NCBI RefSeq assembly: GCF_007990635.1
Contig: NZ_AP019846.1
Span: 1,488,001-1,552,000, forward strand
Source: Leptotrichia hongkongensis
GTDB lineage: Bacteria; Fusobacteriota; Fusobacteriia; Fusobacteriales; Leptotrichiaceae
Length of the DNA stretch: 64,000 nt
Direction of reading: 5' to 3'
A program made the position numbers and the translations under genes. Numbering within the stretch: the stretch's first letter is position 1; every line of letters starts with the position of its first letter. Of the stretch, positions 1 to 64,000 are shown piece after piece. The notes under the pieces were generated by a model. That model was not told where the DNA came from, searched no databases, and saw only the letters and a program-made list of their open reading frames with translations.

Positions 1-642
<642 letters not shown>

Positions 643-803
643 TCATTCCTCCTAAATTTTTAGAATTTTCTTACTTTTTTTGAAACTGAACCATAAAAAC
701 TAAAAAATTTACCTTACTAAAATTTTATCTTTTTACTATTCATTTTACTATATTTACTATTTTTTTTCAATTGATTTAAATCTTTTAATAAAATAATTTT
801 CAC

Positions 804-846
804 AAAAAAATAGAAGTTATCTTATTTGCCACAAATAACTCCTATT
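804..846 (-). terminator. Rho-independent terminator of the aro/pheA cluster
   Basis: An 11-bp stem with one mismatch (AATAG-A-AGTTAT at 809-820 against ATAACT-C-CTATT at 835-846) is followed on the minus strand by a run of seven T. It lies 29 bases after the HAD gene stop and probably ends the transcript that begins upstream of pheA. Confidence 0.8.
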
Positions 847-874
847 AATCGATTTCTATTTTGTTTTTAGTAAT

Positions 875-1546
875 TTACTTCCCCTCAAAATAATCAAGCA
901 CTTCCATTAAGTTATCAAACTTTTTATAAACCAATTTTTCAATTTCCTCTGTTGGTTTCAACTTATCTGGCACCATAATTGGAAATGTCCCAGCTGCGTG
1001 AGCTGCTCTTATTCCATTGAACGAATCTTCAAATACTACCGTTTTTTCAGGAGATGCCCCAGCTTTTTTTGCACTTATTAGAAATACTTCCGGATCAGGT
1101 TTCCCGTGAACAACATCTTCTGCTGTCACTAAATGGGAAAAATATTTTTTTATGTCTTTTCCTTCTGTTAATGCCTCTGCCAGATGTAAATCCGATGAAG
1201 TAGCTAAAATCATCTGTTTATTATTTTTCTTTAAAAATTCAAGCAATTCTAATGCTCCTAATTTTAGAGGAACTTCGCCTTTTAGTCCTTTTTCCAGTAT
1301 AAAGTTTTTAACTTTTCCCATCATTTCGTCATACGGAAATTCCTCACCCAAGGCTTCCTTAAACAATATTCTTGCTTTATCATTTGTAACGCCCGTTGTT
1401 TTTTCCACAATGTCATTTGTTATTGTATATCCCTTTTCTTTAGCAACTTCACGTCCATATTCCACATAAATAGTTTCTGTATCAAACAATAATCCATCCA
1501 TATCAAACAAAAATAGTTCTATTTCATCAAAAAATTTTTTTCCCAT
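875..1546 (-). CDS. HAD-superfamily hydrolase, beta-phosphoglucomutase-like
   Basis: A cytoplasmic haloacid dehalogenase-fold phosphatase or phosphomutase of about 223 residues. The N-terminal catalytic motif FLFDMDGLLFDTE supplies the nucleophile and acid/base aspartates. Motif II is ATSSD, and the C-terminal GKPDPEVF with VFEDSFNGIRAA supplies the lysine and acidic metal ligands. The insert after motif I is the small helical cap of the beta-phosphoglucomutase subgroup. The frame opens further upstream at 1606, but the ATG at 1546 has AGGAAAGG seven bases ahead and gives the normal family N-terminus, so I chose it. It is the last gene of the cluster and starts after the HutP-like gene. The substrate cannot be told from sequence. 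Confidence 0.88.
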   Translation of the reverse strand: MGKKFFDEIELFLFDMDGLLFDTETIYVEYGREVAKEKGYTITNDIVEKTTGVTNDKARILFKEALGEEFPYDEMMGKVKNFILEKGLKGEVPLKLGALELLEFLKKNNKQMILATSSDLHLAEALTEGKDIKKYFSHLVTAEDVVHGKPDPEVFLISAKKAGASPEKTVVFEDSFNGIRAAHAAGTFPIMVPDKLKPTEEIEKLVYKKFDNLMEVLDYFEGK

Positions 1547-1565
1547 AATAAGCCTTTCCTTAATT

Positions 1566-2000
1566 TTATTTTTCATTTTCAAGTATTGAAACTGAACGAT
1601 GTGCAACAGAAGTTATCACTTCATTAAATTGTAATATTCCAACACTTAAAAATATTGCTACAGCCAGATGTTCCCCTTCTCTTGCCAGCCCAATTTTCCC
1701 ACCGACACTAAGACCGTTTATAATTGCTTCAATTTGGCTCATTGCTTCCCGCATTGCACCAATTACCGCACCATCATGAGCATGCACGTCTTGAATTAGA
1801 TTATTTCTTTTGGCTGCCATTAAGGCGCTTTCTATAAATTTAAAACGTGATTGCGGCATTGCACCACCAACATTTACTGCGGCTGTCTTTATACCAACTT
1901 TTTTGTAATCCTGCATCAATTTTTTTTCCTCATCACGTGAAGAAATTGACATTTTCAATGCTATTCTGCATATTTCAACACTTTTATTATTTTCTTCCAT
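1566..2000 (-). CDS. HutP-family RNA-binding regulator homologue
   Basis: A 144-residue cytoplasmic protein resembling the HutP family. Bacillus HutP is a histidine- and Mg-dependent antiterminator that binds the hut leader RNA. The match rests on the overall pattern: an alpha/beta start, a QDVHAHDGAV-x-GAMREAM helix with paired histidines where HutP has its metal and histidine ligands, then GGKIGLAREGEHLAVAIF and a C-terminal VAHRSVSI strand. Related HutP-like proteins of this length are common in anaerobic Firmicutes. No histidine-utilisation gene is nearby; it sits between aroQ and the HAD gene in an aromatic amino-acid cluster. Its ligand and RNA target are unknown, and the family call comes from memory of the pattern. 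Confidence 0.72.
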   Translation of the reverse strand: MEENNKSVEICRIALKMSISSRDEEKKLMQDYKKVGIKTAAVNVGGAMPQSRFKFIESALMAAKRNNLIQDVHAHDGAVIGAMREAMSQIEAIINGLSVGGKIGLAREGEHLAVAIFLSVGILQFNEVITSVAHRSVSILENEK

Positions 2001-2020
2001 TTTTCTATCCTCTATATTTT

Positions 2021-2452
2021 TTATCTTTCTAAAAGAAGCTCTACAGCCTCTACATACCCATCCTTACCTTTTCCATAAATCTGTGCAATACAGGCAGGAG
2101 CTGTAACCGAAATTTTTCTAAATTCCTCTCTTTCGTGAATATTGCTCAAATGCACTTCCACAGTCGGAATAGACACTGATTTTATTGCATCAAAAATTGC
2201 ATAGCTGTAATGAGTGTAAGCTCCGGGATTTATTACAATCCCGTCAACTTCATTAAAATATGCTGACTGCAAAAAATCTATAATTTTTCCTTCAGAATTT
2301 GACTGCAATATCTCGATTTTTACATCTTCATTTTCAAATTTTTCTTTTATGTATTTACAAACGCTGTTATAATCATGATTTCCATAAATTCCCTTTTCTC
2401 TAATTCCTAGAAAATTTAGATTAGGCCCATTTATAATTAATATTTTTTTCAT
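2021..2452 (-). CDS. aroQ: 3-dehydroquinate dehydratase, type II
   Basis: AroQ dehydrates 3-dehydroquinate to 3-dehydroshikimate, step three of the shikimate pathway. The 143-residue length and the motifs IINGPNLNFLG, EILQSNSEGKIID, NPGAYTHYSYAI and EVHLSNIHEREEFR are those of the small dodecameric type II enzyme; the Tyr after KGIYG is the expected catalytic base. The frame can start six codons earlier at 2470, but that start lies almost on the aroK stop with no ribosome site, whereas the ATG at 2452 gives the canonical MKKILIINGPN. aroK is immediately upstream, so the pair is probably translationally linked. Confidence 0.95.
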   Translation of the reverse strand: MKKILIINGPNLNFLGIREKGIYGNHDYNSVCKYIKEKFENEDVKIEILQSNSEGKIIDFLQSAYFNEVDGIVINPGAYTHYSYAIFDAIKSVSIPTVEVHLSNIHEREEFRKISVTAPACIAQIYGKGKDGYVEAVELLLER

Positions 2453-2474
2453 TATTATTTTTCCATCCATCTTT

Positions 2475-2972
2475 TTATAAAATTTTACCCTTCAATGAAG
2501 TAATTATCCTGTCGACAATTATATCTATACTATCGTCGTTTTTTATAATAATATCAGCATATCGTCTATACAGCTTTATTCTTTCATCATACAGTTTCTG
2601 AAGATTATCAGGATTTTGCAAAAGAGGTCTGTTTTTATGATTTTCTTTTGAAATGGCATCTATTGTTCTATCAAGAAATACGACAATCCCAGTTTTTTTT
2701 AGAATATCAATATTTTCTTTCTTTTTAACAGCTCCACCGCCTGTTGAAATGATAGTTCCTTCTTTTCTCGATAATTCCTTCAAATATTTAGTTTCAAGTT
2801 CTCTAAAATACTCTTCCCCTTCATTTGAAAAAATATCTGAAATAACTCTATTTTCCTTTTCTTCCAAATATTTATCTGCATCTATAACAGGGAAATTAAT
2901 TTTTTTTGACAGCCAGTACCCAATCGTACTTTTTCCACAGGCAGGCATTCCAATCAATACTATATTTTTCAT
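2475..2972 (-). CDS. aroK: Shikimate kinase
   Basis: Shikimate kinase phosphorylates shikimate at the 3-hydroxyl with ATP. The 165-residue protein has the Walker A loop GMPACGKST at residues 8-16, the shikimate and metal-site aspartates in IDADKYLEE, the FRELE arginine that holds the shikimate carboxylate, the GGGAV loop and the lid sequence NRPLL. All expected residues are present and the length is normal. It lies in the minus-strand aromatic cluster, with aroQ starting about 20 bases after its stop. Confidence 0.95.
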   Translation of the reverse strand: MKNIVLIGMPACGKSTIGYWLSKKINFPVIDADKYLEEKENRVISDIFSNEGEEYFRELETKYLKELSRKEGTIISTGGGAVKKKENIDILKKTGIVVFLDRTIDAISKENHKNRPLLQNPDNLQKLYDERIKLYRRYADIIIKNDDSIDIIVDRIITSLKGKIL

Positions 2973-3020
2973 ATATTATCTACCTTTTTTCATAGAATTT
3001 TTAATTTTTACTTTCCAAAA

Positions 3021-3209
3021 TTATATTTTTTTAAATTGATTTTCCCCTTCCACATATTCATATCCATCATTTGAAAATCTATCTAAAAGTTCTTTTTTAT
3101 CAACACCATAATAATTTACAAGATCATCTAAATCTAAAAATTCATCACGCAACTTCATATTTACAAGACTATAAAGCAGCATTGTATCTTTAGTTTCAAA
3201 ATTTATCAT
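3021..3209 (-). CDS. DUF4250 domain protein
   Basis: A 62-residue protein matching the small DUF4250 family: it opens with a DTMLLYSLVNMKLRDEF helix, continues with DLDDLVNYYGVDKKELLDRF, and ends with YEYVEGENQFK, the family's characteristic Asn-Gln-Phe end. The family is common in Firmicutes and Fusobacteria and has no known function. The ATG has a GGGAG-type ribosome site, and the gene is packed 15 bases after its upstream neighbour, so it is cotranscribed with aroK. There is no signal peptide or membrane segment, so it should be cytoplasmic. Confidence 0.8.
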   Translation of the reverse strand: MINFETKDTMLLYSLVNMKLRDEFLDLDDLVNYYGVDKKELLDRFSNDGYEYVEGENQFKKI

Positions 3210-3224
3210 TCTTTGCTCCCTTTT

Positions 3225-3737
3225 TTACAAAATTATTTTCACTTTCGACTCATCATTTTCATCAATATTTTCAATTATGACATTTTTACTTGCATCAGCA
3301 AATAAACTATAGTACTCGTTTCCACGTTTTTCCAGGAAATCTCCAACTCCAACATTTTCAATTCCAAGATTTCCTACCACTTCATAAATTTCGTTATAGA
3401 TTGTTTCTAAAAATCCTATATCAAAAATAGTAAATAATTCAGGCTCGTTGTCAATTCTTGAAAATGCCTTTTGCGGAACAATGAAATACAATGTTGATTC
3501 ATATCCCATATTTATTCCAAAAATAGAGTATCCACGATGTTCAAGCTCATAATTTATAATTGAATATAAAATGTCCACAAGCGATTCATCATACTCAAGT
3601 TCTTTAGAACGGATACTTTCCCAATTTACATCAAGACTGTCAGGATCTATACCCTTTTTTTCAAGCAATTCCCTAAATCCGTCAGTATAGCCTTTTGCCA
3701 TAAATTCATAAAGATAGCAATCTGAATATCTTATCAT
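3225..3737 (-). CDS. Hypothetical acidic protein, 170 aa
   Basis: I do not recognise this family. The 170-residue product is acidic and rich in Tyr, Asp and Glu, with no signal peptide or membrane segment, and reads as a folded alpha/beta cytoplasmic protein (for example MIRYSDCYLYEFMAKGYTDGF at the start and FTIFDIGFLETIYNEIYEVVG past the middle). It is flanked 15 and 30 bases away by other minus-strand genes in the aromatic cluster, so it is probably cotranscribed. Codon use matches the neighbours. The compact spacing supports a real gene; function unknown. Confidence 0.7.
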   Translation of the reverse strand: MIRYSDCYLYEFMAKGYTDGFRELLEKKGIDPDSLDVNWESIRSKELEYDESLVDILYSIINYELEHRGYSIFGINMGYESTLYFIVPQKAFSRIDNEPELFTIFDIGFLETIYNEIYEVVGNLGIENVGVGDFLEKRGNEYYSLFADASKNVIIENIDENDESKVKIIL

Positions 3738-3767
3738 ATATTCATAGTAAAACTCTGAAAAAGTATT

Positions 3768-4094
3768 TTATGATTTGTTTTCATTTTCTTTATTATTCAA
3801 AAATTCATCCCCAAAATATTTTTTTATAGCTTCGTTAGAATCAAATAAATATTCTCTTCTTGCATTCACATATTTTAAGAAATTGTCGCTATCTAATACT
3901 TCTGCCGCAAAATCATCAAGTTCGTTATAAATTGTTAAATCGATATAATCAGTTTTATCTCTTAAATTCACATATTTTCTACTTTTTAATGTAGGCCTTT
4001 CATTTACTTCAAGATTCTCCATTTCGTAAACTTGATTTTTCTCTTCTTTAGCATTTTCTAAATTTTCATTGTTATTTATATTTTTCTCACTCAT
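3768..4094 (-). CDS. Hypothetical hydrophilic protein, 108 aa
   Basis: Unrecognised 108-residue protein. The first 35 residues and the last eight are Asn/Glu/Lys-rich and look disordered; the middle section (about 40-95, including KYVNLRDKTDYIDLTIYNELDDF and a Tyr/Glu-rich helix) looks folded. No export signal. It has a plausible GGAAGGAG ribosome site and lies in the tightly packed run between aroE and aroK, so I treat it as a genuine member of that transcript. Function unknown. Confidence 0.65.
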   Translation of the reverse strand: MSEKNINNNENLENAKEEKNQVYEMENLEVNERPTLKSRKYVNLRDKTDYIDLTIYNELDDFAAEVLDSDNFLKYVNARREYLFDSNEAIKKYFGDEFLNNKENENKS

Positions 4095-4134
4095 TTTGAC
4101 TCCTTCCGAATTTTTTTACTTATTATTTATAGTT

Positions 4135-4950
4135 TTATTTTTTTTCAATTGACTGAATTATAAATTTAATATTTGAAAGATTTTCAAATTTTACTAACTT
4201 TTTCAATTTTTCTTTATTTTCACGTGACAACGAAGAAGTCTCCACATAATCATCAAACCATTTATCATAATTACTATAAAGTTTTCTTAATTTTTTTAAG
4301 CTTGATTTTGCGATATTTGCAGCCTTTTTCTTTTCCTTTCCTTCGTTTCCTCTTATATCCAGCACTCTTTCCAGCTTGTCATACTCTTCATTCACAAGTG
4401 TCTGCATTTTACTGCTTGACATTCCTTTATAATCTTCCTTTTGAATTTTGTCTCCTTCGCTATATAAATAGTCATAGATTGCATTTATATTTTCGTCCAC
4501 AGTTTTAGCATCTTTTTCAGCTTCAAGATAAGTATTCATATTCAAGTTGAATGTTTCCAGCAACAAATAATTATTTGTGTAAGCATATGACTGAAATTCC
4601 CCTGTATCAGCCAAAAATGCTCCAAAGGCATTTTGTAAAAATTTTCGGTATTCCACAATATAATCACTATAAAACGCATACATTGTTCTAAAATTAGAAC
4701 GTCTATTTCCAGTAAGCCTTCCAAATTCTTTATCAAAATATGCACGATTTTCATTATATAAGTTTGTCATTACATCGGCATAGGCAGAATTTGCGACTGC
4801 TGTTCCATTTTTTACTGCTGATGATGAATTAAAATATTTATCAAAAATTCCTTTCTGTTTTTCATTTCCTGCATCAATAATCTCCTTATTTGTCCGTGCA
4901 AAACCAATACTTGAAAAAATGAGTATTCCTATTATTATTTTTTTTAACAT
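4135..4950 (-). CDS. Hypothetical secreted protein, about 271 aa
   Basis: An exported protein of unknown family. From the ATG at 4950 (AAAGG ribosome site about eight bases upstream) the product opens with a classic signal peptide, MLKKIIIGILIFSSIGFA followed by RTNKE, so the Ala-Arg junction is a likely cleavage site into the periplasm. The mature part is mostly helical and charged, rich in Tyr, Asn and Lys, without Cys or membrane segments. An ORF start seven codons earlier would bury the signal behind a charged stretch. It lies between aroE and the hypothetical genes of the aromatic cluster, an odd place for a periplasmic protein. Confidence 0.75.
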   Translation of the reverse strand: MLKKIIIGILIFSSIGFARTNKEIIDAGNEKQKGIFDKYFNSSSAVKNGTAVANSAYADVMTNLYNENRAYFDKEFGRLTGNRRSNFRTMYAFYSDYIVEYRKFLQNAFGAFLADTGEFQSYAYTNNYLLLETFNLNMNTYLEAEKDAKTVDENINAIYDYLYSEGDKIQKEDYKGMSSSKMQTLVNEEYDKLERVLDIRGNEGKEKKKAANIAKSSLKKLRKLYSNYDKWFDDYVETSSLSRENKEKLKKLVKFENLSNIKFIIQSIEKK

Positions 4951-4979
4951 TAAATTTTCCTTTCTTCTCAACTTTGTTT

Positions 4980-5795
4980 TTATTTGTATAATTTTTTTTC
5001 TAATCTTTTATGAATCTCTTTTATAATTTCTTTGCTATATTCTTCATTATGCCAAATTTCTTCAGATTTTATTGCCTGTGAAATAAGCATTACTAGTCCA
5101 TTTGCCACTTTTACGCCCTTTAACTTATATTTTATCATAAGAACTGTTTCTTTCGGGTTGTAAATAATATCCACCACTGCATTTGCATTAATCAAGTTTT
5201 TTTCTTCAAGCGGGCAGTTATCAACCGCAGGATACATTCCAACTGGAGTACAGTTTACAATAAGCTCAATATCCCTAAGCCCTGCAATCGCTGAATAATG
5301 AATTAACCTGTCTTGCGCCCTCACATTAAAGGGGTCATTTTCAATAATTGTAGCAAGAAAAACATTTTCGGCACCACTGTCAATCAGCCCATTGTAAATA
5401 GCCTTTGAAGCTCCTCCTGTTCCAAGCACAAGCACTTTTTTACCCTTTACGTCAATATCATTTAACTCCAAAGTTTTCAAAAATCCAAAATAATCAGAGT
5501 TGTCTCCAATCAGCTTGCCATCTCGACATGTTATCGTATTTACTGCCCCAATCTTCTTAGCAGTTTCTGATACTTCATCCAAATATTTAATAACTTCCAA
5601 CTTGTAAGGAATTGTAACATTAATACCATTAAATTCACCATTTCTTATGCTTTCCATCAATTCCCCAATTTCACCAATCTCCTTTTCAATCATCTTATAG
5701 CTTGCTTTTTTTCCAGTCAGCTCAAAAAAAATTTCATGAATTTCCTTTGAATAGCTATGTCCCAATTTTTCTCCTAATAATCCATATTTTTCCAT
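4980..5795 (-). CDS. aroE: Shikimate dehydrogenase
   Basis: AroE reduces 3-dehydroshikimate to shikimate with NADPH. From the ATG at 5795 (ribosome site AAGGA) it is about 271 residues, normal for the family. The shikimate-binding SYS motif is at residues 14-16, the catalytic lysine is in NVTIPYK (Lys65) and the partner aspartate in GDNSDYFGF (Asp101). The dinucleotide loop GTGGASKA follows at about 126-133, with NCTPVGMYP further on. All catalytic residues are in place. The frame is open upstream to 5819, but the ribosome site and the MEKYGLLG start favour 5795. It follows the pseudouridine synthase by about 25 bases. Confidence 0.95.
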   Translation of the reverse strand: MEKYGLLGEKLGHSYSKEIHEIFFELTGKKASYKMIEKEIGEIGELMESIRNGEFNGINVTIPYKLEVIKYLDEVSETAKKIGAVNTITCRDGKLIGDNSDYFGFLKTLELNDIDVKGKKVLVLGTGGASKAIYNGLIDSGAENVFLATIIENDPFNVRAQDRLIHYSAIAGLRDIELIVNCTPVGMYPAVDNCPLEEKNLINANAVVDIIYNPKETVLMIKYKLKGVKVANGLVMLISQAIKSEEIWHNEEYSKEIIKEIHKRLEKKLYK

Positions 5796-5820
5796 TTTAT
5801 TGTTTCCTTCTTTCTGCAAA

Positions 5821-6537
5821 TTAAACTTTCAAATTATTCAATTCTTCCTCTGTCAATTCACGATATTCTCCAAGTTTCAATTTTTCATCCAGCGAAAGAC
5901 CTCCCATTTTTACTCGCTTCAAATAAAGAACTTCATTATTGACAGCTTTAAACATTCTCTTCACTTGATGAAACTTTCCTTCAGAAATTGTTATATATGC
6001 CAAATTTTCATTTTTTTCAGAATTATTACAAATTATTTCAACTTTCGCCTTTTTTGTTACAAAGTTTTCTTCCAATTTTATTCCATTTTCCAACATTTTT
6101 ATATCGTCATCACTAAGAGAATTTGCTATTTTTACATAATATTTCTTATCTACATGTTTTTTAGGAGAAAGTAAATTATGTGACAAAACTCCATCATTTG
6201 TAAGCAATAGCAAGCCTTCCGTATCAATATCCAGCCGTCCGACTGGAAAAATATCATAAGTTCTGTATTCGTTATTCAACAAATCAATAACTGTTTTATG
6301 ATGATTATCTTCCGTTGCCGAAATTACTCCAGCGGGCTTATTCATCATAATATAGACAAATGGCTTATAATAAATAATCTTATCTTCATATTTTACAATA
6401 TCTTTTTCTTCATCAATCTGAATTTTTCCATCTTTTACAAAAGTATCATTAACACTAATTTTCTTATTTTTTAAAATATCCTTGACTTCTTTTCGTGTTC
6501 CAATTCCCGAATTTGCCAAAAATTTATCCAGTCTCAT
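5821..6537 (-). CDS. 16S/23S rRNA pseudouridine synthase, RsuA/RluB/E/F family
   Basis: Converts a uridine in ribosomal RNA to pseudouridine. Residues 1-50 form an S4 RNA-binding domain (RLDKFLANSGIGTRKE). The catalytic domain carries MMNKPAGVISA, GRLDIDTEGLLLLTNDG with the catalytic aspartate, and a C-terminal GKFHQVKRMF signature. The length of about 238 residues suits the RsuA/RluB group; sequence alone does not say whether 16S or 23S RNA is the target. The ATG at 6537 is 10 bases after GGAG; a TTG three codons earlier sits too close to it. It lies between pheA and aroE in the same transcript. Confidence 0.9.
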   Translation of the reverse strand: MRLDKFLANSGIGTRKEVKDILKNKKISVNDTFVKDGKIQIDEEKDIVKYEDKIIYYKPFVYIMMNKPAGVISATEDNHHKTVIDLLNNEYRTYDIFPVGRLDIDTEGLLLLTNDGVLSHNLLSPKKHVDKKYYVKIANSLSDDDIKMLENGIKLEENFVTKKAKVEIICNNSEKNENLAYITISEGKFHQVKRMFKAVNNEVLYLKRVKMGGLSLDEKLKLGEYRELTEEELNNLKV

Positions 6538-6595
6538 TATTCTCAAACTCCTTTAAAACCAAGCTAAAATCAAAAATTTTAAAATGTAAATTTAT

Positions 6596-7771
6596 TTATA
6601 TTTCTAAATTATACAGCTTATAATTTCCAAGAATTTGTAAATAATTAGATTTTTCTCTCATTTCATCAAGTGCCATTTTTACTTTCTCACTAGACATATT
6701 TCCTTCAAAATCAATGTAAAAATAATATTCCCAAGGTTTACTTACTCTTGGCCGTGACTTCAGATTTACCATATTTAGACCATATTTATAAAAAATCTGC
6801 AACAATCCAATTAATGCTCCCGACTCATTATTTGCACTCGTTACTATACTTATTTTATCACTTCCATCAATTACAATATCCTCATTTGAAATGATAAAAA
6901 ATCTCGTATAGTTTTCTTCTTCATTATTAATATTTTCCTTTAGTAATTCCAAGTTGTATACTTCTTTTGTTTTCATATTTGCGATACAGGCATTTTCTTT
7001 TTCACCTTTTGATGCGATGTATTTTCCGCTAATTGCAGTATTTGTCATTCGATTAAGATGCCACTCATGCTTTGATAAAAATTCTGAACATTGCATAAAA
7101 GCCTGTTCATGAGAATAAATATTTTTTATATCTTCAATTTTACTTCCTTTTACACCAAGCAAGTTGTGTGAAATCTTATGTCTGACTTCTCCAATTATGT
7201 GGATATTTTTTGTATTTATCAAGTCAATACTGTCTCGCACTTCTCCAACGATAGAATTTTCTATCGGCAATATTGCAATATCAATTTGATTAGTATGTAC
7301 AGCCTCCACCAAATCTTTATGTGAATTAAAATGAAAAATATTTTTATTCTCTTCAATATTATAAATATTTGAATTTTTATTATTCTTAAGCAAGTTCATT
7401 AGTACTTCGTACGCATAGGAGCCAGGCACTCCCGTATATCCTAGTTTTTTATTTTCCAATTCCAAATCATTCACATATCTAGTTGAAATACCAATTTTAA
7501 ACTTCTGGTATTCCTTACTGGAATCCATAATATCCTTTAAAATCAACTCAATATAATGATTCAGTTCCTTATTTTTAACTCTTTCTAAATTTTTCTGAAT
7601 AACTTCCTTTTCTCGTTTTTCATCAAAAATCTTCTTTCCAGTTAATTTTTTAAACTGTGCCACTTCCTGTACAATATGCAGTCTTTCTTCCAGCAGTTTC
7701 ACCAGTTGGCTATCCAATCTATCAATTTTTTCCCGAATTTCTTCCAAATCCAAATTTTTATTTATATCCAT
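6596..7771 (-). CDS. pheA: Bifunctional chorismate mutase / prephenate dehydratase (P-protein)
   Basis: Makes phenylpyruvate from chorismate in two steps. Residues 6-90 are a helical AroQ-type chorismate mutase domain (EIREKIDRLDSQLVKLLEER, with the conserved Arg and Lys). From about 109 (KLGYTGVPGSYAYEV) the prephenate dehydratase domain follows, including the catalytic Thr-Arg-Phe in NYTRFFII. The C-terminal 80 residues are an ACT domain whose KSRP motif is the usual site of phenylalanine feedback inhibition. Length 391 is normal. It is the first gene of the aromatic cluster, with a TATAAT box about 40 bases upstream. No leader peptide, T-box or other attenuator is visible. Confidence 0.95.
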   Translation of the reverse strand: MDINKNLDLEEIREKIDRLDSQLVKLLEERLHIVQEVAQFKKLTGKKIFDEKREKEVIQKNLERVKNKELNHYIELILKDIMDSSKEYQKFKIGISTRYVNDLELENKKLGYTGVPGSYAYEVLMNLLKNNKNSNIYNIEENKNIFHFNSHKDLVEAVHTNQIDIAILPIENSIVGEVRDSIDLINTKNIHIIGEVRHKISHNLLGVKGSKIEDIKNIYSHEQAFMQCSEFLSKHEWHLNRMTNTAISGKYIASKGEKENACIANMKTKEVYNLELLKENINNEEENYTRFFIISNEDIVIDGSDKISIVTSANNESGALIGLLQIFYKYGLNMVNLKSRPRVSKPWEYYFYIDFEGNMSSEKVKMALDEMREKSNYLQILGNYKLYNLEI

Positions 7772-7811
7772 TCATCTTCCCTTTTTTCTTTTTATAAAAA
7801 CGAACTGTTTT

Positions 7812-7817
7812 ATTATA
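7812..7817 (-). promoter_or_regulatory. -10 box upstream of pheA
   Basis: A perfect TATAAT on the minus strand about 40 bases ahead of the pheA ATG. No good -35 hexamer is at the usual distance, so the promoter is only partly supported. It would drive the pheA-to-HAD cluster. Confidence 0.5.
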
Positions 7818-7997
7818 ACATAGCTTTTTAATTTTTCTTTAGAGTATATTAGAAATTAGATTATTTATTGCAATCTTCTTTCTCAATTTAATTATTTTTT
7901 TAAATATAAATTGTATAATTCACTTAAAGTTTGAATAATAATATGCAAAAATCAATAGACTCTCTAATTTTCTGCTCTATTTTAAACCAAATTATTA

Positions 7998-8101
7998 TAT
8001 ACTCGAACTATTTAAAATTGAACTGATAGAAATTATATAATTTAGGGTTTGAGTAAAATAGTCATAATTTTTGAGTTCTTTTTTAAACTAGTTTTACTAT
8101 A
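7998..8101 (+). repeat. Dispersed MITE-like element, family A copy 1
   Basis: About 104 bp. Its inner 91 bp (8011-8101) differ at only four positions from copy 2 and at four from copy 3. The two ends form a 28-bp imperfect inverted repeat: it starts TATACTCGAAC and its complement starts TATAGTAAAAC, with TTTAAAAT and GAACT shared further in. The core contains the palindrome AAATTATATAATTT. No start-to-stop frame of any length is conserved, so it is non-coding. The rest of the 7818-8176 gap shows no gene. Confidence 0.8.
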
Positions 8102-8176
8102 CATAATATTTTTTACTCATTTTACTTATTATAAATTATACTAAAATCAGAAGGAAAAAGCAAGAATAGTTAATAC

Positions 8177-8214
8177 AAAAAGGGAATTCCTCTAATTAAA
8201 AAGCAATTCCCTTT
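8177..8214 (-). terminator. Rho-independent terminator of glgP
   Basis: Perfect 10-bp stem AAAGGGAATT (8179-8188) with AATTCCCTTT (8205-8214), followed on the minus strand by a T-rich tail. It lies about 115 bases past the glgP stop, with family A copy 2 between gene and terminator. Confidence 0.85.
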
Positions 8215-8220
8215 ATAATA

Positions 8221-8325
8221 TATTCTCAAACCCATTTAAAATTGAACTAATAAAAATTATATAATTTAGAGTTTGAGTAAAATAGTCATAATTTTTGAGT
8301 TCTATTTTAAACTAGTTTTACTATA
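8221..8325 (+). repeat. Dispersed MITE-like element, family A copy 2
   Basis: About 105 bp; the inner 91 bp at 8235-8325 match copy 1 with four differences and sit in the same orientation about 135 bp from it. The 3-prime end stops three bases from the glgP stop codon, so the element is transcribed as part of the glgP 3-prime untranslated region and could form a hairpin there. The inner stem is TTTAAAATTGAACT (8235-8248) against AGTTCTATTTTAAA near 8299-8312. Confidence 0.82.
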
Positions 8326-8328
8326 AAA

Positions 8329-10794
8329 TTAATCTTCTATATAGTCATGAACTTCAACTGGCTCAATATTCCAAATTTCTTTTGCATATTCGGCAATTGT
8401 TCTGTCTGAACTGAATTTACCAGCGTTTGCAATATTTTTAAGAGCTTTTCTAGTCCATTCCCTTTTATCTTTGAAGGCATTTTGAAGCCTGTCTTGAGCT
8501 TCTCTGTATGATGCGAAATCTTTTAATAGGAAATATACATCTGGACGAGAGCCATCTACTCCGTATAATAGTGAATTTTGTAATTCTCTGAAGATTCCTG
8601 TATGGTTATCGTCATAAGTTCCATCACCTAACTGATCCACAACTTTTTTAAGTCCTTCTACGCTGTTATATTCGTCAAATGGATTATATCCTCCATGTGC
8701 CTGATAATTTTCCACTTCCTGTGCAGAAAGTCCAAAGATAAATGCATTGTCAAATCCAACTTCTTCAACAATTTCAACATTTGCTCCATCCATTGTTCCG
8801 ATAGTTAATGCACCGTTTAGCATAAATTTCATATTACCAGTTCCAGATGCTTCTTTACTTGCTGTAGAAATTTGTTCTGATACATCTGCTGATGGGAATA
8901 TTTTTTCTGCAAGTGAAACTCTGTAGTTTTCAAGGAATACAACTTTGATTTTTCCGTTAATGTCGCTGTCGTTATTTACTTTTTCTGCAACGGCATTGAT
9001 TAATTTGATAATTCCTTTTGCACGTCTATATCCAGCAGCTGATTTTGCTCCAAAAATAAATGTTCTTGGTTCAATATCTAAATATGGATTTTCTTTTAAT
9101 CTATTATACAAGTCCATAATATGAAGTACATTTAAAAGCTGTCTTTTGTACTCGTGCAATCTCTTAACTTGAATATCAAAGATAGAATGAGGATTTACTT
9201 CAATTCCTGTAGTATCTTTTATATATTTAGCCAATCTTTCCTTATTATGTAGCTTAATTTCAGCAATTCTGTTTAAAACATTGTCATCATCCAAGTATTG
9301 CTCCAATTTTTTAAGTTCATATAAGTCTGTAATCCACTTGTCTCCAATTAATTCTGTAATTAATGCAGCTAATTCTGGATTTGCTTTTAATAGCCATCTT
9401 CTTTGAGTAATTCCATTTGTTTTGTTTAGGAATTTTTCAGGATACAATTCGTTCCATTCTTTTAATTCACTGTTTTTAAGAATTTCTGTATGCAATGCCG
9501 CAACTCCGTTTACTTTGTGCGATCCTACGATGGCAAGCCATGCCATTCTAACTTGTCCATTTCCAATAATTGACATTTTGTTGATTCTTTCCCAATCTCC
9601 TGGATATTTTTGCTGTAACTCTGCAACAAATCTTCTATTGATTTCCTCGATAATTTGATAAATTCTTGGAAGTAATGGCTGAAATAGTGAAATATCCCAT
9701 TTTTCTAATGCTTCTGATAAAATTGTATGGTTTGTGTATGCAAATACATTTTTACAAATATTCCAAGATTCATCCCATCCTAATTTTTCTTTATCCAAGA
9801 AAATTCTCATTAATTCAGGAATTGCAACAACTGGATGTGTATCATTTAGCTGAATTGCGACTTTTTCTGCAAATTTTGAAAAATCATTTCCAAAAACTGA
9901 TTTGTATCTTCTGATAATATCCTGTAATGAAGCTGATGTAAAGAAGAACTGCTGTTTTAATCTTAATTGTTTTCCATCTTTTTCAGTATCATTTGGATAC
10001 AATACTCTTGAAATATCTTCAGCTTGAACTGCTTTTGCAGAAGCCTGTAAATAAGTTTGATCATTGAATAATTTTAAGTCAAATCCTTCAGGTGATCTTG
10101 CTTCCCATAATCTCAATGTATTTACAGTATCATTTCCATAACCAATAACTGGCACATCATAAGGTACGGCGTGAACTGTTTCGGTATTTACTCGTTTAAA
10201 GTATTCTTTCCCAAATTCATCACGATGAACTTCAATTTGTCCGCCAAATTTTACTTCAAATACTCTGTCCATTCTTTTTATTGACCAAGGATCTCCGTAT
10301 TTTGTCCAGTCATCTGGATATTCCATTTGGAACCCATTTTCGATTTTTTGCTCAAACATTCCATATTTGTATCTAAGTCCATATCCATGTCCTGGCAATG
10401 CCAATGTGGCAAGTGAATCAAGAAAACATGCTGCAAGTCTTCCAAGTCCTCCATTTCCAAGTCCTGCATCCATCTCATGATCTTCAATTTTGTTAATATC
10501 TACGCCTAATTCATTCAATGTTTCCTTGATAATGTCATTAATTTGCAAATTAATCAGATTATTTCCCATAAATCTTCCCATTAGGAATTCTGCTGAAAAA
10601 TAGTACGTTTGCTTTACCTGTTTTTTAGCATAAGTCTTTTTAGTATTGTACCATTTTTCCATTGCGTAATCCAAAGCTACTTTTGAAATTGCATTATATA
10701 ACTCAAATTCATGAGCTTCTTCAAGAGTTTTTCCATATTGCCTTCTCAGTTCCCTAAGAATACTGTCCTTTAATCCAGATTTGTCAATTTCCAT
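8329..10794 (-). CDS. glgP: Glycogen/starch (alpha-glucan) phosphorylase
   Basis: Releases glucose-1-phosphate from the ends of glycogen or maltodextrin by phosphorolysis, using pyridoxal phosphate. About 821 residues from the ATG at 10794, which has a perfect TAGGAGG ribosome site; the frame opens nine codons earlier without one. The cofactor site EASGTGNMKFMLNGA, followed by GTMDGANVEI, lies at about residues 660-690; its lysine forms the Schiff base. NDTHP, LHEYKRQ and GNGGLGRLAACF are other family signatures. Both domains are complete. No other glycogen gene adjoins it. It has its own promoter at 10825-10853 and a terminator at 8177-8214. Confidence 0.96.
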   Translation of the reverse strand: MEIDKSGLKDSILRELRRQYGKTLEEAHEFELYNAISKVALDYAMEKWYNTKKTYAKKQVKQTYYFSAEFLMGRFMGNNLINLQINDIIKETLNELGVDINKIEDHEMDAGLGNGGLGRLAACFLDSLATLALPGHGYGLRYKYGMFEQKIENGFQMEYPDDWTKYGDPWSIKRMDRVFEVKFGGQIEVHRDEFGKEYFKRVNTETVHAVPYDVPVIGYGNDTVNTLRLWEARSPEGFDLKLFNDQTYLQASAKAVQAEDISRVLYPNDTEKDGKQLRLKQQFFFTSASLQDIIRRYKSVFGNDFSKFAEKVAIQLNDTHPVVAIPELMRIFLDKEKLGWDESWNICKNVFAYTNHTILSEALEKWDISLFQPLLPRIYQIIEEINRRFVAELQQKYPGDWERINKMSIIGNGQVRMAWLAIVGSHKVNGVAALHTEILKNSELKEWNELYPEKFLNKTNGITQRRWLLKANPELAALITELIGDKWITDLYELKKLEQYLDDDNVLNRIAEIKLHNKERLAKYIKDTTGIEVNPHSIFDIQVKRLHEYKRQLLNVLHIMDLYNRLKENPYLDIEPRTFIFGAKSAAGYRRAKGIIKLINAVAEKVNNDSDINGKIKVVFLENYRVSLAEKIFPSADVSEQISTASKEASGTGNMKFMLNGALTIGTMDGANVEIVEEVGFDNAFIFGLSAQEVENYQAHGGYNPFDEYNSVEGLKKVVDQLGDGTYDDNHTGIFRELQNSLLYGVDGSRPDVYFLLKDFASYREAQDRLQNAFKDKREWTRKALKNIANAGKFSSDRTIAEYAKEIWNIEPVEVHDYIED

Positions 10795-10824
10795 ATTTCC
10801 TCCTAAATATTTTATTTTCACTTC

Positions 10825-10853
10825 ACTTTACCACTTTTTCAGCATTATTTCAA
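10825..10853 (-). promoter_or_regulatory. Sigma70-type promoter of glgP
   Basis: TTGAAA (10848-10853, minus strand) and TAAAGT (10825-10830) are separated by 17 bases and lie about 30 bases ahead of the glgP ATG. Position and spacing are good; the -10 box is imperfect. Confidence 0.6.
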
Positions 10854-11030
10854 TACTTTTGCTAAAATTAATATCATTTAGCCGTTATCTTAATTTTGTA
10901 TAATGAATATTCTAAACTTTATTCTTAATATTGTTCAGTTAAATCGCCTTTTTTGACTTAGTCTTATAAAATAAAACTTTCTTATAGAAACAATATGTTA
11001 AATAAAAAAAGATAAATTTGCTTTCCTTGC

Positions 11031-11064
11031 AAAAAAACTCTAACCAAGTAATTTTAGTTAGAGT
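11031..11064 (-). terminator. Rho-independent terminator of clpL
   Basis: Stem ACTCTAAC (11037-11044) with GTTAGAGT (11057-11064) followed on the minus strand by a run of seven T, about 35 bases after the clpL stop. Confidence 0.85.
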
Positions 11065-11099
11065 CTTTATTTCTTATGTATTAAACTTTAAATTATCAA

Positions 11100-13259
11100 C
11101 TATTCAGTATCTTTTTTTGAAGATTTTTTAGTTTTAGACACTTTTTTTTCTTCAGTTTTCTTATCTGTTTCTGATTTTTCCTTAATAACCAAAATACCAT
11201 CTTCCAAATCAGCAACAAGATGTTTTGCATCAAGGTTTTCAAGATGGAAATCAGTCACATTATCACGTATTTGCTGTTCAATTACACGACGTAGTGGACG
11301 TACTCCCATAACTTCATCATATCCTTCTTCTGTTAAAAATTCTTTTGCCGCATCAGATACAGCTAAGTCAATTTCTTTTTTAGAAAGAGTTTTATTTACT
11401 TCAATAAGCATTAAATCAACAATTTGTGATAAGTCTTTTTTATTAAGATGCGAAAATTCAATCACAGCATTGAACCGATTTAAAAATTCTGGACGGAAGT
11501 ATGGTTTCAATCTTTCTATAATTTCCTGTTTGTCTGCATTCTCAACAAGTCCTTTTTCATATCCAAATCCAGCATTTGAAGTAGCTATAATTACAGTATT
11601 TTTAAAATTTACAGTATTTCCCTGTCCATCAGTTAAACGTCCATCATCTAATACTTGTAAAAGAAGCGTTATAACTTGCGGATCAGCTTTTTCAATTTCA
11701 TCCAAAAGAATAATTGAATAAGGATTACGACGTACTCTTTCAGTCAAAGTATTATTATTGTCATCATATCCAACATATCCAGCTGTTGTTCCAATAAGTT
11801 TCGAAACTGCAGTTCTATCAGAATATTCTGACATATCTAATCTAATAATAGCATCCTTAGTTCCAAACATATCGAGTGCTAGTTGTTTTGCAAGTTCAGT
11901 TTTCCCAACACCTGTAGGACCTACAAAAAGAAAACTTCCAATTGGACGGTTACCTTCATCAAATCCTGCACGTTTACGACGAATTGCACGTGCAACTGCT
12001 TCAACTGCTTTATCCTGACCGATAACTTTTGCTTTTAGACGTTCATTCATTCCTTTTAGACGTTCAATATCACTTGCCCCCATTTGAGAGACAGGAATTC
12101 CTGTCATTCTTTCTACAGATTCAGCCACATCATTTATTGTTGCTGTAACTTTCATATCTTCAGTATGATTTTTTATTTTATTTTCTAATTCCTCAATACG
12201 ATTTTTTGCATTAAGTGCAGCTTCATAATCTTCAGATTTTACTGCCTCAGCTTGTTTTGCTTTCTGTTCTTCAATTTGATGTTCTACTGCATGAACATCA
12301 GTTACAGGATGTTGAGCGGCCAAATGTGCTGCCGTCACATCAATTAAATCAATTGCTTTATCTGGCAAGCTACGTTGTGGAATATATTGTATTGAGAAAT
12401 CAACTGCTGCTTTTAAAACATTATCAGGCAAAATTACATTGTGATGTTTTTCATATAAATTACGAATTCCTTGAAGTATTTTATAAGTATCTTCCGCTGA
12501 TGGAGCATTTACTTTCACTTCATTGAAACGACGTGCAAGTGCGGCATTTTTTAATATTGTATTACGGTATTCATCTTGAGTAGTTGCTCCAATAACTGTC
12601 AGTTCCCCACGTGAAAGAGCAGGTTTTAAAATGTCGGCAAGCCCTTTAGAACCACCATCTCCAGTATTTCCTGCACCTAAAATCTGATGAATTTCATCAA
12701 AGAAAAGTATAACATTTCCAAGTTCCTTTACTTCCTTCAAAAGATTCTGAATATTTTCCTCAAAACTTCCACGATACTGTGTACCTGCTTCAAGTCCCGA
12801 AATATCAATTGAAATAATTTCCTTATTTTTAATAGCGGCAGGAACATCCCCATTTACAATGGCTTGAGCTAGTCCTTCTACAACAGCTGTTTTCCCAACA
12901 CCTGCATCACCTACAAGAACTGGATTATTTTTTGTACGACGTGAAAGAATTTCTGAGGTTTCCTGAATTTCCTTGTTACGTCCTATAACTGGATCTAGTT
13001 TTCCATCACGAGCTTCCTGTGTAAGATTACGTCCAAGTTTTGCAAGAATTCCATCTTGTTTAACATTTTGCCCTTGAGATGCTTGAGTCTGCATTTCATT
13101 ATTTATTGGTAATTGTCCCGTTGCACGATATTGTGCAAATTCTTCAGGTGTAACTTCTCTTCCGTTTATCAGATAACGGCGATTTTCAGAATTAAAACCT
13201 CTCATTCCTCCCATTAACTGATTAAAAAGATCATCCATACTGTTAAAATCTCTACTCAT
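11100..13259 (-). CDS. clpL: ClpL-type Hsp100 ATPase chaperone
   Basis: A two-ring AAA+ disaggregase of 719 residues. The short N-terminus ([18 protein letters not shown], then [18 protein letters not shown]) is the ClpL signature, instead of the double Clp_N repeat or zinc finger of ClpB, ClpC or ClpE. AAA1 has GDAGVGKT and FFDEIHQ. A short UVR-like coiled middle segment follows (about 325-365, [20 protein letters not shown]). AAA2 has [17 protein letters not shown] and RPLRRVIE. The C-terminal 20 residues are a Lys/Ser/Glu tail. No ClpP-binding tripeptide is obvious, so it is probably a stand-alone chaperone. It looks very close to ClpL of lactic-acid bacteria and streptococci, which suggests horizontal transfer. 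No CIRCE or CtsR box is seen upstream. Confidence 0.9.
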
Positions 13260-13315
13260 AAATTACTACCTCACTTTTTTATAAATTTTAAACAATTTTA
13301 TTGCTTGTTGCTTTA

Positions 13316-13344
13316 AGTTTACTCTTAATTATTATGTAAGTCAA
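13316..13344 (-). promoter_or_regulatory. Sigma70-type promoter of clpL
   Basis: TTGACT (13339-13344) and TAAACT (13316-13321) are 17 bases apart on the minus strand, about 57 bases ahead of the clpL start. No heat-shock operator overlaps it. Confidence 0.65.
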
Positions 13345-13399
13345 GAACTAAAACCATAATTATGAGGTTTCTAATAATTTTATTATAAAATTCAAAAAT

Positions 13400-15181
13400 C
13401 TATCTCATTGGAGCAACCGCTGTCAATTCCCATTTGTGAATTCCTTCATCTCTTTTGGATGAATCGTATCCAATGTAAACATTTTTTAGCCTTTTATTTA
13501 CTGGATAAAGTTTATATCTGTACATCAACGGAACTTCTGCTGCTTGTCCAATGTAGTATTTTTGCCAGTTTTTGTATGCTTCCACTTTATAATTTGGAAC
13601 TGTTAATGATTTTTCTCCTAAAATTTCATCTATTAATCTGTCATTTTCCTCCGATACAAAACGAGAAAAGTTAAGCTGGGATTTTCTTCCTGCTGAACCA
13701 GTTGGATCTAGACTTGTTCCAACTCCCCAAGCTCCAAAAAATACATCTATATCTTTAGAATCTCCCTGCACTTTTTCGTAAAAATTCTGAAAAGCTAGCA
13801 ATCTTCCCGATGTAAGAACTGCTTTTATCCCTATTTTTTTCCAGCTTTGAATATAGTTTTGAGCAAGTGGTTCTGCCACATCGCCTCCTGCCATAAATGC
13901 CATCTTTATTTCAAAAGGCTTTCCATTTTTATCTTCACGGATTCCATCTCCATTTACATCCTTGTATCCAGCTTCATCCAGCAACTGTTTTGCTTTTTCA
14001 GGATTATACGGATAACCTTTCAAATCCTTTGGAAAATATTTCTTGAAAACAGGAGGAATTGCTGAAGTCGCTTCCTGCCTTAACCCAAAATAAAATGCCT
14101 GTGCTATTTCCTCAACATTTATCGCATGCACAAGAGCTTGACGTAATCTTAAATCCGACATCTTGACATTTGGATCTGTCACATTTTCCCCTTTAGACTT
14201 GTCATAATGCCCCAGTTTAAAGGCCAAATACGAATAATATAAATCCTGCTGTCCTAATGTTTCTATATTTTTAAAATCTTTGTAGTTATTGTAAAGAGAA
14301 TCAGGCATGCTCATTACAAAATCATATTTCCCAGCTTTTAATGCCGCCACTATAGATTGTGAATTTACAACTTGCACTATTGCCTTTTCAATTTTTGGCT
14401 TCCCTTTATAATAATAAGGATTTGCTGTAAATTCTAAACTTTCTCCACGTGAAACTTTTGTTAAATTATACGGCCCCAATGTTACTGGTTTCATTCTAAT
14501 TTTATCCGATGAAATCAATTCTTTTATTGGAATTTCTTTTAAATAGTGTTTTGGCAGTGCATTTCCAACTAGCCCGTTTGCAACTGTATAAATGCTTTGT
14601 CCTAATTGTAAAAAAGAAATTTCCACTGTTTTATCATCTATTTTTTTTATACCTGAAATATTTGGGGCTTTTCCATCGTGATATTCCTTCATTCCAACAA
14701 TTTTTTGACTTTCTTCAGTATATCGCACCCCTGTATAATCTTTATGCCCTACAATTTCATAAGGTAAAATGATATCATCAGCAGTTAGAGGCTGTCCGTC
14801 AGACCATTTTATACCATCTTTTATTTTTAATGTAACTTTTTTATTTTTTGCATCAACTGTAAGAGTTGCAGGTCCTTTGTCTGTTATTTCAAAATTTTCA
14901 TCCACTTCAAATATACCCGAGCTTAAAAACATTGAAATAATCTCACCATCATAACCATCTGAATAGAATGTCTCATTAAAGACTCCAACTAATGGATTAT
15001 CCTTTACTATCGCCACTTGCAAAGTTCCGCCTTGCACTGCAGGCTCATTGTTTGATGTTTTTTCTGGAAATAGTGATAAATTTAGTTTTGCACCTGGCAT
15101 TTCACTTCTCTTCTTACCAGGACTACATGAAACTATGAATATCAATACAAGAAACGTGATTATTAATTTCCATTTTTTCAT
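13400..15181 (-). CDS. Peptide ABC transporter substrate-binding lipoprotein (Opp/Dpp type)
   Basis: A 593-residue extracytoplasmic solute-binding protein of the SBP_bac_5 family. The first 20 residues are a lipoprotein signal with lipobox IVSC, so it should be acylated on Cys20 and held at the membrane. The mature part shows family landmarks: a strand-rich start (GGTLQVAIVKDNPLVGVF), the KIKDGIKWSDGQPLTADDI segment, LRQALVHAINVEEIAQAFY, and a C-terminal domain ending in YRYKLYPVNKRLKNVYIG. It is last in the D-F-B-C-A transporter cluster, 20 bases after the C permease. Oligopeptide is the likely substrate class; the exact ligand is unknown. Confidence 0.9.
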   Translation of the reverse strand: MKKWKLIITFLVLIFIVSCSPGKKRSEMPGAKLNLSLFPEKTSNNEPAVQGGTLQVAIVKDNPLVGVFNETFYSDGYDGEIISMFLSSGIFEVDENFEITDKGPATLTVDAKNKKVTLKIKDGIKWSDGQPLTADDIILPYEIVGHKDYTGVRYTEESQKIVGMKEYHDGKAPNISGIKKIDDKTVEISFLQLGQSIYTVANGLVGNALPKHYLKEIPIKELISSDKIRMKPVTLGPYNLTKVSRGESLEFTANPYYYKGKPKIEKAIVQVVNSQSIVAALKAGKYDFVMSMPDSLYNNYKDFKNIETLGQQDLYYSYLAFKLGHYDKSKGENVTDPNVKMSDLRLRQALVHAINVEEIAQAFYFGLRQEATSAIPPVFKKYFPKDLKGYPYNPEKAKQLLDEAGYKDVNGDGIREDKNGKPFEIKMAFMAGGDVAEPLAQNYIQSWKKIGIKAVLTSGRLLAFQNFYEKVQGDSKDIDVFFGAWGVGTSLDPTGSAGRKSQLNFSRFVSEENDRLIDEILGEKSLTVPNYKVEAYKNWQKYYIGQAAEVPLMYRYKLYPVNKRLKNVYIGYDSSKRDEGIHKWELTAVAPMR

Positions 15182-15200
15182 ACTGTTCTCCTTTTTTATT

Positions 15201-16133
15201 TTATCCTCTTCTCTGTTTTGCGTCAGCTGCCCTGTTTAAAGCCTGTCCGACATAATTAATACATAGCATCATAATTAAAATTAATATTGATGCTGGAAGC
15301 CAAATCCATAATTTTGTTGACAATACTTCTGGATCTGCTGCATAACCAACCAAAGTCCCAAGACTCGGAGTAGAAAGCGGTAATCCAAAGCCAAGAAAAC
15401 TAAGCCCTGTTTCAATTCCAATATTTCCAGCAAATCCTAATGTCAATTCCACAATTATAATTGAACTCAAGTTAGGCAATATTTCCCTGAAAATTATCGT
15501 AAAATCCTTTGTTCCCATAGTCTTTGAAGCCAAAATATAATCTTTCTGGCTTTCTGCAAGTGCCTTACTTCTAATCAGTCTTGCTACTCCAACCCAGTAA
15601 AACGCACTCATTATCAGCACAAAAGTTGCTATCGTATACTTTGGAACAATAGTAACAAACACAATAATTATCATAAGCGTAGGCAAAATTGTAATAAAGT
15701 CAATAATTCTCATAATCACATTATCCACCCATTTCCCATAATATCCTGCAATAAGTCCAAAAAATATTCCAATTCCTGATGTTAAAATTGTTATTGTAAA
15801 ACCAATAATAATCGAGTTTCTAGCACCTAGTATCAACTGTCCTAATATTGAACGCCCACCAGAATCAGAACCTAGCCAAAATCCCTCTTTCATAGGAATG
15901 GCATATTTATCTAGAAGGCTTATTTTCATAATTTCCTCCTGATTTGCAAAAAGCGATCCAATAAAAATTATTCCAAAAAGAATTACAAGAATAATAAGCG
16001 AAGCAAGTGCCAATTTATCTTTTAAAATCTCTCTTACAATAACACTAATTCCAGTCGGCTTGCTGCTTTTCTTAATTTCATCAAAATTTTCTGCTTTTTC
16101 ATTATTTTTCTTTAAAATTTCATTATTAGACAT
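15201..16133 (-). CDS. Peptide ABC transporter permease (OppC/DppC type)
   Basis: Inner-membrane permease of 310 residues. A hydrophilic cytosolic N-terminus of about 40 residues precedes the first membrane span (LALASLIILVILFGIIFIGS), then the large external loop and five more spans. The EAA loop that contacts the ATPases is at about 200-225 (ASKTMGTKDFTIIFREILPNL). It pairs with the B permease, which ends 11 bases upstream. The ribosome site is AGGTGG. Confidence 0.9.
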   Translation of the reverse strand: MSNNEILKKNNEKAENFDEIKKSSKPTGISVIVREILKDKLALASLIILVILFGIIFIGSLFANQEEIMKISLLDKYAIPMKEGFWLGSDSGGRSILGQLILGARNSIIIGFTITILTSGIGIFFGLIAGYYGKWVDNVIMRIIDFITILPTLMIIIVFVTIVPKYTIATFVLIMSAFYWVGVARLIRSKALAESQKDYILASKTMGTKDFTIIFREILPNLSSIIIVELTLGFAGNIGIETGLSFLGFGLPLSTPSLGTLVGYAADPEVLSTKLWIWLPASILILIMMLCINYVGQALNRAADAKQRRG

Positions 16134-16144
16134 TTTTTCACCAC

Positions 16145-17107
16145 CTACTCTATTCTAATTCTAGGATCAACAATGCTAAGAATAATATCTGAAAGTAAAC
16201 TTCCAAGCAATGTTAAAAATCCAAACAGCAGTATTAATGCTGTAACAACGCTGTAATCCCGTGTTATAATTGAATTTACAAACAGTCCTCCCATTCCAGG
16301 ATAACTGAATATTTTTTCAATAAAAATCGAACCCCCTAGAAGTCCTGTTATCGAATATCCAAAAAACGCTGCAATTGGTAAAATTGAATTTCTAAAAATA
16401 TGTCTTGAATAAACTTTATTTTCAGGTACCCCCTTACTTTTTGCCGTTTTCACATAATCCAAATTCTTAGCGTCAATTACTTCATTTCTCAAATACTGCA
16501 CAATCCAAGTTGTTCCCAGCAATGCATACGTAATTGCAGGCAATATGATGTGATAAATCCTGTCCAAAATATGTCCAAAAGTGCCAGTACTAAGTCCAGC
16601 CGTCACCGATCCAGTTGTCGGAAACCATCCAAGCGTATATCCAAAAAACCAAATCATTATAAGCGAAAGCACAAAAGTCGGAATCGCATAGCTCACATAA
16701 TTATAAAATGTGACAAATTTATCAAGGAATGAGTTCTGATAACGTCCAGCAAGTATTCCAAGCGGTATTGCAATACAATATGTCAAAATAAGGCTAAGCA
16801 ATGACAAAATAAATGTGTTTACTGCACGTTCCCCAATAAGCGTCTTTACAGGAACATTATAAGTGTAGCTCATTCCCAAATTTCCAGAAACGGCATTTTT
16901 TAGCCATCTTACATACTGAATATGCCAAGGATCTAGCAATCCTGCCTTTCTTCGTAACTCTTCAAGTGCCGCAGGATCGGTCTGTGGTGTAATCAGCCCA
17001 GTAAACGGATCTCCCTGCATAAGTTTTGCCAAAATGAAGATTAATAGGCTAAGTATAAATAGTTGCGGTATCATAACCAGAATTCTTCGTAAAACTGTTT
17101 TCGACAT
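16145..17107 (-). CDS. Peptide ABC transporter permease (OppB/DppB type)
   Basis: Inner-membrane permease of 320 residues: a first span at about 9-28 (RILVMIPQLFILSLLIFILA), the long periplasmic segment typical of OppB with SGNLGMSY, and five further spans. The EAA loop lies around residues 215-240 (YVKTAKSKGVPENKVYSRHI), and the C-terminus ends DPRIRIE as in most OppB proteins. Only three bases separate it from the preceding ATPase gene, so the two are cotranslated. Confidence 0.9.
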   Translation of the reverse strand: MSKTVLRRILVMIPQLFILSLLIFILAKLMQGDPFTGLITPQTDPAALEELRRKAGLLDPWHIQYVRWLKNAVSGNLGMSYTYNVPVKTLIGERAVNTFILSLLSLILTYCIAIPLGILAGRYQNSFLDKFVTFYNYVSYAIPTFVLSLIMIWFFGYTLGWFPTTGSVTAGLSTGTFGHILDRIYHIILPAITYALLGTTWIVQYLRNEVIDAKNLDYVKTAKSKGVPENKVYSRHIFRNSILPIAAFFGYSITGLLGGSIFIEKIFSYPGMGGLFVNSIITRDYSVVTALILLFGFLTLLGSLLSDIILSIVDPRIRIE

Positions 17108-17110
17108 TGA

Positions 17111-18073
17111 TTATTTTCCCCCTTTTCCGTTATTTTGAATTATTTCATCTTTAATAGCGACAAAATGGGTATCTGTTATTTTTTTTAAATCAAAGACACG
17201 CCCATTTTCATCATAATATTTTTTTTCATTTTTCAAATATTCCTTTTCAATTTCTAATCGTCTTTTTTTATTCTCCAACCTTTTTTCAGGATGTACTTCC
17301 GGAATTGCAGCAATTAGACGTTTTGTGTAAAAATGTTCAGGATTTTTATAAATATCATTTTTTGTCCCAGTTTCCAAAAATCTTCCACGATACATTATAA
17401 ACATATAATCGCACATATGCTTTACAACTCCCAAATCGTGAGAAATAAAAAGATAACTTAGCCCAAACTGCTCCTGAATATCCTTCATATAATTCAAAAC
17501 TTGTGCCTGAACCGATAAATCAAGTGCCGACACAGGCTCATCTGCTATAATCAATTTAGGCTTTGTAGCAACAGCTCGTGCAATTCCCAGCCTCTGTCTC
17601 TGTCCACCAGAAAATTCATGTGGATATTTGTAAATATCTTCTCTATTGATCCCTACAATTTCCAGCAGTTCTGACACTTTCTTCTTTTCCTCATCTGAAG
17701 TCAAATTCTCAAAATTTCTCAAAGGCTCAGAAATCAAGTCAATCACTCTCTTCTTAGGGTTTAAGCTAGACAGCGAATCTTGAAAAATCATCTGCACATT
17801 TCTATTGTATTCACTTCTTCTATTCCGAAACTTCCTATCAATTTCCTTACCTTCATAAATAATCTTTCCACTTTTTATCTTCTCAAGCCCAATTATCGCT
17901 TTCCCAATCGTAGACTTTCCAGACCCCGACTCCCCCACAAGTCCATAAGTCTTCCCTTCTTCAATGGTCAAACTGACACCATCCACAGCATACACATGGT
18001 CAATTACCTTATTGAAAAAGCCCCCACGAATAGGATAATGAACCTTCAAGTCTTTCACTTCAATAAAATTCAT
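17111..18073 (-). CDS. Peptide ABC transporter ATP-binding protein (OppF/DppF type)
   Basis: One of two ATPases energising the transporter. Walker A is GESGSGKST, the Q-loop lies in IFQDSLSSLNP, the ABC signature is FSGGQRQR, Walker B is KLIIADEPVSALD, and the switch histidine is in FISHDLGVVKH. The C-terminal 60 residues form the OppF extension (HFYTKRLIAAIPEVHPE) plus a Lys/Glu tail. A 478-bp gap holding a structured repeat and a terminator separates it from the OppD-type ATPase gene, although both subunits should be needed in equal amounts. It probably needs read-through or its own promoter, which I could not identify. Confidence 0.92.
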   Translation of the reverse strand: MNFIEVKDLKVHYPIRGGFFNKVIDHVYAVDGVSLTIEEGKTYGLVGESGSGKSTIGKAIIGLEKIKSGKIIYEGKEIDRKFRNRRSEYNRNVQMIFQDSLSSLNPKKRVIDLISEPLRNFENLTSDEEKKKVSELLEIVGINREDIYKYPHEFSGGQRQRLGIARAVATKPKLIIADEPVSALDLSVQAQVLNYMKDIQEQFGLSYLFISHDLGVVKHMCDYMFIMYRGRFLETGTKNDIYKNPEHFYTKRLIAAIPEVHPEKRLENKKRRLEIEKEYLKNEKKYYDENGRVFDLKKITDTHFVAIKDEIIQNNGKGGK

Positions 18074-18203
18074 ATTTTTATTTATTCCTTCCTTCCAAAA
18101 TATTCAATAACTCAAATTCTAAACTAAAATTATAATTTTTCATTTTGATTTTAATTTATTTTAATTAATAATTATTTTATCTATAATTTTTATTTTTATA
18201 AAG

Positions 18204-18231
18204 AAAGGGAAATCAATCACCATTTCCCTTT
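18204..18231 (-). terminator. Strong terminator between the two transporter ATPase genes
   Basis: Perfect 10-bp stem AAAGGGAAAT (18204-18213) with ATTTCCCTTT (18222-18231), loop of eight, T-rich tail on the minus strand. It lies downstream of the family B element and upstream of the OppF-type gene, so it would stop transcripts coming from the OppD-type gene or from the element. Confidence 0.8.
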
Positions 18232-18254
18232 ATTTCATAATAATAGTTATTTTA

Positions 18255-18500
18255 GCATAGTTTCTATTTTCTAATGGGATTTAGTTTTAAATTACTTTGT
18301 TTAATAATAGTTCTTACTATTTTTAATATGTTTTTTTCTTTTTTCGCAGGATTGCTCATTGCCGCAAATCCTGCACCTATGGCTAGACTACGACTTTTAT
18401 TTGCCCAACTCCGAAACTCCTCCTTATAGTCGTCAAACAGTCGTAGTTGAACAAATAAAAGCTCCATCGATTTATTATTTGTTGAAAAATTTTATACTAA
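18255..18500 (-). repeat. Structured dispersed element, family B copy 1
   Basis: Read on the minus strand: a 16-bp hairpin with arms at 18445-18460 and 18395-18410 (TTTTATTTGTTCAACT against AGTTGGGCAAATAAAA, the two differences being G-T pairs). Its loop contains ACTGTTTGA and GGAGTTT. Next come GTCGTAG and CTAGCCATAGGT (18375-18386). A second hairpin, GCAGGATT/AATCCTGC (18346-18374), encloses GCGGCAATGAGC, and then comes an AAAAAAGAAAAAAACATA tail. The same modules recur at 53.5, 58.7 and 63.1 kb. A 67-codon frame (18264-18467) runs through it but is not kept in every copy. Confidence 0.75.
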
Positions 18501-18551
18501 ATTTACTATTTAAGAGATGAAAATATAAATTAATCTTTCCAATAGATTGAT

Positions 18552-19544
18552 TTATTTTTCAAAATGAAAATTTTTCCAGCAAGTACATCTTACAAAATGC
18601 TCTTTTTCCACTTCATGCAATGTTGGATTTTTTTCGTGTTCACTTTCCTTTATCCACGGAATTCTTTGAGAAAAACGACATCCTGTTCTCTCTAATTTTG
18701 TTAGTGACGGAACAATTCCTTGAATTACGTGTAATTTTTCAGTTTCTGTGTCAAGTTGCGGGATTGAATTTAGCAGAGATCTTGTGTAAGGATGTTTTGG
18801 ATTATTGAACAAATCATTTACGTTTGCGATTTCTACAATTTCTCCAGCATACATTACTGCCACTCTGTCCGCCATTTCAGCAACAACGCCCAAATCATGT
18901 GTAATCAGTATAATCCCAGCGTTTATTTCACTTTGCAAAGTTTTTAATAAATCCAGTATTTGTGCCTGTATTGTAACGTCCAATGCTGTTGTCGGCTCAT
19001 CGGCTATAATAATTTCAGGCTTGCAGGAAAGTGCTATTGCGATCATTACTCTTTGACGCATTCCTCCAGATAATTCGTGCGGAAATTGCCTTGCTACACG
19101 TTTTGGATTTTTTATTCCTACATTCTCTAGTAATTCGAGCATTCTAGCTTCTCTTTCGGTTTTGGACAATTTTGTATGATAAATCATTCCCTCCTCAATT
19201 TGTTCTCCTATTCTCATAAGTGGATTTAAAGCTGATAAAGGATCCTGGAATATCATCCCAATTTTATTTCCTCTAATTTTATTGTATTCTTCTTCATCAA
19301 TTTCTACCAAATTTTTCCCTTCAAAATTGATTTCCCCTGTCACTTTTGTGTTAATCGGATTATGCAGTCCAATAATAGAAGTTGCAAGCGTACTTTTTCC
19401 ACAGCCTGACTCCCCCACTATCGCAAGTATCTCATTTCTTCTAAGTTCCAGCGAAATATTATCCACAGCGGGAAAATATTCATCTTTTATCCGAAAACTC
19501 GTAACAAGATTATTAATTTTTATCAATGTTTCAGTTTGCTCCAT
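18552..19544 (-). CDS. Peptide ABC transporter ATP-binding protein (OppD/DppD type)
   Basis: First gene of the transporter cluster, 330 residues. Walker A is GESGCGKST, the Q-loop IFQDPLSALNP, the signature LSGGMRQRV, Walker B EIIIADEPTTALD, and the switch histidine lies in LITHDLGVVAEM. The C-terminal oligopeptide-transporter extension carries the usual spaced cysteines (GCRFSQRIP, then VRCTCW). The start has a good GAGGAG ribosome site. It partners the OppF-type ATPase despite the repeat and terminator lying between the genes. Confidence 0.92.
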   Translation of the reverse strand: MEQTETLIKINNLVTSFRIKDEYFPAVDNISLELRRNEILAIVGESGCGKSTLATSIIGLHNPINTKVTGEINFEGKNLVEIDEEEYNKIRGNKIGMIFQDPLSALNPLMRIGEQIEEGMIYHTKLSKTEREARMLELLENVGIKNPKRVARQFPHELSGGMRQRVMIAIALSCKPEIIIADEPTTALDVTIQAQILDLLKTLQSEINAGIILITHDLGVVAEMADRVAVMYAGEIVEIANVNDLFNNPKHPYTRSLLNSIPQLDTETEKLHVIQGIVPSLTKLERTGCRFSQRIPWIKESEHEKNPTLHEVEKEHFVRCTCWKNFHFEK

Positions 19545-19655
19545 ACTTTTCTCCTCTAAAAGTTCTTTGTTAAAAATTTATTTTTTTATACAGGTATTGT
19601 AGCATAATTTTTAACTTTTTACTCTTATTTTTTAAAATTTTTATTACCTTGTTAA

Positions 19656-19684
19656 TTGACAATTTCAAATTTTCCAGGTATAAT
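19656..19684 (+). promoter_or_regulatory. Consensus sigma70 promoter of the tRNA-Leu genes
   Basis: Perfect TTGACA (19656-19661) and TATAAT (19679-19684) with the ideal 17-base spacer, ending 11 bases ahead of the first tRNA. Confidence 0.88.
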
Positions 19685-19695
19685 TTATTAAAAAT

Positions 19696-19781
19696 GCGAG
19701 TGTGGTGGAATTGGTAGACACGCTATCTTGAGGGGGTAGTGGCTCTTAGCCGTATGGGTTCAAGTCCCATCATTCGCACCA
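19696..19781 (+). tRNA. tRNA-Leu (anticodon GAG)
   Basis: Cloverleaf of 86 bases with encoded CCA. The acceptor stem is GCGAGTG/CATTCGC (one G-T pair). The anticodon stem CTATC/GGTAG encloses loop TTGAGGG, so the anticodon is GAG, reading CUC and CUU. A long variable arm (GTGGCTCTTAGCCGT) marks a class II tRNA, as expected for leucine. The T-loop GGTTCAAGTCC is canonical. Confidence 0.95.
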
Positions 19782-19812
19782 TTATTTAATTTTAGACATC
19801 CAATTTTATTTA

Positions 19813-19897
19813 GCGAGCGTGATGGAATTGGTAGACATGCTATTTTCAGAGGGTAGTGGCAGTAGCCGTACGGGTTCGACTCCCGTTGCTCGCACCA
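19813..19897 (+). tRNA. tRNA-Leu (anticodon CAG)
   Basis: Second class II tRNA, 85 bases with encoded CCA, 31 bases after the first and probably on the same transcript. The acceptor is GCGAGCG/TGCTCGC. The anticodon loop TTCAGAG gives CAG, reading CUG, a rare codon in this AT-rich genome. The T-arm CGGGTTCGACTCCCG is intact. Confidence 0.93.
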
Positions 19898-20020
19898 TCA
19901 ATTTTATTACTTTTTTCAATATCAAGAATCTATTCTTTTCAATTATTCAAAAATTTATTTGAACTTATTCAAAATTAATTTAATTATTATTCAATAATTA
20001 CTTACAATTTTTTCGTTCAC

Positions 20021-20061
20021 AAAAAAAGCATCTAATTGATTTTTATCAAAAAGATACTTTT
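20021..20061 (-). terminator. Terminator of the DUF438 gene
   Basis: Stem AAAAGCATCT (20024-20033) with AGATACTTTT (20052-20061), one mismatch, followed by a T-run on the minus strand, about 30 bases past the stop codon. It also faces the end of the tRNA transcript. Confidence 0.7.
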
Positions 20062-20090
20062 CTTTTTTTATATTTCATAGTTTTCAAAAC

Positions 20091-21695
20091 TTATTTATTT
20101 TTATTTTCTTCTTCATCAATTTTAGCCTCAATCATCATAATCAAATAATCAACTTCCAATTCTCCTCGCATTGCAATCATTTGAAGAGTCGCTATTTTAG
20201 ACATCATCATATACTGAATAGGATCTAAAAGTTTTTTGTATTCTGGAGAAATTAATGGCATATATTCCCTAATATAAGGATATTTTTTAACAATATCCCC
20301 TATTACAGTTTTTCCAGTCAAATTATACTTGCTTGTAAATACTTCTCCTATTTCTTCTTTTTTCTCATCTTTACCTTTATTTTCCCATGTTACAAGCCTT
20401 CTTTCTCCTGTAAGACTTCTAATTCTAGTAACATCCTGCATCATTTCCAGAACACCTTTAAACACTCCATTTTCATCTCTTACAGCCACATAATAAATAT
20501 AAATGAATTTTCCACGCATTTCTAGCCAGAAGTCAATCTCGTCCTGCTCCCCCTTTCTAAAAGCGTCTATTATTTCGAGTACGGAACTGACGCTTTCTCT
20601 TGGATGGCAGTTTTTAACATCACGCCCTATAACTCCTGCACTTCTTGGGAAAACTCTATGTTTAGTGTCCGTATAGAACTTCATAATTTCATTTTCATCC
20701 ACAAAAGACAAGTCTACAGGCATATGCTGAAAAATAAGATTAATCTGTTCAAGTGTCAATTTCCCCTGCTTCACATCAAAAACTTCATTTTCTTTATTTT
20801 CACTTCCCATATTATATTTTGCGATAAGACTTGCAAGGTCATTCATAAAGTTTCCAGCATTTTGATTATTCTGAACATTAGTTTCTAATTTTACAGTTTT
20901 CTCTTTTACAGACTGGTTACTATTGTCATCTTGTTTTTCTATATTTTCAGGATAAAATCCAGTTGGTTTATCAATTAGGAAATATCCAATTTCATCATCT
21001 CCAGCACGCATTTGCTTAAATTCTTCTTCACTAATCATTTTCATTGAAGTTGGAAAAAGCACTTCTTCTTCCTTATGCATAATATCAAGTGTCAATTCCC
21101 ATACATTTTCCTGTTTTTCCAAAAATTCTTCAATTTTATCATTTTCAAGCAATTTATACGCTTCACTTATGCTATCTCTCACGTTGTTATCAAAGCTCCA
21201 CATTATTCTTGATGGACGGTCAAACCCTTTTTTCTCTAATATTGAAAATAATTGATGCTGTTTTCTTGCAAGATGGGTAGGATTAAATTGAGATAATTTT
21301 TCATAAAGTTCAAGCCATCTGTTCTTTATAAACTTTTTCCCAAACTCTTCTTTCATTTCCGCAATCAGCTTTCTAGCCGCTTCATTTTCCAAAATATACG
21401 TATTTATTGGATGTCCCTCAGGCAAGTCAAATTCATCCTTTACAATAATATCCTCAAAAAGTCCTAAAACATCATTCATCTTATCATGAACCGTATTATC
21501 ATCAAATCCAAGTTCTTTAATTTTTTGCTCTGAATAAGCAAATTCGCTTGCTGTCATCTTGTCAAAATTCTCTTTTATTAATTTTTTAGTAGTCTCAAAG
21601 TCAGTCTTTCCTTCAATATAATCTTTTTTTATTTGAGTCATTTTCTCAAATTTCTCAAGATCTAATTTTAGATAATTCTTCATATCCTGTTCCAT
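20091..21695 (-). CDS. DUF438 / hemerythrin-like / PAS domain protein
   Basis: A cytoplasmic multi-domain sensor-like protein of about 534 residues. The N-terminal 75 residues are DUF438 (helical, MTASEFAYSEQKIKELG). At about 95-235 a hemerythrin-like four-helix segment carries spaced His and Glu (HPINTYILENEAARK, HLARKQHQLF, MHKEEEVLFP) that could bind a di-iron centre. At about 310-430 a PAS fold matches the family (INLIFQHMPVDLSFVDENE, then VFPRSAGVIGRDVKNCHP). The last 80 residues resemble DUF1858. This architecture is frequent in anaerobes and is thought to sense oxygen, NO or redox state; the signal here is not known. The ATG at 21695 has AAGGTGG five bases upstream. Confidence 0.85.
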   Translation of the reverse strand: MEQDMKNYLKLDLEKFEKMTQIKKDYIEGKTDFETTKKLIKENFDKMTASEFAYSEQKIKELGFDDNTVHDKMNDVLGLFEDIIVKDEFDLPEGHPINTYILENEAARKLIAEMKEEFGKKFIKNRWLELYEKLSQFNPTHLARKQHQLFSILEKKGFDRPSRIMWSFDNNVRDSISEAYKLLENDKIEEFLEKQENVWELTLDIMHKEEEVLFPTSMKMISEEEFKQMRAGDDEIGYFLIDKPTGFYPENIEKQDDNSNQSVKEKTVKLETNVQNNQNAGNFMNDLASLIAKYNMGSENKENEVFDVKQGKLTLEQINLIFQHMPVDLSFVDENEIMKFYTDTKHRVFPRSAGVIGRDVKNCHPRESVSSVLEIIDAFRKGEQDEIDFWLEMRGKFIYIYYVAVRDENGVFKGVLEMMQDVTRIRSLTGERRLVTWENKGKDEKKEEIGEVFTSKYNLTGKTVIGDIVKKYPYIREYMPLISPEYKKLLDPIQYMMMSKIATLQMIAMRGELEVDYLIMMIEAKIDEEENKNK

Positions 21696-21936
21696 AATAA
21701 CCACCTTCTATTTTTTATAATCTTTTTTCAACCAAATAAAACTTCTTTGATAAAATTTTAAAACCAAATTTTATATAATTTTATCGTTTAAATAATATAC
21801 ACTAGTAACATTTTATGCCAAATTTTTAAATTATAGATGTTTTTCTCAACTCTTAGAAATATTTAATTTTGTTAATTTGATGTAAAAAAAATCCAATTAT
21901 ATTTTGATTCTCAAACCTATTTTAACATATTTTCAT

Positions 21937-21966
21937 AAAAAAAAGTGTGATAAACAACACACTTTT
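21937..21966 (-). terminator. Terminator of the MetE-like gene
   Basis: Perfect 9-bp stem AAAAGTGTG (21941-21949) with CACACTTTT (21958-21966) and an eight-T tail on the minus strand, just after the stop codon. Confidence 0.88.
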
Positions 21967-21988
21967 ACAAATATAAATCAAATTATTA

Positions 21989-23134
21989 TTAACTTTCTCC
22001 CCATACTTCATCTGCAATTTCCTTAATAAATCTAAGTTTTGCCCATTGCTCCTCTTCTGTAAGCCTATTTCCTTCCTCTGTTGAAGCAAATCCACACTGT
22101 GGACTCAAATAAAGCCTGTCGAGCGGCACATATTTTGAAGCCTCTTTTATACGTGCAATTACACTTTCCTTTTCCTCTAATGTCGGATTTTTAGAAGTTA
22201 TTAATCCCAAAACAACCTTTTTATCTCCAGAAAGCTTTGCAAGGGATTCAAAAGTACCCGCTCTTTCTGTATCAAATTCCAAATAATAGGCGTTTACATC
22301 TTCTTTCCCAAAAAGCTCATCTGCAATTTTATCGTATCCGCCTTTCCCAAACCAGGTAGAAGCATAATTTCCACGACAAACATGCGTATTAATTACCAAA
22401 TCTTCTGGATTATTTTGAAATACCCTGTTGTTTATATTTAGAAATTTTTCTGCAAATTCTTGTCTGATAATTTCTTTATCCCTATCACTTTTTTCAATAA
22501 ATGAAACAATAAAGTCATCGTCTACAAGACAACCCCAAGTACAGTCATCAATTTGCAAAGTTCTAAGTCCTTCGTTATACAAGTCATTTATAACAGTTTT
22601 GTAGGCACTGACAATATCGTCTTCCAATCCTATAAAATCAGGGTAAGCTTTAAGAAGTGCCGCCACATGCTTATCTTCCCTTACTAATTCTGCATAAAAT
22701 TGTGCTGGAGCAGGTATCGTAAATCTAGCTTCCACACCTTTTTTATCTTTTACTAAATCTCGCAAAAATGTATAATGTTTCACAAACGGATGATTTTCCC
22801 CACTAATTTTTCCAGTAACAATCGCAGTATCATCACGGGTAACAACACCATTAAATTCATACCCTTTATCAGCATGAATATGCCCAATTCCATTGAATCC
22901 CCAGAAAAAGTCCAAATGCCAGTAACTACGTCTAAATTCCCCATCTGTAACACTTGTATATCCTAATTCAATTTGCTTATCCACAATTTTTCTAATTTCT
23001 TCATCCTCAACTTTTTCCAATTCTTTTTTATCAATTTTTCCCTTTTCAAAATCATTTCTAGCTTTCTTCAGTTTCTCAGTTCTCAAAAAACTTCCTACAG
23101 TATCGTGTCTATGAGGTGCATTTATTGTACACAT
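21989..23134 (-). CDS. MetE-like cobalamin-independent methionine synthase family (YxjG/YxjH group)
   Basis: A 381-residue TIM-barrel protein corresponding to the catalytic half of MetE, without its N-terminal folate domain. The start HRHDTVGSFLR, the segment SVTDGEFRRSYWHLDFFW, the QIDDCTWG segment, the HVCRGNY zinc-ligand region and the end LYLSPQCGFAST (with the conserved Cys) are typical of the group. Members transfer a methyl group to homocysteine or a related thiol, but the donor of the short forms is not settled. A LysR-type regulator is immediately upstream on the same strand. A good promoter (23173-23201) precedes the gene, and no SAM riboswitch or T-box fits in the 120-bp gap. Confidence 0.88.
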   Translation of the reverse strand: MCTINAPHRHDTVGSFLRTEKLKKARNDFEKGKIDKKELEKVEDEEIRKIVDKQIELGYTSVTDGEFRRSYWHLDFFWGFNGIGHIHADKGYEFNGVVTRDDTAIVTGKISGENHPFVKHYTFLRDLVKDKKGVEARFTIPAPAQFYAELVREDKHVAALLKAYPDFIGLEDDIVSAYKTVINDLYNEGLRTLQIDDCTWGCLVDDDFIVSFIEKSDRDKEIIRQEFAEKFLNINNRVFQNNPEDLVINTHVCRGNYASTWFGKGGYDKIADELFGKEDVNAYYLEFDTERAGTFESLAKLSGDKKVVLGLITSKNPTLEEKESVIARIKEASKYVPLDRLYLSPQCGFASTEEGNRLTEEEQWAKLRFIKEIADEVWGES

Positions 23135-23172
23135 ATTATCAACTCCCTTATTTGTTATTATTTTATGAAGTT

Positions 23173-23201
23173 ATTATATACAAATATGTGCTTTCTGTAA
23201 A
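23173..23201 (-). promoter_or_regulatory. Sigma70-type promoter of the MetE-like gene
   Basis: TTTACA (23196-23201) and TATAAT (23173-23178) with a 17-base spacer on the minus strand, about 40 bases ahead of the start. The LysR protein encoded just upstream is the obvious candidate regulator. Confidence 0.72.
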
Positions 23202-23256
23202 ATACATTTATTTTTTAGTTTATTATAACTTTTATTTATATCAATATTCTTTAATC

Positions 23257-24171
23257 TTATGGAATTTCTCTATATTTCAAATGCTCCTTCAAAGCCTCTA
23301 CATAAACTTTCCCATAAACACTTAGTTCAATATTTTTCTGCATTATAATTCCAACTTTCATATATTCGTCTACTTCCAGCGGTTTTGCAATAATATTTTC
23401 TCCATTTAGTTCTTTACTAATTATTCCGGTACTTACCGTGTATCCATTAAGCCCAACTGCCAAATTAAACAAAGTCGCCCTGTCTCTCACTTTTATATTT
23501 TTATCTCTGTCAAGTGTACTTAATATCTCCTCCGAAAAATAAAAAGAATTATAATCTCCTTGCTCAAACGACAAATACGGATATTCCTTCAAATCTTCAA
23601 GACTAATGCTTTCCTTTTTTGCTAAAGGATGATTAAAGCTAATAAAGACATGTGGCTTTGCAGTAAACAGCTCGATAAATTTCAAGTTATTTCTTTTTAT
23701 CATTTTCTCAATTACAGTTTTATTTGCTCCCGAAGTGTATAAAATTCCAATTTCACTTTTTCTCTTGCTTACATCCTCAATAATCTCATTAGTCTGTGTT
23801 TCCCTAAGCGTAAAATCATACTTATTCTCTCCAAATTTCTTAATCACATCTACAAAAGCATTTACCGCAAATGAGTAATGCTGAGTTGATACCGAAAACC
23901 TACGAGTTATCTTATTTCCTTTTTTATATTCTTCTTCCAATAAATCCGTCTGTTCCAAAACTTGCCTAGCATATCCCAAAAACCTATCTCCTTCAAGTGA
24001 AACAATTACTCCTTTATTTGTCCTGTTAAAAATGGTTATATTCATCTCATCTTCCAGCTCTTTTATTGCTTTTGTTAATGCCGGCTGTGAAACAAACAGC
24101 TCTTTTGCTGCATCACTTAATGTCCCTTTTTCAGCGACTGTTACTACATATTTTAGTTGCTGTAATGTCAT
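23257..24171 (-). CDS. LysR-family transcriptional regulator
   Basis: A 304-residue regulator. The N-terminal winged helix-turn-helix reads LQQLKYVVTVAEKGTLSDAAKELFVSQPALTKAIKELE, the standard LysR signature; the remainder is the two-lobed effector-binding domain. The ATG at 24171 has AAAGGAG six bases upstream; a start six codons earlier lacks a site. It precedes the MetE-like gene by 120 bp on the same strand, so it may control sulfur amino-acid metabolism, as CysB-, MetR- and YxjO-like regulators do elsewhere. That role is inferred only from position. Confidence 0.9.
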   Translation of the reverse strand: MTLQQLKYVVTVAEKGTLSDAAKELFVSQPALTKAIKELEDEMNITIFNRTNKGVIVSLEGDRFLGYARQVLEQTDLLEEEYKKGNKITRRFSVSTQHYSFAVNAFVDVIKKFGENKYDFTLRETQTNEIIEDVSKRKSEIGILYTSGANKTVIEKMIKRNNLKFIELFTAKPHVFISFNHPLAKKESISLEDLKEYPYLSFEQGDYNSFYFSEEILSTLDRDKNIKVRDRATLFNLAVGLNGYTVSTGIISKELNGENIIAKPLEVDEYMKVGIIMQKNIELSVYGKVYVEALKEHLKYREIP

Positions 24172-24233
24172 TTTTTCTCCTTTTAACAAATTCTATTCTA
24201 CAACTTAAAAATCTTTTTAACTTTTTAACACAA

Positions 24234-24260
24234 TAAAAAGCCAGCTTTGATGCCGACTCT
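24234..24260 (-). terminator. Probable terminator of the NmrA-type gene
   Basis: On the minus strand AGTCGGC pairs with GCTGGCT (two G-T pairs) around a six-base loop and is followed by TTTTTATT. It lies about 150 bases past the stop of the frameshifted reductase gene, ahead of the LysR gene. Confidence 0.6.
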
Positions 24261-24411
24261 TTATCAAGAAACTTTATTTTTATATATTTTTTATTAGATA
24301 ATTTTAAAAAAATATGTTTTCTTCTCAAATTTAAATTCTACTTTTTCCCCAAAAATACCCCACTAACTTTTATCAAATTTTTCTTTCAAAATTTTCTAAT
24401 CATCTTTTTAA

Positions 24412-25250
24412 TTACAATATTTCCAAATACTCAGTCAATGAAGTTGCTTTACGTCCCAATACCTTTTCAATGTCATTTGAAACACCAGCTTGTTCACCTT
24501 CGACAATTGCAGTATAAGTCGAAACCCACGAATCATATTCCCATTGTTCGGCTTTCCAGATTTTACGAGATTCATAAGCCTCATCTACTGTTTCAGGAAT
24601 ATACTTAATTTCTTTACCTAAATATTTACTTACAAGTTTTGTAATTTCCTCCATTGTCAATTCTTCAGGTCCTGTCATATTCAAAGTGTGATTTTCCCAT
24701 TTTTCTGGATTTTCCAAAATTTTAGCAGCCACTTCTGACACATCCGAACGCACCACAGCCGAAACTTTACCATTTCCAGCAGGCCCTTTTATTTCACCGT
24801 ACTCTCTGCACATATCTACAAAGAAATCCACATAAAAATTATCTCTCAAAAATGTATATTTAAAGCCTTTTTCTTTAATATATTCCTCAGTTGCGTAATG
24901 ATCTCTTCCCAATGTAAATATTGAATTTTTTGAAGCATTGTAAAACGAAAGATAAACAATGTGCGACACTCCAGCTGTTTTAGCAGAATCAATAAAATCC
25001 TTATGCTGTTGAACACGGTCAGGATTTTCAGAACCCGACACCATAAAAAGCACATCAATCCCTTCAAGCGATTTTATAGTATCTTCTGACTTGTCGTAAC
25101 TTGATTTAAAAACATCAGAAAATCCCATTTTTTCAGCTTTTTCCTTATTTCTAGCCAAATTTCTCACTTTTATTCCATTTTCTTTGCATAATCTTGAAAC
25201 CCCATACCACCTAAATTTCCTGTCACTCCAGTTACTGCTATTTCAGCCAT
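24412..25250 (-). pseudogene. NmrA/SDR-type NAD(P)-binding reductase, frameshifted near the N-terminus
   Basis: An NmrA-like short-chain dehydrogenase of the quinone-oxidoreductase-2 type. The ATG at 25250 (GGAG site upstream) encodes MAEIAVTGVTGNLGG, the dinucleotide-binding loop. The frame then breaks in a run of four G at 25200-25203 and resumes one frame over as RLCKENGIKVRNLARNKEKA, continuing 251 residues to 24412. The span is 839 bp, one base short of a multiple of three, so a fifth G would restore a 279-residue protein. The body has the expected GIDVLFMVSGSE, HIVYLSFYNA and LRDNFYVDFF segments. The gene is either inactivated by the deletion or misread in assembly. Alternatively translation could start inside, giving a protein without its cofactor loop, which is unlikely to work. 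Confidence 0.85.
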
Positions 25251-25305
25251 TTTTTCTCATCTCCATCACTATTTTATTTTTCTGCTCCAAATTTTTCTGA
25301 TTTTT

Positions 25306-26262
25306 TTATAATTCCCATTTAGAATCTATTGAAATTATCGAAGTTGGCATTCCTACAATTTGAATATCAAACTTCAAACTTGGCTTAACTTCTTTTTCAG
25401 CATTGTGTATCCTAAATGTAAATTGCCAGCCATTATTTAGATATAGTTCCAATGTAGTTAAACTGTTTGGTTTAAAATCTAAACTAACTATTCTTGTTGG
25501 CAAAATAATAATAGGTATTTCTATTTTTCTTTTTTCATGTACTCCATCTTGATTTAATGTACCATATAAATTATAACTTTGTACCCTTGTAACTTTTTTA
25601 TTATCAATACTTATCACTTTATAAAAATCGAACTTCCCTAGTAAATATTTCAACATATTTTCCAGCAGTTTAATATTTTTTCTATTTTGATTTAAAATCT
25701 CTGTTTTAAAAGCCTCTAACAATGGAAAATACACATCTTCATTTTTATTTACTATTTCTTTCCAAAGAGTTTTCTTTTCCTTTTCTCTTTCTAAAAAATC
25801 AAAAATCGGTTTCACTTTTTTCCAGTACTCTTCCGAACAAGGAATATCATACCATTTTTCTCCAAAGTCTAATTTTTTAGATAATCTGCTATGTTTCACC
25901 GCAAAATGATTATGTTTTAAACTTAGTCCTATTTCCCAATCAATACTTCCCCTCATAATTACTATATCCCTCACATCCCCTTTTTTACCTTCATCATCAG
26001 ACTGAATTTTTAAATTTAATATATCATTGCTTTTCTCAATAATCAATGGTTCTAAATCCAAAATAATACTTACTCCTGTCAAAGCACTTATTTTATAAAT
26101 TTCTTTATCTTGACTTGACAAAGTTTCCCAGGCTTGTTTAGAAGCTATAAAACTGCTATTTTTTTCAATTGAAACTTCTCTGATTTTTGAGATTACTTCA
26201 AATAAAGAATTTAAAAATATATATTCGTATGCTCGCCCTTGATTATTACTTTTATTGCTCAT
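25306..26262 (-). CDS. HaeIII-family type II restriction endonuclease (GGCC)
   Basis: A 318-residue endonuclease that matches, from memory, the HaeIII family across its length: SNK-x-x-x-GRAYEY at the start, IEKNSSFIASKQAWETLS, GDVRDIVIMRGSIDWEIG, LKHNHFAVKHSRLSKKLDFG and WYDIPCSEEYW. HaeIII cuts GG^CC. Its start overlaps the stop of the neighbouring methyltransferase as TAATG, so translation is coupled and the methylase comes first, a safe order for a restriction-modification system. The gene is intact and AT-rich like its surroundings. The specificity is inferred from the strength of the methylase match. Confidence 0.88.
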   Translation of the reverse strand: MSNKSNNQGRAYEYIFLNSLFEVISKIREVSIEKNSSFIASKQAWETLSSQDKEIYKISALTGVSIILDLEPLIIEKSNDILNLKIQSDDEGKKGDVRDIVIMRGSIDWEIGLSLKHNHFAVKHSRLSKKLDFGEKWYDIPCSEEYWKKVKPIFDFLEREKEKKTLWKEIVNKNEDVYFPLLEAFKTEILNQNRKNIKLLENMLKYLLGKFDFYKVISIDNKKVTRVQSYNLYGTLNQDGVHEKRKIEIPIIILPTRIVSLDFKPNSLTTLELYLNNGWQFTFRIHNAEKEVKPSLKFDIQIVGMPTSIISIDSKWEL

Positions 26263-27260
26263 TAATTTTTACCTCTATTCTCTTCCAATGCTTCTTTTAT
26301 TTTTTTGGCAATCTCGTATGAAAGGTTTACTGGTACAGCATTTCCTATCATTTTATAACCATCATTTAAATTATTATAATAAAACAAAAAATCATCTGGA
26401 AATCCTTGTATTCTTGCACATTCTCTAACTGTTAATCTTCTATATAAATGTTCATGCCCTTTGGCAAAAATATTTTTATCTTTTCCTACTTTAGGCATTA
26501 CAGGAGCTTGCGGATGTAATTGGCACTGTCTACCAGAAGCTTGTACCGTGAAAGCCTGTTCATCCCATTGCCTTACTCTATTTCGGCTCATAAAAATTGT
26601 AGAATATGAACCTAGATAATATTCGTGATTTGGGTATATACATTTTTCCTTATTTGTTTTATTTTTTTCTAAAGCTTCTATAGGTGTTTCTTTCAAGTCA
26701 TATATGACATCCCTTAAAGTTAATTTAAATTTATAAGGTTCCGGAAATTTAAAGTTTATCTTTAACTCTTTTCTAAATCCGATATAAAAAACTCTTTTTC
26801 TGTCTTGTGCTACTCCATAATCACTAGCATTTGCTAAAAAAATCTGTACTTCATATCCAACTTTTTCAAACTCTTTTAATATTCCTTCAACCGCTTTATT
26901 ATGCCTTTTTGCCATCATTCCGCTTACATTTTCCGCTAAAAAAAATAATGGTTTTTTATCCCTTAAAACTCGTATATATTCATAAAACAGTTTACCTCTA
27001 GGATCGTCAATTCCTCTTAAAGCCCCCCCAACACTCCAAGACTGACAAGGTGGTCCACCTATTATTCCTTCTATATTATCAGGAAACTCATCAGAGGAAA
27101 CTTTACTTATATCTTTTTTTATTAAATTTGCTCTATGATTTTTTTCATACGTTTCCCATATCGTTTTATCATATTCACTAGCTGTTAAAATATTAAATCC
27201 TGCTTTTTCAAAACCTAGATCTAATCCTCCAGCTCCTGAAAAAAGACTTATTAAATTCAT
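26262..27260 (-). CDS. DNA cytosine-5 methyltransferase, M.HaeIII-like (GGCC)
   Basis: Methylates a cytosine in GGCC to protect host DNA from the paired endonuclease. All C5-methylase motifs appear in order: the SAM-binding [12 protein letters not shown] (residues 6-17), the catalytic GGPPCQSW with the nucleophile Cys72, the AENV motif in [21 protein letters not shown], a target-recognition region, and C-terminal [16 protein letters not shown] and [10 protein letters not shown]. The recognition-region words CQLHPQAPV and [10 protein letters not shown] are those I recall from M.HaeIII. The 332-residue length is near the 330 of M.HaeIII. The gene follows leuS on the chromosome map but reads toward the endonuclease gene. 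Confidence 0.93.
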
Positions 27261-27296
27261 TTTTACCCCTTTATTCTTTTCTTAGTTAAATTCCAT

Positions 27297-29975
27297 TTAT
27301 CCTTTCACCACAATATTAACCAGTTTATTAGGCACAACAATTACCTTGACAACTTCTTTTCCATCAATAAATTTCTGAACTTTTTCTGAAGAAAATGCCA
27401 ATTTTTCAGCGTCATCTTTTGAAATTCCAATTTGTGCAGGAATCATATCCCTAACTTTTCCATTTACTTGTAAAACCAAGTTAAAGTTATTTTCCACAGT
27501 TAATTTTTCATCAAATGTTGGCCATTCTTGCTCAAAAGTAAGAGTTGTATTTCCTAAATCACTCCATAATTCATCCGCCACGTGCGGTGCAAAAGGTGCA
27601 ATTAGTAAAATCACTTTTTCAAGAACTTCGTGCCATACTTTTTTGCTTTCTGACGAAATGTCGTTTTTGTCAATTACATTTTGCTTGTAAGTTGTCATAT
27701 CATTTAGAAGTTCCATTATTGCTGCAATTGCTGTGTTAAAGTGGAAATCATCCTCAATGCTGTCTGTAACTTTTTTTACTGTCTGATGTAATTTTTTCTG
27801 AATTTCCTTGTCTTTTTCACTTCTTGCATCTAAATTAATTCCATAATTATCTTCCTTTGTTGCATTTTTATCAGCAAAATCAGCTGTTGATGAAATTAGC
27901 AGATAAAGTCTGTTTATGAATCTGTAAGCTCCAGCAAGACCGTTCATATTCCATTCCAGCTCTTTTTCAGGCGGTGCGGCAAACAATGTGAACACTCTTG
28001 AAGAGTCAGCTCCGTATTCCTTCACAATTTCTTCTGGATCTACTCCGTTATTTTTAGATTTACTCATTTTTTCAACTTTTGTTGCCAATTCTTCTCCAGT
28101 TTCCTTAGAAACAGGCTTCCCATCCTTCATTTCCACTTCTCTTGGGAACAAATATCTTCTTTCATTTTGAGAATAGTAAGAAGGCCCTAAAACCATTCCC
28201 TGTGTCAATAAACGCTTAAATGGCTCATTTGTGTCAACATATCCTAAATCTCTTAATGATTTGTGGAAAAATCTTGCATAAAGCAAGTGCATTACCGCAT
28301 GCTCAATTCCACCGATATATTGATGAACTGGAGTCCAATTATCTGCATCCTCCTTTTTAAACGGCTCTTTATCATTGTGAGAATCCAAATATCTCAAGTA
28401 ATACCATGAAGAATCAACGAAAGTATCCATTGTATCAGTTTCTCTTCTACCTTTTTTCCCATTTGGCAAAATCACATTTTTAAATTCCTCGGAAGTTTCA
28501 AGTGGATTTCCTTTTCCGTTAAACTCAATATCTGTAGGCAGTTTCACAGGCAAGTTTGCTTCCTCTTCCAAATAAATATTTCCATCTTCATCATAAATCA
28601 CAGGAATTGGTGTCCCCCAGTATCTTTGTCTGCTGATTAACCAGTCATGAAGCCTATAATTTACAGTTGCCTTACCTTTTCCTAATTTTTCCAGTTTTTC
28701 TACAATCTTGATTTTTCCATCTTCATTTGAAATTCCATCAAATTCTCCAGAATTAGTCATAATTCCATTTCCAGTAAAAATATTTTCAAATGTTTCTTCA
28801 AGCGTCAATTTATGCACATTCCCATCTTTATCCACAGGATTTACTACAATTTTAATTGGCAAGTCATATTTTTTCGAAAAAGCCAAGTCTCTTGCATCAT
28901 GGGCAGGCACAGCCATAACCGCTCCAGTTCCATAATCTATTAATACATAGTTTCCAATCCATAAAGGTACTTTTACATTATTTATTGGATTTATAACATA
29001 AAGCCCTGTAAACACACCCTCTTTTTCCTTATCTTCAGCAGTACGGCTAATTTTATCCTCATTAATCATAGCCTCAACTTTTTCCCTAATTTCGGCATTT
29101 TGCTTCAAAATAACTTCTTCTACTAACGGATGTTCAGGTGCCAAAGTCAAGTAAGTCGCCCCAAATAACGTGTCCGCTCTCGTAGTAAACACAGTTATTA
29201 CAACTTCACCTTTTTCATTTTTTACAATATTCTCATTATTCCCTTTATAATCAAAGTCCAAAATAAAGTCTACTTCCGCTCCTGTTGATTTTCCAATCCA
29301 GTTTTTCTGCATAGCAAGCACTTGCTCAGGCCAATGCCCTCTAAGTTCTTCATGTCCTTGCAGTAATTCTTCTGCATATTCTGTAATTTTGAAATACCAT
29401 TGTGAAAGTTCCTTTTGAATTACATCTGTTTTACCGTGACGCCAACATTTTCCACCTTCAACCTGCTCATTTGCAAGTACGGTATTACAGTCAGGACACC
29501 AGTTTACATAAGATTTTTTCTTGTAAACAATCCCTTTTTTATACATTTCAATAAAAAACTTCTGATTCCACTTATAGTATTCTGGAGTATAAGTTCTAAG
29601 TTCCCTGTTCCAGTCATAAGAAAGTCCCATAAGCTTCATCTGTCTTCTCATATTGTCAATATTATCCTTTGTCCATTTTCCAGGATGTGCCCCATTGTCA
29701 ATTGCGGCATTTTCCGCAGGCAGCCCAAAACTGTCCCATCCAAACGGATGCAGCACATTAAACCCTTTCATTTTCTTGTATCTTGCAATCGCATCTCCAA
29801 TCGCATAATTTCTCAAATGCCCAACATGAAGCTTTCCAGATGGATACGCAAACATCTCAAGTACATAATAATTCTCTTTACCATCAACTTTATTTTCCGA
29901 TTTAAAAACATCTCCTTCAAACCATTTATCTTGCCACTTTTTCTCAATTTCCGACGGTTTGTATTCCTTTATCAT
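27297..29975 (-). CDS. leuS: Leucyl-tRNA synthetase
   Basis: Charges tRNA-Leu with leucine in the cytoplasm. The 892-residue class I synthetase has the HIGH motif as HVGH (residues 50-53, within PSGKLHVGHLRNYAIGD) and the KMSKS loop at about 633 (KMSKSKNNGVDPEE). In between are zinc-ribbon cysteines (VNWCPDCNTVLANEQV) and the CP1 editing domain with TTRADTLFGATY. It ends with the anticodon-binding and C-terminal domains (LQVNGKVRDMIPA). Complete. The 29976-30077 gap upstream shows no T-box leader. The ribosome site is GGAGG. Confidence 0.97.
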   Translation of the reverse strand: MIKEYKPSEIEKKWQDKWFEGDVFKSENKVDGKENYYVLEMFAYPSGKLHVGHLRNYAIGDAIARYKKMKGFNVLHPFGWDSFGLPAENAAIDNGAHPGKWTKDNIDNMRRQMKLMGLSYDWNRELRTYTPEYYKWNQKFFIEMYKKGIVYKKKSYVNWCPDCNTVLANEQVEGGKCWRHGKTDVIQKELSQWYFKITEYAEELLQGHEELRGHWPEQVLAMQKNWIGKSTGAEVDFILDFDYKGNNENIVKNEKGEVVITVFTTRADTLFGATYLTLAPEHPLVEEVILKQNAEIREKVEAMINEDKISRTAEDKEKEGVFTGLYVINPINNVKVPLWIGNYVLIDYGTGAVMAVPAHDARDLAFSKKYDLPIKIVVNPVDKDGNVHKLTLEETFENIFTGNGIMTNSGEFDGISNEDGKIKIVEKLEKLGKGKATVNYRLHDWLISRQRYWGTPIPVIYDEDGNIYLEEEANLPVKLPTDIEFNGKGNPLETSEEFKNVILPNGKKGRRETDTMDTFVDSSWYYLRYLDSHNDKEPFKKEDADNWTPVHQYIGGIEHAVMHLLYARFFHKSLRDLGYVDTNEPFKRLLTQGMVLGPSYYSQNERRYLFPREVEMKDGKPVSKETGEELATKVEKMSKSKNNGVDPEEIVKEYGADSSRVFTLFAAPPEKELEWNMNGLAGAYRFINRLYLLISSTADFADKNATKEDNYGINLDARSEKDKEIQKKLHQTVKKVTDSIEDDFHFNTAIAAIMELLNDMTTYKQNVIDKNDISSESKKVWHEVLEKVILLIAPFAPHVADELWSDLGNTTLTFEQEWPTFDEKLTVENNFNLVLQVNGKVRDMIPAQIGISKDDAEKLAFSSEKVQKFIDGKEVVKVIVVPNKLVNIVVKG

Positions 29976-30077
29976 TGTTTTCCTCCATTTTTTAATATTT
30001 AGTTCTATAATATTTTTTATCTTAGTAGTTTATAATGTAATTATTGTACTATATTTTAGGCTTTTTGACAATTAATT

Positions 30078-30236
30078 TTATTTTATGATATCTTTTATAA
30101 TTTTCAAAATATCATTACTTTTTATTTGTTTCCTAAATTTTATATTTATTTCTTTACCATTTATTATTTCAAAAAATTTTAAACACTTTCTATCTTTAAT
30201 TTTCTTCATTATGCTTAATATTTGAAAATAAAACAT
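30078..30236 (-). CDS. Possible small protein downstream of cbiE, 52 aa
   Basis: An open frame beginning with ATG at 30236, seven bases after the cbiE stop, with GGGAG inside the cbiE end as a possible ribosome site. The product is basic and rich in Lys and Ile, with no recognisable motif. It could be a coupled small protein, the tail of a lost gene, or a chance frame in AT-rich DNA; I favour none strongly. A weak hairpin (ATGATAT at 30085-30091 with ATATCAT at 30109-30115) overlaps its end and may be the cbiE terminator. Confidence 0.25.
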   Translation of the reverse strand: MFYFQILSIMKKIKDRKCLKFFEIINGKEINIKFRKQIKSNDILKIIKDIIK

Positions 30237-30243
30237 TTTTCAC

Positions 30244-30885
30244 TTACTCTCCCTTCCCATCCCAATAAATCACAACTACATTCATCTCAAATTTTTTCTC
30301 AACTTTTACCATTTCTTTTACTGATAGTTCCAAAATTTGTTCATTCTCATAAGATAAATTTTCTCCGACAAAAATGATAGAGCTATCCATTCCAGCTTCA
30401 ATCAGTGTTTCCGATATTTTCTGCGGTGTATTTTTGTTATCTGTCAAAAGTCCGATTTTACCAAATTCCCGTAACTTTTCAACATAATCCATTTCTCGTC
30501 CATGAACGCTAGATATAAAAGCATTATTCCAATAATCAGAAATTTTAGCAAACATATATTGAATTGAGGAAATTCCAGGTATTACATTTAGTTCACTAGC
30601 CTCAAAATGTTTTCGCATAAATGTTAGCATACTATAAAAGCCTGTATCTCCTGATAGAATTAGTGACATTTTTTTATCACGGTTTTCTTTTATAAAATCC
30701 AGAACTCGCTGTAAATCAGCATTAATGTAGCAGTATTCTTTGTTTTCTGCATATTTTCCAAGGCTTTCAATATGACGCTTTCCACCGATTATTACATCTG
30801 ATTTTTCGATTTCTTTTAATACAACTGGTAAAGTGTAGTCCAAATTTCCAGGTCCTAATCCAAGTACATTTATTTTATTTTTCAT
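30244..30885 (-). CDS. cbiE: Precorrin-6Y C5,15-methyltransferase subunit CbiE
   Basis: A SAM-dependent tetrapyrrole methylase of 213 residues that methylates the corrin ring at C5 and, with CbiT, C15 during cobalamin synthesis. It has the family start INVLGLGPGNLDYTLP, the GGKRH segment, LSGDTGFYSML (SAM-binding loop) and NVIPGISSIQYMFAKI, and lacks the CbiT domain of fused CobL proteins. No other corrin gene is in the window, so it is an isolated copy here; the rest of the pathway may lie elsewhere, or this may be a remnant. The ribosome site is TAGGAGAG. Confidence 0.88.
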   Translation of the reverse strand: MKNKINVLGLGPGNLDYTLPVVLKEIEKSDVIIGGKRHIESLGKYAENKEYCYINADLQRVLDFIKENRDKKMSLILSGDTGFYSMLTFMRKHFEASELNVIPGISSIQYMFAKISDYWNNAFISSVHGREMDYVEKLREFGKIGLLTDNKNTPQKISETLIEAGMDSSIIFVGENLSYENEQILELSVKEMVKVEKKFEMNVVVIYWDGKGE

Positions 30886-30960
30886 TTTCTCTCCTAAACA
30901 AATTTTTATTATTTCTATTTTTATCTGTATTTATTATACCCTATATAAATAAAAAGTTAA

Positions 30961-30991
30961 AGAAAAAGACTGTTTTTTTCACAGTCTTTTA
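30961..30991 (-). terminator. Terminator of the SemiSWEET gene
   Basis: Perfect 10-bp stem AAAAGACTGT with ACAGTCTTTT (30981-30990) and a T-rich tail on the minus strand, 14 bases past the stop codon. Confidence 0.88.
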
Positions 30992-31004
30992 AAGTTATTT
31001 TTTA

Positions 31005-31268
31005 TTAAAGTGCTGTAATAAAAGTCAAAAATCCTAGTATTACTCCTGCTGCATTTGGCACAATTAAAATATAATCTTTTTTAGGTTCTTTAGTCCATCC
31101 GTAAATTACCCATATCAAACATGAAATTGAGGCAGTAAGAGGTTGCCACGGCTGCGCTTTTTGTCCACCTATATTGGCAATAATCTGTGGAATATACGTT
31201 ATGAATACAAATACTCCAATAAATGCCCCTATTGAGCCAACGATTGTGTTGATTTTCTTTTTGTTCAT
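31005..31268 (-). CDS. SemiSWEET sugar transporter
   Basis: An 87-residue inner-membrane protein with three predicted helices (about 8-27, 42-60 and 66-85), the half-size bacterial form of SWEET sugar transporters that works as a dimer. The PQ-loop TYIPQI at residues 24-29, the QPLTASISCLIWVIYGW helix and the Asn in helix 3 (IVPNAAGVILGF) are the family marks. It facilitates movement of a mono- or disaccharide. It is divergent from glpK, and the two promoters share a 130-bp gap. AAGGAGG precedes the ATG. Confidence 0.9.
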   Translation of the reverse strand: MNKKKINTIVGSIGAFIGVFVFITYIPQIIANIGGQKAQPWQPLTASISCLIWVIYGWTKEPKKDYILIVPNAAGVILGFLTFITAL

Positions 31269-31355
31269 TTTTCCCTCCTTGTGTTTAAAAAATTTAGTAA
31301 TTTTTGATGTGTTTTATATTATATCACAGATTCCATCGCTTTACAAATTAAAAAT

Positions 31356-31383
31356 TTGACAAATATTTTTCTCAAGATATAAT
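31356..31383 (+). promoter_or_regulatory. Sigma70 promoter of glpK
   Basis: Perfect TTGACA (31356-31361) and TATAAT (31378-31383) with a 16-base spacer, 18 bases ahead of the start codon. AAGGAGG lies between. The 5-prime leader is very short, so no riboswitch fits. Confidence 0.85.
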
Positions 31384-31392
31384 TTATTATAA

Positions 31393-32919
<1,527 letters not shown>

Positions 32920-32933
32920 CAAATAACAAATAC

Positions 32934-32972
32934 AAAAAAACAGTGAAAGTAAAATTCCACTGTTTTTCTTTT
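32934..32972. terminator. Bidirectional terminator between glpK and clcA
   Basis: AAAAACAGTG (32936-32945) pairs with CACTGTTTTT (32958-32967). T-runs follow on both strands, so it can end both convergent transcripts. Confidence 0.85.
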
Positions 32973-32990
32973 TCCAAGCATATTATTTTT

Positions 32991-34673
32991 TTAATCTACT
33001 ATTTTCATTCCTCTCTCCCTCAGTTCTCCAGCATACTCCTGTGCCGTCCTGTAATCTGTAATAATCACAAGCTGATTACCGCTCTGAATCAATGTATCTC
33101 CTCGTGCGATACTATCCTTCCCAGCTTTACGCACACTCACGATTAACAGATTTTCTGGTAATTTAAGCTCTTTTACCATTTTATTGTCAAATTCGGAATT
33201 TGATCCGACAGGAATTAAAAGTGTTACTATCTTGTCTTTTACATTTTTCCCATCTGGCTTTATACCAATTTCGATTTTTTTATTTTTCCACCATTTTTCC
33301 AATATTTCCAATCTTTTAGCACGTTTCTGTATTCTTCTCTTTTCCTTATCTTCTTCTAAAATTTCCTTATGAAACATATTAAAATAAAGTCTTTCATAAA
33401 TTGGCTCCATTTTAAGCAATTCAGTAAAAATATAAGTTATTGTGCAAACAATTATTAGCATATAAAGATATGAAAAGTTACCTGTCATTTCCAAAATTAA
33501 TGTGATTCCAGTTATTGGAGCTCTAACAACTGCTGTAAAATATGCAGCCATTCCAAGCAGCATAAAATGTACAATTATCTCATTTGGAACTGAAAAATAA
33601 TTATTTAATATTTCACCATAAACTTTTCCTATCAAAGCTCCTACTACAAGCATTGGCAAGAAAATTCCTCCTGGTGCTCCTGTCGCATAACAAAACATTG
33701 TATAAAAGAATTTAAGAAGTAAAATTATAATGATTGTTTTTAACATTACATTTTTTCCAAACATTTCCTCTATAAGTTCATGTCCTCCGCCTGTAATATC
33801 CCTAAAAAATACTGCTACAATATACGCCATTATCATAAATATTGATATTTTTATATATTTATTCAATTTCAGATTTCTATAATGTTTTTGAGTTAAAAGC
33901 AGAAAGTAGCTAAATGCTTTTCCAGTAACTGTAATTATAACGCAAAAAACAACTGTTATAATTGCAAATATATAATACGGTATGCCTTCTGGAAGCACAA
34001 AATTGTATTGAAAAGAAGTTTGCGAGCCTAAAATCATTCTTGAAACATAATTTGAAGTTCCACTTGCTACAAGAGTACAGATTAATAGTAATGGCGAGAA
34101 AAATTTGTGAAGTTCCTCAAGAGAAAAAATCACTCCTGCAAGCGGTGCATTAAATGTTGAGGAAATTCCAGCACTTGCTCCACATGTTACCAAATACTTT
34201 TCTTCCACTTCAGAGCGTTTCGTAAGTTCCTTCACCCCAGAACCAACCAAAGATCCTAAATGTACTGAAGGTCCTTCACGGCCCATAGACATTCCTGCTC
34301 CTATTGCTAATATTCCTCCTACAAATTTTGTAATAAGTTCCCCAAACCATCTAAACTTTACCTTTTTCGTAAGCAGTCCGCTAACTTGCGGAATTCCACT
34401 TCCACTAATTAATGGATATTTTGTAAGCATAAATTGTATGGCTAATCCCATAATAATAAAGATTGCTATTCCAATAGCTATTTTATAAAATTCTAGATTT
34501 GTTGTAAAAAATTCTCTAAAAATCGACATCTTTTTTAATATTAATGTATATGTCCCCACGATAATTCCAGAAAAAATTCCTACTAGAAAACACAGGAATA
34601 TTAGTATTACATTATTTCTCCTTGACTTTAACGAATTTATATCTCTTAGCTCATGTAAAACATCTTTTGCCAT
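32991..34673 (-). CDS. clcA: ClC-family chloride channel/exchanger with C-terminal TrkA-C domain
   Basis: A membrane protein of about 560 residues. The ClC core has the anion-selectivity motifs in order: GSGIPQVSG, GREGPSVHLGS (with the gating glutamate), and GAPGGIFLPMLVVGA near the end of the core. About ten hydrophobic helices run from residue 22 to about 430. After a basic linker (about 440-480) a soluble 75-residue RCK_C/TrkA-C domain follows. The glutamate in GREGP suggests a Cl-/H+ exchanger. The ATG at 34673 has AAGGA upstream; an earlier start at 34706 overlaps apbE and lacks a site. Confidence 0.9.
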   Translation of the reverse strand: MAKDVLHELRDINSLKSRRNNVILIFLCFLVGIFSGIIVGTYTLILKKMSIFREFFTTNLEFYKIAIGIAIFIIMGLAIQFMLTKYPLISGSGIPQVSGLLTKKVKFRWFGELITKFVGGILAIGAGMSMGREGPSVHLGSLVGSGVKELTKRSEVEEKYLVTCGASAGISSTFNAPLAGVIFSLEELHKFFSPLLLICTLVASGTSNYVSRMILGSQTSFQYNFVLPEGIPYYIFAIITVVFCVIITVTGKAFSYFLLLTQKHYRNLKLNKYIKISIFMIMAYIVAVFFRDITGGGHELIEEMFGKNVMLKTIIIILLLKFFYTMFCYATGAPGGIFLPMLVVGALIGKVYGEILNNYFSVPNEIIVHFMLLGMAAYFTAVVRAPITGITLILEMTGNFSYLYMLIIVCTITYIFTELLKMEPIYERLYFNMFHKEILEEDKEKRRIQKRAKRLEILEKWWKNKKIEIGIKPDGKNVKDKIVTLLIPVGSNSEFDNKMVKELKLPENLLIVSVRKAGKDSIARGDTLIQSGNQLVIITDYRTAQEYAGELRERGMKIVD

Positions 34674-34693
34674 TTTATTTCCTTCTTCCTTTT

Positions 34694-35671
34694 TTATTTT
34701 CCACAAAAATATTTTTCCATATTAAAATAAAATATCTTTCCTATATTATTAATCAAAAATCCTGAAATATCCATCTCTTTAGATAGTTTTTCCATAATTT
34801 CATAAAATTTTTGTGGTGTCTGATTATATAGTCCTGTCGAAATAATATCTCCAAAAAAAGCACTTTTTGTAATTACTCCAACTTGTTTATTTTGAGATGG
34901 AAATCCAGTTTTAGGACTTATAATGTGTCCGTATTTTTCGTTATTTATCAAAAGATATGTATTTTTCTGATTAGATGTGGAATAACTTGTATCTTTTATC
35001 TTTATTTCAAATAAATCATTATCTTTATTTTCTTCATTACATTCATATTTTGTTATTCTTACAGGCATTCCATTTATATTTCTTAATATTTCCTTCTCAT
35101 CTTCAGGATTTTCAGCAATAATCCCCCATTCATTAATTGCAATAATACTGCTTCCGCCAGCATTTACAATTGCGTCCTTTATCCCGATTTTTTTCATTTC
35201 CTGAACCATTTTTTCTATCGCATACGCCTTTATAAATGAACCTGTTATAATTTCCTGATTCTTTTCAATTTTTATCCGCTTTTTCTTTTTGTCAATAATT
35301 ATCTTTTTATAATCCACAAGCCTTTTCGCTTTTTTTATTTTATCAAAAGATGGCAAAATGGGGGTTTGTTTATAAAAACCCCACAGTCTTATAAGAGGCA
35401 TTATTGTAATGTCGTACTCTCCACCAATAATTTTTGATAAATGAATAATTTTATTCAAAATACTTATAGTTTCATTATTTACTTTTACAAAATGCCCACT
35501 ATTTTTATTTATTTTATCAATATAAGAATTTTCAGCATAAGAATTATACTTTTCATTCACATCTTCTAAAATTCCAAATAACCTGTCAAAAACAGAATCA
35601 TCATAGCTTTCAGGTATTTTAATTTTTATATCCGAATGAAATAAAAAACGTACTTGAACCTTATACATCAT
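34694..35671 (-). CDS. ApbE-family FAD:protein FMN transferase
   Basis: ApbE enzymes transfer FMN from FAD onto a Thr or Ser of target proteins. The 325-residue product shows the family order: NEKYNSYAENSYIDKIN, GGEYDITIMPLIRLWGF, the ITGSFIKAYAIEK helix (normally GGIAKGYA, here with Ala for Gly), the NAGGSSIIAI strand, and GHIISPKTGFPS with SFFGDIISTGLY, the Mg/FAD region. No signal peptide or lipobox is visible, unlike many periplasmic ApbE proteins. It starts eight bases after a secreted protein with repeated SEKATLS motifs, which could be its target. The family call is firm; the target is inference. Confidence 0.87.
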   Translation of the reverse strand: MMYKVQVRFLFHSDIKIKIPESYDDSVFDRLFGILEDVNEKYNSYAENSYIDKINKNSGHFVKVNNETISILNKIIHLSKIIGGEYDITIMPLIRLWGFYKQTPILPSFDKIKKAKRLVDYKKIIIDKKKKRIKIEKNQEIITGSFIKAYAIEKMVQEMKKIGIKDAIVNAGGSSIIAINEWGIIAENPEDEKEILRNINGMPVRITKYECNEENKDNDLFEIKIKDTSYSTSNQKNTYLLINNEKYGHIISPKTGFPSQNKQVGVITKSAFFGDIISTGLYNQTPQKFYEIMEKLSKEMDISGFLINNIGKIFYFNMEKYFCGK

Positions 35672-35679
35672 GTTTTCAC

Positions 35680-36240
35680 CTAATTTCCACCTGATAAAGT
35701 TGCTTTTTCACTTGATTTACTTTCTTTCTTAGTTTTAGTCTCTTCTTTATTTTTTGTATTAAGCTTGTATTGGCTTTCTACATTTTTATTTGTTTTTAGA
35801 CTATTATCCTCAGTTAATTTTTTATTATTTTTTAAATTTTGGTTTTTCCTATCTTGAGACGAATTTTCAGTTTTATCTTTGCTGATATTTTTCTCTCTGT
35901 CCTTTGTTTCTGAATTTTTATCAGATTTATTGTTTTTGGTATCATCTGTATTATTTTGAACTGCAGTTTTAGCTGGCTGAGGCTGCGGTACTGATTTTAT
36001 TTCAGCCATAACTTCTGTATTCTGAACCTTTTGCGTTGGATTATTTCCTGCAGATAAAGTTGCTTTTTCACTGCTTTTACCTTCTTTATCCGCTTTACTT
36101 GACGAAGAAGACGCTTTCTCGCTAGATTTTCCTTCTACAACTGTTTTTTGCTTACTATTTTTTACAAATTGCTTATAATTTCCAAAAGCAATTAAAGAAA
36201 CAGCACCTAAAAATAGCGCTATTTTTTTCTTATTATTCAT
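35680..36240 (-). CDS. Small exported Lys/Ser/Asn-rich repeat protein, possible flavinylation substrate
   Basis: Unrecognised 186-residue protein. An N-terminal hydrophobic segment (residues 7-20, IALFLGAVSLIAFG) after NNKKK acts as a signal or anchor; the rest is charged and looks disordered. A motif recurs three times: KSSEKASSS at about 38-46, KSSEKATLSAGN at 55-66 and KSSEKATLSGGN at 175-186, the last forming the exact C-terminus. The DNA of the last two copies shares about 20 bp. The A-T-L-S core resembles the SGATxT site that ApbE flavinylates in NqrC and RnfG, except that Lys replaces Gly, and an apbE gene follows eight bases later. Function unproven; it could instead be an anchoring or spacer protein. 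Confidence 0.7.
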   Translation of the reverse strand: MNNKKKIALFLGAVSLIAFGNYKQFVKNSKQKTVVEGKSSEKASSSSSKADKEGKSSEKATLSAGNNPTQKVQNTEVMAEIKSVPQPQPAKTAVQNNTDDTKNNKSDKNSETKDREKNISKDKTENSSQDRKNQNLKNNKKLTEDNSLKTNKNVESQYKLNTKNKEETKTKKESKSSEKATLSGGN

Positions 36241-36254
36241 AAATACTCCTTATT

Positions 36255-39200
36255 TTAATTATTTCCTTCACTTGATAAAATTTCAATCATACAACACACT
36301 AAACTTAATATTCTCTTCGGAATTTCCTTTAGTTTTAACAGTTTTATATCCTGACTTTCCAATGTTTTTTCATATTGAACTACTGGACTTCCTTTAAAGA
36401 ATACTATTTTTTCGGTTTTTAATTTTTTTGTATAATCTCCTGAAAAAAATGAATTTGTTAAAATGACAGCTGTTATATCTGTGTTTTTATCAATATAATG
36501 AATTCCATATCCTTTTCCGTCATTTCCATAATTTATCTCAAAATCAAGTTTTGGACTTTCTTTCCGTAATGTCTTTACTAAAAACTCTTTTTCATTATAA
36601 TCTAAAATTTCTATTTTTTCCTTTTTTTCTTCTGTAAGTTTGTAAAAAGGAATGTTTATTTGATTTATTGGCTGAAGTATTTTTTTATTATTAAAATACA
36701 TTTTCCAGTATTCCCTCTCTTCTTCTTTTAATTTGGGAAAATATACAAGATTTACAAAATTATTTTGATTCAATTGATATTCCTTTTCATTAATTGATTC
36801 AAAAATATTATTTTCTGTATATCTAAAAGTACTTACAGTGTTATTTTTCTCATCTATTTCTTTCCAAAGAAGAAATATTGCAAATTTTTGCATAATTGGA
36901 TTTTTTATAAAAATTTCCTTCCATTTTTCTGCTTTCCATTTTCTTTGTGTAAATAGTGCCTTTAATAAATTATTTCTCTGAACTGATGATATTTCTTTCA
37001 ACTGTTTTTTTATATATTTCAATTCTCTTTTATATTCTTCCAATATTTCATTATCAATATTTCTTTTTTTACTCACTTTTGGAAATGATTTTATTTCTTT
37101 ATTATTATTTTCATCATAAAGAATAACTTTCTGAGGAATTTTTGCAATATCAAGCTCAATTTTTATTCTCTTATCCCCATAAGTAAATATTTTTGTCCTA
37201 TCCATCTCAAAGTTAAAATCTGGAACTAAAATGTCATTTAATTCATCACGTGTCATTCCTTGTTTTTGTGAAATAAGTTCCAATGCCTCGTTAGCCGCCA
37301 TTTTTATTCTTTTATCTTTATAGTTTAATATGAAGCTGTTTAATAATATCCCCACTTGCTTAACTTCTTCACGCAACGATAAAACTCTTATTCCATAAGC
37401 TGCAACTGCAATCTTATTATACTCACTGACAAGCATGTCGACTATCTCTATTATTTCATCAAGTTGTTTAATGCTAGCAGTCTTTATTAACGGTATAAAG
37501 ATATTTTTATACTTTGGATTAAACATATGAACTTTCCATCTGTCAAAAATCTTTTTAACAAATTTTCTCAAATCTTTTTTCTGTGCTATTTCTTCAATTT
37601 TATTGCAAACATCAATACTTCTGATATCTTTTGCGAGTATATATTCTGATATATAAAATTTCATTAATTTTGCAGGAATTTTTTTATCACTGTCCTTTAT
37701 TCTTATCATTCCATAATCTACTTCTGCACTAAATACTGCGTTTTCCTCATGCTTTTCAAGACAGATGCTATCAGCATATTCAAAAATTTCTTTTGAATCC
37801 ATTAAATTTCTTAATCCCTTTTGAGCTTCCACATTATCCCAATATTTTACTAATCTTTCTGCAATGTGTGAAGCAGGAAAAATTTGTTTTTCAACAATTT
37901 TCTCTATTTCATTTTTTGCGTCAAGCCTTCTTCTTAAAATTTTTTCAATCTGATGCCCTACATATTCATTTGCATTCAATAGTAATTTAGGTAATTCTGA
38001 ATAATCAAATCCATTATCTTTTAAATATAAAATATTTACATAATTTTCGATTTCTTTTGATAATTCTACCCCTTTTTCAAAAATTTTATACAATTCTTTT
38101 TCATGCTCGTGCAAAATTCCATCCAAATTTTATTATTTTTATTATCAAAACCTTTTCTCTCAATATATTCAAAATACTTTCTGTTTATAAAATCCAATCT
38201 TAGCCCATAATTCCACATTTCATTTAATATATCCCTTAAGCCAGATATTCCATAAATTACATCGTATCTTAAAAATATATCTTTAAATAGATTAATCTCT
38301 TTTGTGCTATTTATAAGAAATTGAAAAACTTTTTTATATTTATCAGAATATTTAAAAAGCGAAAATATTATTTTATCCTTTTCCGCTAAAATATTTACTG
38401 GCTTATATCCCAAACATTCGATGGTAATACTTTCCCAATCAATATTCTCTTTTTCCAAAAATCCAAGATTTCTAAATTTACTCGGGTGCCATTTCCAGGC
38501 TTTTTCTTCAAATAGTTCTTTTAAATCTCTGATTAATATCTCTTCAGACATTGCTAATAATCTTTGCTGATCTTTTTTATTAATTAAATTTTCTCTTATA
38601 AAAAAATGTAGCAAAAATGAGTATTCTAATTTATTTTCTTCAAGATTGTCATTTAAAAATTCTTTTGCACTTTCTAAATCTTCCTTTATTGTATCCAAAA
38701 ACAAATCATACATCTTTTTAGAACGCTCAAAATTATTAAAAATAACATTAAGACCATAGTTTACAAGTAAATAAAGCCTTTGCTTTTGTGAGAAATTATA
38801 TTTTTAAAATTTTTTCCAATTTTTCAAACATTTTATTTCGATAATAATAATTGTTGTTCGTTGAAGAAAACTCAATTTCAGAAAACATAATAAACAGCTC
38901 AATTCCTTCAGAAACAACTTCTGAAACTGCTTTATTTTCGCTCAAAATTTCAAAAACTTTTTCCATATATTTTCTTACTTTTTCAATATTTAAAATTTTC
39001 ATATTTTGAAAATATCTTTTAAAATTTTTATTGTCGAGATGTTTTGAAAATATTTTATTAATTTTATATTTTTCAATTTTATCTGCAATATATCTTATAA
39101 AAATATTATCAAGCTTTTGTATTTCTTCTATATTTTCAGACTTTTTCTCACATTTTAATATAACATTTTTAACAGTTATCAAAATTCCTAATTTTATCAA

Positions 39201-39652
39201 AAATTATCTGAATATGAATCGTAGTTTTTAATATAACTATCTGCCAAATTCTCAAAATATTTTAAAAACACTTGCAATTATTCCAAAAATATTGTTATTT
39301 TTAGTTTCCGAATTATTTTCAAAATCCTTTTTACAAATTCATCTGAAAAACCTAAAAATTTATATATCTTATATTTTAAAGGAAAATTTGAAAATTGATA
39401 ACTAAGTTCATCAGGAAAATTATTATACATATACTCAGAATACTTCAATAATGTCTTCCCTGCCTCACTTTCCAAAAAGTCATCCCTTTTCATAAATTCT
39501 TTCATCTCAAAATTATTAATATATCGTAAATTCCTTTTATAAACATTATTAATCTTTTCTGTCTTTCCGTTTAGGAAGTCTACTATTTCATTGTAAACAG
39601 ACTTTATTTCTATTTTATCTGTAAGACTTTTTATTACTTCATTTTTAGTCAT
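36255..39652 (-). pseudogene. Decayed DUF4132 (MolR-like) gene, one nonsense mutation and about three frameshifts
   Basis: One ancestral gene of about 1,130 codons now in four pieces. Fragment 1 starts at the ATG at 39652 with a strong AGGAGG and stops at 39278; the same frame stays open afterwards (LKYFENLADSYIKNYDSY) to about 39203. Fragment 2 (39200-38796) and fragment 3 (about 38800-38066) lie in other frames. Fragment 4 (38126-36255, 623 codons) holds the DUF4132 core (LNDILVPDFNFEMD, ALFTQRKWKAEKW, EREYWKMYF). Fragments 3 and 4 overlap: one more T in the T-run near 38128 would join them as NNKILDGILHEHEKE. DUF4132 proteins are large and of unknown function, often with WGR or kinase-like partners. 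Gene-sized coding density across all joints argues for recent decay or sequencing error. Confidence 0.8.
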
Positions 39653-39830
39653 TTTACAAACCTCCTTTTATTTAGGCTTATCTTAAAAAACTATATTTAA
39701 CCCCATCCGTTTAATTTCAAAATGATTCTATCATACAGCAATTCCAGCTTAAAACAGATTAAATGGATATGTTCTCTACTAATCCAGTTCTTTTTACATA
39801 TTTTTCTTGAGTTTTTAAGTGAATTGATTA

Positions 39831-39934
39831 TATACTGAACCCATTTAAAATTAAACTGATAGAAATTATATAATTTAGGGTTTGAGTAAAATAGTCATAG
39901 TTTTTGAGTTCTGTTTTAAACTATTTTTACTATA
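39831..39934 (+). repeat. Dispersed MITE-like element, family A copy 3
   Basis: 104 bp; the inner 91 bp (39844-39934) differ from copy 1 at four positions despite lying 31 kb away. Inner stem TTTAAAATTAAACT (39844-39857) against AGTTCTGTTTTAAA (39907-39920). It sits in the gap between the DUF4132 start and the autotransporter terminator, which otherwise shows only AT-rich DNA. Confidence 0.82.
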
Positions 39935-40033
39935 AATATGTTTTCAATACATTTGACTATACATTTATATTATACAACATTTTTTATGTTTTTTCATTCA
40001 TTAATTAAAAAAAATTTATTAAATTTATTGAAT

Positions 40034-40072
40034 AAAAAAAGAGCTACTTCATTTATTTTGAAATAACTCTTT
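40034..40072 (-). terminator. Terminator of the giant autotransporter gene
   Basis: Stem AAAGAG-TA-TTC (from 40038) with GAA-TA-CTCTTT (to 40072), two mismatches, followed by a seven-T run on the minus strand about 45 bases past the stop codon. Confidence 0.75.
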
Positions 40073-40119
40073 CTTAAAATATACTTTTTGTTTACAGATT
40101 TATGAATAAGAAATATAGA

Positions 40120-43100
40120 TTAGTAGATTGCTCTAAATCCGATTCCACCTCTCACATTTTCACCTTTTGTATCATAACCTGCGTTTATTGTTACACCAAA
40201 TCTTGTATTTTCAATTCCAAGGTTCAAATCAGCTTTTCCGTTTCCACGTCTGTCATCCTTTTCACCTCTTATATTAAACCAGTCAGCAGTTGTATAACGA
40301 ACTCTTGCTTTATTGCTCACATCTCCAACCTTTCCTAGTTCATTTTCATAAGCAATTCCCAACTTAGCAATAAATGTTGTTTTTACTGCCATTGGCTGTT
40401 TATATTTGAATTCCACTCCAACTTCAGGTTTTATAGAATAATAGTCATTTGCTTTTACTTCTAAACGCATTTGCCCAGTATCCTCTTTTATTCCATCAAA
40501 TTTTCCATATTCAAATTTTAAACTTCCATAAGGTGAGATACTTGTTCTTTCACTTGTTCTAATGTTTTTTCTAAGTTCATTTTTTAATCCAAATCCATAT
40601 GAACGGTACTCAGATTTTGCTTCAAATATATCATCAACAACAAGGAATTTTCTCTTCATTTCACCAGTTCCTACAAATCCTTCTGCTGAAATAGTCCAAT
40701 TCAAGCTATTGTTATGATCTTTTCCTATTGGCATTGATTTAAATACACCTGCTTTTACAATACTCTGATCTTCTTTAGATCTACCTATATCGCTAAAGTC
40801 AAATCTATTTCTTACTGCCCCTGCATACCATCCTGTCGATTCTCCAAGTTTTACAGTTTCATTTTCATTCAAGTATGCAAATCCATAGGCTTTATTTTTA
40901 TAATCAATAATTCCCGCTGTATCTGTCTTATATTCACCTTGCATTCCAAAGGCTTTTATTTTATTTGAATTTTTAGACTTCGTATCCCATTCATTTCTTA
41001 AATATGTAAATTCTTTATTCAGCAAGTTACCTGTTTCAAAAATTCTTTGTTGAACATTTGCATACTGATGTCCCATCATTTCATCAATTGCTTGAGCCAA
41101 TAACGCTTCTTCACTATTTCCAATTGTATTCAATTTATTAAATATTTCTTTTTCTCTTGAATCTAAGCTATTAACGTCATATCTTTGTTCCAATCCATCA
41201 GTAAAGTTGTATTCATTTGTTGTTTTATCTACAAAGGCTGTATAAGGAATCTTTGTCATAAGTACACGTGTAATCTGCTGTGTAGATGGGTCAACTTCAG
41301 GCGTTGCCATCCAAGTTAGTGAAGCAGAATACGGAGTAAAGTTAAATATTCCAGAATTTATCTGATTTAAGAACGGCTGTAATATTTGTTTTCCAATAAT
41401 CACATTTTTAGAGTTTGTAAGTACTGAAAATTCTGTTCCAATTAATAAATCACTGTTAATTCCAAGAGAATTTGCTCCATTTATGTTAATTGGACGTGTT
41501 CTTCCCAATGTATCCACATATACTCCAAAGTTTGAGAAAGCATAGTTTGTGTAAGGCGTAGTGTAATCAATTGTCTGAACTTGGCTGTCATCTAGTGTTA
41601 CACCATTTCTCTGAATTGCAAGCCGTCCATTTGGCAATTGAACAATTCCCACTCCTCCAACAGTTTTACTTGGATCTGTCGGTGCATAGTAATCTTTTGC
41701 TCCATTTCCAGAAGTAATGCTTCCCGCTCCAGAATTTAATGCTGGTAATACATTTCCAGGAGTTGCATTAGATGCTATTGGCAAATCTCCAGATACACCT
41801 TGAGAATTTACATCATATCTTACTCCATAAGTTTTATAACCATTTATGTTGATTTCTCCATAATTTTTAATTATTGATTTATTATTTGCCGTACCTTTTA
41901 TTAACACTCCATAACTGTTGTCTGCATCAATATTTATTGTTCCATAATTTTCCAAAGTACTTCCATTTAATACAGCAACTCCGACAATACCTTGAACATT
42001 ATCATTTCCACGATAAGAACCAGTTGTAGTGATATTTCCAGTATTTACAAATTTTGCTCCATTATTTACAAATACTCCCATCATTGTCTGAATTTTATCA
42101 GAAGATGTTGCACTTGAAGCATCCAAGTATATATTTCCAGAGTTTCTTAATGTCGTTCCTCTGTCATCTCCGTACATTCCAATACTTAAATGTCCTGAAA
42201 CATAAATATCTCTTTCATTTGAAATATTTGCTCCTCCTACAGCTGCCATACCGATTCCATAAACAATGTTATCTGGGTCAGATTTATCAGTTTTTCCGAT
42301 TTTGATTATTCCTCTATTTATAGCATTAGATGCTCCTGTTACAAGAATTCCTTGATTTCCGATTCCTTGTGATAGATCAATTATTCCATTATTTACAATA
42401 TTTGCTCCATCTTTTCCATAGATTGCAATAATTTTTTCATTTGTTCCAGATGTAATTGTTGCATTATTTGTTACTGATGATGCTCCTTCTGTATAAATGA
42501 AAGTCGACTCTTTTCCTAAAGTTACATTTGATGAAGCAGAATTTGAATAAACATTTGTTCTGCTAATACCTGGATTTGCTAAAATTACCCCGTAAGACTT
42601 GTCTCCAACAGTAAAGCTTGATGTCGTATCGTTAATTGAAACTCCATTTGTTCCATAAACTCCAACAGGTTCACTATTAGCATCTGTCGCAATATGATTT
42701 GCAACATTTATTGTTCCACCTAAGTTAACATTTCCACCTTTTTTATACACACCGATAGCCTTGTCTGCAACATTGATTACAGAACTTGCTGTTGTTTCGA
42801 CATTTCCATTTTCACTAAGTGAATAAACTCCAAATGAAGCCTCTCCAACATTTATTGTTCCACTATTTTTGATATTAATTGTTGATCCATTTTGTGCATA
42901 AATTCCGACAGTAGAGTCGTTTTTAACAGCGGTTGCAGTTTTATCTACATTTATTGTTCCGCTATTTTCAAATGTCTGATCCGATGTTCCTTCCAGATAC
43001 GCTGCAATTGAACGTTTTCCAGTAATATCAATATTTCCACTATTTAAAATTGATTTTGCCACACCTGATTTATTTTGTGAGAAAATTCCAATTGAATCAT

Positions 43101-46100
43101 CACCAGAGAACTTCATATCCGCTTTATTCGTAACATTTGAATTTATTGAAACAATTCCTTTTGCCTTGTCAGATGTACCAGTTATTTTCTTACCATCTAT
43201 CGTAGCATTTGAATTATCCACATAAATTCCTGTAGAGCCATTATTTAGAGTCATATTATTCCATCCACCAAAAGAAGATGTTCCTGTCATATAAATTCCA
43301 GTTCCTTTTGAAGATACAATAATGTCATTATTATTCATTTGTGCTTTACTATCCACAATATATAACATCGGCTCCAAAGAAGTTGTCAATGTTCCAGTAT
43401 TATTATAATTTAACACTGCATTATTTTCCAAGTATGCCAAACTTCCGTTATTTGCAAAATTGTAATTCCCTCCAGTTACAGTCAATGTAGAATCATTTCC
43501 ATATAGTGCAAATCCTTTATTTCCAACTGTTATATCTCCAGAAGTAGTTAAATTTGTTTTATTTTTTACAAATATTCCAACTGAAGTAGATTCAACACTT
43601 CCACTAGAATCAAATGTAGAATCTCCAATTGTTATATTTCCACTATTTACAACTGTCGCATTTGAAACATTCAAAGTTTCCGGTGCAATATAAATTCCTG
43701 CTGACCCTTTTCCTAAAGTGATGTTTCCTTCATTTACAACATCTATCACTTTACTGCTTGCAGCGGTATTTTTAGCATAAATTCCAACAGATTTATCTTT
43801 ACCAGTTATTTCTCCCTTATTTTCAACTTTATCAAATCCGATTGAGTAAATAGCAGAAGATTCATCTCCAACTGTTATTTTAGAACCAGCTGTTGTTGTG
43901 ATTATACCTTTATTTTCAGTTCCTGCTGGTGCATTGCTATAAACTGGTGTTGAATTTTTATAAATTCCATAAATTCCAGTTGATTTATTTCCTACGAGAA
44001 TATCTTGTGAATTAAGTCCTCTTGATGAATCAAGATACATTGCCGTACTTGTCTCAGCATTTGACAAGTCTAATTTTCCTTTATTTTCAGCATCATACCC
44101 AGCAGTTCCAACCCAAGTTAATGCAGGATTGCTATTTCCATCTGCCATAAGTCCAATAATATTCTTAGTTGCTGATTTTGCCTCAACTGTAACTCCTGTT
44201 TGTAAAATAGCCTCTCCATTTATAACGTGAGAAAGTATATTTCCTGTATCTAATGCATTTCCAAGTGCTACAGTTAGATTTTTTGAAGTTATAGAACTTC
44301 CTTCAGTAACTCTGGTTCTTTCTACAGAGTATCCGTTAGTAACTAATGTTCCACCATTGTCTACAATGTATCCTCCTTTTTGAGCAAAAATACCTACTCC
44401 ATCTCCACCAAATTCAATTTTTGCACCACTTTCAAAATTAACTTTCGCTTTGCTAGTAACTATTGCTCCAACTCCATTTGCTCCGTTTAGCTTAATATCT
44501 GCACCGTTATCAATTGTTACTGTTGAAGCTTTGGTTCCATCTCCACCATTTCCAATATAAATACCAGTTCCAGCTGTTGTGTTATCTCCTATATTCATAG
44601 TCCCTGTATATTTAATATGGCTGCTATTTTCAGCAAACAATCCAACTCCATTTGCTCCTGTAGTTATTGATGTCGATATTGTTTTAGGGCTTCCAGATGT
44701 TCCTTGTCCATCAGTATAGATTCCAATTGCATAAAAATCATTTGAGCCACCTAATACAGAGCTTCCTACTTTTACCCCCTGGTTATAACCTGAAATATCA
44801 GCAGTTGCTCCCTTCATAAGAAGTCCAATTATTCCATTACCAGTATTAGAACCCGTCGTGTAGTCTAATTTTGATGTGCTTGAATTTAACGTTCCTCCAT
44901 CAAGATAAACTCCAACTCCATATCCGCTTATATTTCCAATATTTGCTCCATTAATCTTTCCTGTATCAGAAGCACTTGTTCCTTTAATATAATACGCAAC
45001 TCTATTTTGATTTTTTGTACCTAAATTTATTGTTCCTGTAGTTGTATCAGTTACTGTTGCCTCGTCTTTTAGATAAACGGCTACTGATGAATCCGCATCA
45101 TCATTTAATGCTATTTTTCCTACTTTTGTTATGGTAGATTTTGGTGTATAGATTCCAACTGTGCTTTTTTGTTTTAGATTTATAGTTCCTTCATTTTTTA
45201 TAGTTGAATCAGCCAAATTACCATTATTTTTTGTAAACATTCCTGTAGAGTTTTCAGATTCTACATTAATCACACCATCTGCTGTATTTGTCAAGCTGAT
45301 TTTCTTCCCAGTGGCACTTGCCGAACCAAACATTCCAACTGAATTTTTAGAAGATGATGTTAAATTTATAGTTCCTGAATTTTCAGCTGTTGCATCATCT
45401 TTTGAGAATATTCCTGTTGATTTTTCACCAGTCAATTTAATAGTAGCATTCTTTGCATTTATAACTGCTGTCCCATCGTCTACACCATACATTCCAATTA
45501 CTGATTCTGCTGTTCCTATTATTTCTTTGTTGTTTGTTATTTTAGCCTTATCAGTCGCAAGCATTCCTGTCGCTTTTTTACCTTTTACAGTAACAGTTCC
45601 TTCATTTATTCCTTCAGTAGCATTCGATGTGGCAGTATTTTTACCAGTAGCATAAATTCCTATCGCACTCTCTCCAGCTGATGATATTTCAATTGTAGCA
45701 CCATTATGATTTTTTATTTCTGAACCATTTTTCCCATACATTCCAACTGATTCTTTGTTGTTTACTGCTATTTTGTTCTTATTATTTGTTACTGAATTAT
45801 CCGAAAGCATTCCAACTGATTTTTCAGAATTTACTTCAATTTGACCTTTATTATCCGCCGTTAAATTTCCTCTGTTGTTGGTAGCATTTGTAGAAAATAT
45901 TCCAACTGATTCTTTCGTGCTGACATCTATTTTATTTTTATTTTCTATAACCAATGTTTTAGTTGCAGCTGCTTCAAGTTCTCCATAAATTCCTGCACTT
46001 TTTACTTGCCCAGCTGTATTTTTTAAAGTAATTATTCCACTATTTTCTATTGTATTATTTTCTGTCGCATTTTTTGTAAATTTACCATAAATTCCGGCTG

Positions 46101-49100
46101 AAGCTCCTTTATGCACATCAATAGTGCCTGCTGATGCATTTACTGCATTACTGTCTTCAAGATAAATTCCTGCTGATTCTTCTTCTTTAATCTCTATTTT
46201 TTTATTATTAGTTACTTTTGATCCAGATTTACCATAAATTCCTGCTGATTTTTTGTCATTCATAATAATTGTTCCACTATTATCAACTGTGCTTTTTACA
46301 GCTGAAATTCCGATTGATTCTTCTGAATTTACTGTTATTACTCCATCAGAACTATTAATAACTTCTATTTTATCTACATTATTATTACTATCATTTAAAG
46401 CAAATATTCCAACTGATTGCGAACTTCCATTAGCAATATTTATTTCTTTATTATTTTGTAATGTCAATTTTTTAGGTGCCCCGCTTACAGATTCACCATA
46501 TATTCCAACATTCTTGATAACGTTTGTCAGATTTATTATTCCTTCATTTAAAATAGAATAGTCTTTTTGGGATGAGTTTGTTATTTTTCCATACATTGCT
46601 GCTGAACCGCTAGTCGCTCCAGCAGATCCTGTCAACGTTATTGTTCCATCAGCTGTATTTGTTGCGTTTGAATCTGAAGCATACATTCCTGCTGAATTTT
46701 CATGTAAAACATTTATTGTTTTTTCGTTAGTTATGTTAGAGTCGTTACTCCCATACATTCCTGCTGAATTTTCTTTTTTTACATTTATTATATTTTTATT
46801 TTTTCCTGTAGCTTTATCAACAAAAATTCCAACTGTACTTCTAACGTCCAAATCAATTTTTCCATTAGAAGCTTCATTTACTACAATTCCAGCATTATCT
46901 CCAGCATTATTTTTCAAATACATTGCAGCTGATTCTTCCTGACCAACAATTATATCCTTTTCATTTTGCAATGTTGTAGTTCCTGTTGCTGTACTCTTAA
47001 TCTCTACATACATCCCTGCTGATGCTGTTTTACCAGTTCCTTTTAACTCAATTTTTCCAGTATTTGCGATAGTTCTTGAAACAGCATCTGAAATTTTTGC
47101 AAAAATTCCTGCTGATTTATTACTTTCAATACTTATTGTTCCTGCATTTGAAGGCGATGAGTCTTCTGCATAGATTCCTGCTGACTTATCTCCAGTTATT
47201 GTAATTTTTCCAGTTGTAGCATCATTTGAAATAGTCGCTCCATCTAAACCTAGCATTCCAGCAGAAGCTCCACCATTCATTTCTATATTCCCTTTATTTG
47301 TAGCACTTCCTTTATTTGCCAAAATTCCAACTGAAGCCGAAGCAGCTGTTGTATCAGTAAGTAAAATATCTCCGCTATTTTCGATTTCGGATTCTTTACC
47401 ATAAATTCCAACTGATTTTTTCCCTTGTAATTTTATTTCAGAACCTGCGAAATTAGTTACTTTTGCTTTTTCCGACATTATCCCTATCGCATCTGAAGCC
47501 AAAGTATCTGAAGTTATTTTTTTCTTATTTTCAATTACAACATCAGCACTCTTACCATAGATACCAATAGAATTGCCTATATGAATATTTATGTTTCCAG
47601 AATTTTCTACGTTCTGATTACCTTCTGCATAAATTCCAACATTTTGAGTTTCAGTAGAACTTGCTACTCCAACTTCTATAGTTCCTTTATTTTTAACATT
47701 TTTTGCAGATGTAGATGTTGAATAAATTCCTGCTGAACTTCCTTTTTTAGAAATTATTTTCCCAGTTGTTTCATTTGTAACATCACTGTTATCTGCATAA
47801 ATTCCTGCTGATCCTGTTTCTTCTGTAGTTATATTTCCAGAATTTTCAATTGTTGAATTTGTTATTCCATAAACTCCTGCCGATCCTGTTCCAGAAGTTG
47901 TTATTTCTCCACCAGAAGCATTACTTACTGTACTGCTATTTGACAGTATCCCGACTGATGAAGTTCCAGAAGTTGTTATTTTCCCAGTACCACTATTTGC
48001 CAACGTTGAACTTTCTTTTCCATAAATTGCGATTGAACTGTTCTTTGCAGTTGTTATTATATTATTATTTGTCACTTTTGAAGCATTGGAATAAATTCCT
48101 ATAGCTCCATCTTTTCCTGCTAATACAAGTTTTCCATCATTTGTTACAACAGCTCCATTTAATCCTGAAATTGTAGTTTTAAATTCAGAAGTCAAGATTT
48201 TTCCTGATTTAATATTAACTTTCCCAGCATCAGATACTAAAAATTGTGCAGAATCATCAATATTAGAAAATTTCGTACTGTCAGCCGTAATATTTCCATC
48301 AATATTTATAGTCGTATTTTTCGCACCATAAAATACAGCTGAATTTTCACCCATACTTGAAACTGTTAAATTTTGTAATGTTGTGTTTGTTATATCTACA
48401 GTATCATCTGCTGTATTCCCAGTATTTCCAAAGTAAGCGAACACAGATTTTTTACCAATTGAAGTACTAAGATTTGTCATTATAAAGGCTGTTCTAAAAT
48501 CACTAGCCTTGGATGAATAAAGTCCAACTGTTCTTTCTCCCAAATTTAATACTGCATTTCCCTGAAAAGTAGTACTTGTACTAGATCCATCTGAATATAC
48601 TCCGATTCCAGTGCTAGTTCCAGAATCTCCAACTGTAACTGTACCTTCAACAGTTCCAGTAGAGCCACTAGTAAATATTGCAATTCCACCATTACTAGAT
48701 TTTATTTCTCCATTACTTGCATTTGTAAAGGTTCCATTTTCTGAATATAACCCTACTTTTCCACCTGCTTCAACGGATACAACTCCAGCGTTTGTAAATG
48801 TTCCTGTATTTTGTACAACAGCATGATATGCAGCATTTGAAATAGTTGCTCCATTTTTATTTGTTGCAACAGATCCATTTGAAAGATATAATCCAATAGA
48901 ATCAGTACCAGTTGATGTTACTTCTATATTTTTTTCATTCTCAAATGTCGAATTATTTAAAATTACACCATATACTTTATTTCCTGTAACCGTTATTGTT
49001 CCTTGGTTTCCTGTTGTTCCTGTTGTTCCATTAAAGTACATTCCAATATTTTCATTTGCTCCATTTACTTTAATATTACCTTCATTAACAAACTTTGCTG

Positions 49101-51036
49101 AACTTGAATAAACTCCAATATTTTTACCGTCTATACTATTAATAGTAATTGTACCTTCATTTTTCATATTTGTTGCCAAAGCATTCCCAACTCTTATTCC
49201 CATACTTCCATTAGAGCCATTTTCAATATCAATATTTGCATTTTTAGTATTTTTTACATCAGAATCTACTTGTGAGTAAAGTCCAAATGAATTTTTAGCA
49301 GCTATTGTAATTGTTCCATTATTAATAGCTCCACCTTGAATTTTACCAAGAACTGTCATACCACCCGAATCGTTTCCAGTAACATTAATTTTTCCATTAT
49401 TCACAAAACTTGAATCAGGTCCTAAAGCATTTGTTGTTTTTGAAACAACCATACCGTGACTGTTGTCTCCGTTAATATTTACATTTCCATTATTAATTGC
49501 AATGGTACTTATATTTACGCCGCTCTTAAAATCACTAGTTGCAAATCCTGCTGAAATATTTCCACTTAAACTAATTTCCCCTTCATTTCTCAAGGTATGT
49601 TTATTCGTAGTACTGCTACCTGTCCCTTCATCTGTAAATAAAAGAGCTACTTGCAATGATTTATTTCCGCTTATAAGCCCTGTCGAACCATTTATACCAG
49701 TAACTTGCGGATTATTCCATGTATCTGGCTGTACTTCAATCCCTGCTACTTCCATTACATCTAAATATATTTTTCCTTTATTTTCAAATGAAAACGAAGG
49801 ATTATTTCGTCCTCCTTTACTTGAAGGAAGACCTGGATCTAATGTTATAGCCCTTTGCTTAGTTATATCTACATGCATTTCTGTATTTTCGCCTGAATAA
49901 AATGAACCGTTATTAGTCATATATTCTCCAATTGCTTTATGGTGGCCAACAGGTGCTTGACTTAATGTGTAACTAGAATTAAGCAAATTCGTATTAGCAT
50001 TCATTGTATTATCAGCAGTTATACTATTCCCATACGAATCTAATCGTGGAATACTAAAAACTATAGGATTCGCTGTTGGATTTGGTGGTGTAACACTTGG
50101 AGCAGTAGGTTTAGTAACACTAATTGCACTAACTTCTGAAATATTTGGAGGAGTAATTGTCAATGTGTTTACAGTTGGACTTGGTGCCGTTACATTCATA
50201 CTCAGTGCTGGCGGTGTTATATTTACGGCTATTGTTGGTGCCGACAAATTCATACTAATGCTTGGAGCCGTTACTGTAGGCGGTGTAGCTGGCTCTTGTG
50301 GATTCGGCACTTCAATCGTAACAGGATTTAATGTAGGAAGTATGATTGTCGGTGCTGTTATTGGCGAAGTTACACTCAAATTAATTGCTGGACGTACTAC
50401 AGCTCTTGGCATATCAATTTGTGGATTTATTGTGATTTCTTCTTTTGAAATAGATTTTGGACGTACATTTGCCATTATCTGAATTTCCACTTCAGGTTCT
50501 TGAACGTGTAACAATGATGCTAATCCGTAAGATTGTGAACCTACTGTAGAAGTGCTAATTGATGGTGTTATAAAATTTTTTCTTCTATTAGACAAAATTC
50601 CAGTATCTCCCCAGTCACCTCTAGTAAATATGCCATTAAACGGATATTTAGCAGCCTTATCTCCTCTTCCTTTATAAGCTCCGTTACTACTTGATGTAAA
50701 AGTATTGGCTCCAAATTGCCATGATGCCCATTTTGATTTTACAACCTGATCTCCTTGTTCCATTAATTGAACTAATTCCAAGTTCAAGTCTTCTACAGCT
50801 TCTTCGTTTGCTTTTTTCTTTTTCTTTATTGCAACCCTTGTTTTTTCAGCTGACATTACCAATTCCTTGTTCATACGCTCATAAAGCATATCTGAAGATG
50901 TATTTATCCCAATTGAAAATGTTATCATCCCTGTTATTAAGTACGAGAACAGCAATGATTCTGTATACTTTACATTTTTTGCCCTTTTAGCAAAAGCCTT
51001 CAAGTCTTTTTTTGCCTGTTTTAAATTGTTACTCAT
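40120..51036 (-). CDS. Giant type V autotransporter adhesin, 3,638 aa
   Basis: A very large surface protein secreted by the type Va route. Residues 1-60 form the fusobacterial autotransporter N-terminal region: a basic stretch, then the hydrophobic helix SLLFSYLITGMITFSIGI (about 28-45), acting as signal. A Lys/Glu coiled segment (50-95) and a Pro/Thr-rich segment (about 205-330, many APTI/TPP repeats) follow. The passenger, about 350 to 3,150, is built of dozens of short beta-helix repeats in which N(S/E)G-x-I and (S/A)VGI(Y/F)(G/A/S) alternate. The last 300 residues are the beta-barrel (from about KAFGMQGEYKTD), ending GGIGFRAIY with a terminal aromatic. It is comparable in layout to fusobacterial adhesins such as RadD or Fap2. 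It is monocistronic, with AAAAGGAG upstream. Ligand unknown. Confidence 0.93.
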   Translation of the reverse strand: MSNNLKQAKKDLKAFAKRAKNVKYTESLLFSYLITGMITFSIGINTSSDMLYERMNKELVMSAEKTRVAIKKKKKANEEAVEDLNLELVQLMEQGDQVVKSKWASWQFGANTFTSSSNGAYKGRGDKAAKYPFNGIFTRGDWGDTGILSNRRKNFITPSISTSTVGSQSYGLASLLHVQEPEVEIQIMANVRPKSISKEEITINPQIDMPRAVVRPAINLSVTSPITAPTIILPTLNPVTIEVPNPQEPATPPTVTAPSISMNLSAPTIAVNITPPALSMNVTAPSPTVNTLTITPPNISEVSAISVTKPTAPSVTPPNPTANPIVFSIPRLDSYGNSITADNTMNANTNLLNSSYTLSQAPVGHHKAIGEYMTNNGSFYSGENTEMHVDITKQRAITLDPGLPSSKGGRNNPSFSFENKGKIYLDVMEVAGIEVQPDTWNNPQVTGINGSTGLISGNKSLQVALLFTDEGTGSSTTNKHTLRNEGEISLSGNISAGFATSDFKSGVNISTIAINNGNVNINGDNSHGMVVSKTTNALGPDSSFVNNGKINVTGNDSGGMTVLGKIQGGAINNGTITIAAKNSFGLYSQVDSDVKNTKNANIDIENGSNGSMGIRVGNALATNMKNEGTITINSIDGKNIGVYSSSAKFVNEGNIKVNGANENIGMYFNGTTGTTGNQGTITVTGNKVYGVILNNSTFENEKNIEVTSTGTDSIGLYLSNGSVATNKNGATISNAAYHAVVQNTGTFTNAGVVSVEAGGKVGLYSENGTFTNASNGEIKSSNGGIAIFTSGSTGTVEGTVTVGDSGTSTGIGVYSDGSSTSTTFQGNAVLNLGERTVGLYSSKASDFRTAFIMTNLSTSIGKKSVFAYFGNTGNTADDTVDITNTTLQNLTVSSMGENSAVFYGAKNTTINIDGNITADSTKFSNIDDSAQFLVSDAGKVNIKSGKILTSEFKTTISGLNGAVVTNDGKLVLAGKDGAIGIYSNASKVTNNNIITTAKNSSIAIYGKESSTLANSGTGKITTSGTSSVGILSNSSTVSNASGGEITTSGTGSAGVYGITNSTIENSGNITTEETGSAGIYADNSDVTNETTGKIISKKGSSAGIYSTSTSAKNVKNKGTIEVGVASSTETQNVGIYAEGNQNVENSGNINIHIGNSIGIYGKSADVVIENKKKITSDTLASDAIGIMSEKAKVTNFAGSEIKLQGKKSVGIYGKESEIENSGDILLTDTTAASASVGILANKGSATNKGNIEMNGGASAGMLGLDGATISNDATTGKITITGDKSAGIYAEDSSPSNAGTISIESNKSAGIFAKISDAVSRTIANTGKIELKGTGKTASAGMYVEIKSTATGTTTLQNEKDIIVGQEESAAMYLKNNAGDNAGIVVNEASNGKIDLDVRSTVGIFVDKATGKNKNIINVKKENSAGMYGSNDSNITNEKTINVLHENSAGMYASDSNATNTADGTITLTGSAGATSGSAAMYGKITNSSQKDYSILNEGIINLTNVIKNVGIYGESVSGAPKKLTLQNNKEINIANGSSQSVGIFALNDSNNNVDKIEVINSSDGVITVNSEESIGISAVKSTVDNSGTIIMNDKKSAGIYGKSGSKVTNNKKIEIKEEESAGIYLEDSNAVNASAGTIDVHKGASAGIYGKFTKNATENNTIENSGIITLKNTAGQVKSAGIYGELEAAATKTLVIENKNKIDVSTKESVGIFSTNATNNRGNLTADNKGQIEVNSEKSVGMLSDNSVTNNKNKIAVNNKESVGMYGKNGSEIKNHNGATIEISSAGESAIGIYATGKNTATSNATEGINEGTVTVKGKKATGMLATDKAKITNNKEIIGTAESVIGMYGVDDGTAVINAKNATIKLTGEKSTGIFSKDDATAENSGTINLTSSSKNSVGMFGSASATGKKISLTNTADGVINVESENSTGMFTKNNGNLADSTIKNEGTINLKQKSTVGIYTPKSTITKVGKIALNDDADSSVAVYLKDEATVTDTTTGTINLGTKNQNRVAYYIKGTSASDTGKINGANIGNISGYGVGVYLDGGTLNSSTSKLDYTTGSNTGNGIIGLLMKGATADISGYNQGVKVGSSVLGGSNDFYAIGIYTDGQGTSGSPKTISTSITTGANGVGLFAENSSHIKYTGTMNIGDNTTAGTGIYIGNGGDGTKASTVTIDNGADIKLNGANGVGAIVTSKAKVNFESGAKIEFGGDGVGIFAQKGGYIVDNGGTLVTNGYSVERTRVTEGSSITSKNLTVALGNALDTGNILSHVINGEAILQTGVTVEAKSATKNIIGLMADGNSNPALTWVGTAGYDAENKGKLDLSNAETSTAMYLDSSRGLNSQDILVGNKSTGIYGIYKNSTPVYSNAPAGTENKGIITTTAGSKITVGDESSAIYSIGFDKVENKGEITGKDKSVGIYAKNTAASSKVIDVVNEGNITLGKGSAGIYIAPETLNVSNATVVNSGNITIGDSTFDSSGSVESTSVGIFVKNKTNLTTSGDITVGNKGFALYGNDSTLTVTGGNYNFANNGSLAYLENNAVLNYNNTGTLTTSLEPMLYIVDSKAQMNNNDIIVSSKGTGIYMTGTSSFGGWNNMTLNNGSTGIYVDNSNATIDGKKITGTSDKAKGIVSINSNVTNKADMKFSGDDSIGIFSQNKSGVAKSILNSGNIDITGKRSIAAYLEGTSDQTFENSGTINVDKTATAVKNDSTVGIYAQNGSTINIKNSGTINVGEASFGVYSLSENGNVETTASSVINVADKAIGVYKKGGNVNLGGTINVANHIATDANSEPVGVYGTNGVSINDTTSSFTVGDKSYGVILANPGISRTNVYSNSASSNVTLGKESTFIYTEGASSVTNNATITSGTNEKIIAIYGKDGANIVNNGIIDLSQGIGNQGILVTGASNAINRGIIKIGKTDKSDPDNIVYGIGMAAVGGANISNERDIYVSGHLSIGMYGDDRGTTLRNSGNIYLDASSATSSDKIQTMMGVFVNNGAKFVNTGNITTTGSYRGNDNVQGIVGVAVLNGSTLENYGTINIDADNSYGVLIKGTANNKSIIKNYGEININGYKTYGVRYDVNSQGVSGDLPIASNATPGNVLPALNSGAGSITSGNGAKDYYAPTDPSKTVGGVGIVQLPNGRLAIQRNGVTLDDSQVQTIDYTTPYTNYAFSNFGVYVDTLGRTRPININGANSLGINSDLLIGTEFSVLTNSKNVIIGKQILQPFLNQINSGIFNFTPYSASLTWMATPEVDPSTQQITRVLMTKIPYTAFVDKTTNEYNFTDGLEQRYDVNSLDSREKEIFNKLNTIGNSEEALLAQAIDEMMGHQYANVQQRIFETGNLLNKEFTYLRNEWDTKSKNSNKIKAFGMQGEYKTDTAGIIDYKNKAYGFAYLNENETVKLGESTGWYAGAVRNRFDFSDIGRSKEDQSIVKAGVFKSMPIGKDHNNSLNWTISAEGFVGTGEMKRKFLVVDDIFEAKSEYRSYGFGLKNELRKNIRTSERTSISPYGSLKFEYGKFDGIKEDTGQMRLEVKANDYYSIKPEVGVEFKYKQPMAVKTTFIAKLGIAYENELGKVGDVSNKARVRYTTADWFNIRGEKDDRRGNGKADLNLGIENTRFGVTINAGYDTKGENVRGGIGFRAIY

Positions 51037-51380
51037 ATTTTTCTCCTTTTTACTTTGATTTTTTTTACTATAAGATACAAAAACTCATAATTTTCTAATT
51101 ATTTAACTCTTCTGTTAACTCTTTAAATACCGATTACTATATAATAGTTAAAATTTAAAATTTTTACATGGTTACAGCTTATCATATTAAAATTATCTTT
51201 ATATTTCAAATCTATTCAAAATTATAAAAAATAAAGAAATATTGATTTGGAATGGAGTAGAGCAGTAATGTTTTCGAATTATTTTAAATTGATTCGCTTT
51301 CTAAATCATGTTATTTAGTCCATGTATTCAGTTCACTTTAAAATATACCAATTTTTAAGATTCTTAGAATTGAAATAAAA

Positions 51381-51474
51381 TATACTCGAACCCATAAATT
51401 ATTTATATAAATATAAGGCTTGAGTACTCTAATTTATTAACTAAAATTTTATCTTTAAATAACTTTACTATATA
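51381..51474 (+). repeat. Diverged family A element, copy 4
   Basis: It begins with the exact outer end TATACTCGAACCCA (51381-51394), keeps GGCTTGAGTA in the core and ends ACTTTACTATA, but the inner stem has decayed and it is about ten bases shorter. It lies in the 700-bp gap between the autotransporter and gpmI, where I see no gene; the promoter of the autotransporter should also be there. Confidence 0.55.
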
Positions 51475-51650
51475 ATTAGAAATTTCAAATTTATTCTCAA
51501 AATATTTTTATGATTTACTAAAAATGAACTATTATATAGTTTAAGATTAGCAGTTTCTTTAACCATAATTTTAAAGTAATTTTAATTTCAAATCTAAATC
51601 TAAATTTTCTTTTCGTAGTATTATAACATTTTTTTATTTCCTTTACAATA

Positions 51651-51687
51651 AAAAAATCTCTCTTTTATATAAATTTTAGAGAGATTT
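51651..51687 (-). terminator. Terminator of gpmI
   Basis: Perfect 9-bp stem AAATCTCTC (51654-51662) with GAGAGATTT (51679-51687) and a T-run on the minus strand, about 55 bases after the stop codon. Confidence 0.87.
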
Positions 51688-51742
51688 CTTTAATAATATT
51701 ATTTTTTTTCTTTTAAAAAAATTTATTTTGATTACAGTATAT

Positions 51743-53278
51743 TTATTTTATAATCAATGTGCTTCCATCCATTTCAGCTGGTTTTTCTAATCCCAATAAA
51801 TCAAGCATTGTTGGAGTAATATCAGCCAGTTTTCCATCTGTTCTCAATTTTGCATCCTTCATATCGTTTGTAATGAAAATGAATGGAACTGGATTTACAG
51901 TGTGTGCTGTATGAGGCTCTTTAGTTTCAGGATTTAATAATAAGTCAGCATTTCCGTGATCTGCTGTAATTAATACTGCACCATCAAGTTCCAATACTTT
52001 TCTTACAATTTGTCCTGTACAGTTGTCTACTGCTTGACAAGCTTGAATAACAGCATCAACATTTCCTGTATGTCCAACCATGTCAGGATTTGCGAAGTTT
52101 AATACAACTGTGTCAACTTTTCCAGTATTTAATTCTTTAATTAAGTTTTCTTTAACTTCATAAGCACTCATTTCAGGCTGTAAGTCATAAGTTGCAACTT
52201 TTGGTGAATCAGACAATAATCTGATTTCTCCTGGATATGGCTCCTCTTTTCCACCATTGAAGAAGAATGTAACGTGTGCATATTTTTCAGTTTCTGCTGT
52301 TCTTACTTGAATTAATCCAGCTTTTGATACAACTTCCCCAAATCCATTTATAATTGTTTCAGGCGGGAATGCCACTGGTGAACTGAATGTTGCATCATAT
52401 TGAGCCATTGTAGCAAAGTTTACTTTAGGATAAACTTTTCTTGTAAATCCATTAAACTCAGGGTCAACAAATGTTCTAGTCAATTGTCTAGCTCTATCAG
52501 GTCTAAAGTTTGCAAAAATTACACCATCTCCATCTTTAATTAATCCATTGTCTTTTGAACCAATTTTAACAGGTTTTACAAATTCGTCTGTAATTCCTTC
52601 TGCATAAGAATTTCTGATTGCCTCGTCAGCAGTAGCTGCCAAGTTTCCTTCTCCAGAAGTTAGGGCATTGTAGGCAAGTTCCACTCTGTCCCAGTTATTA
52701 TCTCTATCCATTGCATAATATCTTCCTACAACTGTAGCAATTTTTCCTACACCAAGTTCATCCAATGTTTTTTGCAATTGAGCTAAGTATTCCACTCCAC
52801 TTTCAGGGGCAGTATCTCTTCCATCCATAATCGCATGAACATAAACTTCTGTAAGTCCTTTTTTCTTAGCCATATCAACTAACCCAATTAAGTGGTCAAT
52901 GTGACAGTGAACTCCACCATCAGAAGTTAATCCTGTAATATGTAAAGCTTTTCCATTAGCTTTTGTAGTTTCCATAATATCTGACAGCACTTTATTTTCT
53001 AAAATTGTACCTTCTTTAATAGCTTTTGTAATTTTTGGCAACATTTGGTAAACAACTCTTCCAGCACCAATATTTGTATGCCCAACTTCAGAATTTCCAA
53101 ACTGTCCTTCAGGCAGCCCAACAAATTCTCCATCTGCTCTCAATTCAGTATGAGGGTATTCTTTAAGATATTTGTTAAAATTAACTGGATGAGCCAATTT
53201 TACTCCATCAACTTCATTATCATGATGATTCATCCCCCATCCATCCAAAATTATTAAAACTACTGGTCTTTTTTTCAT
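51743..53278 (-). CDS. gpmI: 2,3-bisphosphoglycerate-independent phosphoglycerate mutase
   Basis: Interconverts 3- and 2-phosphoglycerate in glycolysis using two Mn ions and a phosphoserine. About 511 residues. The start VVLIILDGWGMN carries the first metal aspartate. GNSEVGHTNIGAGRVVYQ holds the catalytic serine. VHAIMDGRDTAP, NFRPDRARQLTR, NFANPDMVGHTG and LITADHGNAD follow as in the alkaline-phosphatase superfamily. All metal ligands are present. The ATG at 53278 has AAGGAAG upstream; a start six codons earlier overlaps the ribosome site. It has its own promoter and terminator. Confidence 0.96.
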   Translation of the reverse strand: MKKRPVVLIILDGWGMNHHDNEVDGVKLAHPVNFNKYLKEYPHTELRADGEFVGLPEGQFGNSEVGHTNIGAGRVVYQMLPKITKAIKEGTILENKVLSDIMETTKANGKALHITGLTSDGGVHCHIDHLIGLVDMAKKKGLTEVYVHAIMDGRDTAPESGVEYLAQLQKTLDELGVGKIATVVGRYYAMDRDNNWDRVELAYNALTSGEGNLAATADEAIRNSYAEGITDEFVKPVKIGSKDNGLIKDGDGVIFANFRPDRARQLTRTFVDPEFNGFTRKVYPKVNFATMAQYDATFSSPVAFPPETIINGFGEVVSKAGLIQVRTAETEKYAHVTFFFNGGKEEPYPGEIRLLSDSPKVATYDLQPEMSAYEVKENLIKELNTGKVDTVVLNFANPDMVGHTGNVDAVIQACQAVDNCTGQIVRKVLELDGAVLITADHGNADLLLNPETKEPHTAHTVNPVPFIFITNDMKDAKLRTDGKLADITPTMLDLLGLEKPAEMDGSTLIIK

Positions 53279-53325
53279 AATCTTTCTTCCTTCCATTTTT
53301 TAAATAACTTTCTTTTCCTATGTCT

Positions 53326-53354
53326 ATTATACAGATTTTTTCTAAATTTATCAA
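53326..53354 (-). promoter_or_regulatory. Sigma70 promoter of gpmI
   Basis: TTGATA (53349-53354) and TATAAT (53326-53331) with a 17-base spacer on the minus strand, about 45 bases ahead of the start codon. Confidence 0.8.
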
Positions 53355-53539
53355 GGAATTTGAATAAAAAATTTCTCTTTCTTTTTTTATATACCTATTG
53401 AAAAAATTATTGTTAATGGATTTTCTTTATATAATTCATATATTTTTTCTTTAACAAAATTTTGCTTATTTTAAAACTTATATAGTCTTTTTTTAAATTA
53501 TAATTTTTAATCAAAATAGTTATTTATGATTAAATGAAA

Positions 53540-53795
53540 AATGTCGTGATTTTTTTGGAATGAAAACTACTGTTTGAACTTTTTCAAAACATTTAAAAAA
53601 TAAATATCTAAAGGATTGGTATAACTTTTATTAAAAAGCGAGTTTAGTTTTCATTCCAAAAAAATGCTTAGACGAGCTGGGTTTGCAAAGGGGATAGCGA
53701 CCGTTCCCCTTTGCTTTATAAAAAAAGAAAAAACATATAAATTACAAAAAAATATTTATTGATTAAAATAACCTAGTATCAAGACAATAGAAAAA
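53540..53795 (+). repeat. Structured dispersed element, family B copy 2
   Basis: A perfect 20-bp hairpin, arms 53550-53569 and 53645-53664 (TTTTTTTGGAATGAAAACTA and its complement), enclosing a 75-base loop that begins CTGTTTGAAC and ends GCGAGTT. A second perfect 10-bp hairpin follows at 53685-53714 (GCAAAGGGGA with TCCCCTTTGC, loop TAGCGACCGT). The tail AAAAAAAGAAAAAACATA then AAATATTTATTGATTAAAAT is the one seen in the other family B copies. No open frame spans it. It fills most of the gpmI-rpsT gap. Confidence 0.75.
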
Positions 53796-53811
53796 AATTA
53801 TTCTTTATATC

Positions 53812-53840
53812 TTGATTTTTATTGAAAAAAATGATAATAT
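53812..53840 (+). promoter_or_regulatory. Probable promoter of rpsT
   Basis: TTGATT (53812-53817) and TAATAT (53835-53840) with a 17-base spacer, about 70 bases ahead of the rpsT ATG and just after the family B element. Confidence 0.55.
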
Positions 53841-53913
53841 ATTGTGTAATTTGCAATATATTTAACTATATAGCAATTTATTTTATAAGTAAAACTATTG
53901 AAAGGAGAAATAA

Positions 53914-54180
53914 ATGGCACACTCAAAATCATCTAAAAAAAGAGTTTTTATTGGTGAAAGAAATGCAGCTAGAAATCAAGCTATCAGAAGCAGAACTAGA
54001 ACTTTCGTAAAAAAAGTGCTTGCCGCTGTTGAAGCTAAAAATGTCGACGAAGCTAAATCAGCATTACAAGTAGCATATAAAGAATTAGATAAAGCTGTAA
54101 CAAAAGGTGTTATTAAGAAAAACACTGCATCAAGAAAAAAATCTAGATTAACATTAAAAGTTAATTCATTGGCAAATTAA
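53914..54180 (+). CDS. rpsT: 30S ribosomal protein S20
   Basis: Small-subunit protein binding the 5-prime domain of 16S rRNA. The 88 residues are highly basic and helical: AHSKSSKKRVFIGERNAARNQAIRSRTRTFVKK at the start, the central KNVDEAKSALQVAYKELDKAVTKGVI and the C-terminal KNTASRKKSRLTLKVN, all standard. AAAGGAG lies seven bases before the ATG. It is a monocistronic plus-strand gene bounded by its promoter and a strong terminator. Confidence 0.97.
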   Translation: MAHSKSSKKRVFIGERNAARNQAIRSRTRTFVKKVLAAVEAKNVDEAKSALQVAYKELDKAVTKGVIKKNTASRKKSRLTLKVNSLAN

Positions 54181-54229
54181 TTTTTTGCTACTGATTGATT
54201 TTAAAAAAATTTTTTTAAGATTAACAAAA

Positions 54230-54267
54230 ATAAAAGACTATCACAATCTAAGGATAGTCTTTTTTAT
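54230..54267. terminator. Bidirectional terminator of rpsT and the convergent reductase gene
   Basis: Perfect 10-bp stem AAAGACTATC (54233-54242) with GATAGTCTTT (54253-54262); T-runs on both sides. Confidence 0.88.
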
Positions 54268-54276
54268 TATACAGCT

Positions 54277-54906
54277 TTAATTACTTTTTCTAAAAAGTTC
54301 CCTTACTCTCAAATTATTTTTTCTACCTTTTAAAATCCATGAAATTGTGGCTTGAAAAAAATATAAGCTTTTTAACCAGTTTGGATTTATATAAATATCC
54401 TCATCACTTTTTAAAGTTATAATATTAGCAGAAAATTCATCTAACACTTTACCTAAATTTTTTAGCGGCCCTTGCCCCAATGGAGATTTTTTCAGATATG
54501 GCAACAATTCTCCTGCACCTGCACCAATTCCTTGTCCCCAGTCTGCCTTAACTTTCTCGCACCAATTTTTCATCTGCAAAATTGCCAACCGATTTTGCTT
54601 ACCTTCATAAAATCCATTATTTGCTATGCAATAAATTTTAGTTCCAGATTTTATAACTTTTTCCTTTTCAAATTCTACAAGTAATTTTAACAGATTGGAC
54701 GGAATTCCATCAACATACAAAGGAAAAAGAAATATTAAAACATCACTATTATAAATTTCATTTTTATTTTCATCATTTAATCTAAAAGAAATAGAATAAT
54801 ATTTTTTTATTTCATTTTCTTTAAACAAGGATGATAAATAATTTCCCAATATTTCAGAATTGCTTTTAATTGCTTTTGGACTTCCATTTATTATACTAAT
54901 TTTCAT
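54277..54906 (-). CDS. Flavodoxin-fold NAD(P)H-dependent FMN reductase
   Basis: A 209-residue flavodoxin-like oxidoreductase. The FMN phosphate loop is IINGSPKAIKSNSE (residues 4-17), the second loop FLFPLYVDGIPSNLLKL gives the flavin edge contacts, and CIANNGFYEG is the third. The C-terminal 45 residues are basic with an aromatic helix. It is third in a TetR-led minus-strand group, 14 bases after another flavodoxin-fold gene. Quinone, nitro-compound or flavin reduction is plausible; the substrate is unknown. Confidence 0.82.
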   Translation of the reverse strand: MKISIINGSPKAIKSNSEILGNYLSSLFKENEIKKYYSISFRLNDENKNEIYNSDVLIFLFPLYVDGIPSNLLKLLVEFEKEKVIKSGTKIYCIANNGFYEGKQNRLAILQMKNWCEKVKADWGQGIGAGAGELLPYLKKSPLGQGPLKNLGKVLDEFSANIITLKSDEDIYINPNWLKSLYFFQATISWILKGRKNNLRVRELFRKSN

Positions 54907-54920
54907 ATCTCATCATTCTC

Positions 54921-55460
54921 CTAATCTTCTAAAAAAGAAACCTTAAAAGTTTTTACATCTAAATTCACGCTATTAGCCTTTACTATTTCTTTAGCGGCTA
55001 TCTTTTCATTTGATGATAAATTTTTTCCATAAAAATACACATTTAACCCAAATTTTGTTTTATTTCGTGTGATATGATGCATCTCTTTATTTTTAAATTT
55101 AAAAAATGGCAACAAATATGGAATTGTCCTATCTAGCACATTTTTTACAAATGGACTGTAAGAACCATAGACACATTGACTTATAATCACAACTTTGTCT
55201 GCTTTTGAATATAATTTTGCTAAACTTTCATATCCATCCCTAATTTTACACTTCCCAGGTGTTTTAATCCAGCATTCAAAACATCCCATACAACTTTTAA
55301 TTCTATCATTGTCACAAATTATAGATATATCTTCATCAACTATTATTTTCTTTTGAGTTATACTATCTTTTATTTTATCCATAATTTTTTCCTTTTTTTC
55401 AATTTTCCACTTTAAATTTTCCAATTTTTCATCGTCTAAATCGTGTATAATTAATTCCAT
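54921..55460 (-). CDS. Flavodoxin-family NADPH-dependent FMN reductase with CxxC-type motif
   Basis: About 179 residues. The start MELIIHDLDDEKLE replaces the usual phosphate-loop end of the fold with little similarity. The middle has SCMGCFECWIKTPGKCKIRD, the cysteine-rich signature of iron-sulfur-flavoprotein-like reductases, then VVIISQCVYGSYSPFVKNVLDRTIPYLLPFF. The frame is open to 55592, but the ATG at 55460 has GGAAGGTGAG upstream, and the extra stretch is low-quality DNA overlapping a family A repeat. It is probably co-regulated with the next gene by the adjacent TetR protein. Confidence 0.78.
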   Translation of the reverse strand: MELIIHDLDDEKLENLKWKIEKKEKIMDKIKDSITQKKIIVDEDISIICDNDRIKSCMGCFECWIKTPGKCKIRDGYESLAKLYSKADKVVIISQCVYGSYSPFVKNVLDRTIPYLLPFFKFKNKEMHHITRNKTKFGLNVYFYGKNLSSNEKIAAKEIVKANSVNLDVKTFKVSFLED

Positions 55461-55562
55461 ATTTCTCACCTTCCATAGATATATTAAAATCTTCAAAATA
55501 TAGCAGTGACTATTAATCAAATTTAAATTTAAAATCTTACAATAACCAGCAACTTTCAATTC

Positions 55563-55667
55563 TGTGATAAAACGTCTTAAAATTAAACTCAAACGCCATA
55601 ACTATTTTACTAACACCTTAAATTTACATAACTTTTAATAGTTTCGTTTTAAATGGATTTGAGTATA
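55563..55667 (-). repeat. Diverged family A element, copy 5 (inverted)
   Basis: On the minus strand this aligns along its whole length with copies 1-3 (for example ACTATTTTACT, TTTAATAGTTT and AAATGGATTTGAGTATA read on the plus strand), with many substitutions. It ends eight bases from the tetR stop codon, so it forms part of the tetR 3-prime region. Confidence 0.6.
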
Positions 55668-55675
55668 TTTTAGAG

Positions 55676-56278
55676 TTACCTTGCTATACAAACTGATTTT
55701 ATTATCTCCTCTATTCTCTCTTCCCAGCTTTCAGAATACTTTATATCATTTGTAATCATTATTGTCGTTAATCCTTGTACCAACGCCCACATTGCTATAA
55801 TTTTATCTTGCATAGCCTGATTTGGCACTCCCATTTTTTCAAGTATTTTTATCGCCTCAATTTTTAATATGCTAAAAGCTTTTTCATTATTATTTTCTAT
55901 TTTTGAAAACTTTGAGAATAAATCTATTTTCATATTTTTTCTTGAAATCATAAAATGATAGTATCTATGATTCTCACAAAAAAACATAACGTACGTTTTT
56001 CCTAATTTTACCAACAAATCCTCTTGATTTTCATATTTTTTCCTCGTTCTATCAAGTTTCTCCGCCAATATTCCCCATATATAATCACTCATTGCGTAAA
56101 GCAAATCACTTTTTTTCTTAAAATATGTATACGGTGCCGCATTACTTACTCCGCACATTTTAGCTACTTTTCTTAAAGATAATTTTTCTTCTCCTTCTTC
56201 ATTTATCACCTCTATCCCTTTTTCAATCAATTCTTCTCGTAAATTTCCATGATGGTAACTTTTTTTAGTTTTTTCCAT
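55676..56278 (-). CDS. TetR-family transcriptional regulator
   Basis: A 200-residue repressor-type protein. Residues 5-60 are the TetR helix-turn-helix: SYHHGNLREELIEKGIEVINEEG, then LSLRKVAKMCGVSNAAPYTYFKKKSDLLYAM; the HHGNLR start is typical of the TetR_C_33/WHG subgroup. The C-terminal helices would bind an unknown ligand. A dyad-symmetric site overlaps its own promoter (56305-56349), pointing to autoregulation. The two flavodoxin-fold genes downstream are the likely regulon. An insertion sequence sits just upstream of the promoter. Confidence 0.9.
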   Translation of the reverse strand: MEKTKKSYHHGNLREELIEKGIEVINEEGEEKLSLRKVAKMCGVSNAAPYTYFKKKSDLLYAMSDYIWGILAEKLDRTRKKYENQEDLLVKLGKTYVMFFCENHRYYHFMISRKNMKIDLFSKFSKIENNNEKAFSILKIEAIKILEKMGVPNQAMQDKIIAMWALVQGLTTIMITNDIKYSESWEERIEEIIKSVCIAR

Positions 56279-56304
56279 ATTTAAATTCCCCTAACTTTCA
56301 TTAT

Positions 56305-56349
56305 CTTATCACTGTAAAGATTATACATCCAAATCTTACCACTGTCAAG
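56305..56349 (-). promoter_or_regulatory. tetR promoter with overlapping dyad operator
   Basis: On the minus strand TTGACA (56343-56348) and TATAAT (56320-56325) are 17 bases apart, a near-perfect promoter. It is embedded in a 45-bp imperfect palindrome of pattern CTT-nn-CA-n-TG-nn-AAGATT, nine-base centre, then the complement; 13 of 18 positions per arm match. Size, symmetry and position fit a TetR autoregulatory operator. Confidence 0.72.
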
Positions 56350-56352
56350 TTT

Positions 56353-56378
56353 ATTTTAAAATTTTATTACTACTTTTT
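56353..56378 (+). repeat. Left 26-bp target-site duplication of the IS
   Basis: Exact 26-bp direct repeat of 57465-57490, abutting the outer end of the left inverted repeat. It begins ATTTTAAAATTTTATT and ends CTACTTTTT. Confidence 0.85.
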
Positions 56379-57464
56379 TGTTGTGAGATAATACATATGT
56401 GACAAGAATATACAAAAAAAGAAAGGTTTCTGATATAATGTAAATCTACCAAACCACATTAAGGAGAAACCTTTCATATGAGTAGTATATCAGAAATATA
56501 CCGTGTTCGTCAACGGGCAATTGAGTATGCAATAAAACATAATAATAATTCAAAGGCAGCAGTGAAGTATAAGACATCACGTCAGCAGATAAAACGTTGG
56601 AGAGACAGATACGACGGAACAGTCCAGTCTCTTCTGCCAAAAAGCAGAAGACCTAAAAGCCACCCAAACCAGCACACGCAAGAAGAAATAGAGCTGGTTA
56701 TGAAAAAGTACAGGAAATTTGGCTATGAAGGGCTGGCAGAAGTCTATGTTAAAGCAAGAAAGGAAGGCTACAGCCGTACATACGATTCAATGTGCAAGAT
56801 AATAAGGAAAATGAAGGGCAATGCCAAAGAAAAGCCTAAAAAGCAGCATAAAAGAAAAAGAAAGTTGAACAGGCGAAGTACCTGGGAAAGAGTGCAGATA
56901 GACATAAAATATGTTCCAGAAGAATGCATACAGTTTGGAACACGTGACCAGAAGTATTATCAAATAACAGCATTAGATGAATATACAAGAAAAAGAGTGT
57001 TAAGGATAGCAGATGAAAAAAGCACCTATCAGACTGCAAAGTTTCTAGAGAACTTGGAAAGGGAGCTGGGATTTGACATAAAGAAAGTTCAGACAGATAA
57101 TGGGAAAGAGTTCACAAATTCTGAAAGTGATAAGAAAACACTGTTTGAGCTGAAACTGGAGGAGAAGGGGATAGAGTACGTGACAACCCGTCCATATTCG
57201 CCATGGGAGAATGGAAAAGTGGAAAGAAGCCACAGGCTTGACAGCAAGTACTATGCAGACAAGAAATTTAAAAGCAAGGAAGAACTGTTAAGGGCAATAA
57301 GGAAATACAATACAAGATACAACAACATATCAAGAAAAGTACTGGGCTTTAAGAGTCCAAATGAAGTATTAAAAGAGTACAAGGAAAATCAGTAGGTTAA
57401 AGATACATTAGGAAAGAAATATTTTTTTAATATATTTTTGTAACAAATGTTTGACATCTATACA
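56379..57464 (+). mobile_element. Insertion sequence, 1,086 bp, IS481/IS3-like transposase, 26-bp duplication
   Basis: A complete IS bounded by 34-bp imperfect inverted repeats: left 56379-56412 starting TGTTGTGAG, right 57431-57464 whose complement starts TGTATAGATG; 24 of 34 positions agree, best near the inner ends (CAT-n-TGT-n-ACAA-n-AATATA). It carries one transposase gene. Exact 26-bp repeats flank both ends. Such a long duplication is far above the 3-15 bp usual for IS3 and IS481; the IS1202 group is known for duplications of about this size, though its members are normally longer. The intact duplications imply a recent simple insertion. Confidence 0.85.
56478..57395 (+). CDS. IS transposase, DDE integrase-core family
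   Basis: 305 residues in one frame, without the orfA/orfB frameshift of typical IS3 elements. The N-terminal 110 residues hold a helix-turn-helix (NNNSKAAVKYKTSRQQIKRWRDRY) and a second DNA-binding region (YGYEGLAEVY-like FGYEGLAEVYVKARKEG). A basic linker follows, KKQHKRKRKLNRR. The catalytic core has Asp in VQIDIKYV, Asp in VQTDNGKEFTN and Glu in PWENGKVERSHR, the DDE triad with about 35 residues between the last two. It looks complete and functional. Its ribosome site is AAGGAG. Confidence 0.92.
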   Translation: MSSISEIYRVRQRAIEYAIKHNNNSKAAVKYKTSRQQIKRWRDRYDGTVQSLLPKSRRPKSHPNQHTQEEIELVMKKYRKFGYEGLAEVYVKARKEGYSRTYDSMCKIIRKMKGNAKEKPKKQHKRKRKLNRRSTWERVQIDIKYVPEECIQFGTRDQKYYQITALDEYTRKRVLRIADEKSTYQTAKFLENLERELGFDIKKVQTDNGKEFTNSESDKKTLFELKLEEKGIEYVTTRPYSPWENGKVERSHRLDSKYYADKKFKSKEELLRAIRKYNTRYNNISRKVLGFKSPNEVLKEYKENQ

Positions 57465-57490
57465 ATTTTAAAATTTTATTACTACTTTTT
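57465..57490 (+). repeat. Right 26-bp target-site duplication of the IS
   Basis: Identical to 56353-56378. The sequence just beyond (AACTGGGTTTAGTATAAA) resembles the end motif seen in family A and B repeats, so the IS may have landed in a repeat remnant. Confidence 0.85.
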
Positions 57491-57573
57491 AACTGGGTTT
57501 AGTATAAATAAATATTTTTATAAAATTTATTGGATAAAAAATTGCTTTAAAAATTCAAATTATATACAATATA

Positions 57574-57610
57574 GAAAAAAATAACCGCTGTCTTTTACAA
57601 CAACGATTAC
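57574..57610 (-). terminator. Terminator of the 141-aa membrane protein gene
   Basis: On the minus strand GTAATCGTTG pairs with CAGCGGTTAT (G-T pairs at three positions) around TTGTAAAAGA and runs into seven T, about 50 bases after the stop codon. Confidence 0.75.
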
Positions 57611-57659
57611 TTTTAATTTCTATTTTTAAAAATATCAATCCTTTTTAATTAAATAATCA

Positions 57660-58085
57660 CTATCTTAATATAGAAAATATGAAAAATTCATACGGCTTCT
57701 TTACTTTATACTCTTTTGTAATATTTAAAACATCTTCTTTCTTTTTATAGTAAATACCTCCATCTAATGATAAATTTAATGACAAACTCTTAGAAGAATC
57801 TATCAAAAAATATTCATCTTCACATTTTGAGTAATCATACTCTCCAGGCTTATATAATGTTATTCCACCTGAAATAACCCTACCATAATAGTATTTACCT
57901 TTTTTACCTATTTCTATTATTTTACATCCGTCTTCCCATTCTAAAAAGTATTCTCTTTTTTTAAAATTAAAATCAAATCTATCCCAGTAAAATTCTTTAG
58001 GTACATAAAAATTATTTATTACAAATAATTTAAAAGACAACACTATTATAATTATCAAGATTATTGGCATAATTTTTTTTAACAT
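57660..58085 (-). CDS. Hypothetical membrane-anchored protein, 141 aa
   Basis: Unrecognised. Residues 4-22 (KIMPIILIIIIVLSFKLFV) form a signal anchor; the remainder is a Tyr/Lys-rich, strand-forming domain predicted outside the cytoplasm (EFYWDRFDFNFKKREYFLEWEDG, then GKYYYGRVISGG). It starts 11 bases after the broken toxin-like gene on the same strand, the position an immunity protein would take, but nothing in the sequence proves that role. The ribosome site is TAGGAG. Confidence 0.65.
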   Translation of the reverse strand: MLKKIMPIILIIIIVLSFKLFVINNFYVPKEFYWDRFDFNFKKREYFLEWEDGCKIIEIGKKGKYYYGRVISGGITLYKPGEYDYSKCEDEYFLIDSSKSLSLNLSLDGGIYYKKKEDVLNITKEYKVKKPYEFFIFSILR

Positions 58086-58096
58086 TTCTATTACTC

Positions 58097-58689
58097 CTAT
58101 CTTCTTTGAGATAATTTTCTTTTTACTTCATTTTCTATTTCTTTTAGTGATTTTAAAGTTTTATTAATCTTGATTTCTTTTTTTCGTGTTTCCATTCCAA
58201 AAGGGTTTCCACCTTCCAATTCTTTTCGCGGATTGCTTTGTGAACCTAAAGCTAAAATATTTTTCACATCATCAAAAGTATCTCTATACTGAATAAGTAC
58301 TGTTATATTTACATTATATCCTCCATTAATTTTTTTTATTTTTTCATATGAAGAAGTAAATAAACTAGTATTCCCCAGTGCTGTAAATTCGGTCTTAGAT
58401 AAAGTAAAGTCTACTATTTTATGTTCTTTTAGCCTATCTTTATATCCCAGTTCACTGGTATTTTTACCTTTAATAGAATCCGTCCATCTATTTACAATTT
58501 TATTCATTAAACTTGCAATAGCTTTATCATTAAATAATCTATACTTTCATCTGGCATATAATCATCTATAATGAGTTTTTGTTTATTCCAATTTCTTGAA
58601 CTATAAAAAATATCATCTACTGTTTTCGTCATTGGTACTAAATATTGATTTCGTATTTTACTGTGTATTCTGCTGTTATTATACCACAT
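58097..58689 (-). pseudogene. Truncated, frameshifted toxin-like C-terminal domain remnant
   Basis: Two overlapping frames encode what reads as one domain: 58689-58507 (NNSRIHSKIRNQYLVPMTKTV, then KLIIDDYMPDESI) and 58507-58097 (MNKIVNRWTDSIKGKN, then VNITVLIQYRDTFDDV and GSQSNPRKELEGGNPFG). The second frame stays open upstream of its ATG (RLFNDKAIASLMNKIV), so a one-base shift near 58535 would join them. In-frame coding also continues upstream of 58689 to a stop near 58720, without a start, so the 5-prime end is lost. The size, the position before a small gene and the style recall polymorphic-toxin tips, but no toxin family is recognised. Confidence 0.55.
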
Positions 58690-58734
58690 TTCTTTATAAT
58701 TGTATATTTCTGCTTTATGTTTCTAGATTTTCAA

Positions 58735-58876
58735 ACCTTTACTGCAAGATAAGGTTTTGCGACAATAAGCAATCCTATCAAAGTAAAAAAGAAAAATATA
58801 GTAATATGAAAAAATATTTATCAATCAAAATATCTAAAAAATTATTCCCATTTTTAAACGGAGTTTAATATAAAAA
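58735..58876 (+). repeat. Partial structured element, family B copy 3
   Basis: Contains only the distal modules: CTGCAAGATAAGGTTTTGCG, then ACAATAAGCAATCCTA, AAAAAAGAAAAATATA and TATGAAAAAATATTTAT-AATCAAAATAT, closely matching 63236-63330. It ends AACGGAGTTTAATATAAA. The long first hairpin is missing. It adjoins the truncated 5-prime end of the toxin-like remnant, so a rearrangement may have removed both. Confidence 0.7.
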
Positions 58877-58887
58877 TTCTTATAAAA

Positions 58888-58918
58888 TAAAAAGAGAGCG
58901 TCAAAATGCACCCTCTTT
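58888..58918 (-). terminator. Terminator of the 50-aa protein gene
   Basis: AAAGAG (58891-58896) pairs with CTCTTT (58913-58918), with an inner GCG/TGC extension; a T-rich tail follows on the minus strand about 55 bases after the stop. Confidence 0.6.
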
Positions 58919-58972
58919 CATTATTTTCTAACAATAATCAGTTTATAATAAAACTTAATTTTACAATAAGTT

Positions 58973-59125
58973 TTATTTCTTTACTTTTTTCGCCTCATCT
59001 TTTTTCTTTAAATCTTTATCTGTTTCTTTATCTTCCTCCTGTTTTACTCCCCACGCTTCAGGCTTAGGCACACAAATTGGACGTCCTTCTGGCAGCATAT
59101 CCCATATTTTTTTTAATATTCCCAT
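58973..59125 (-). CDS. Small conserved-looking protein, 50 aa
   Basis: A short gene from ATG 59125 to the stop at 58973. The product begins MGILKKIWDMLPEGRPICVP and continues KPEAWGVKQ, then a Lys/Glu/Asp tail of about 20 residues. The start has GAGGTG ten bases upstream and a terminator follows. The first half looks structured (Pro, Trp, Gly, Cys), the second disordered. I do not know the family. The combination of ribosome site, compact ORF and terminator makes it more likely real than not. Confidence 0.6.
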   Translation of the reverse strand: MGILKKIWDMLPEGRPICVPKPEAWGVKQEEDKETDKDLKKKDEAKKVKK

Positions 59126-59299
59126 TAGAAATACACCTCTTTTATGTTTGCTTTCAAATTTTGTTCGTATTCTTTAATTTTTTTGTTAAAATTCTATCAG
59201 GTTTAGTTAACGTAGCTTTTAAACAATCTAATTATAAATCAATTATTTAAACATCTTAGTTCAATATTTATATTTATTCATATCTTAGGATTTCTAAAA

Positions 59300-60285
59300 T
59301 TATTTTTTTCTAAATAATGAGCAAATTTCCATAATTAACATTTCCACTCCTGTTTCCATTTCTATTTTACCAGTCTTTATATCCTTTTCTATTTCCCAGC
59401 ATCTAAAAACTAATTTTTTTAAACTGGCATTTGTGTAGTTTTGCTCCAGTTCTATTTTTTTGAAAATTACATAGGAATTTGGGATTCTATTATTGGATTT
59501 AAAAATTTCTTTTATTTCTTCAAATTCTATTTTAAAAGTGTTGTAATTTTTACTGAATTTTCGGCCTTTCATTTTTAACGAGCTTATTTTGTACATTATT
59601 TCGAGTTCATTGTAAAGAGAATACAAGATTCCCATATATTCTTTTTTTTGCTCCAAGTATCTCATTACATCCGCTGGGTTGTTTAACAATATGTTTCGGG
59701 TCATTTCATAAATTTGATAATCTTTTTCAATAGATACAATATTTTTATCATTTTTTCAATATCAAACTTTTCTCCATCCAGAAAAATCTTAATTTTTGCA
59801 ACTTCATTTCTGACCTTAAACGGATTGCTCCCTATCATTTCAAGAAGCATTGCCACATCCCTTGCATTTATATCCAGTTCATTTACAACATAAGCCCGTA
59901 TTTCCTCTTCTGTTTCCTTCTGAAATAAAAAAACTTCCATTTGCTTATTTTTACTAAATTCATCCAGCAGCTTTTTTAATTTTACTCCAAATTTTCCATC
60001 TTCCTTGTCATAATCAATAATAATTTCCTTATTTACTATCTCAAGATTTGCTATGTATTTCAAAATTTCCTCAATATTTTTGAGCTTTTCCGATCTTTTT
60101 AGTACAACCAGTTCCTGACTTGAAAATATGGAATTAATATTTATTTTTTCCAAAAATTTTTCATTTTCCTTCAAATCCACATCAAAAAAACTTTCACTAA
60201 TTCCAACATTTTCTTTCCGAATTTTCTCCAAAAGTTCAAAATATTTAAATTCTCTTTGCTTTTTTCCTCCAATAAAATAAATCAT
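59300..60285 (-). pseudogene. holA: DNA polymerase III delta subunit, split by a one-base frameshift
   Basis: The delta subunit opens the sliding clamp within the clamp loader. ATG 60285 begins MIYFIGGKKQREFKYFELLEK; the first frame runs 194 codons to 59701 and a second (59704-59300) carries the C-terminal domain, NILLNNPADVMRYL to EICSLFRKK. Domains I and II (FSSQELVVLKR, LDINARDVAMLLEMIGSNPFKVRNEV) and III are all there, total about 328 codons, normal for HolA. The break is in a run of five A near 59741-59745; with a sixth A the text becomes MIKNIVSIEKDYQIYEMTRN. holA is essential, so a sequencing error or tolerated slippage is more likely than a true null. Confidence 0.88.
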
Positions 60286-60390
60286 TTATTTCCTCACGTC
60301 TATAATTATTTTTTATTTCTTGAGAAAATTATATCAAATTTTTTGTATAATTTGAACTTTAAAACAAAAAACAAATAAAATTTGTAAAAA

Positions 60391-62010
60391 TTATATTCTA
60401 TATTTTTCTCTTATTTGATTTTTATATGTTTCAGCCTGAGTTCCATACACTACTTGAATTCCTTTTCCAGAACGAATTACACCTTTTGCCTGCAATTCTT
60501 TCCATCTCGCATCATCAGCAACTATAGAAGCATCTTTTACAGTAACTCTAAGTCTTGTAATGCAGGCATCTATATTTTCTATATTTTCTGCTCCACCTAA
60601 TGAAACTACTATATTGTCTATAAGTTCTGTATTTTCTTTAGCTTCGTTATAATCTTTTCTTGTATAAAGTTTATTTTCAGAATCTCCTCTACCTGGTGTA
60701 AGAATGTTAAATTTCAAAATTAATGTTTTGAACACAAAATAATATACAAGTGCATATACAGGGCCTAATATTAGTATCCAGTAATATGAAGTCTTTGCAT
60801 TTCCTTGTAAAAGTCCAAAGAAAGTGAAATCTATAATTCCTCTTGAGAATGTAATTCCTACTGCCACATTAAGCACATACATCAGCATATAGGCAAGTCC
60901 TTCAAGCACTGCATGAATTACGTATAATACAGGTGCTACAAATAAGAAAGTAAATTCTATCGGTTCAGTTATTCCTGTAAGGAATGATGTCAATGCGGCT
61001 GATAGCAATATTCCTTTTATAGCCGCTTTATTCTTGTCATCTGCAGTTCTGTACATTGCAAGAGCTGCTGCAGGTAATCCAAACATCATAGGTAAAAATC
61101 CACCTGTCATTGTTTTTGTCGCCGCTGCACTAAAATGTTTTACTGACGGATCTGCAAGCTGTGCAAAGAATATATTTTGCCCTCCTGCTACCATCTGTCC
61201 TCCCACTTCCTGATAACCTCCAAGCTGAGTATACCAGAACAGAGGATATATCGCATGGTGCAATCCAAATACATTTAACAATCTCATTGTAAATCCATAG
61301 AAGAATGTTCCTATAGCCCCTGTAGCTGCAAACATTTCTCCAGCTTTCACAATTCCCATAAAGATTGTAGGCCAAACAAACGGAAATATTGCTGCCAAAG
61401 GAATAAATAAAATAATTGTCATAACAGGCACAAATCTATTTCCGCTGAAAAATGCCAAATAATCAGGTAATTTTTTATCTGAAAACTTGTTTGTAATTGC
61501 CGAAGCCACAATACCGCACACGATACCACCAAACACACCCGTCTGTAATGTAAATATTCCAAGTTCCTTCGCATACAATGCCGCTGTTCCTCTTGCCGCA
61601 GCTTCACTCAAACCTTTTCCAATAAGAGCATCATAAGTTACTGAATCAGGAGTTATCCCTTTAAAACTCAAAATTGTCCCTATTATAGTGTGAAAAAGCA
61701 AAAATCCCAAAACTGCTGATAACGCTGCTGTTTCTTTATTTTTATTTGCAAGCCCTATAGCTACACCAACTGCAAACAGTAAAGGTAAATTTGCAAAAAC
61801 AAACAATCCTACGTTAGAAAACAACTGCATAAGATAATTTAAGGGCGTTCCTGGTTCAAGAAAAGTTAAATTATATGTTTTTATAAGAATAGGATTCGTA
61901 AAAGAACCTCCCACCCCTAAAAGTATTCCCGCCATTGGCAATACTGCGATAGGTAACATAAAAGCCCTACCTATTTTCTGTAATACTGCAAAAATTCCAT
62001 TATTTTTCAT
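60391..62010 (-). CDS. PTS transporter, glucose-family EIICB
   Basis: An integral-membrane phosphotransferase permease. The EIIC domain (about 1-425) has some ten hydrophobic segments and family motifs: RAFMLPIAVLPMAGILLGVG, GLHHAIYPLFWYTQ, and GITEPIEFTFLFVAPVLY (glucose-superfamily). After a linker the EIIB domain (about 455-538) carries the phosphocysteine in ENIDACITRLRVTV and ends YGTQAETYKNQIREKY. No EIIA domain is attached, so it must use another. nanE lies just upstream in the same transcript, so the sugar is probably an amino sugar such as ManNAc, GlcNAc or a sialic-acid derivative; this is inference. The start is uncertain: ATGs at 62022 and 62010 lie 30-40 bases from the only good ribosome site. 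Confidence 0.88.
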   Translation of the reverse strand: MKNNGIFAVLQKIGRAFMLPIAVLPMAGILLGVGGSFTNPILIKTYNLTFLEPGTPLNYLMQLFSNVGLFVFANLPLLFAVGVAIGLANKNKETAALSAVLGFLLFHTIIGTILSFKGITPDSVTYDALIGKGLSEAAARGTAALYAKELGIFTLQTGVFGGIVCGIVASAITNKFSDKKLPDYLAFFSGNRFVPVMTIILFIPLAAIFPFVWPTIFMGIVKAGEMFAATGAIGTFFYGFTMRLLNVFGLHHAIYPLFWYTQLGGYQEVGGQMVAGGQNIFFAQLADPSVKHFSAAATKTMTGGFLPMMFGLPAAALAMYRTADDKNKAAIKGILLSAALTSFLTGITEPIEFTFLFVAPVLYVIHAVLEGLAYMLMYVLNVAVGITFSRGIIDFTFFGLLQGNAKTSYYWILILGPVYALVYYFVFKTLILKFNILTPGRGDSENKLYTRKDYNEAKENTELIDNIVVSLGGAENIENIDACITRLRVTVKDASIVADDARWKELQAKGVIRSGKGIQVVYGTQAETYKNQIREKYRI

Positions 62011-62051
62011 AGCATATACCATATATTGAAACCATTTAAAATATTATATTT

Positions 62052-62057
62052 CCTCCT
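62052..62057 (-). promoter_or_regulatory. Displaced Shine-Dalgarno ahead of the PTS gene
   Basis: A perfect AGGAGG on the minus strand lies 41 bases from the PTS ATG at 62010 instead of the usual 5-10. The intervening DNA (TTTTAAATGGTTTCAATATA) resembles the end motif of the family A repeat, as if a fragment had been inserted between site and start. Confidence 0.5.
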
Positions 62058-62126
62058 CTCTTTGTTATTTTCTAAAACAGTTTCAATAATTTCCTTTCTA
62101 TAATATTTATTTTTAATTACTAATTT

Positions 62127-62822
62127 TTATTTCTCCATTTCCCTAACAAATCTTTGAGCAATCTCAAGAGGTCTTGTTATAGCTCCTCCGACAACTACTG
62201 CAAATGCACCCAATTCCAGCATTTTTTTTGCCTGCTTCGGCTCGTGTATTTTTCCTTCTGCTATTATTGGAATATGAAGTGTTTTAGCAAGATTTTCTAC
62301 TAATTCAAAATCAGGCCCTTCTGATTTTTTACTGTAGGAAGTATATCCACTAAGTGTTGTTCCTACAAAATCTACACCAGCTTTCTCAGCATTCACACCT
62401 TCTTCAAATGTTGAAATATCTGCCATTAATAGCACATCAGGATATTTTTCCCTAATTTTTTTTATAAATTCATTTATTGTTTTTGCTTCAGGACGTTCTC
62501 TCATTGTACAGTCTAATGCAATTATATCGGCTTTAGCTTTCACTAAATCATCTATTTCCTTCATCGTTACAGTTATATGCTGAGGAAATCCTTCATATTG
62601 CTTTTTGATTAATCCTATAACAGGTAAATCTAAGTTTTTTTTGATTTCTTCAATATCTCTTATTCCATTTGTTCTTATTCCCGCAGCTCCAGCCTGTTCT
62701 GCCGCAATAGCCATAAGATGCATTATAGTCCCATTTTCTATATAAAGAGGTTCTCCAGGCAATGCCTGACATGAAACAATCAATTTCCCTTTTAATTTTT
62801 CCAATAATTTTTCTTTACTCAT
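62127..62822 (-). CDS. nanE: N-acetylmannosamine-6-phosphate 2-epimerase
   Basis: Converts ManNAc-6-phosphate to GlcNAc-6-phosphate in sialic-acid and ManNAc catabolism. The 231-residue TIM barrel has the family words [85 protein letters not shown] and [14 protein letters not shown], including the catalytic lysine and glutamate. It is the first gene of a two-gene transcript with the PTS permease. AAGAAGGTG precedes the ATG. No NanA, NanK or NagA is in the window. Confidence 0.95.
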
Positions 62823-62867
62823 AATTACACCTTCTTTTACCCTTCAATTAATATTTCTTATATTCCT

Positions 62868-62895
62868 ATGTTACCCTATTTTTTCAATTTGTCAA
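62868..62895 (-). promoter_or_regulatory. Sigma70-type promoter of nanE-PTS
   Basis: TTGACA (62890-62895) and TAACAT (62868-62873) on the minus strand with a 16-base spacer, about 45 bases ahead of nanE. I see no cre site or repressor palindrome of note in the gap. Confidence 0.65.
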
Positions 62896-63081
62896 TAGAA
62901 AAACTTTTTAATTTTTTATTATAAAAAAAATTTTTTTTTAATCTTTTTCAAATTATATTTGAACTCTTTTATCTATCAAAATAATACGATTTCCTGTTTA
63001 AATAATGAAATTATTACAAACTTTTCTAATAAAGGGTATATTTAAAATAATTAAAATATAATTTTCATTTTTCAATCAGAT

Positions 63082-63398
63082 TCTAGTATAAATAACCCGT
63101 TGGAGCATTTTTCTGTGCTGACAAAACTGTCTGAGTATAGCGAGTTTTTTGTCAGTGCAGAAAAATGTCGTAAACTAGCCATAGGTTATTGCGTAACAAT
63201 CTTGCCAAATATTTTGATTATCAGGATAAACCTCTACTGCAAGATAAGGTTTTGCGGCAATGAGCAATCCTACGAGAATAAAAAGAAAAAACATAATAGT
63301 ATGAAAAAATATTTATTAATCAAAATATATAAAAATAATTTACTTGAATAACTATAAATTAACCTATTATAAAAATTTTAAATCAAATTTAGTATAAA
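63082..63398 (+). repeat. Structured dispersed element, family B copy 4
   Basis: The fullest copy. A 21-bp hairpin, arms 63106-63126 and 63147-63167 (CATTTTTCTGTGCTGACAAAA against TTTTGTCAGTGCAGAAAAATG, two G-T pairs), encloses a 20-base loop containing CTGTCTGAGTATAGCGAGTT. Then come TGTCGTAAACTAGCCATAGGT, a spacer, CTGCAAGATAAGGTTTTGCGG, CAATGAGCAATCCTA and the AAAAAGAAAAAACATA tail. Both ends carry TAGTATAAA. An 83-codon frame (63100-63351) crosses it. The rest of the 62823-63450 gap is AT-rich without a gene. Confidence 0.78.
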
Positions 63399-63450
63399 GC
63401 TATTTTTTTCAAGATTATATTATTACAATCTATGTAATTTAAAAATTTTC

Positions 63451-63479
63451 AAAAAAAAGACTGAACATCTCGTTCAGTC
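63451..63479 (-). terminator. Terminator of the SPFH gene
   Basis: Perfect 8-bp stem GACTGAAC (63459-63466) with GTTCAGTC (63472-63479) followed by eight T on the minus strand, ten bases after the stop codon. Confidence 0.9.
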
Positions 63480-63488
63480 CCATATATC

Positions 63489-64000
63489 CTATTTTTGTTC
63501 CACATCTTTATCTTTTTTAGCAAGTTCCGAAAATGCTGTAACCATTCCAGCCAGATTTTGTAATTCGCTTGGAATAATGATTTTTGTTGATTTTCCGTCT
63601 GCCACTTTTTCAAATGTTTCCATTCCTTTTAATGACAATACCTCTTTTGTTGGTGCAGCTTCGTTTAACAGTTTCAATGCTTCTGCTTGTGCTTTTTGAA
63701 TTGATAAGATTGCTTCTGCACGCCCTTCTGCTTCTTTTATCTGCTGTTCTTTTTTAGCTTCTGCTCTTAAAATTGCAGCCTGTTTTTCTCCTTCCGCAAC
63801 CAAGATTGCCGCTTCCCTTTTTGCTTGTGCTTCCAGAATGTTTGCCCTTTTTTCACGTTCCGCCTTCATTTCCTTTTCCATTGCTACACGAATGTCAGCT
63901 GGTGGCAAGATGCTTTTCAATTCCACACGGTTTACTTTTATTCCCCAAGGATCTGTGGCATCATCCAGTTCTTGACGCATTTTTGTGTTAATAATATCTC
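63489..64000 (-). CDS. SPFH/band-7 (stomatin-paraslipin-like) protein, C-terminal part (partial)
   Basis: The frame is open to the window edge, so the N-terminus with its membrane anchor is missing. Visible from the edge: [28 protein letters not shown], the end of the band-7 domain. [23 protein letters not shown] follows, then an Ala/Glu-rich coiled coil (about 75 residues, [27 protein letters not shown]) and a C-terminal segment with [16 protein letters not shown]. This matches bacterial paraslipins of the QmcA/HflK-related group, which form oligomers on the membrane and often work with an NfeD protein or a protease. A start at 63980 is only an internal Met. The family call is firm. Confidence 0.92.

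Follow-up and report, generated by a model that had tools for sequence, protein, structure and literature searches.

The small repeat RUP of Streptococcus pneumoniae is described, in the available parts of two sources, as an A+T-rich sequence of about 107 bp with about 110 mostly intergenic copies, insertion into TA and ends like those of an IS630-family element, IS630-Spn1 (PMC2229807, PMC3049150). The former source, a 2007 review, singles out RUP among bacterial small repeats as the only one whose ends match an IS (PMC2229807). A 2024 review reports that pneumococcal BOX, RUP and SPRITE are also found inserted into one another (PMC10969869); a term search of this review for IS630, Leptotrichia and fusobacteria revealed none of the three. 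Riboswitch candidates in Leptotrichia are named in a 2024 noncoding-RNA survey in which Leptotrichia buccalis was included, and its available sections hold no description of the repeat reported here (PMC11109978).

The repeat analysed here, family A, is a MITE about 105 bp long whose 28-bp terminal inverted repeats are imperfect; the enzyme that moves it in trans is very probably the transposase of an IS630-family element of Leptotrichia (IS of 939-940 bp). It is like RUP in its length and number of copies, in its TA target and in having IS630-like ends. This likeness is one of architecture only; the organism and the IS are different, and the Leptotrichia IS is a remnant in this genome and full-length in relatives. 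The partner is like other IS630-family ISs in its HTH_Tnp_IS630 and DDE_3 domains, its two reading frames and its TA-bounded ends, whereas the 105-bp element carries no transposase gene and, by eye, shares with the IS no sequence beyond the terminal repeats. Correia/NEMIS, BOX, SPRITE and ERIC are likewise short dispersed repeats; their ends and partners are other than those of the Leptotrichia element, in which, in contrast to them, no strong RNA structure was found. A search of the open-access literature revealed no paper describing a repeat of this type in Leptotrichia. Within the limits of these searches, the genus-wide IS630-type MITE family is new as a family and ordinary as a kind. The finding connects a repeat of high copy number in a little-studied genus with a likely enzyme, the IS and the MITE form a ready pair for studying mobilisation in trans, and the insertion sites are markers that differ between Leptotrichia species.

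The window, the whole stretch of 64,000 nucleotides that was analysed, corresponds to positions 1488001-1552000 of contig C1 (2,261,073 bp) in a genome of 2.28 Mb and contains five copies (Table 1). The first-pass annotation had placed three similar copies and two diverged ones here. The positions of the similar copies were confirmed, and so were the roughly four differences in their inner parts: by eye on the alignment, copies 2 and 3 are each 4 columns off copy 1 when the first 13 variable bases are excluded. The copies at 51.38 and 55.56 kb are indeed diverged, the former with a different middle and the latter in reverse orientation.

Table 1. Coordinates of family A copies in the window, of empty and filled sites of copies elsewhere on contig C1, and of family B copies.
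Feature	Position	Strand	Details
Copy 1	window 7998..8101	+	subfamily A1, 104 bp, TATA at both ends, 97% to A1 consensus
Copy 2	window 8221..8325	+	subfamily A1, 105 bp, 94% to A1 consensus
Copy 3	window 39831..39934	+	subfamily A1, 104 bp, 96% to A1 consensus
Copy 4	window 51381..51472	+	end-sharing variant, 92 bp, both ends kept, different middle (TATACTCGAACCCAT ... CTTTACTATA)
Copy 5	window 55563..55667	-	old, diverged; right end departed from consensus
Empty site	C1 753461		G008 100%, G006 99%, G014 95%
Empty site	C1 1613137		G006, G007, G014, G005 and G012 at 90-98%
Empty site	C1 770387		G007 95%, G008 92%, G014 92%
Empty site	C1 1556853		G006 97%, G007 96%
Empty site	C1 1829306		G007 91%
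Empty site	C1 1852679		G008 91%
Filled orthologue	C1 1577381		G006 and G008
Filled orthologue	C1 1556853		G008
Filled orthologue	C1 1829306		G006 and G008
Family B copy	C1 224472-224589		L050
Family B copy	C1 888413-888530		L063
Family B copy	C1 2182584-2182702		
Family B copy	window about 62980-63110		

Copy 1 sits between a glycogen phosphorylase gene (PF00343) and a chorismate mutase/prephenate dehydratase gene. Copy 2, 119 bp away, ends 3 bp from the stop codon of the former gene (ORF 8329-10821, minus strand). The neighbour of copy 5 is a TetR-type regulator gene (ORF 55676-56278, minus strand), whose stop codon is 8 bp from the end of the copy; both of these stop-codon distances agree with the earlier annotation. 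Copy 3 lies in an intergenic gap between two minus-strand ORFs: the start side of ORF 39278-39652 is 178 bp away, the stop of ORF 40120-51036 185 bp.

A search of the whole genome with copy 1, in which 40 of 146 candidates were scored, revealed at least 41 strong matches (E below 1e-26), and a 20-base left-end pattern with up to 3 mismatches gave 80 hits in the genome versus 0 for the reversed control, more than chance can account for. Extraction of paired ends 85-120 bp apart from about 295 kb of fetched stretches, including the window, yielded 81 unique elements, and reversed patterns gave 0 paired hits in these stretches. We kept 74 elements with lengths of 88-110 bp and end mismatches summing to at most 7; the seven dropped comprised four elements 118-119 bp long and three, window copy 4 included, whose ends were weak, and copy 5 is likewise outside the 74. 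The lengths of the retained copies were 105 bp (n=46), 106 bp (n=13), 107 bp (n=10), 104 bp (n=4) and 96 bp (n=1). The unit of 104 bp given in the first pass therefore holds for copies 1 and 3 but not as the typical size, which is usually 105-107 bp. TA was found at both start and end in 63/74 copies and TATA in 59/74, with 41 copies in plus and 33 in minus orientation. A sequence-only profile built from 13 sequences gave at least 100 matches at E 1e-4 or less in this genome, profile counts being lower bounds (150 of 5988 first-look candidates scored here). The genome-wide search suggested earlier has thus revealed a dispersed family.

Average-linkage clustering of the 74 copies at 10% divergence resolved groups of 33 (A1), 21 and 15 members together with five singletons, and mean divergence within the three subfamilies was 4-6%. 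The A1 consensus measures 105 bp and is matched exactly by four copies; an identical twin is present for nine of the 74, including three that belong to a segmental duplication. The latter, at C1:2072489, 1992180 and 1621189, have common flanks and represent a larger duplicated segment, not separate insertions. Two copies of different subfamilies lie 17 bp apart in the same orientation (C1:2014595-2014699 and 2014717-2014821).

These data bear on the case that the first-pass annotation had set against its own proposal, namely that one local duplication plus a single transfer accounts for the three similar copies. Such a history would suit the spacing of copies 1 and 2, and the segmental duplication at 1621189, 1992180 and 2072489 is an instance of copying together with flanks; however, the flanks of copies 1 and 2 differ, 74-100 copies are spread over the chromosome, and empty sites exist. 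The genome-wide search contradicts this case, which is almost certainly wrong.

The empty sites come from a search of nine relatives in which 30 of the 74 copies, all of subfamily A1, were represented by their 70-base flanks joined with one TA. Among the matches listed, an uninterrupted empty site with a single TA was found in at least one relative for at least six of the 30 copies, the best being identical (100%) over 142 bases with its single TA. The junctions of all six sites were checked base by base: the empty site has a single TA and the insert is flanked by TA at either side, as expected for a target-site duplication. For at least three of the 30 copies, among the matches listed, a filled orthologue was detected with the element, 95-99% identical to the consensus, between both flanks, and these filled sites too were verified base by base. 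The other sites, including those of the three window copies tested, gave no clean empty or filled site among the matches listed. The presence of both empty and filled orthologues implies insertions of different ages, some common to species and some not.

Three copies (151372, 1862120 and 2172345) sit within copies of another repeat, family B. After removal of the element and one TA, the flanks of 151372 and 2172345 are clearly continuous with other B copies; those of 1862120 align without gaps to one B copy, whereas alignment to others opens a gap of about 10 bases close to the junction. Short length, the lack of a transposase gene, many dispersed copies, terminal inverted repeats and a TA duplication with an empty site are the features on which we class family A as a MITE. 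Its repeated mobilisation, proposed in the first pass, is borne out by genome-wide copy number, several subfamilies, one-TA empty sites, nested copies and a matching IS630. Family B itself is a repeat of about 118 bp with the left end TATACTAAACCCCATTTAAATAACGAA and a right end near ...TCTAGTATA, and each of the nine relatives searched contained matches to it. At the left end it is similar to family A, and it may have been moved by a related IS630.

The ends of the A1 consensus match each other as terminal inverted repeats at 20/28 bases, in line with the imperfect 28-bp ends and the 21/28 reported before for a composite. A Pfam DDE_3 search of the genome gave one match (1797523-1797798), with one TGA inside, and a repeat-type end, TATAGTAAAACCTATTTAAAACTGAACT read inwards, lies 60 bases beyond this remnant. 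The remnant aligns to positions 306-940 of the IS at 94% with 5 gap positions and therefore lacks the left third. The statement that the window holds no transposase with matching ends is consistent with this search, which matched only a remnant elsewhere; the full-length element with matching ends whose existence had been suspected is the IS630-family IS of the relatives.

With the remnant fragment as query, IS matches were detected in 8/33 genomes of the bacterial family, this genome included. Eight copies of relatives, from five genomes, are bounded by recognisable ends, seven of them 939-940 bp long and one, with an internal deletion, 642 bp. All bounded copies start with TATAGT(G/A)AAAC and their right ends are closely similar. 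Two more copies in G008 have both ends and are shorter and decayed, and the remaining matches among the eight genomes are partial or have no recognised second end. An open DDE frame of 191-211 aa is present in 5/7 full-length copies and broken in two. One copy (L091) shows a 117-aa HTH frame overlapped, one base back, by an open DDE frame of 211 aa; the two would be joined by a -1 frameshift at an A-run. Both HTH_Tnp_IS630 (PF01710) and DDE_3 (PF13358) scored over cut-off, and the NCBIfam IS630 transposase model NF033545 did so for the DDE frame only.

Comparison of six MITE ends (three subfamilies, two sides) with the right end of the IS showed 23-25 identical positions out of 28, against shuffled means of 11-12; at most 1 of 20,000 shuffles reached these scores. 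For the left end of the IS the values were 18-23/28, which at most about 0.3% of shuffles reached. The MITE ends are thus nearer to the right IS end than to the left, which counts against the proposed partnership. The assignment to IS630 mobilisation draws on these ends, common to an IS630-family IS, and on the IS630-type transposase that the partner carries. The transposase would bind the MITE ends, which are nearly the same as those of the IS, and move the MITE in trans into TA, which would then stand on both sides of the insert. The near-identical A1 copies would go back to a period in which this genome still carried an active IS.

A different TA-specific transposase could be the main mobiliser, the IS630 found here being only related to the real partner. 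Among the IS copies seen, none has an exact equivalent of the MITE left end TATACTCRAAC, which differs from both their ends, and several MITE-rich genomes are without the IS. However, the search for transposases with a DDE_3 domain left one trace in the genome, and the right end of this remnant is the very one matched by the MITE ends at 23-25/28. We regard such a second enzyme as distinctly unlikely and retain the IS630-family IS as the probable partner.

The MITE family is present in all 13 Leptotrichia genomes searched. Next to the profile matches in this genome, 49-72 were counted in nine others, 2 in G011, 6 in G009 and 8 in G013; of 20 other genomes of the bacterial family, G002 gave 25 matches, G023 one weak match and 18 none. 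In four MITE-rich genomes, G007, G012, G014 and G016, the remnant-fragment query gave no IS match; judged by these searches, their enzyme may have been lost or may be a different relative. Conversely, the IS is present without a MITE match in G017 and with two MITEs in G011. MITE-rich genomes without the IS and IS genomes with few or no MITEs indicate that the two are not tightly coupled today. It is conceivable, if rather doubtful, that the MITE family outlives its IS630 in many Leptotrichia species and bursts when the IS re-enters by transfer, with some copies becoming gene 3' ends. G017 belongs to the same family and a different genus, and its IS630 copy is about 96% identical to most Leptotrichia copies; this identity, in a genome with no MITE match, suggests transfer of the IS.

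Gene context was analysed with TA sites as control and with genes called by a simple ORF rule; 10/74 copies had no called gene on one or both sides within the fetched stretch and were omitted from the gap classes, one-sided distances being used where present. A stop codon was found within 20 bp in 11/77 stop-side distances versus 528/6535 (8%) at control TA sites (P = 0.057). Convergent gaps (18/64 versus 1207/6037 control TA sites) and start-side distances of 50 bp or less (5/59 versus 1100/6199) did not differ significantly from the controls; the P values of the three location biases were 0.057, 0.084 and 0.116. None of the 74 elements lies wholly inside an open frame (0/74), which says little, since insertion itself would break the frame. 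The small non-significant bias to stop codons fits insertions that are tolerated where they are least harmful. The earlier suggestion that copies become part of mRNA 3' ends fits the stop adjacency of copies 2 and 5, but for the family as a whole the positions relative to stop codons, which the first pass had proposed to list, give no more than a hint of such a role.

Single sites show how copies meet frames. At 753461 the frame of the empty site in G008 ends ...FFPTKYNKNFKIFVE; in this genome (753461-753565) the frame enters the element and ends ...FFPTKYTRTHLKLN, so that the element provides the new end and stop codon of a small protein. For the insertion at 770387, the stop codon of a 228-aa open frame in G008 includes the target TA, and the matching frame in this genome is already broken upstream. 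On the minus strand at about 8180-8215 an inverted repeat followed by Ts was seen by eye, terminator-like in appearance, with copy 2 situated between it and the stop codon of the phosphorylase; a terminator scan of 7700-8500 with loops up to 8 allowed returned no terminator-like site. Copy 2 is probably transcribed in the 3' untranslated part of the phosphorylase mRNA, before the native terminator. The phosphorylase 3' region was located in 12/12 relatives, and a paired-end copy was detected in 0/12 of the fetched regions with 5 mismatches allowed per end; in G014 a diverged copy is present, its right end still recognisable, 155 bp from the phosphorylase stop. By eye, the same neighbouring gene is kept beside the phosphorylase in only 4/12 relatives, and the absence of the copy is most telling in those four.

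A host-serving element, a structured RNA or transcription signal such as a terminator or 3'-end stabiliser that spread by its usefulness and owes only its origin to transposition, could likewise adjoin stop codons as copies 2 and 5 do and give the stop-side excess. It would also account for the pairing of the left 11 bases inside TA with an internal inverted copy at 10/11 positions (P 0.0012 or less versus base shuffles for three consensus sequences). This pairing is the one feature that points towards a structured RNA, against the other fold tests. The right end has no significant ungapped internal inverted copy (P 0.2-0.8), seven sequences fold with energies close to those of their shuffles (z -0.02 to -1.82), and in the consensus fold of 13 sequences only 1/25 predicted pairs is changed on both sides. 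With the Rfam scan of the window matching tRNAs only, we rejected a structured RNA with a conserved, covarying fold. The scan around copies 1 and 2 without a terminator-like site, the use of both orientations, the non-significant location biases and the lineage specificity of several sites speak further against a host function, which we consider very improbable as the reason for the spread; the IS630-mobilised MITE remains our reading. A promoter-like TTAAAA-18-TATAAT in copies 1 and 2 was also dismissed: this class of site occurs 7 times in the region versus a shuffle mean of 5.6, and the second hexamer is changed in other subfamilies.

Two other features of the window may be mentioned. ORF 40120-51036 encodes 3638 aa with many internal repeats and gives the impression of an autotransporter-like protein by its length and repeat pattern. 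The Rfam tRNA matches represent two similar tRNA genes at 19696-19894, whose starts are 117 bp apart.
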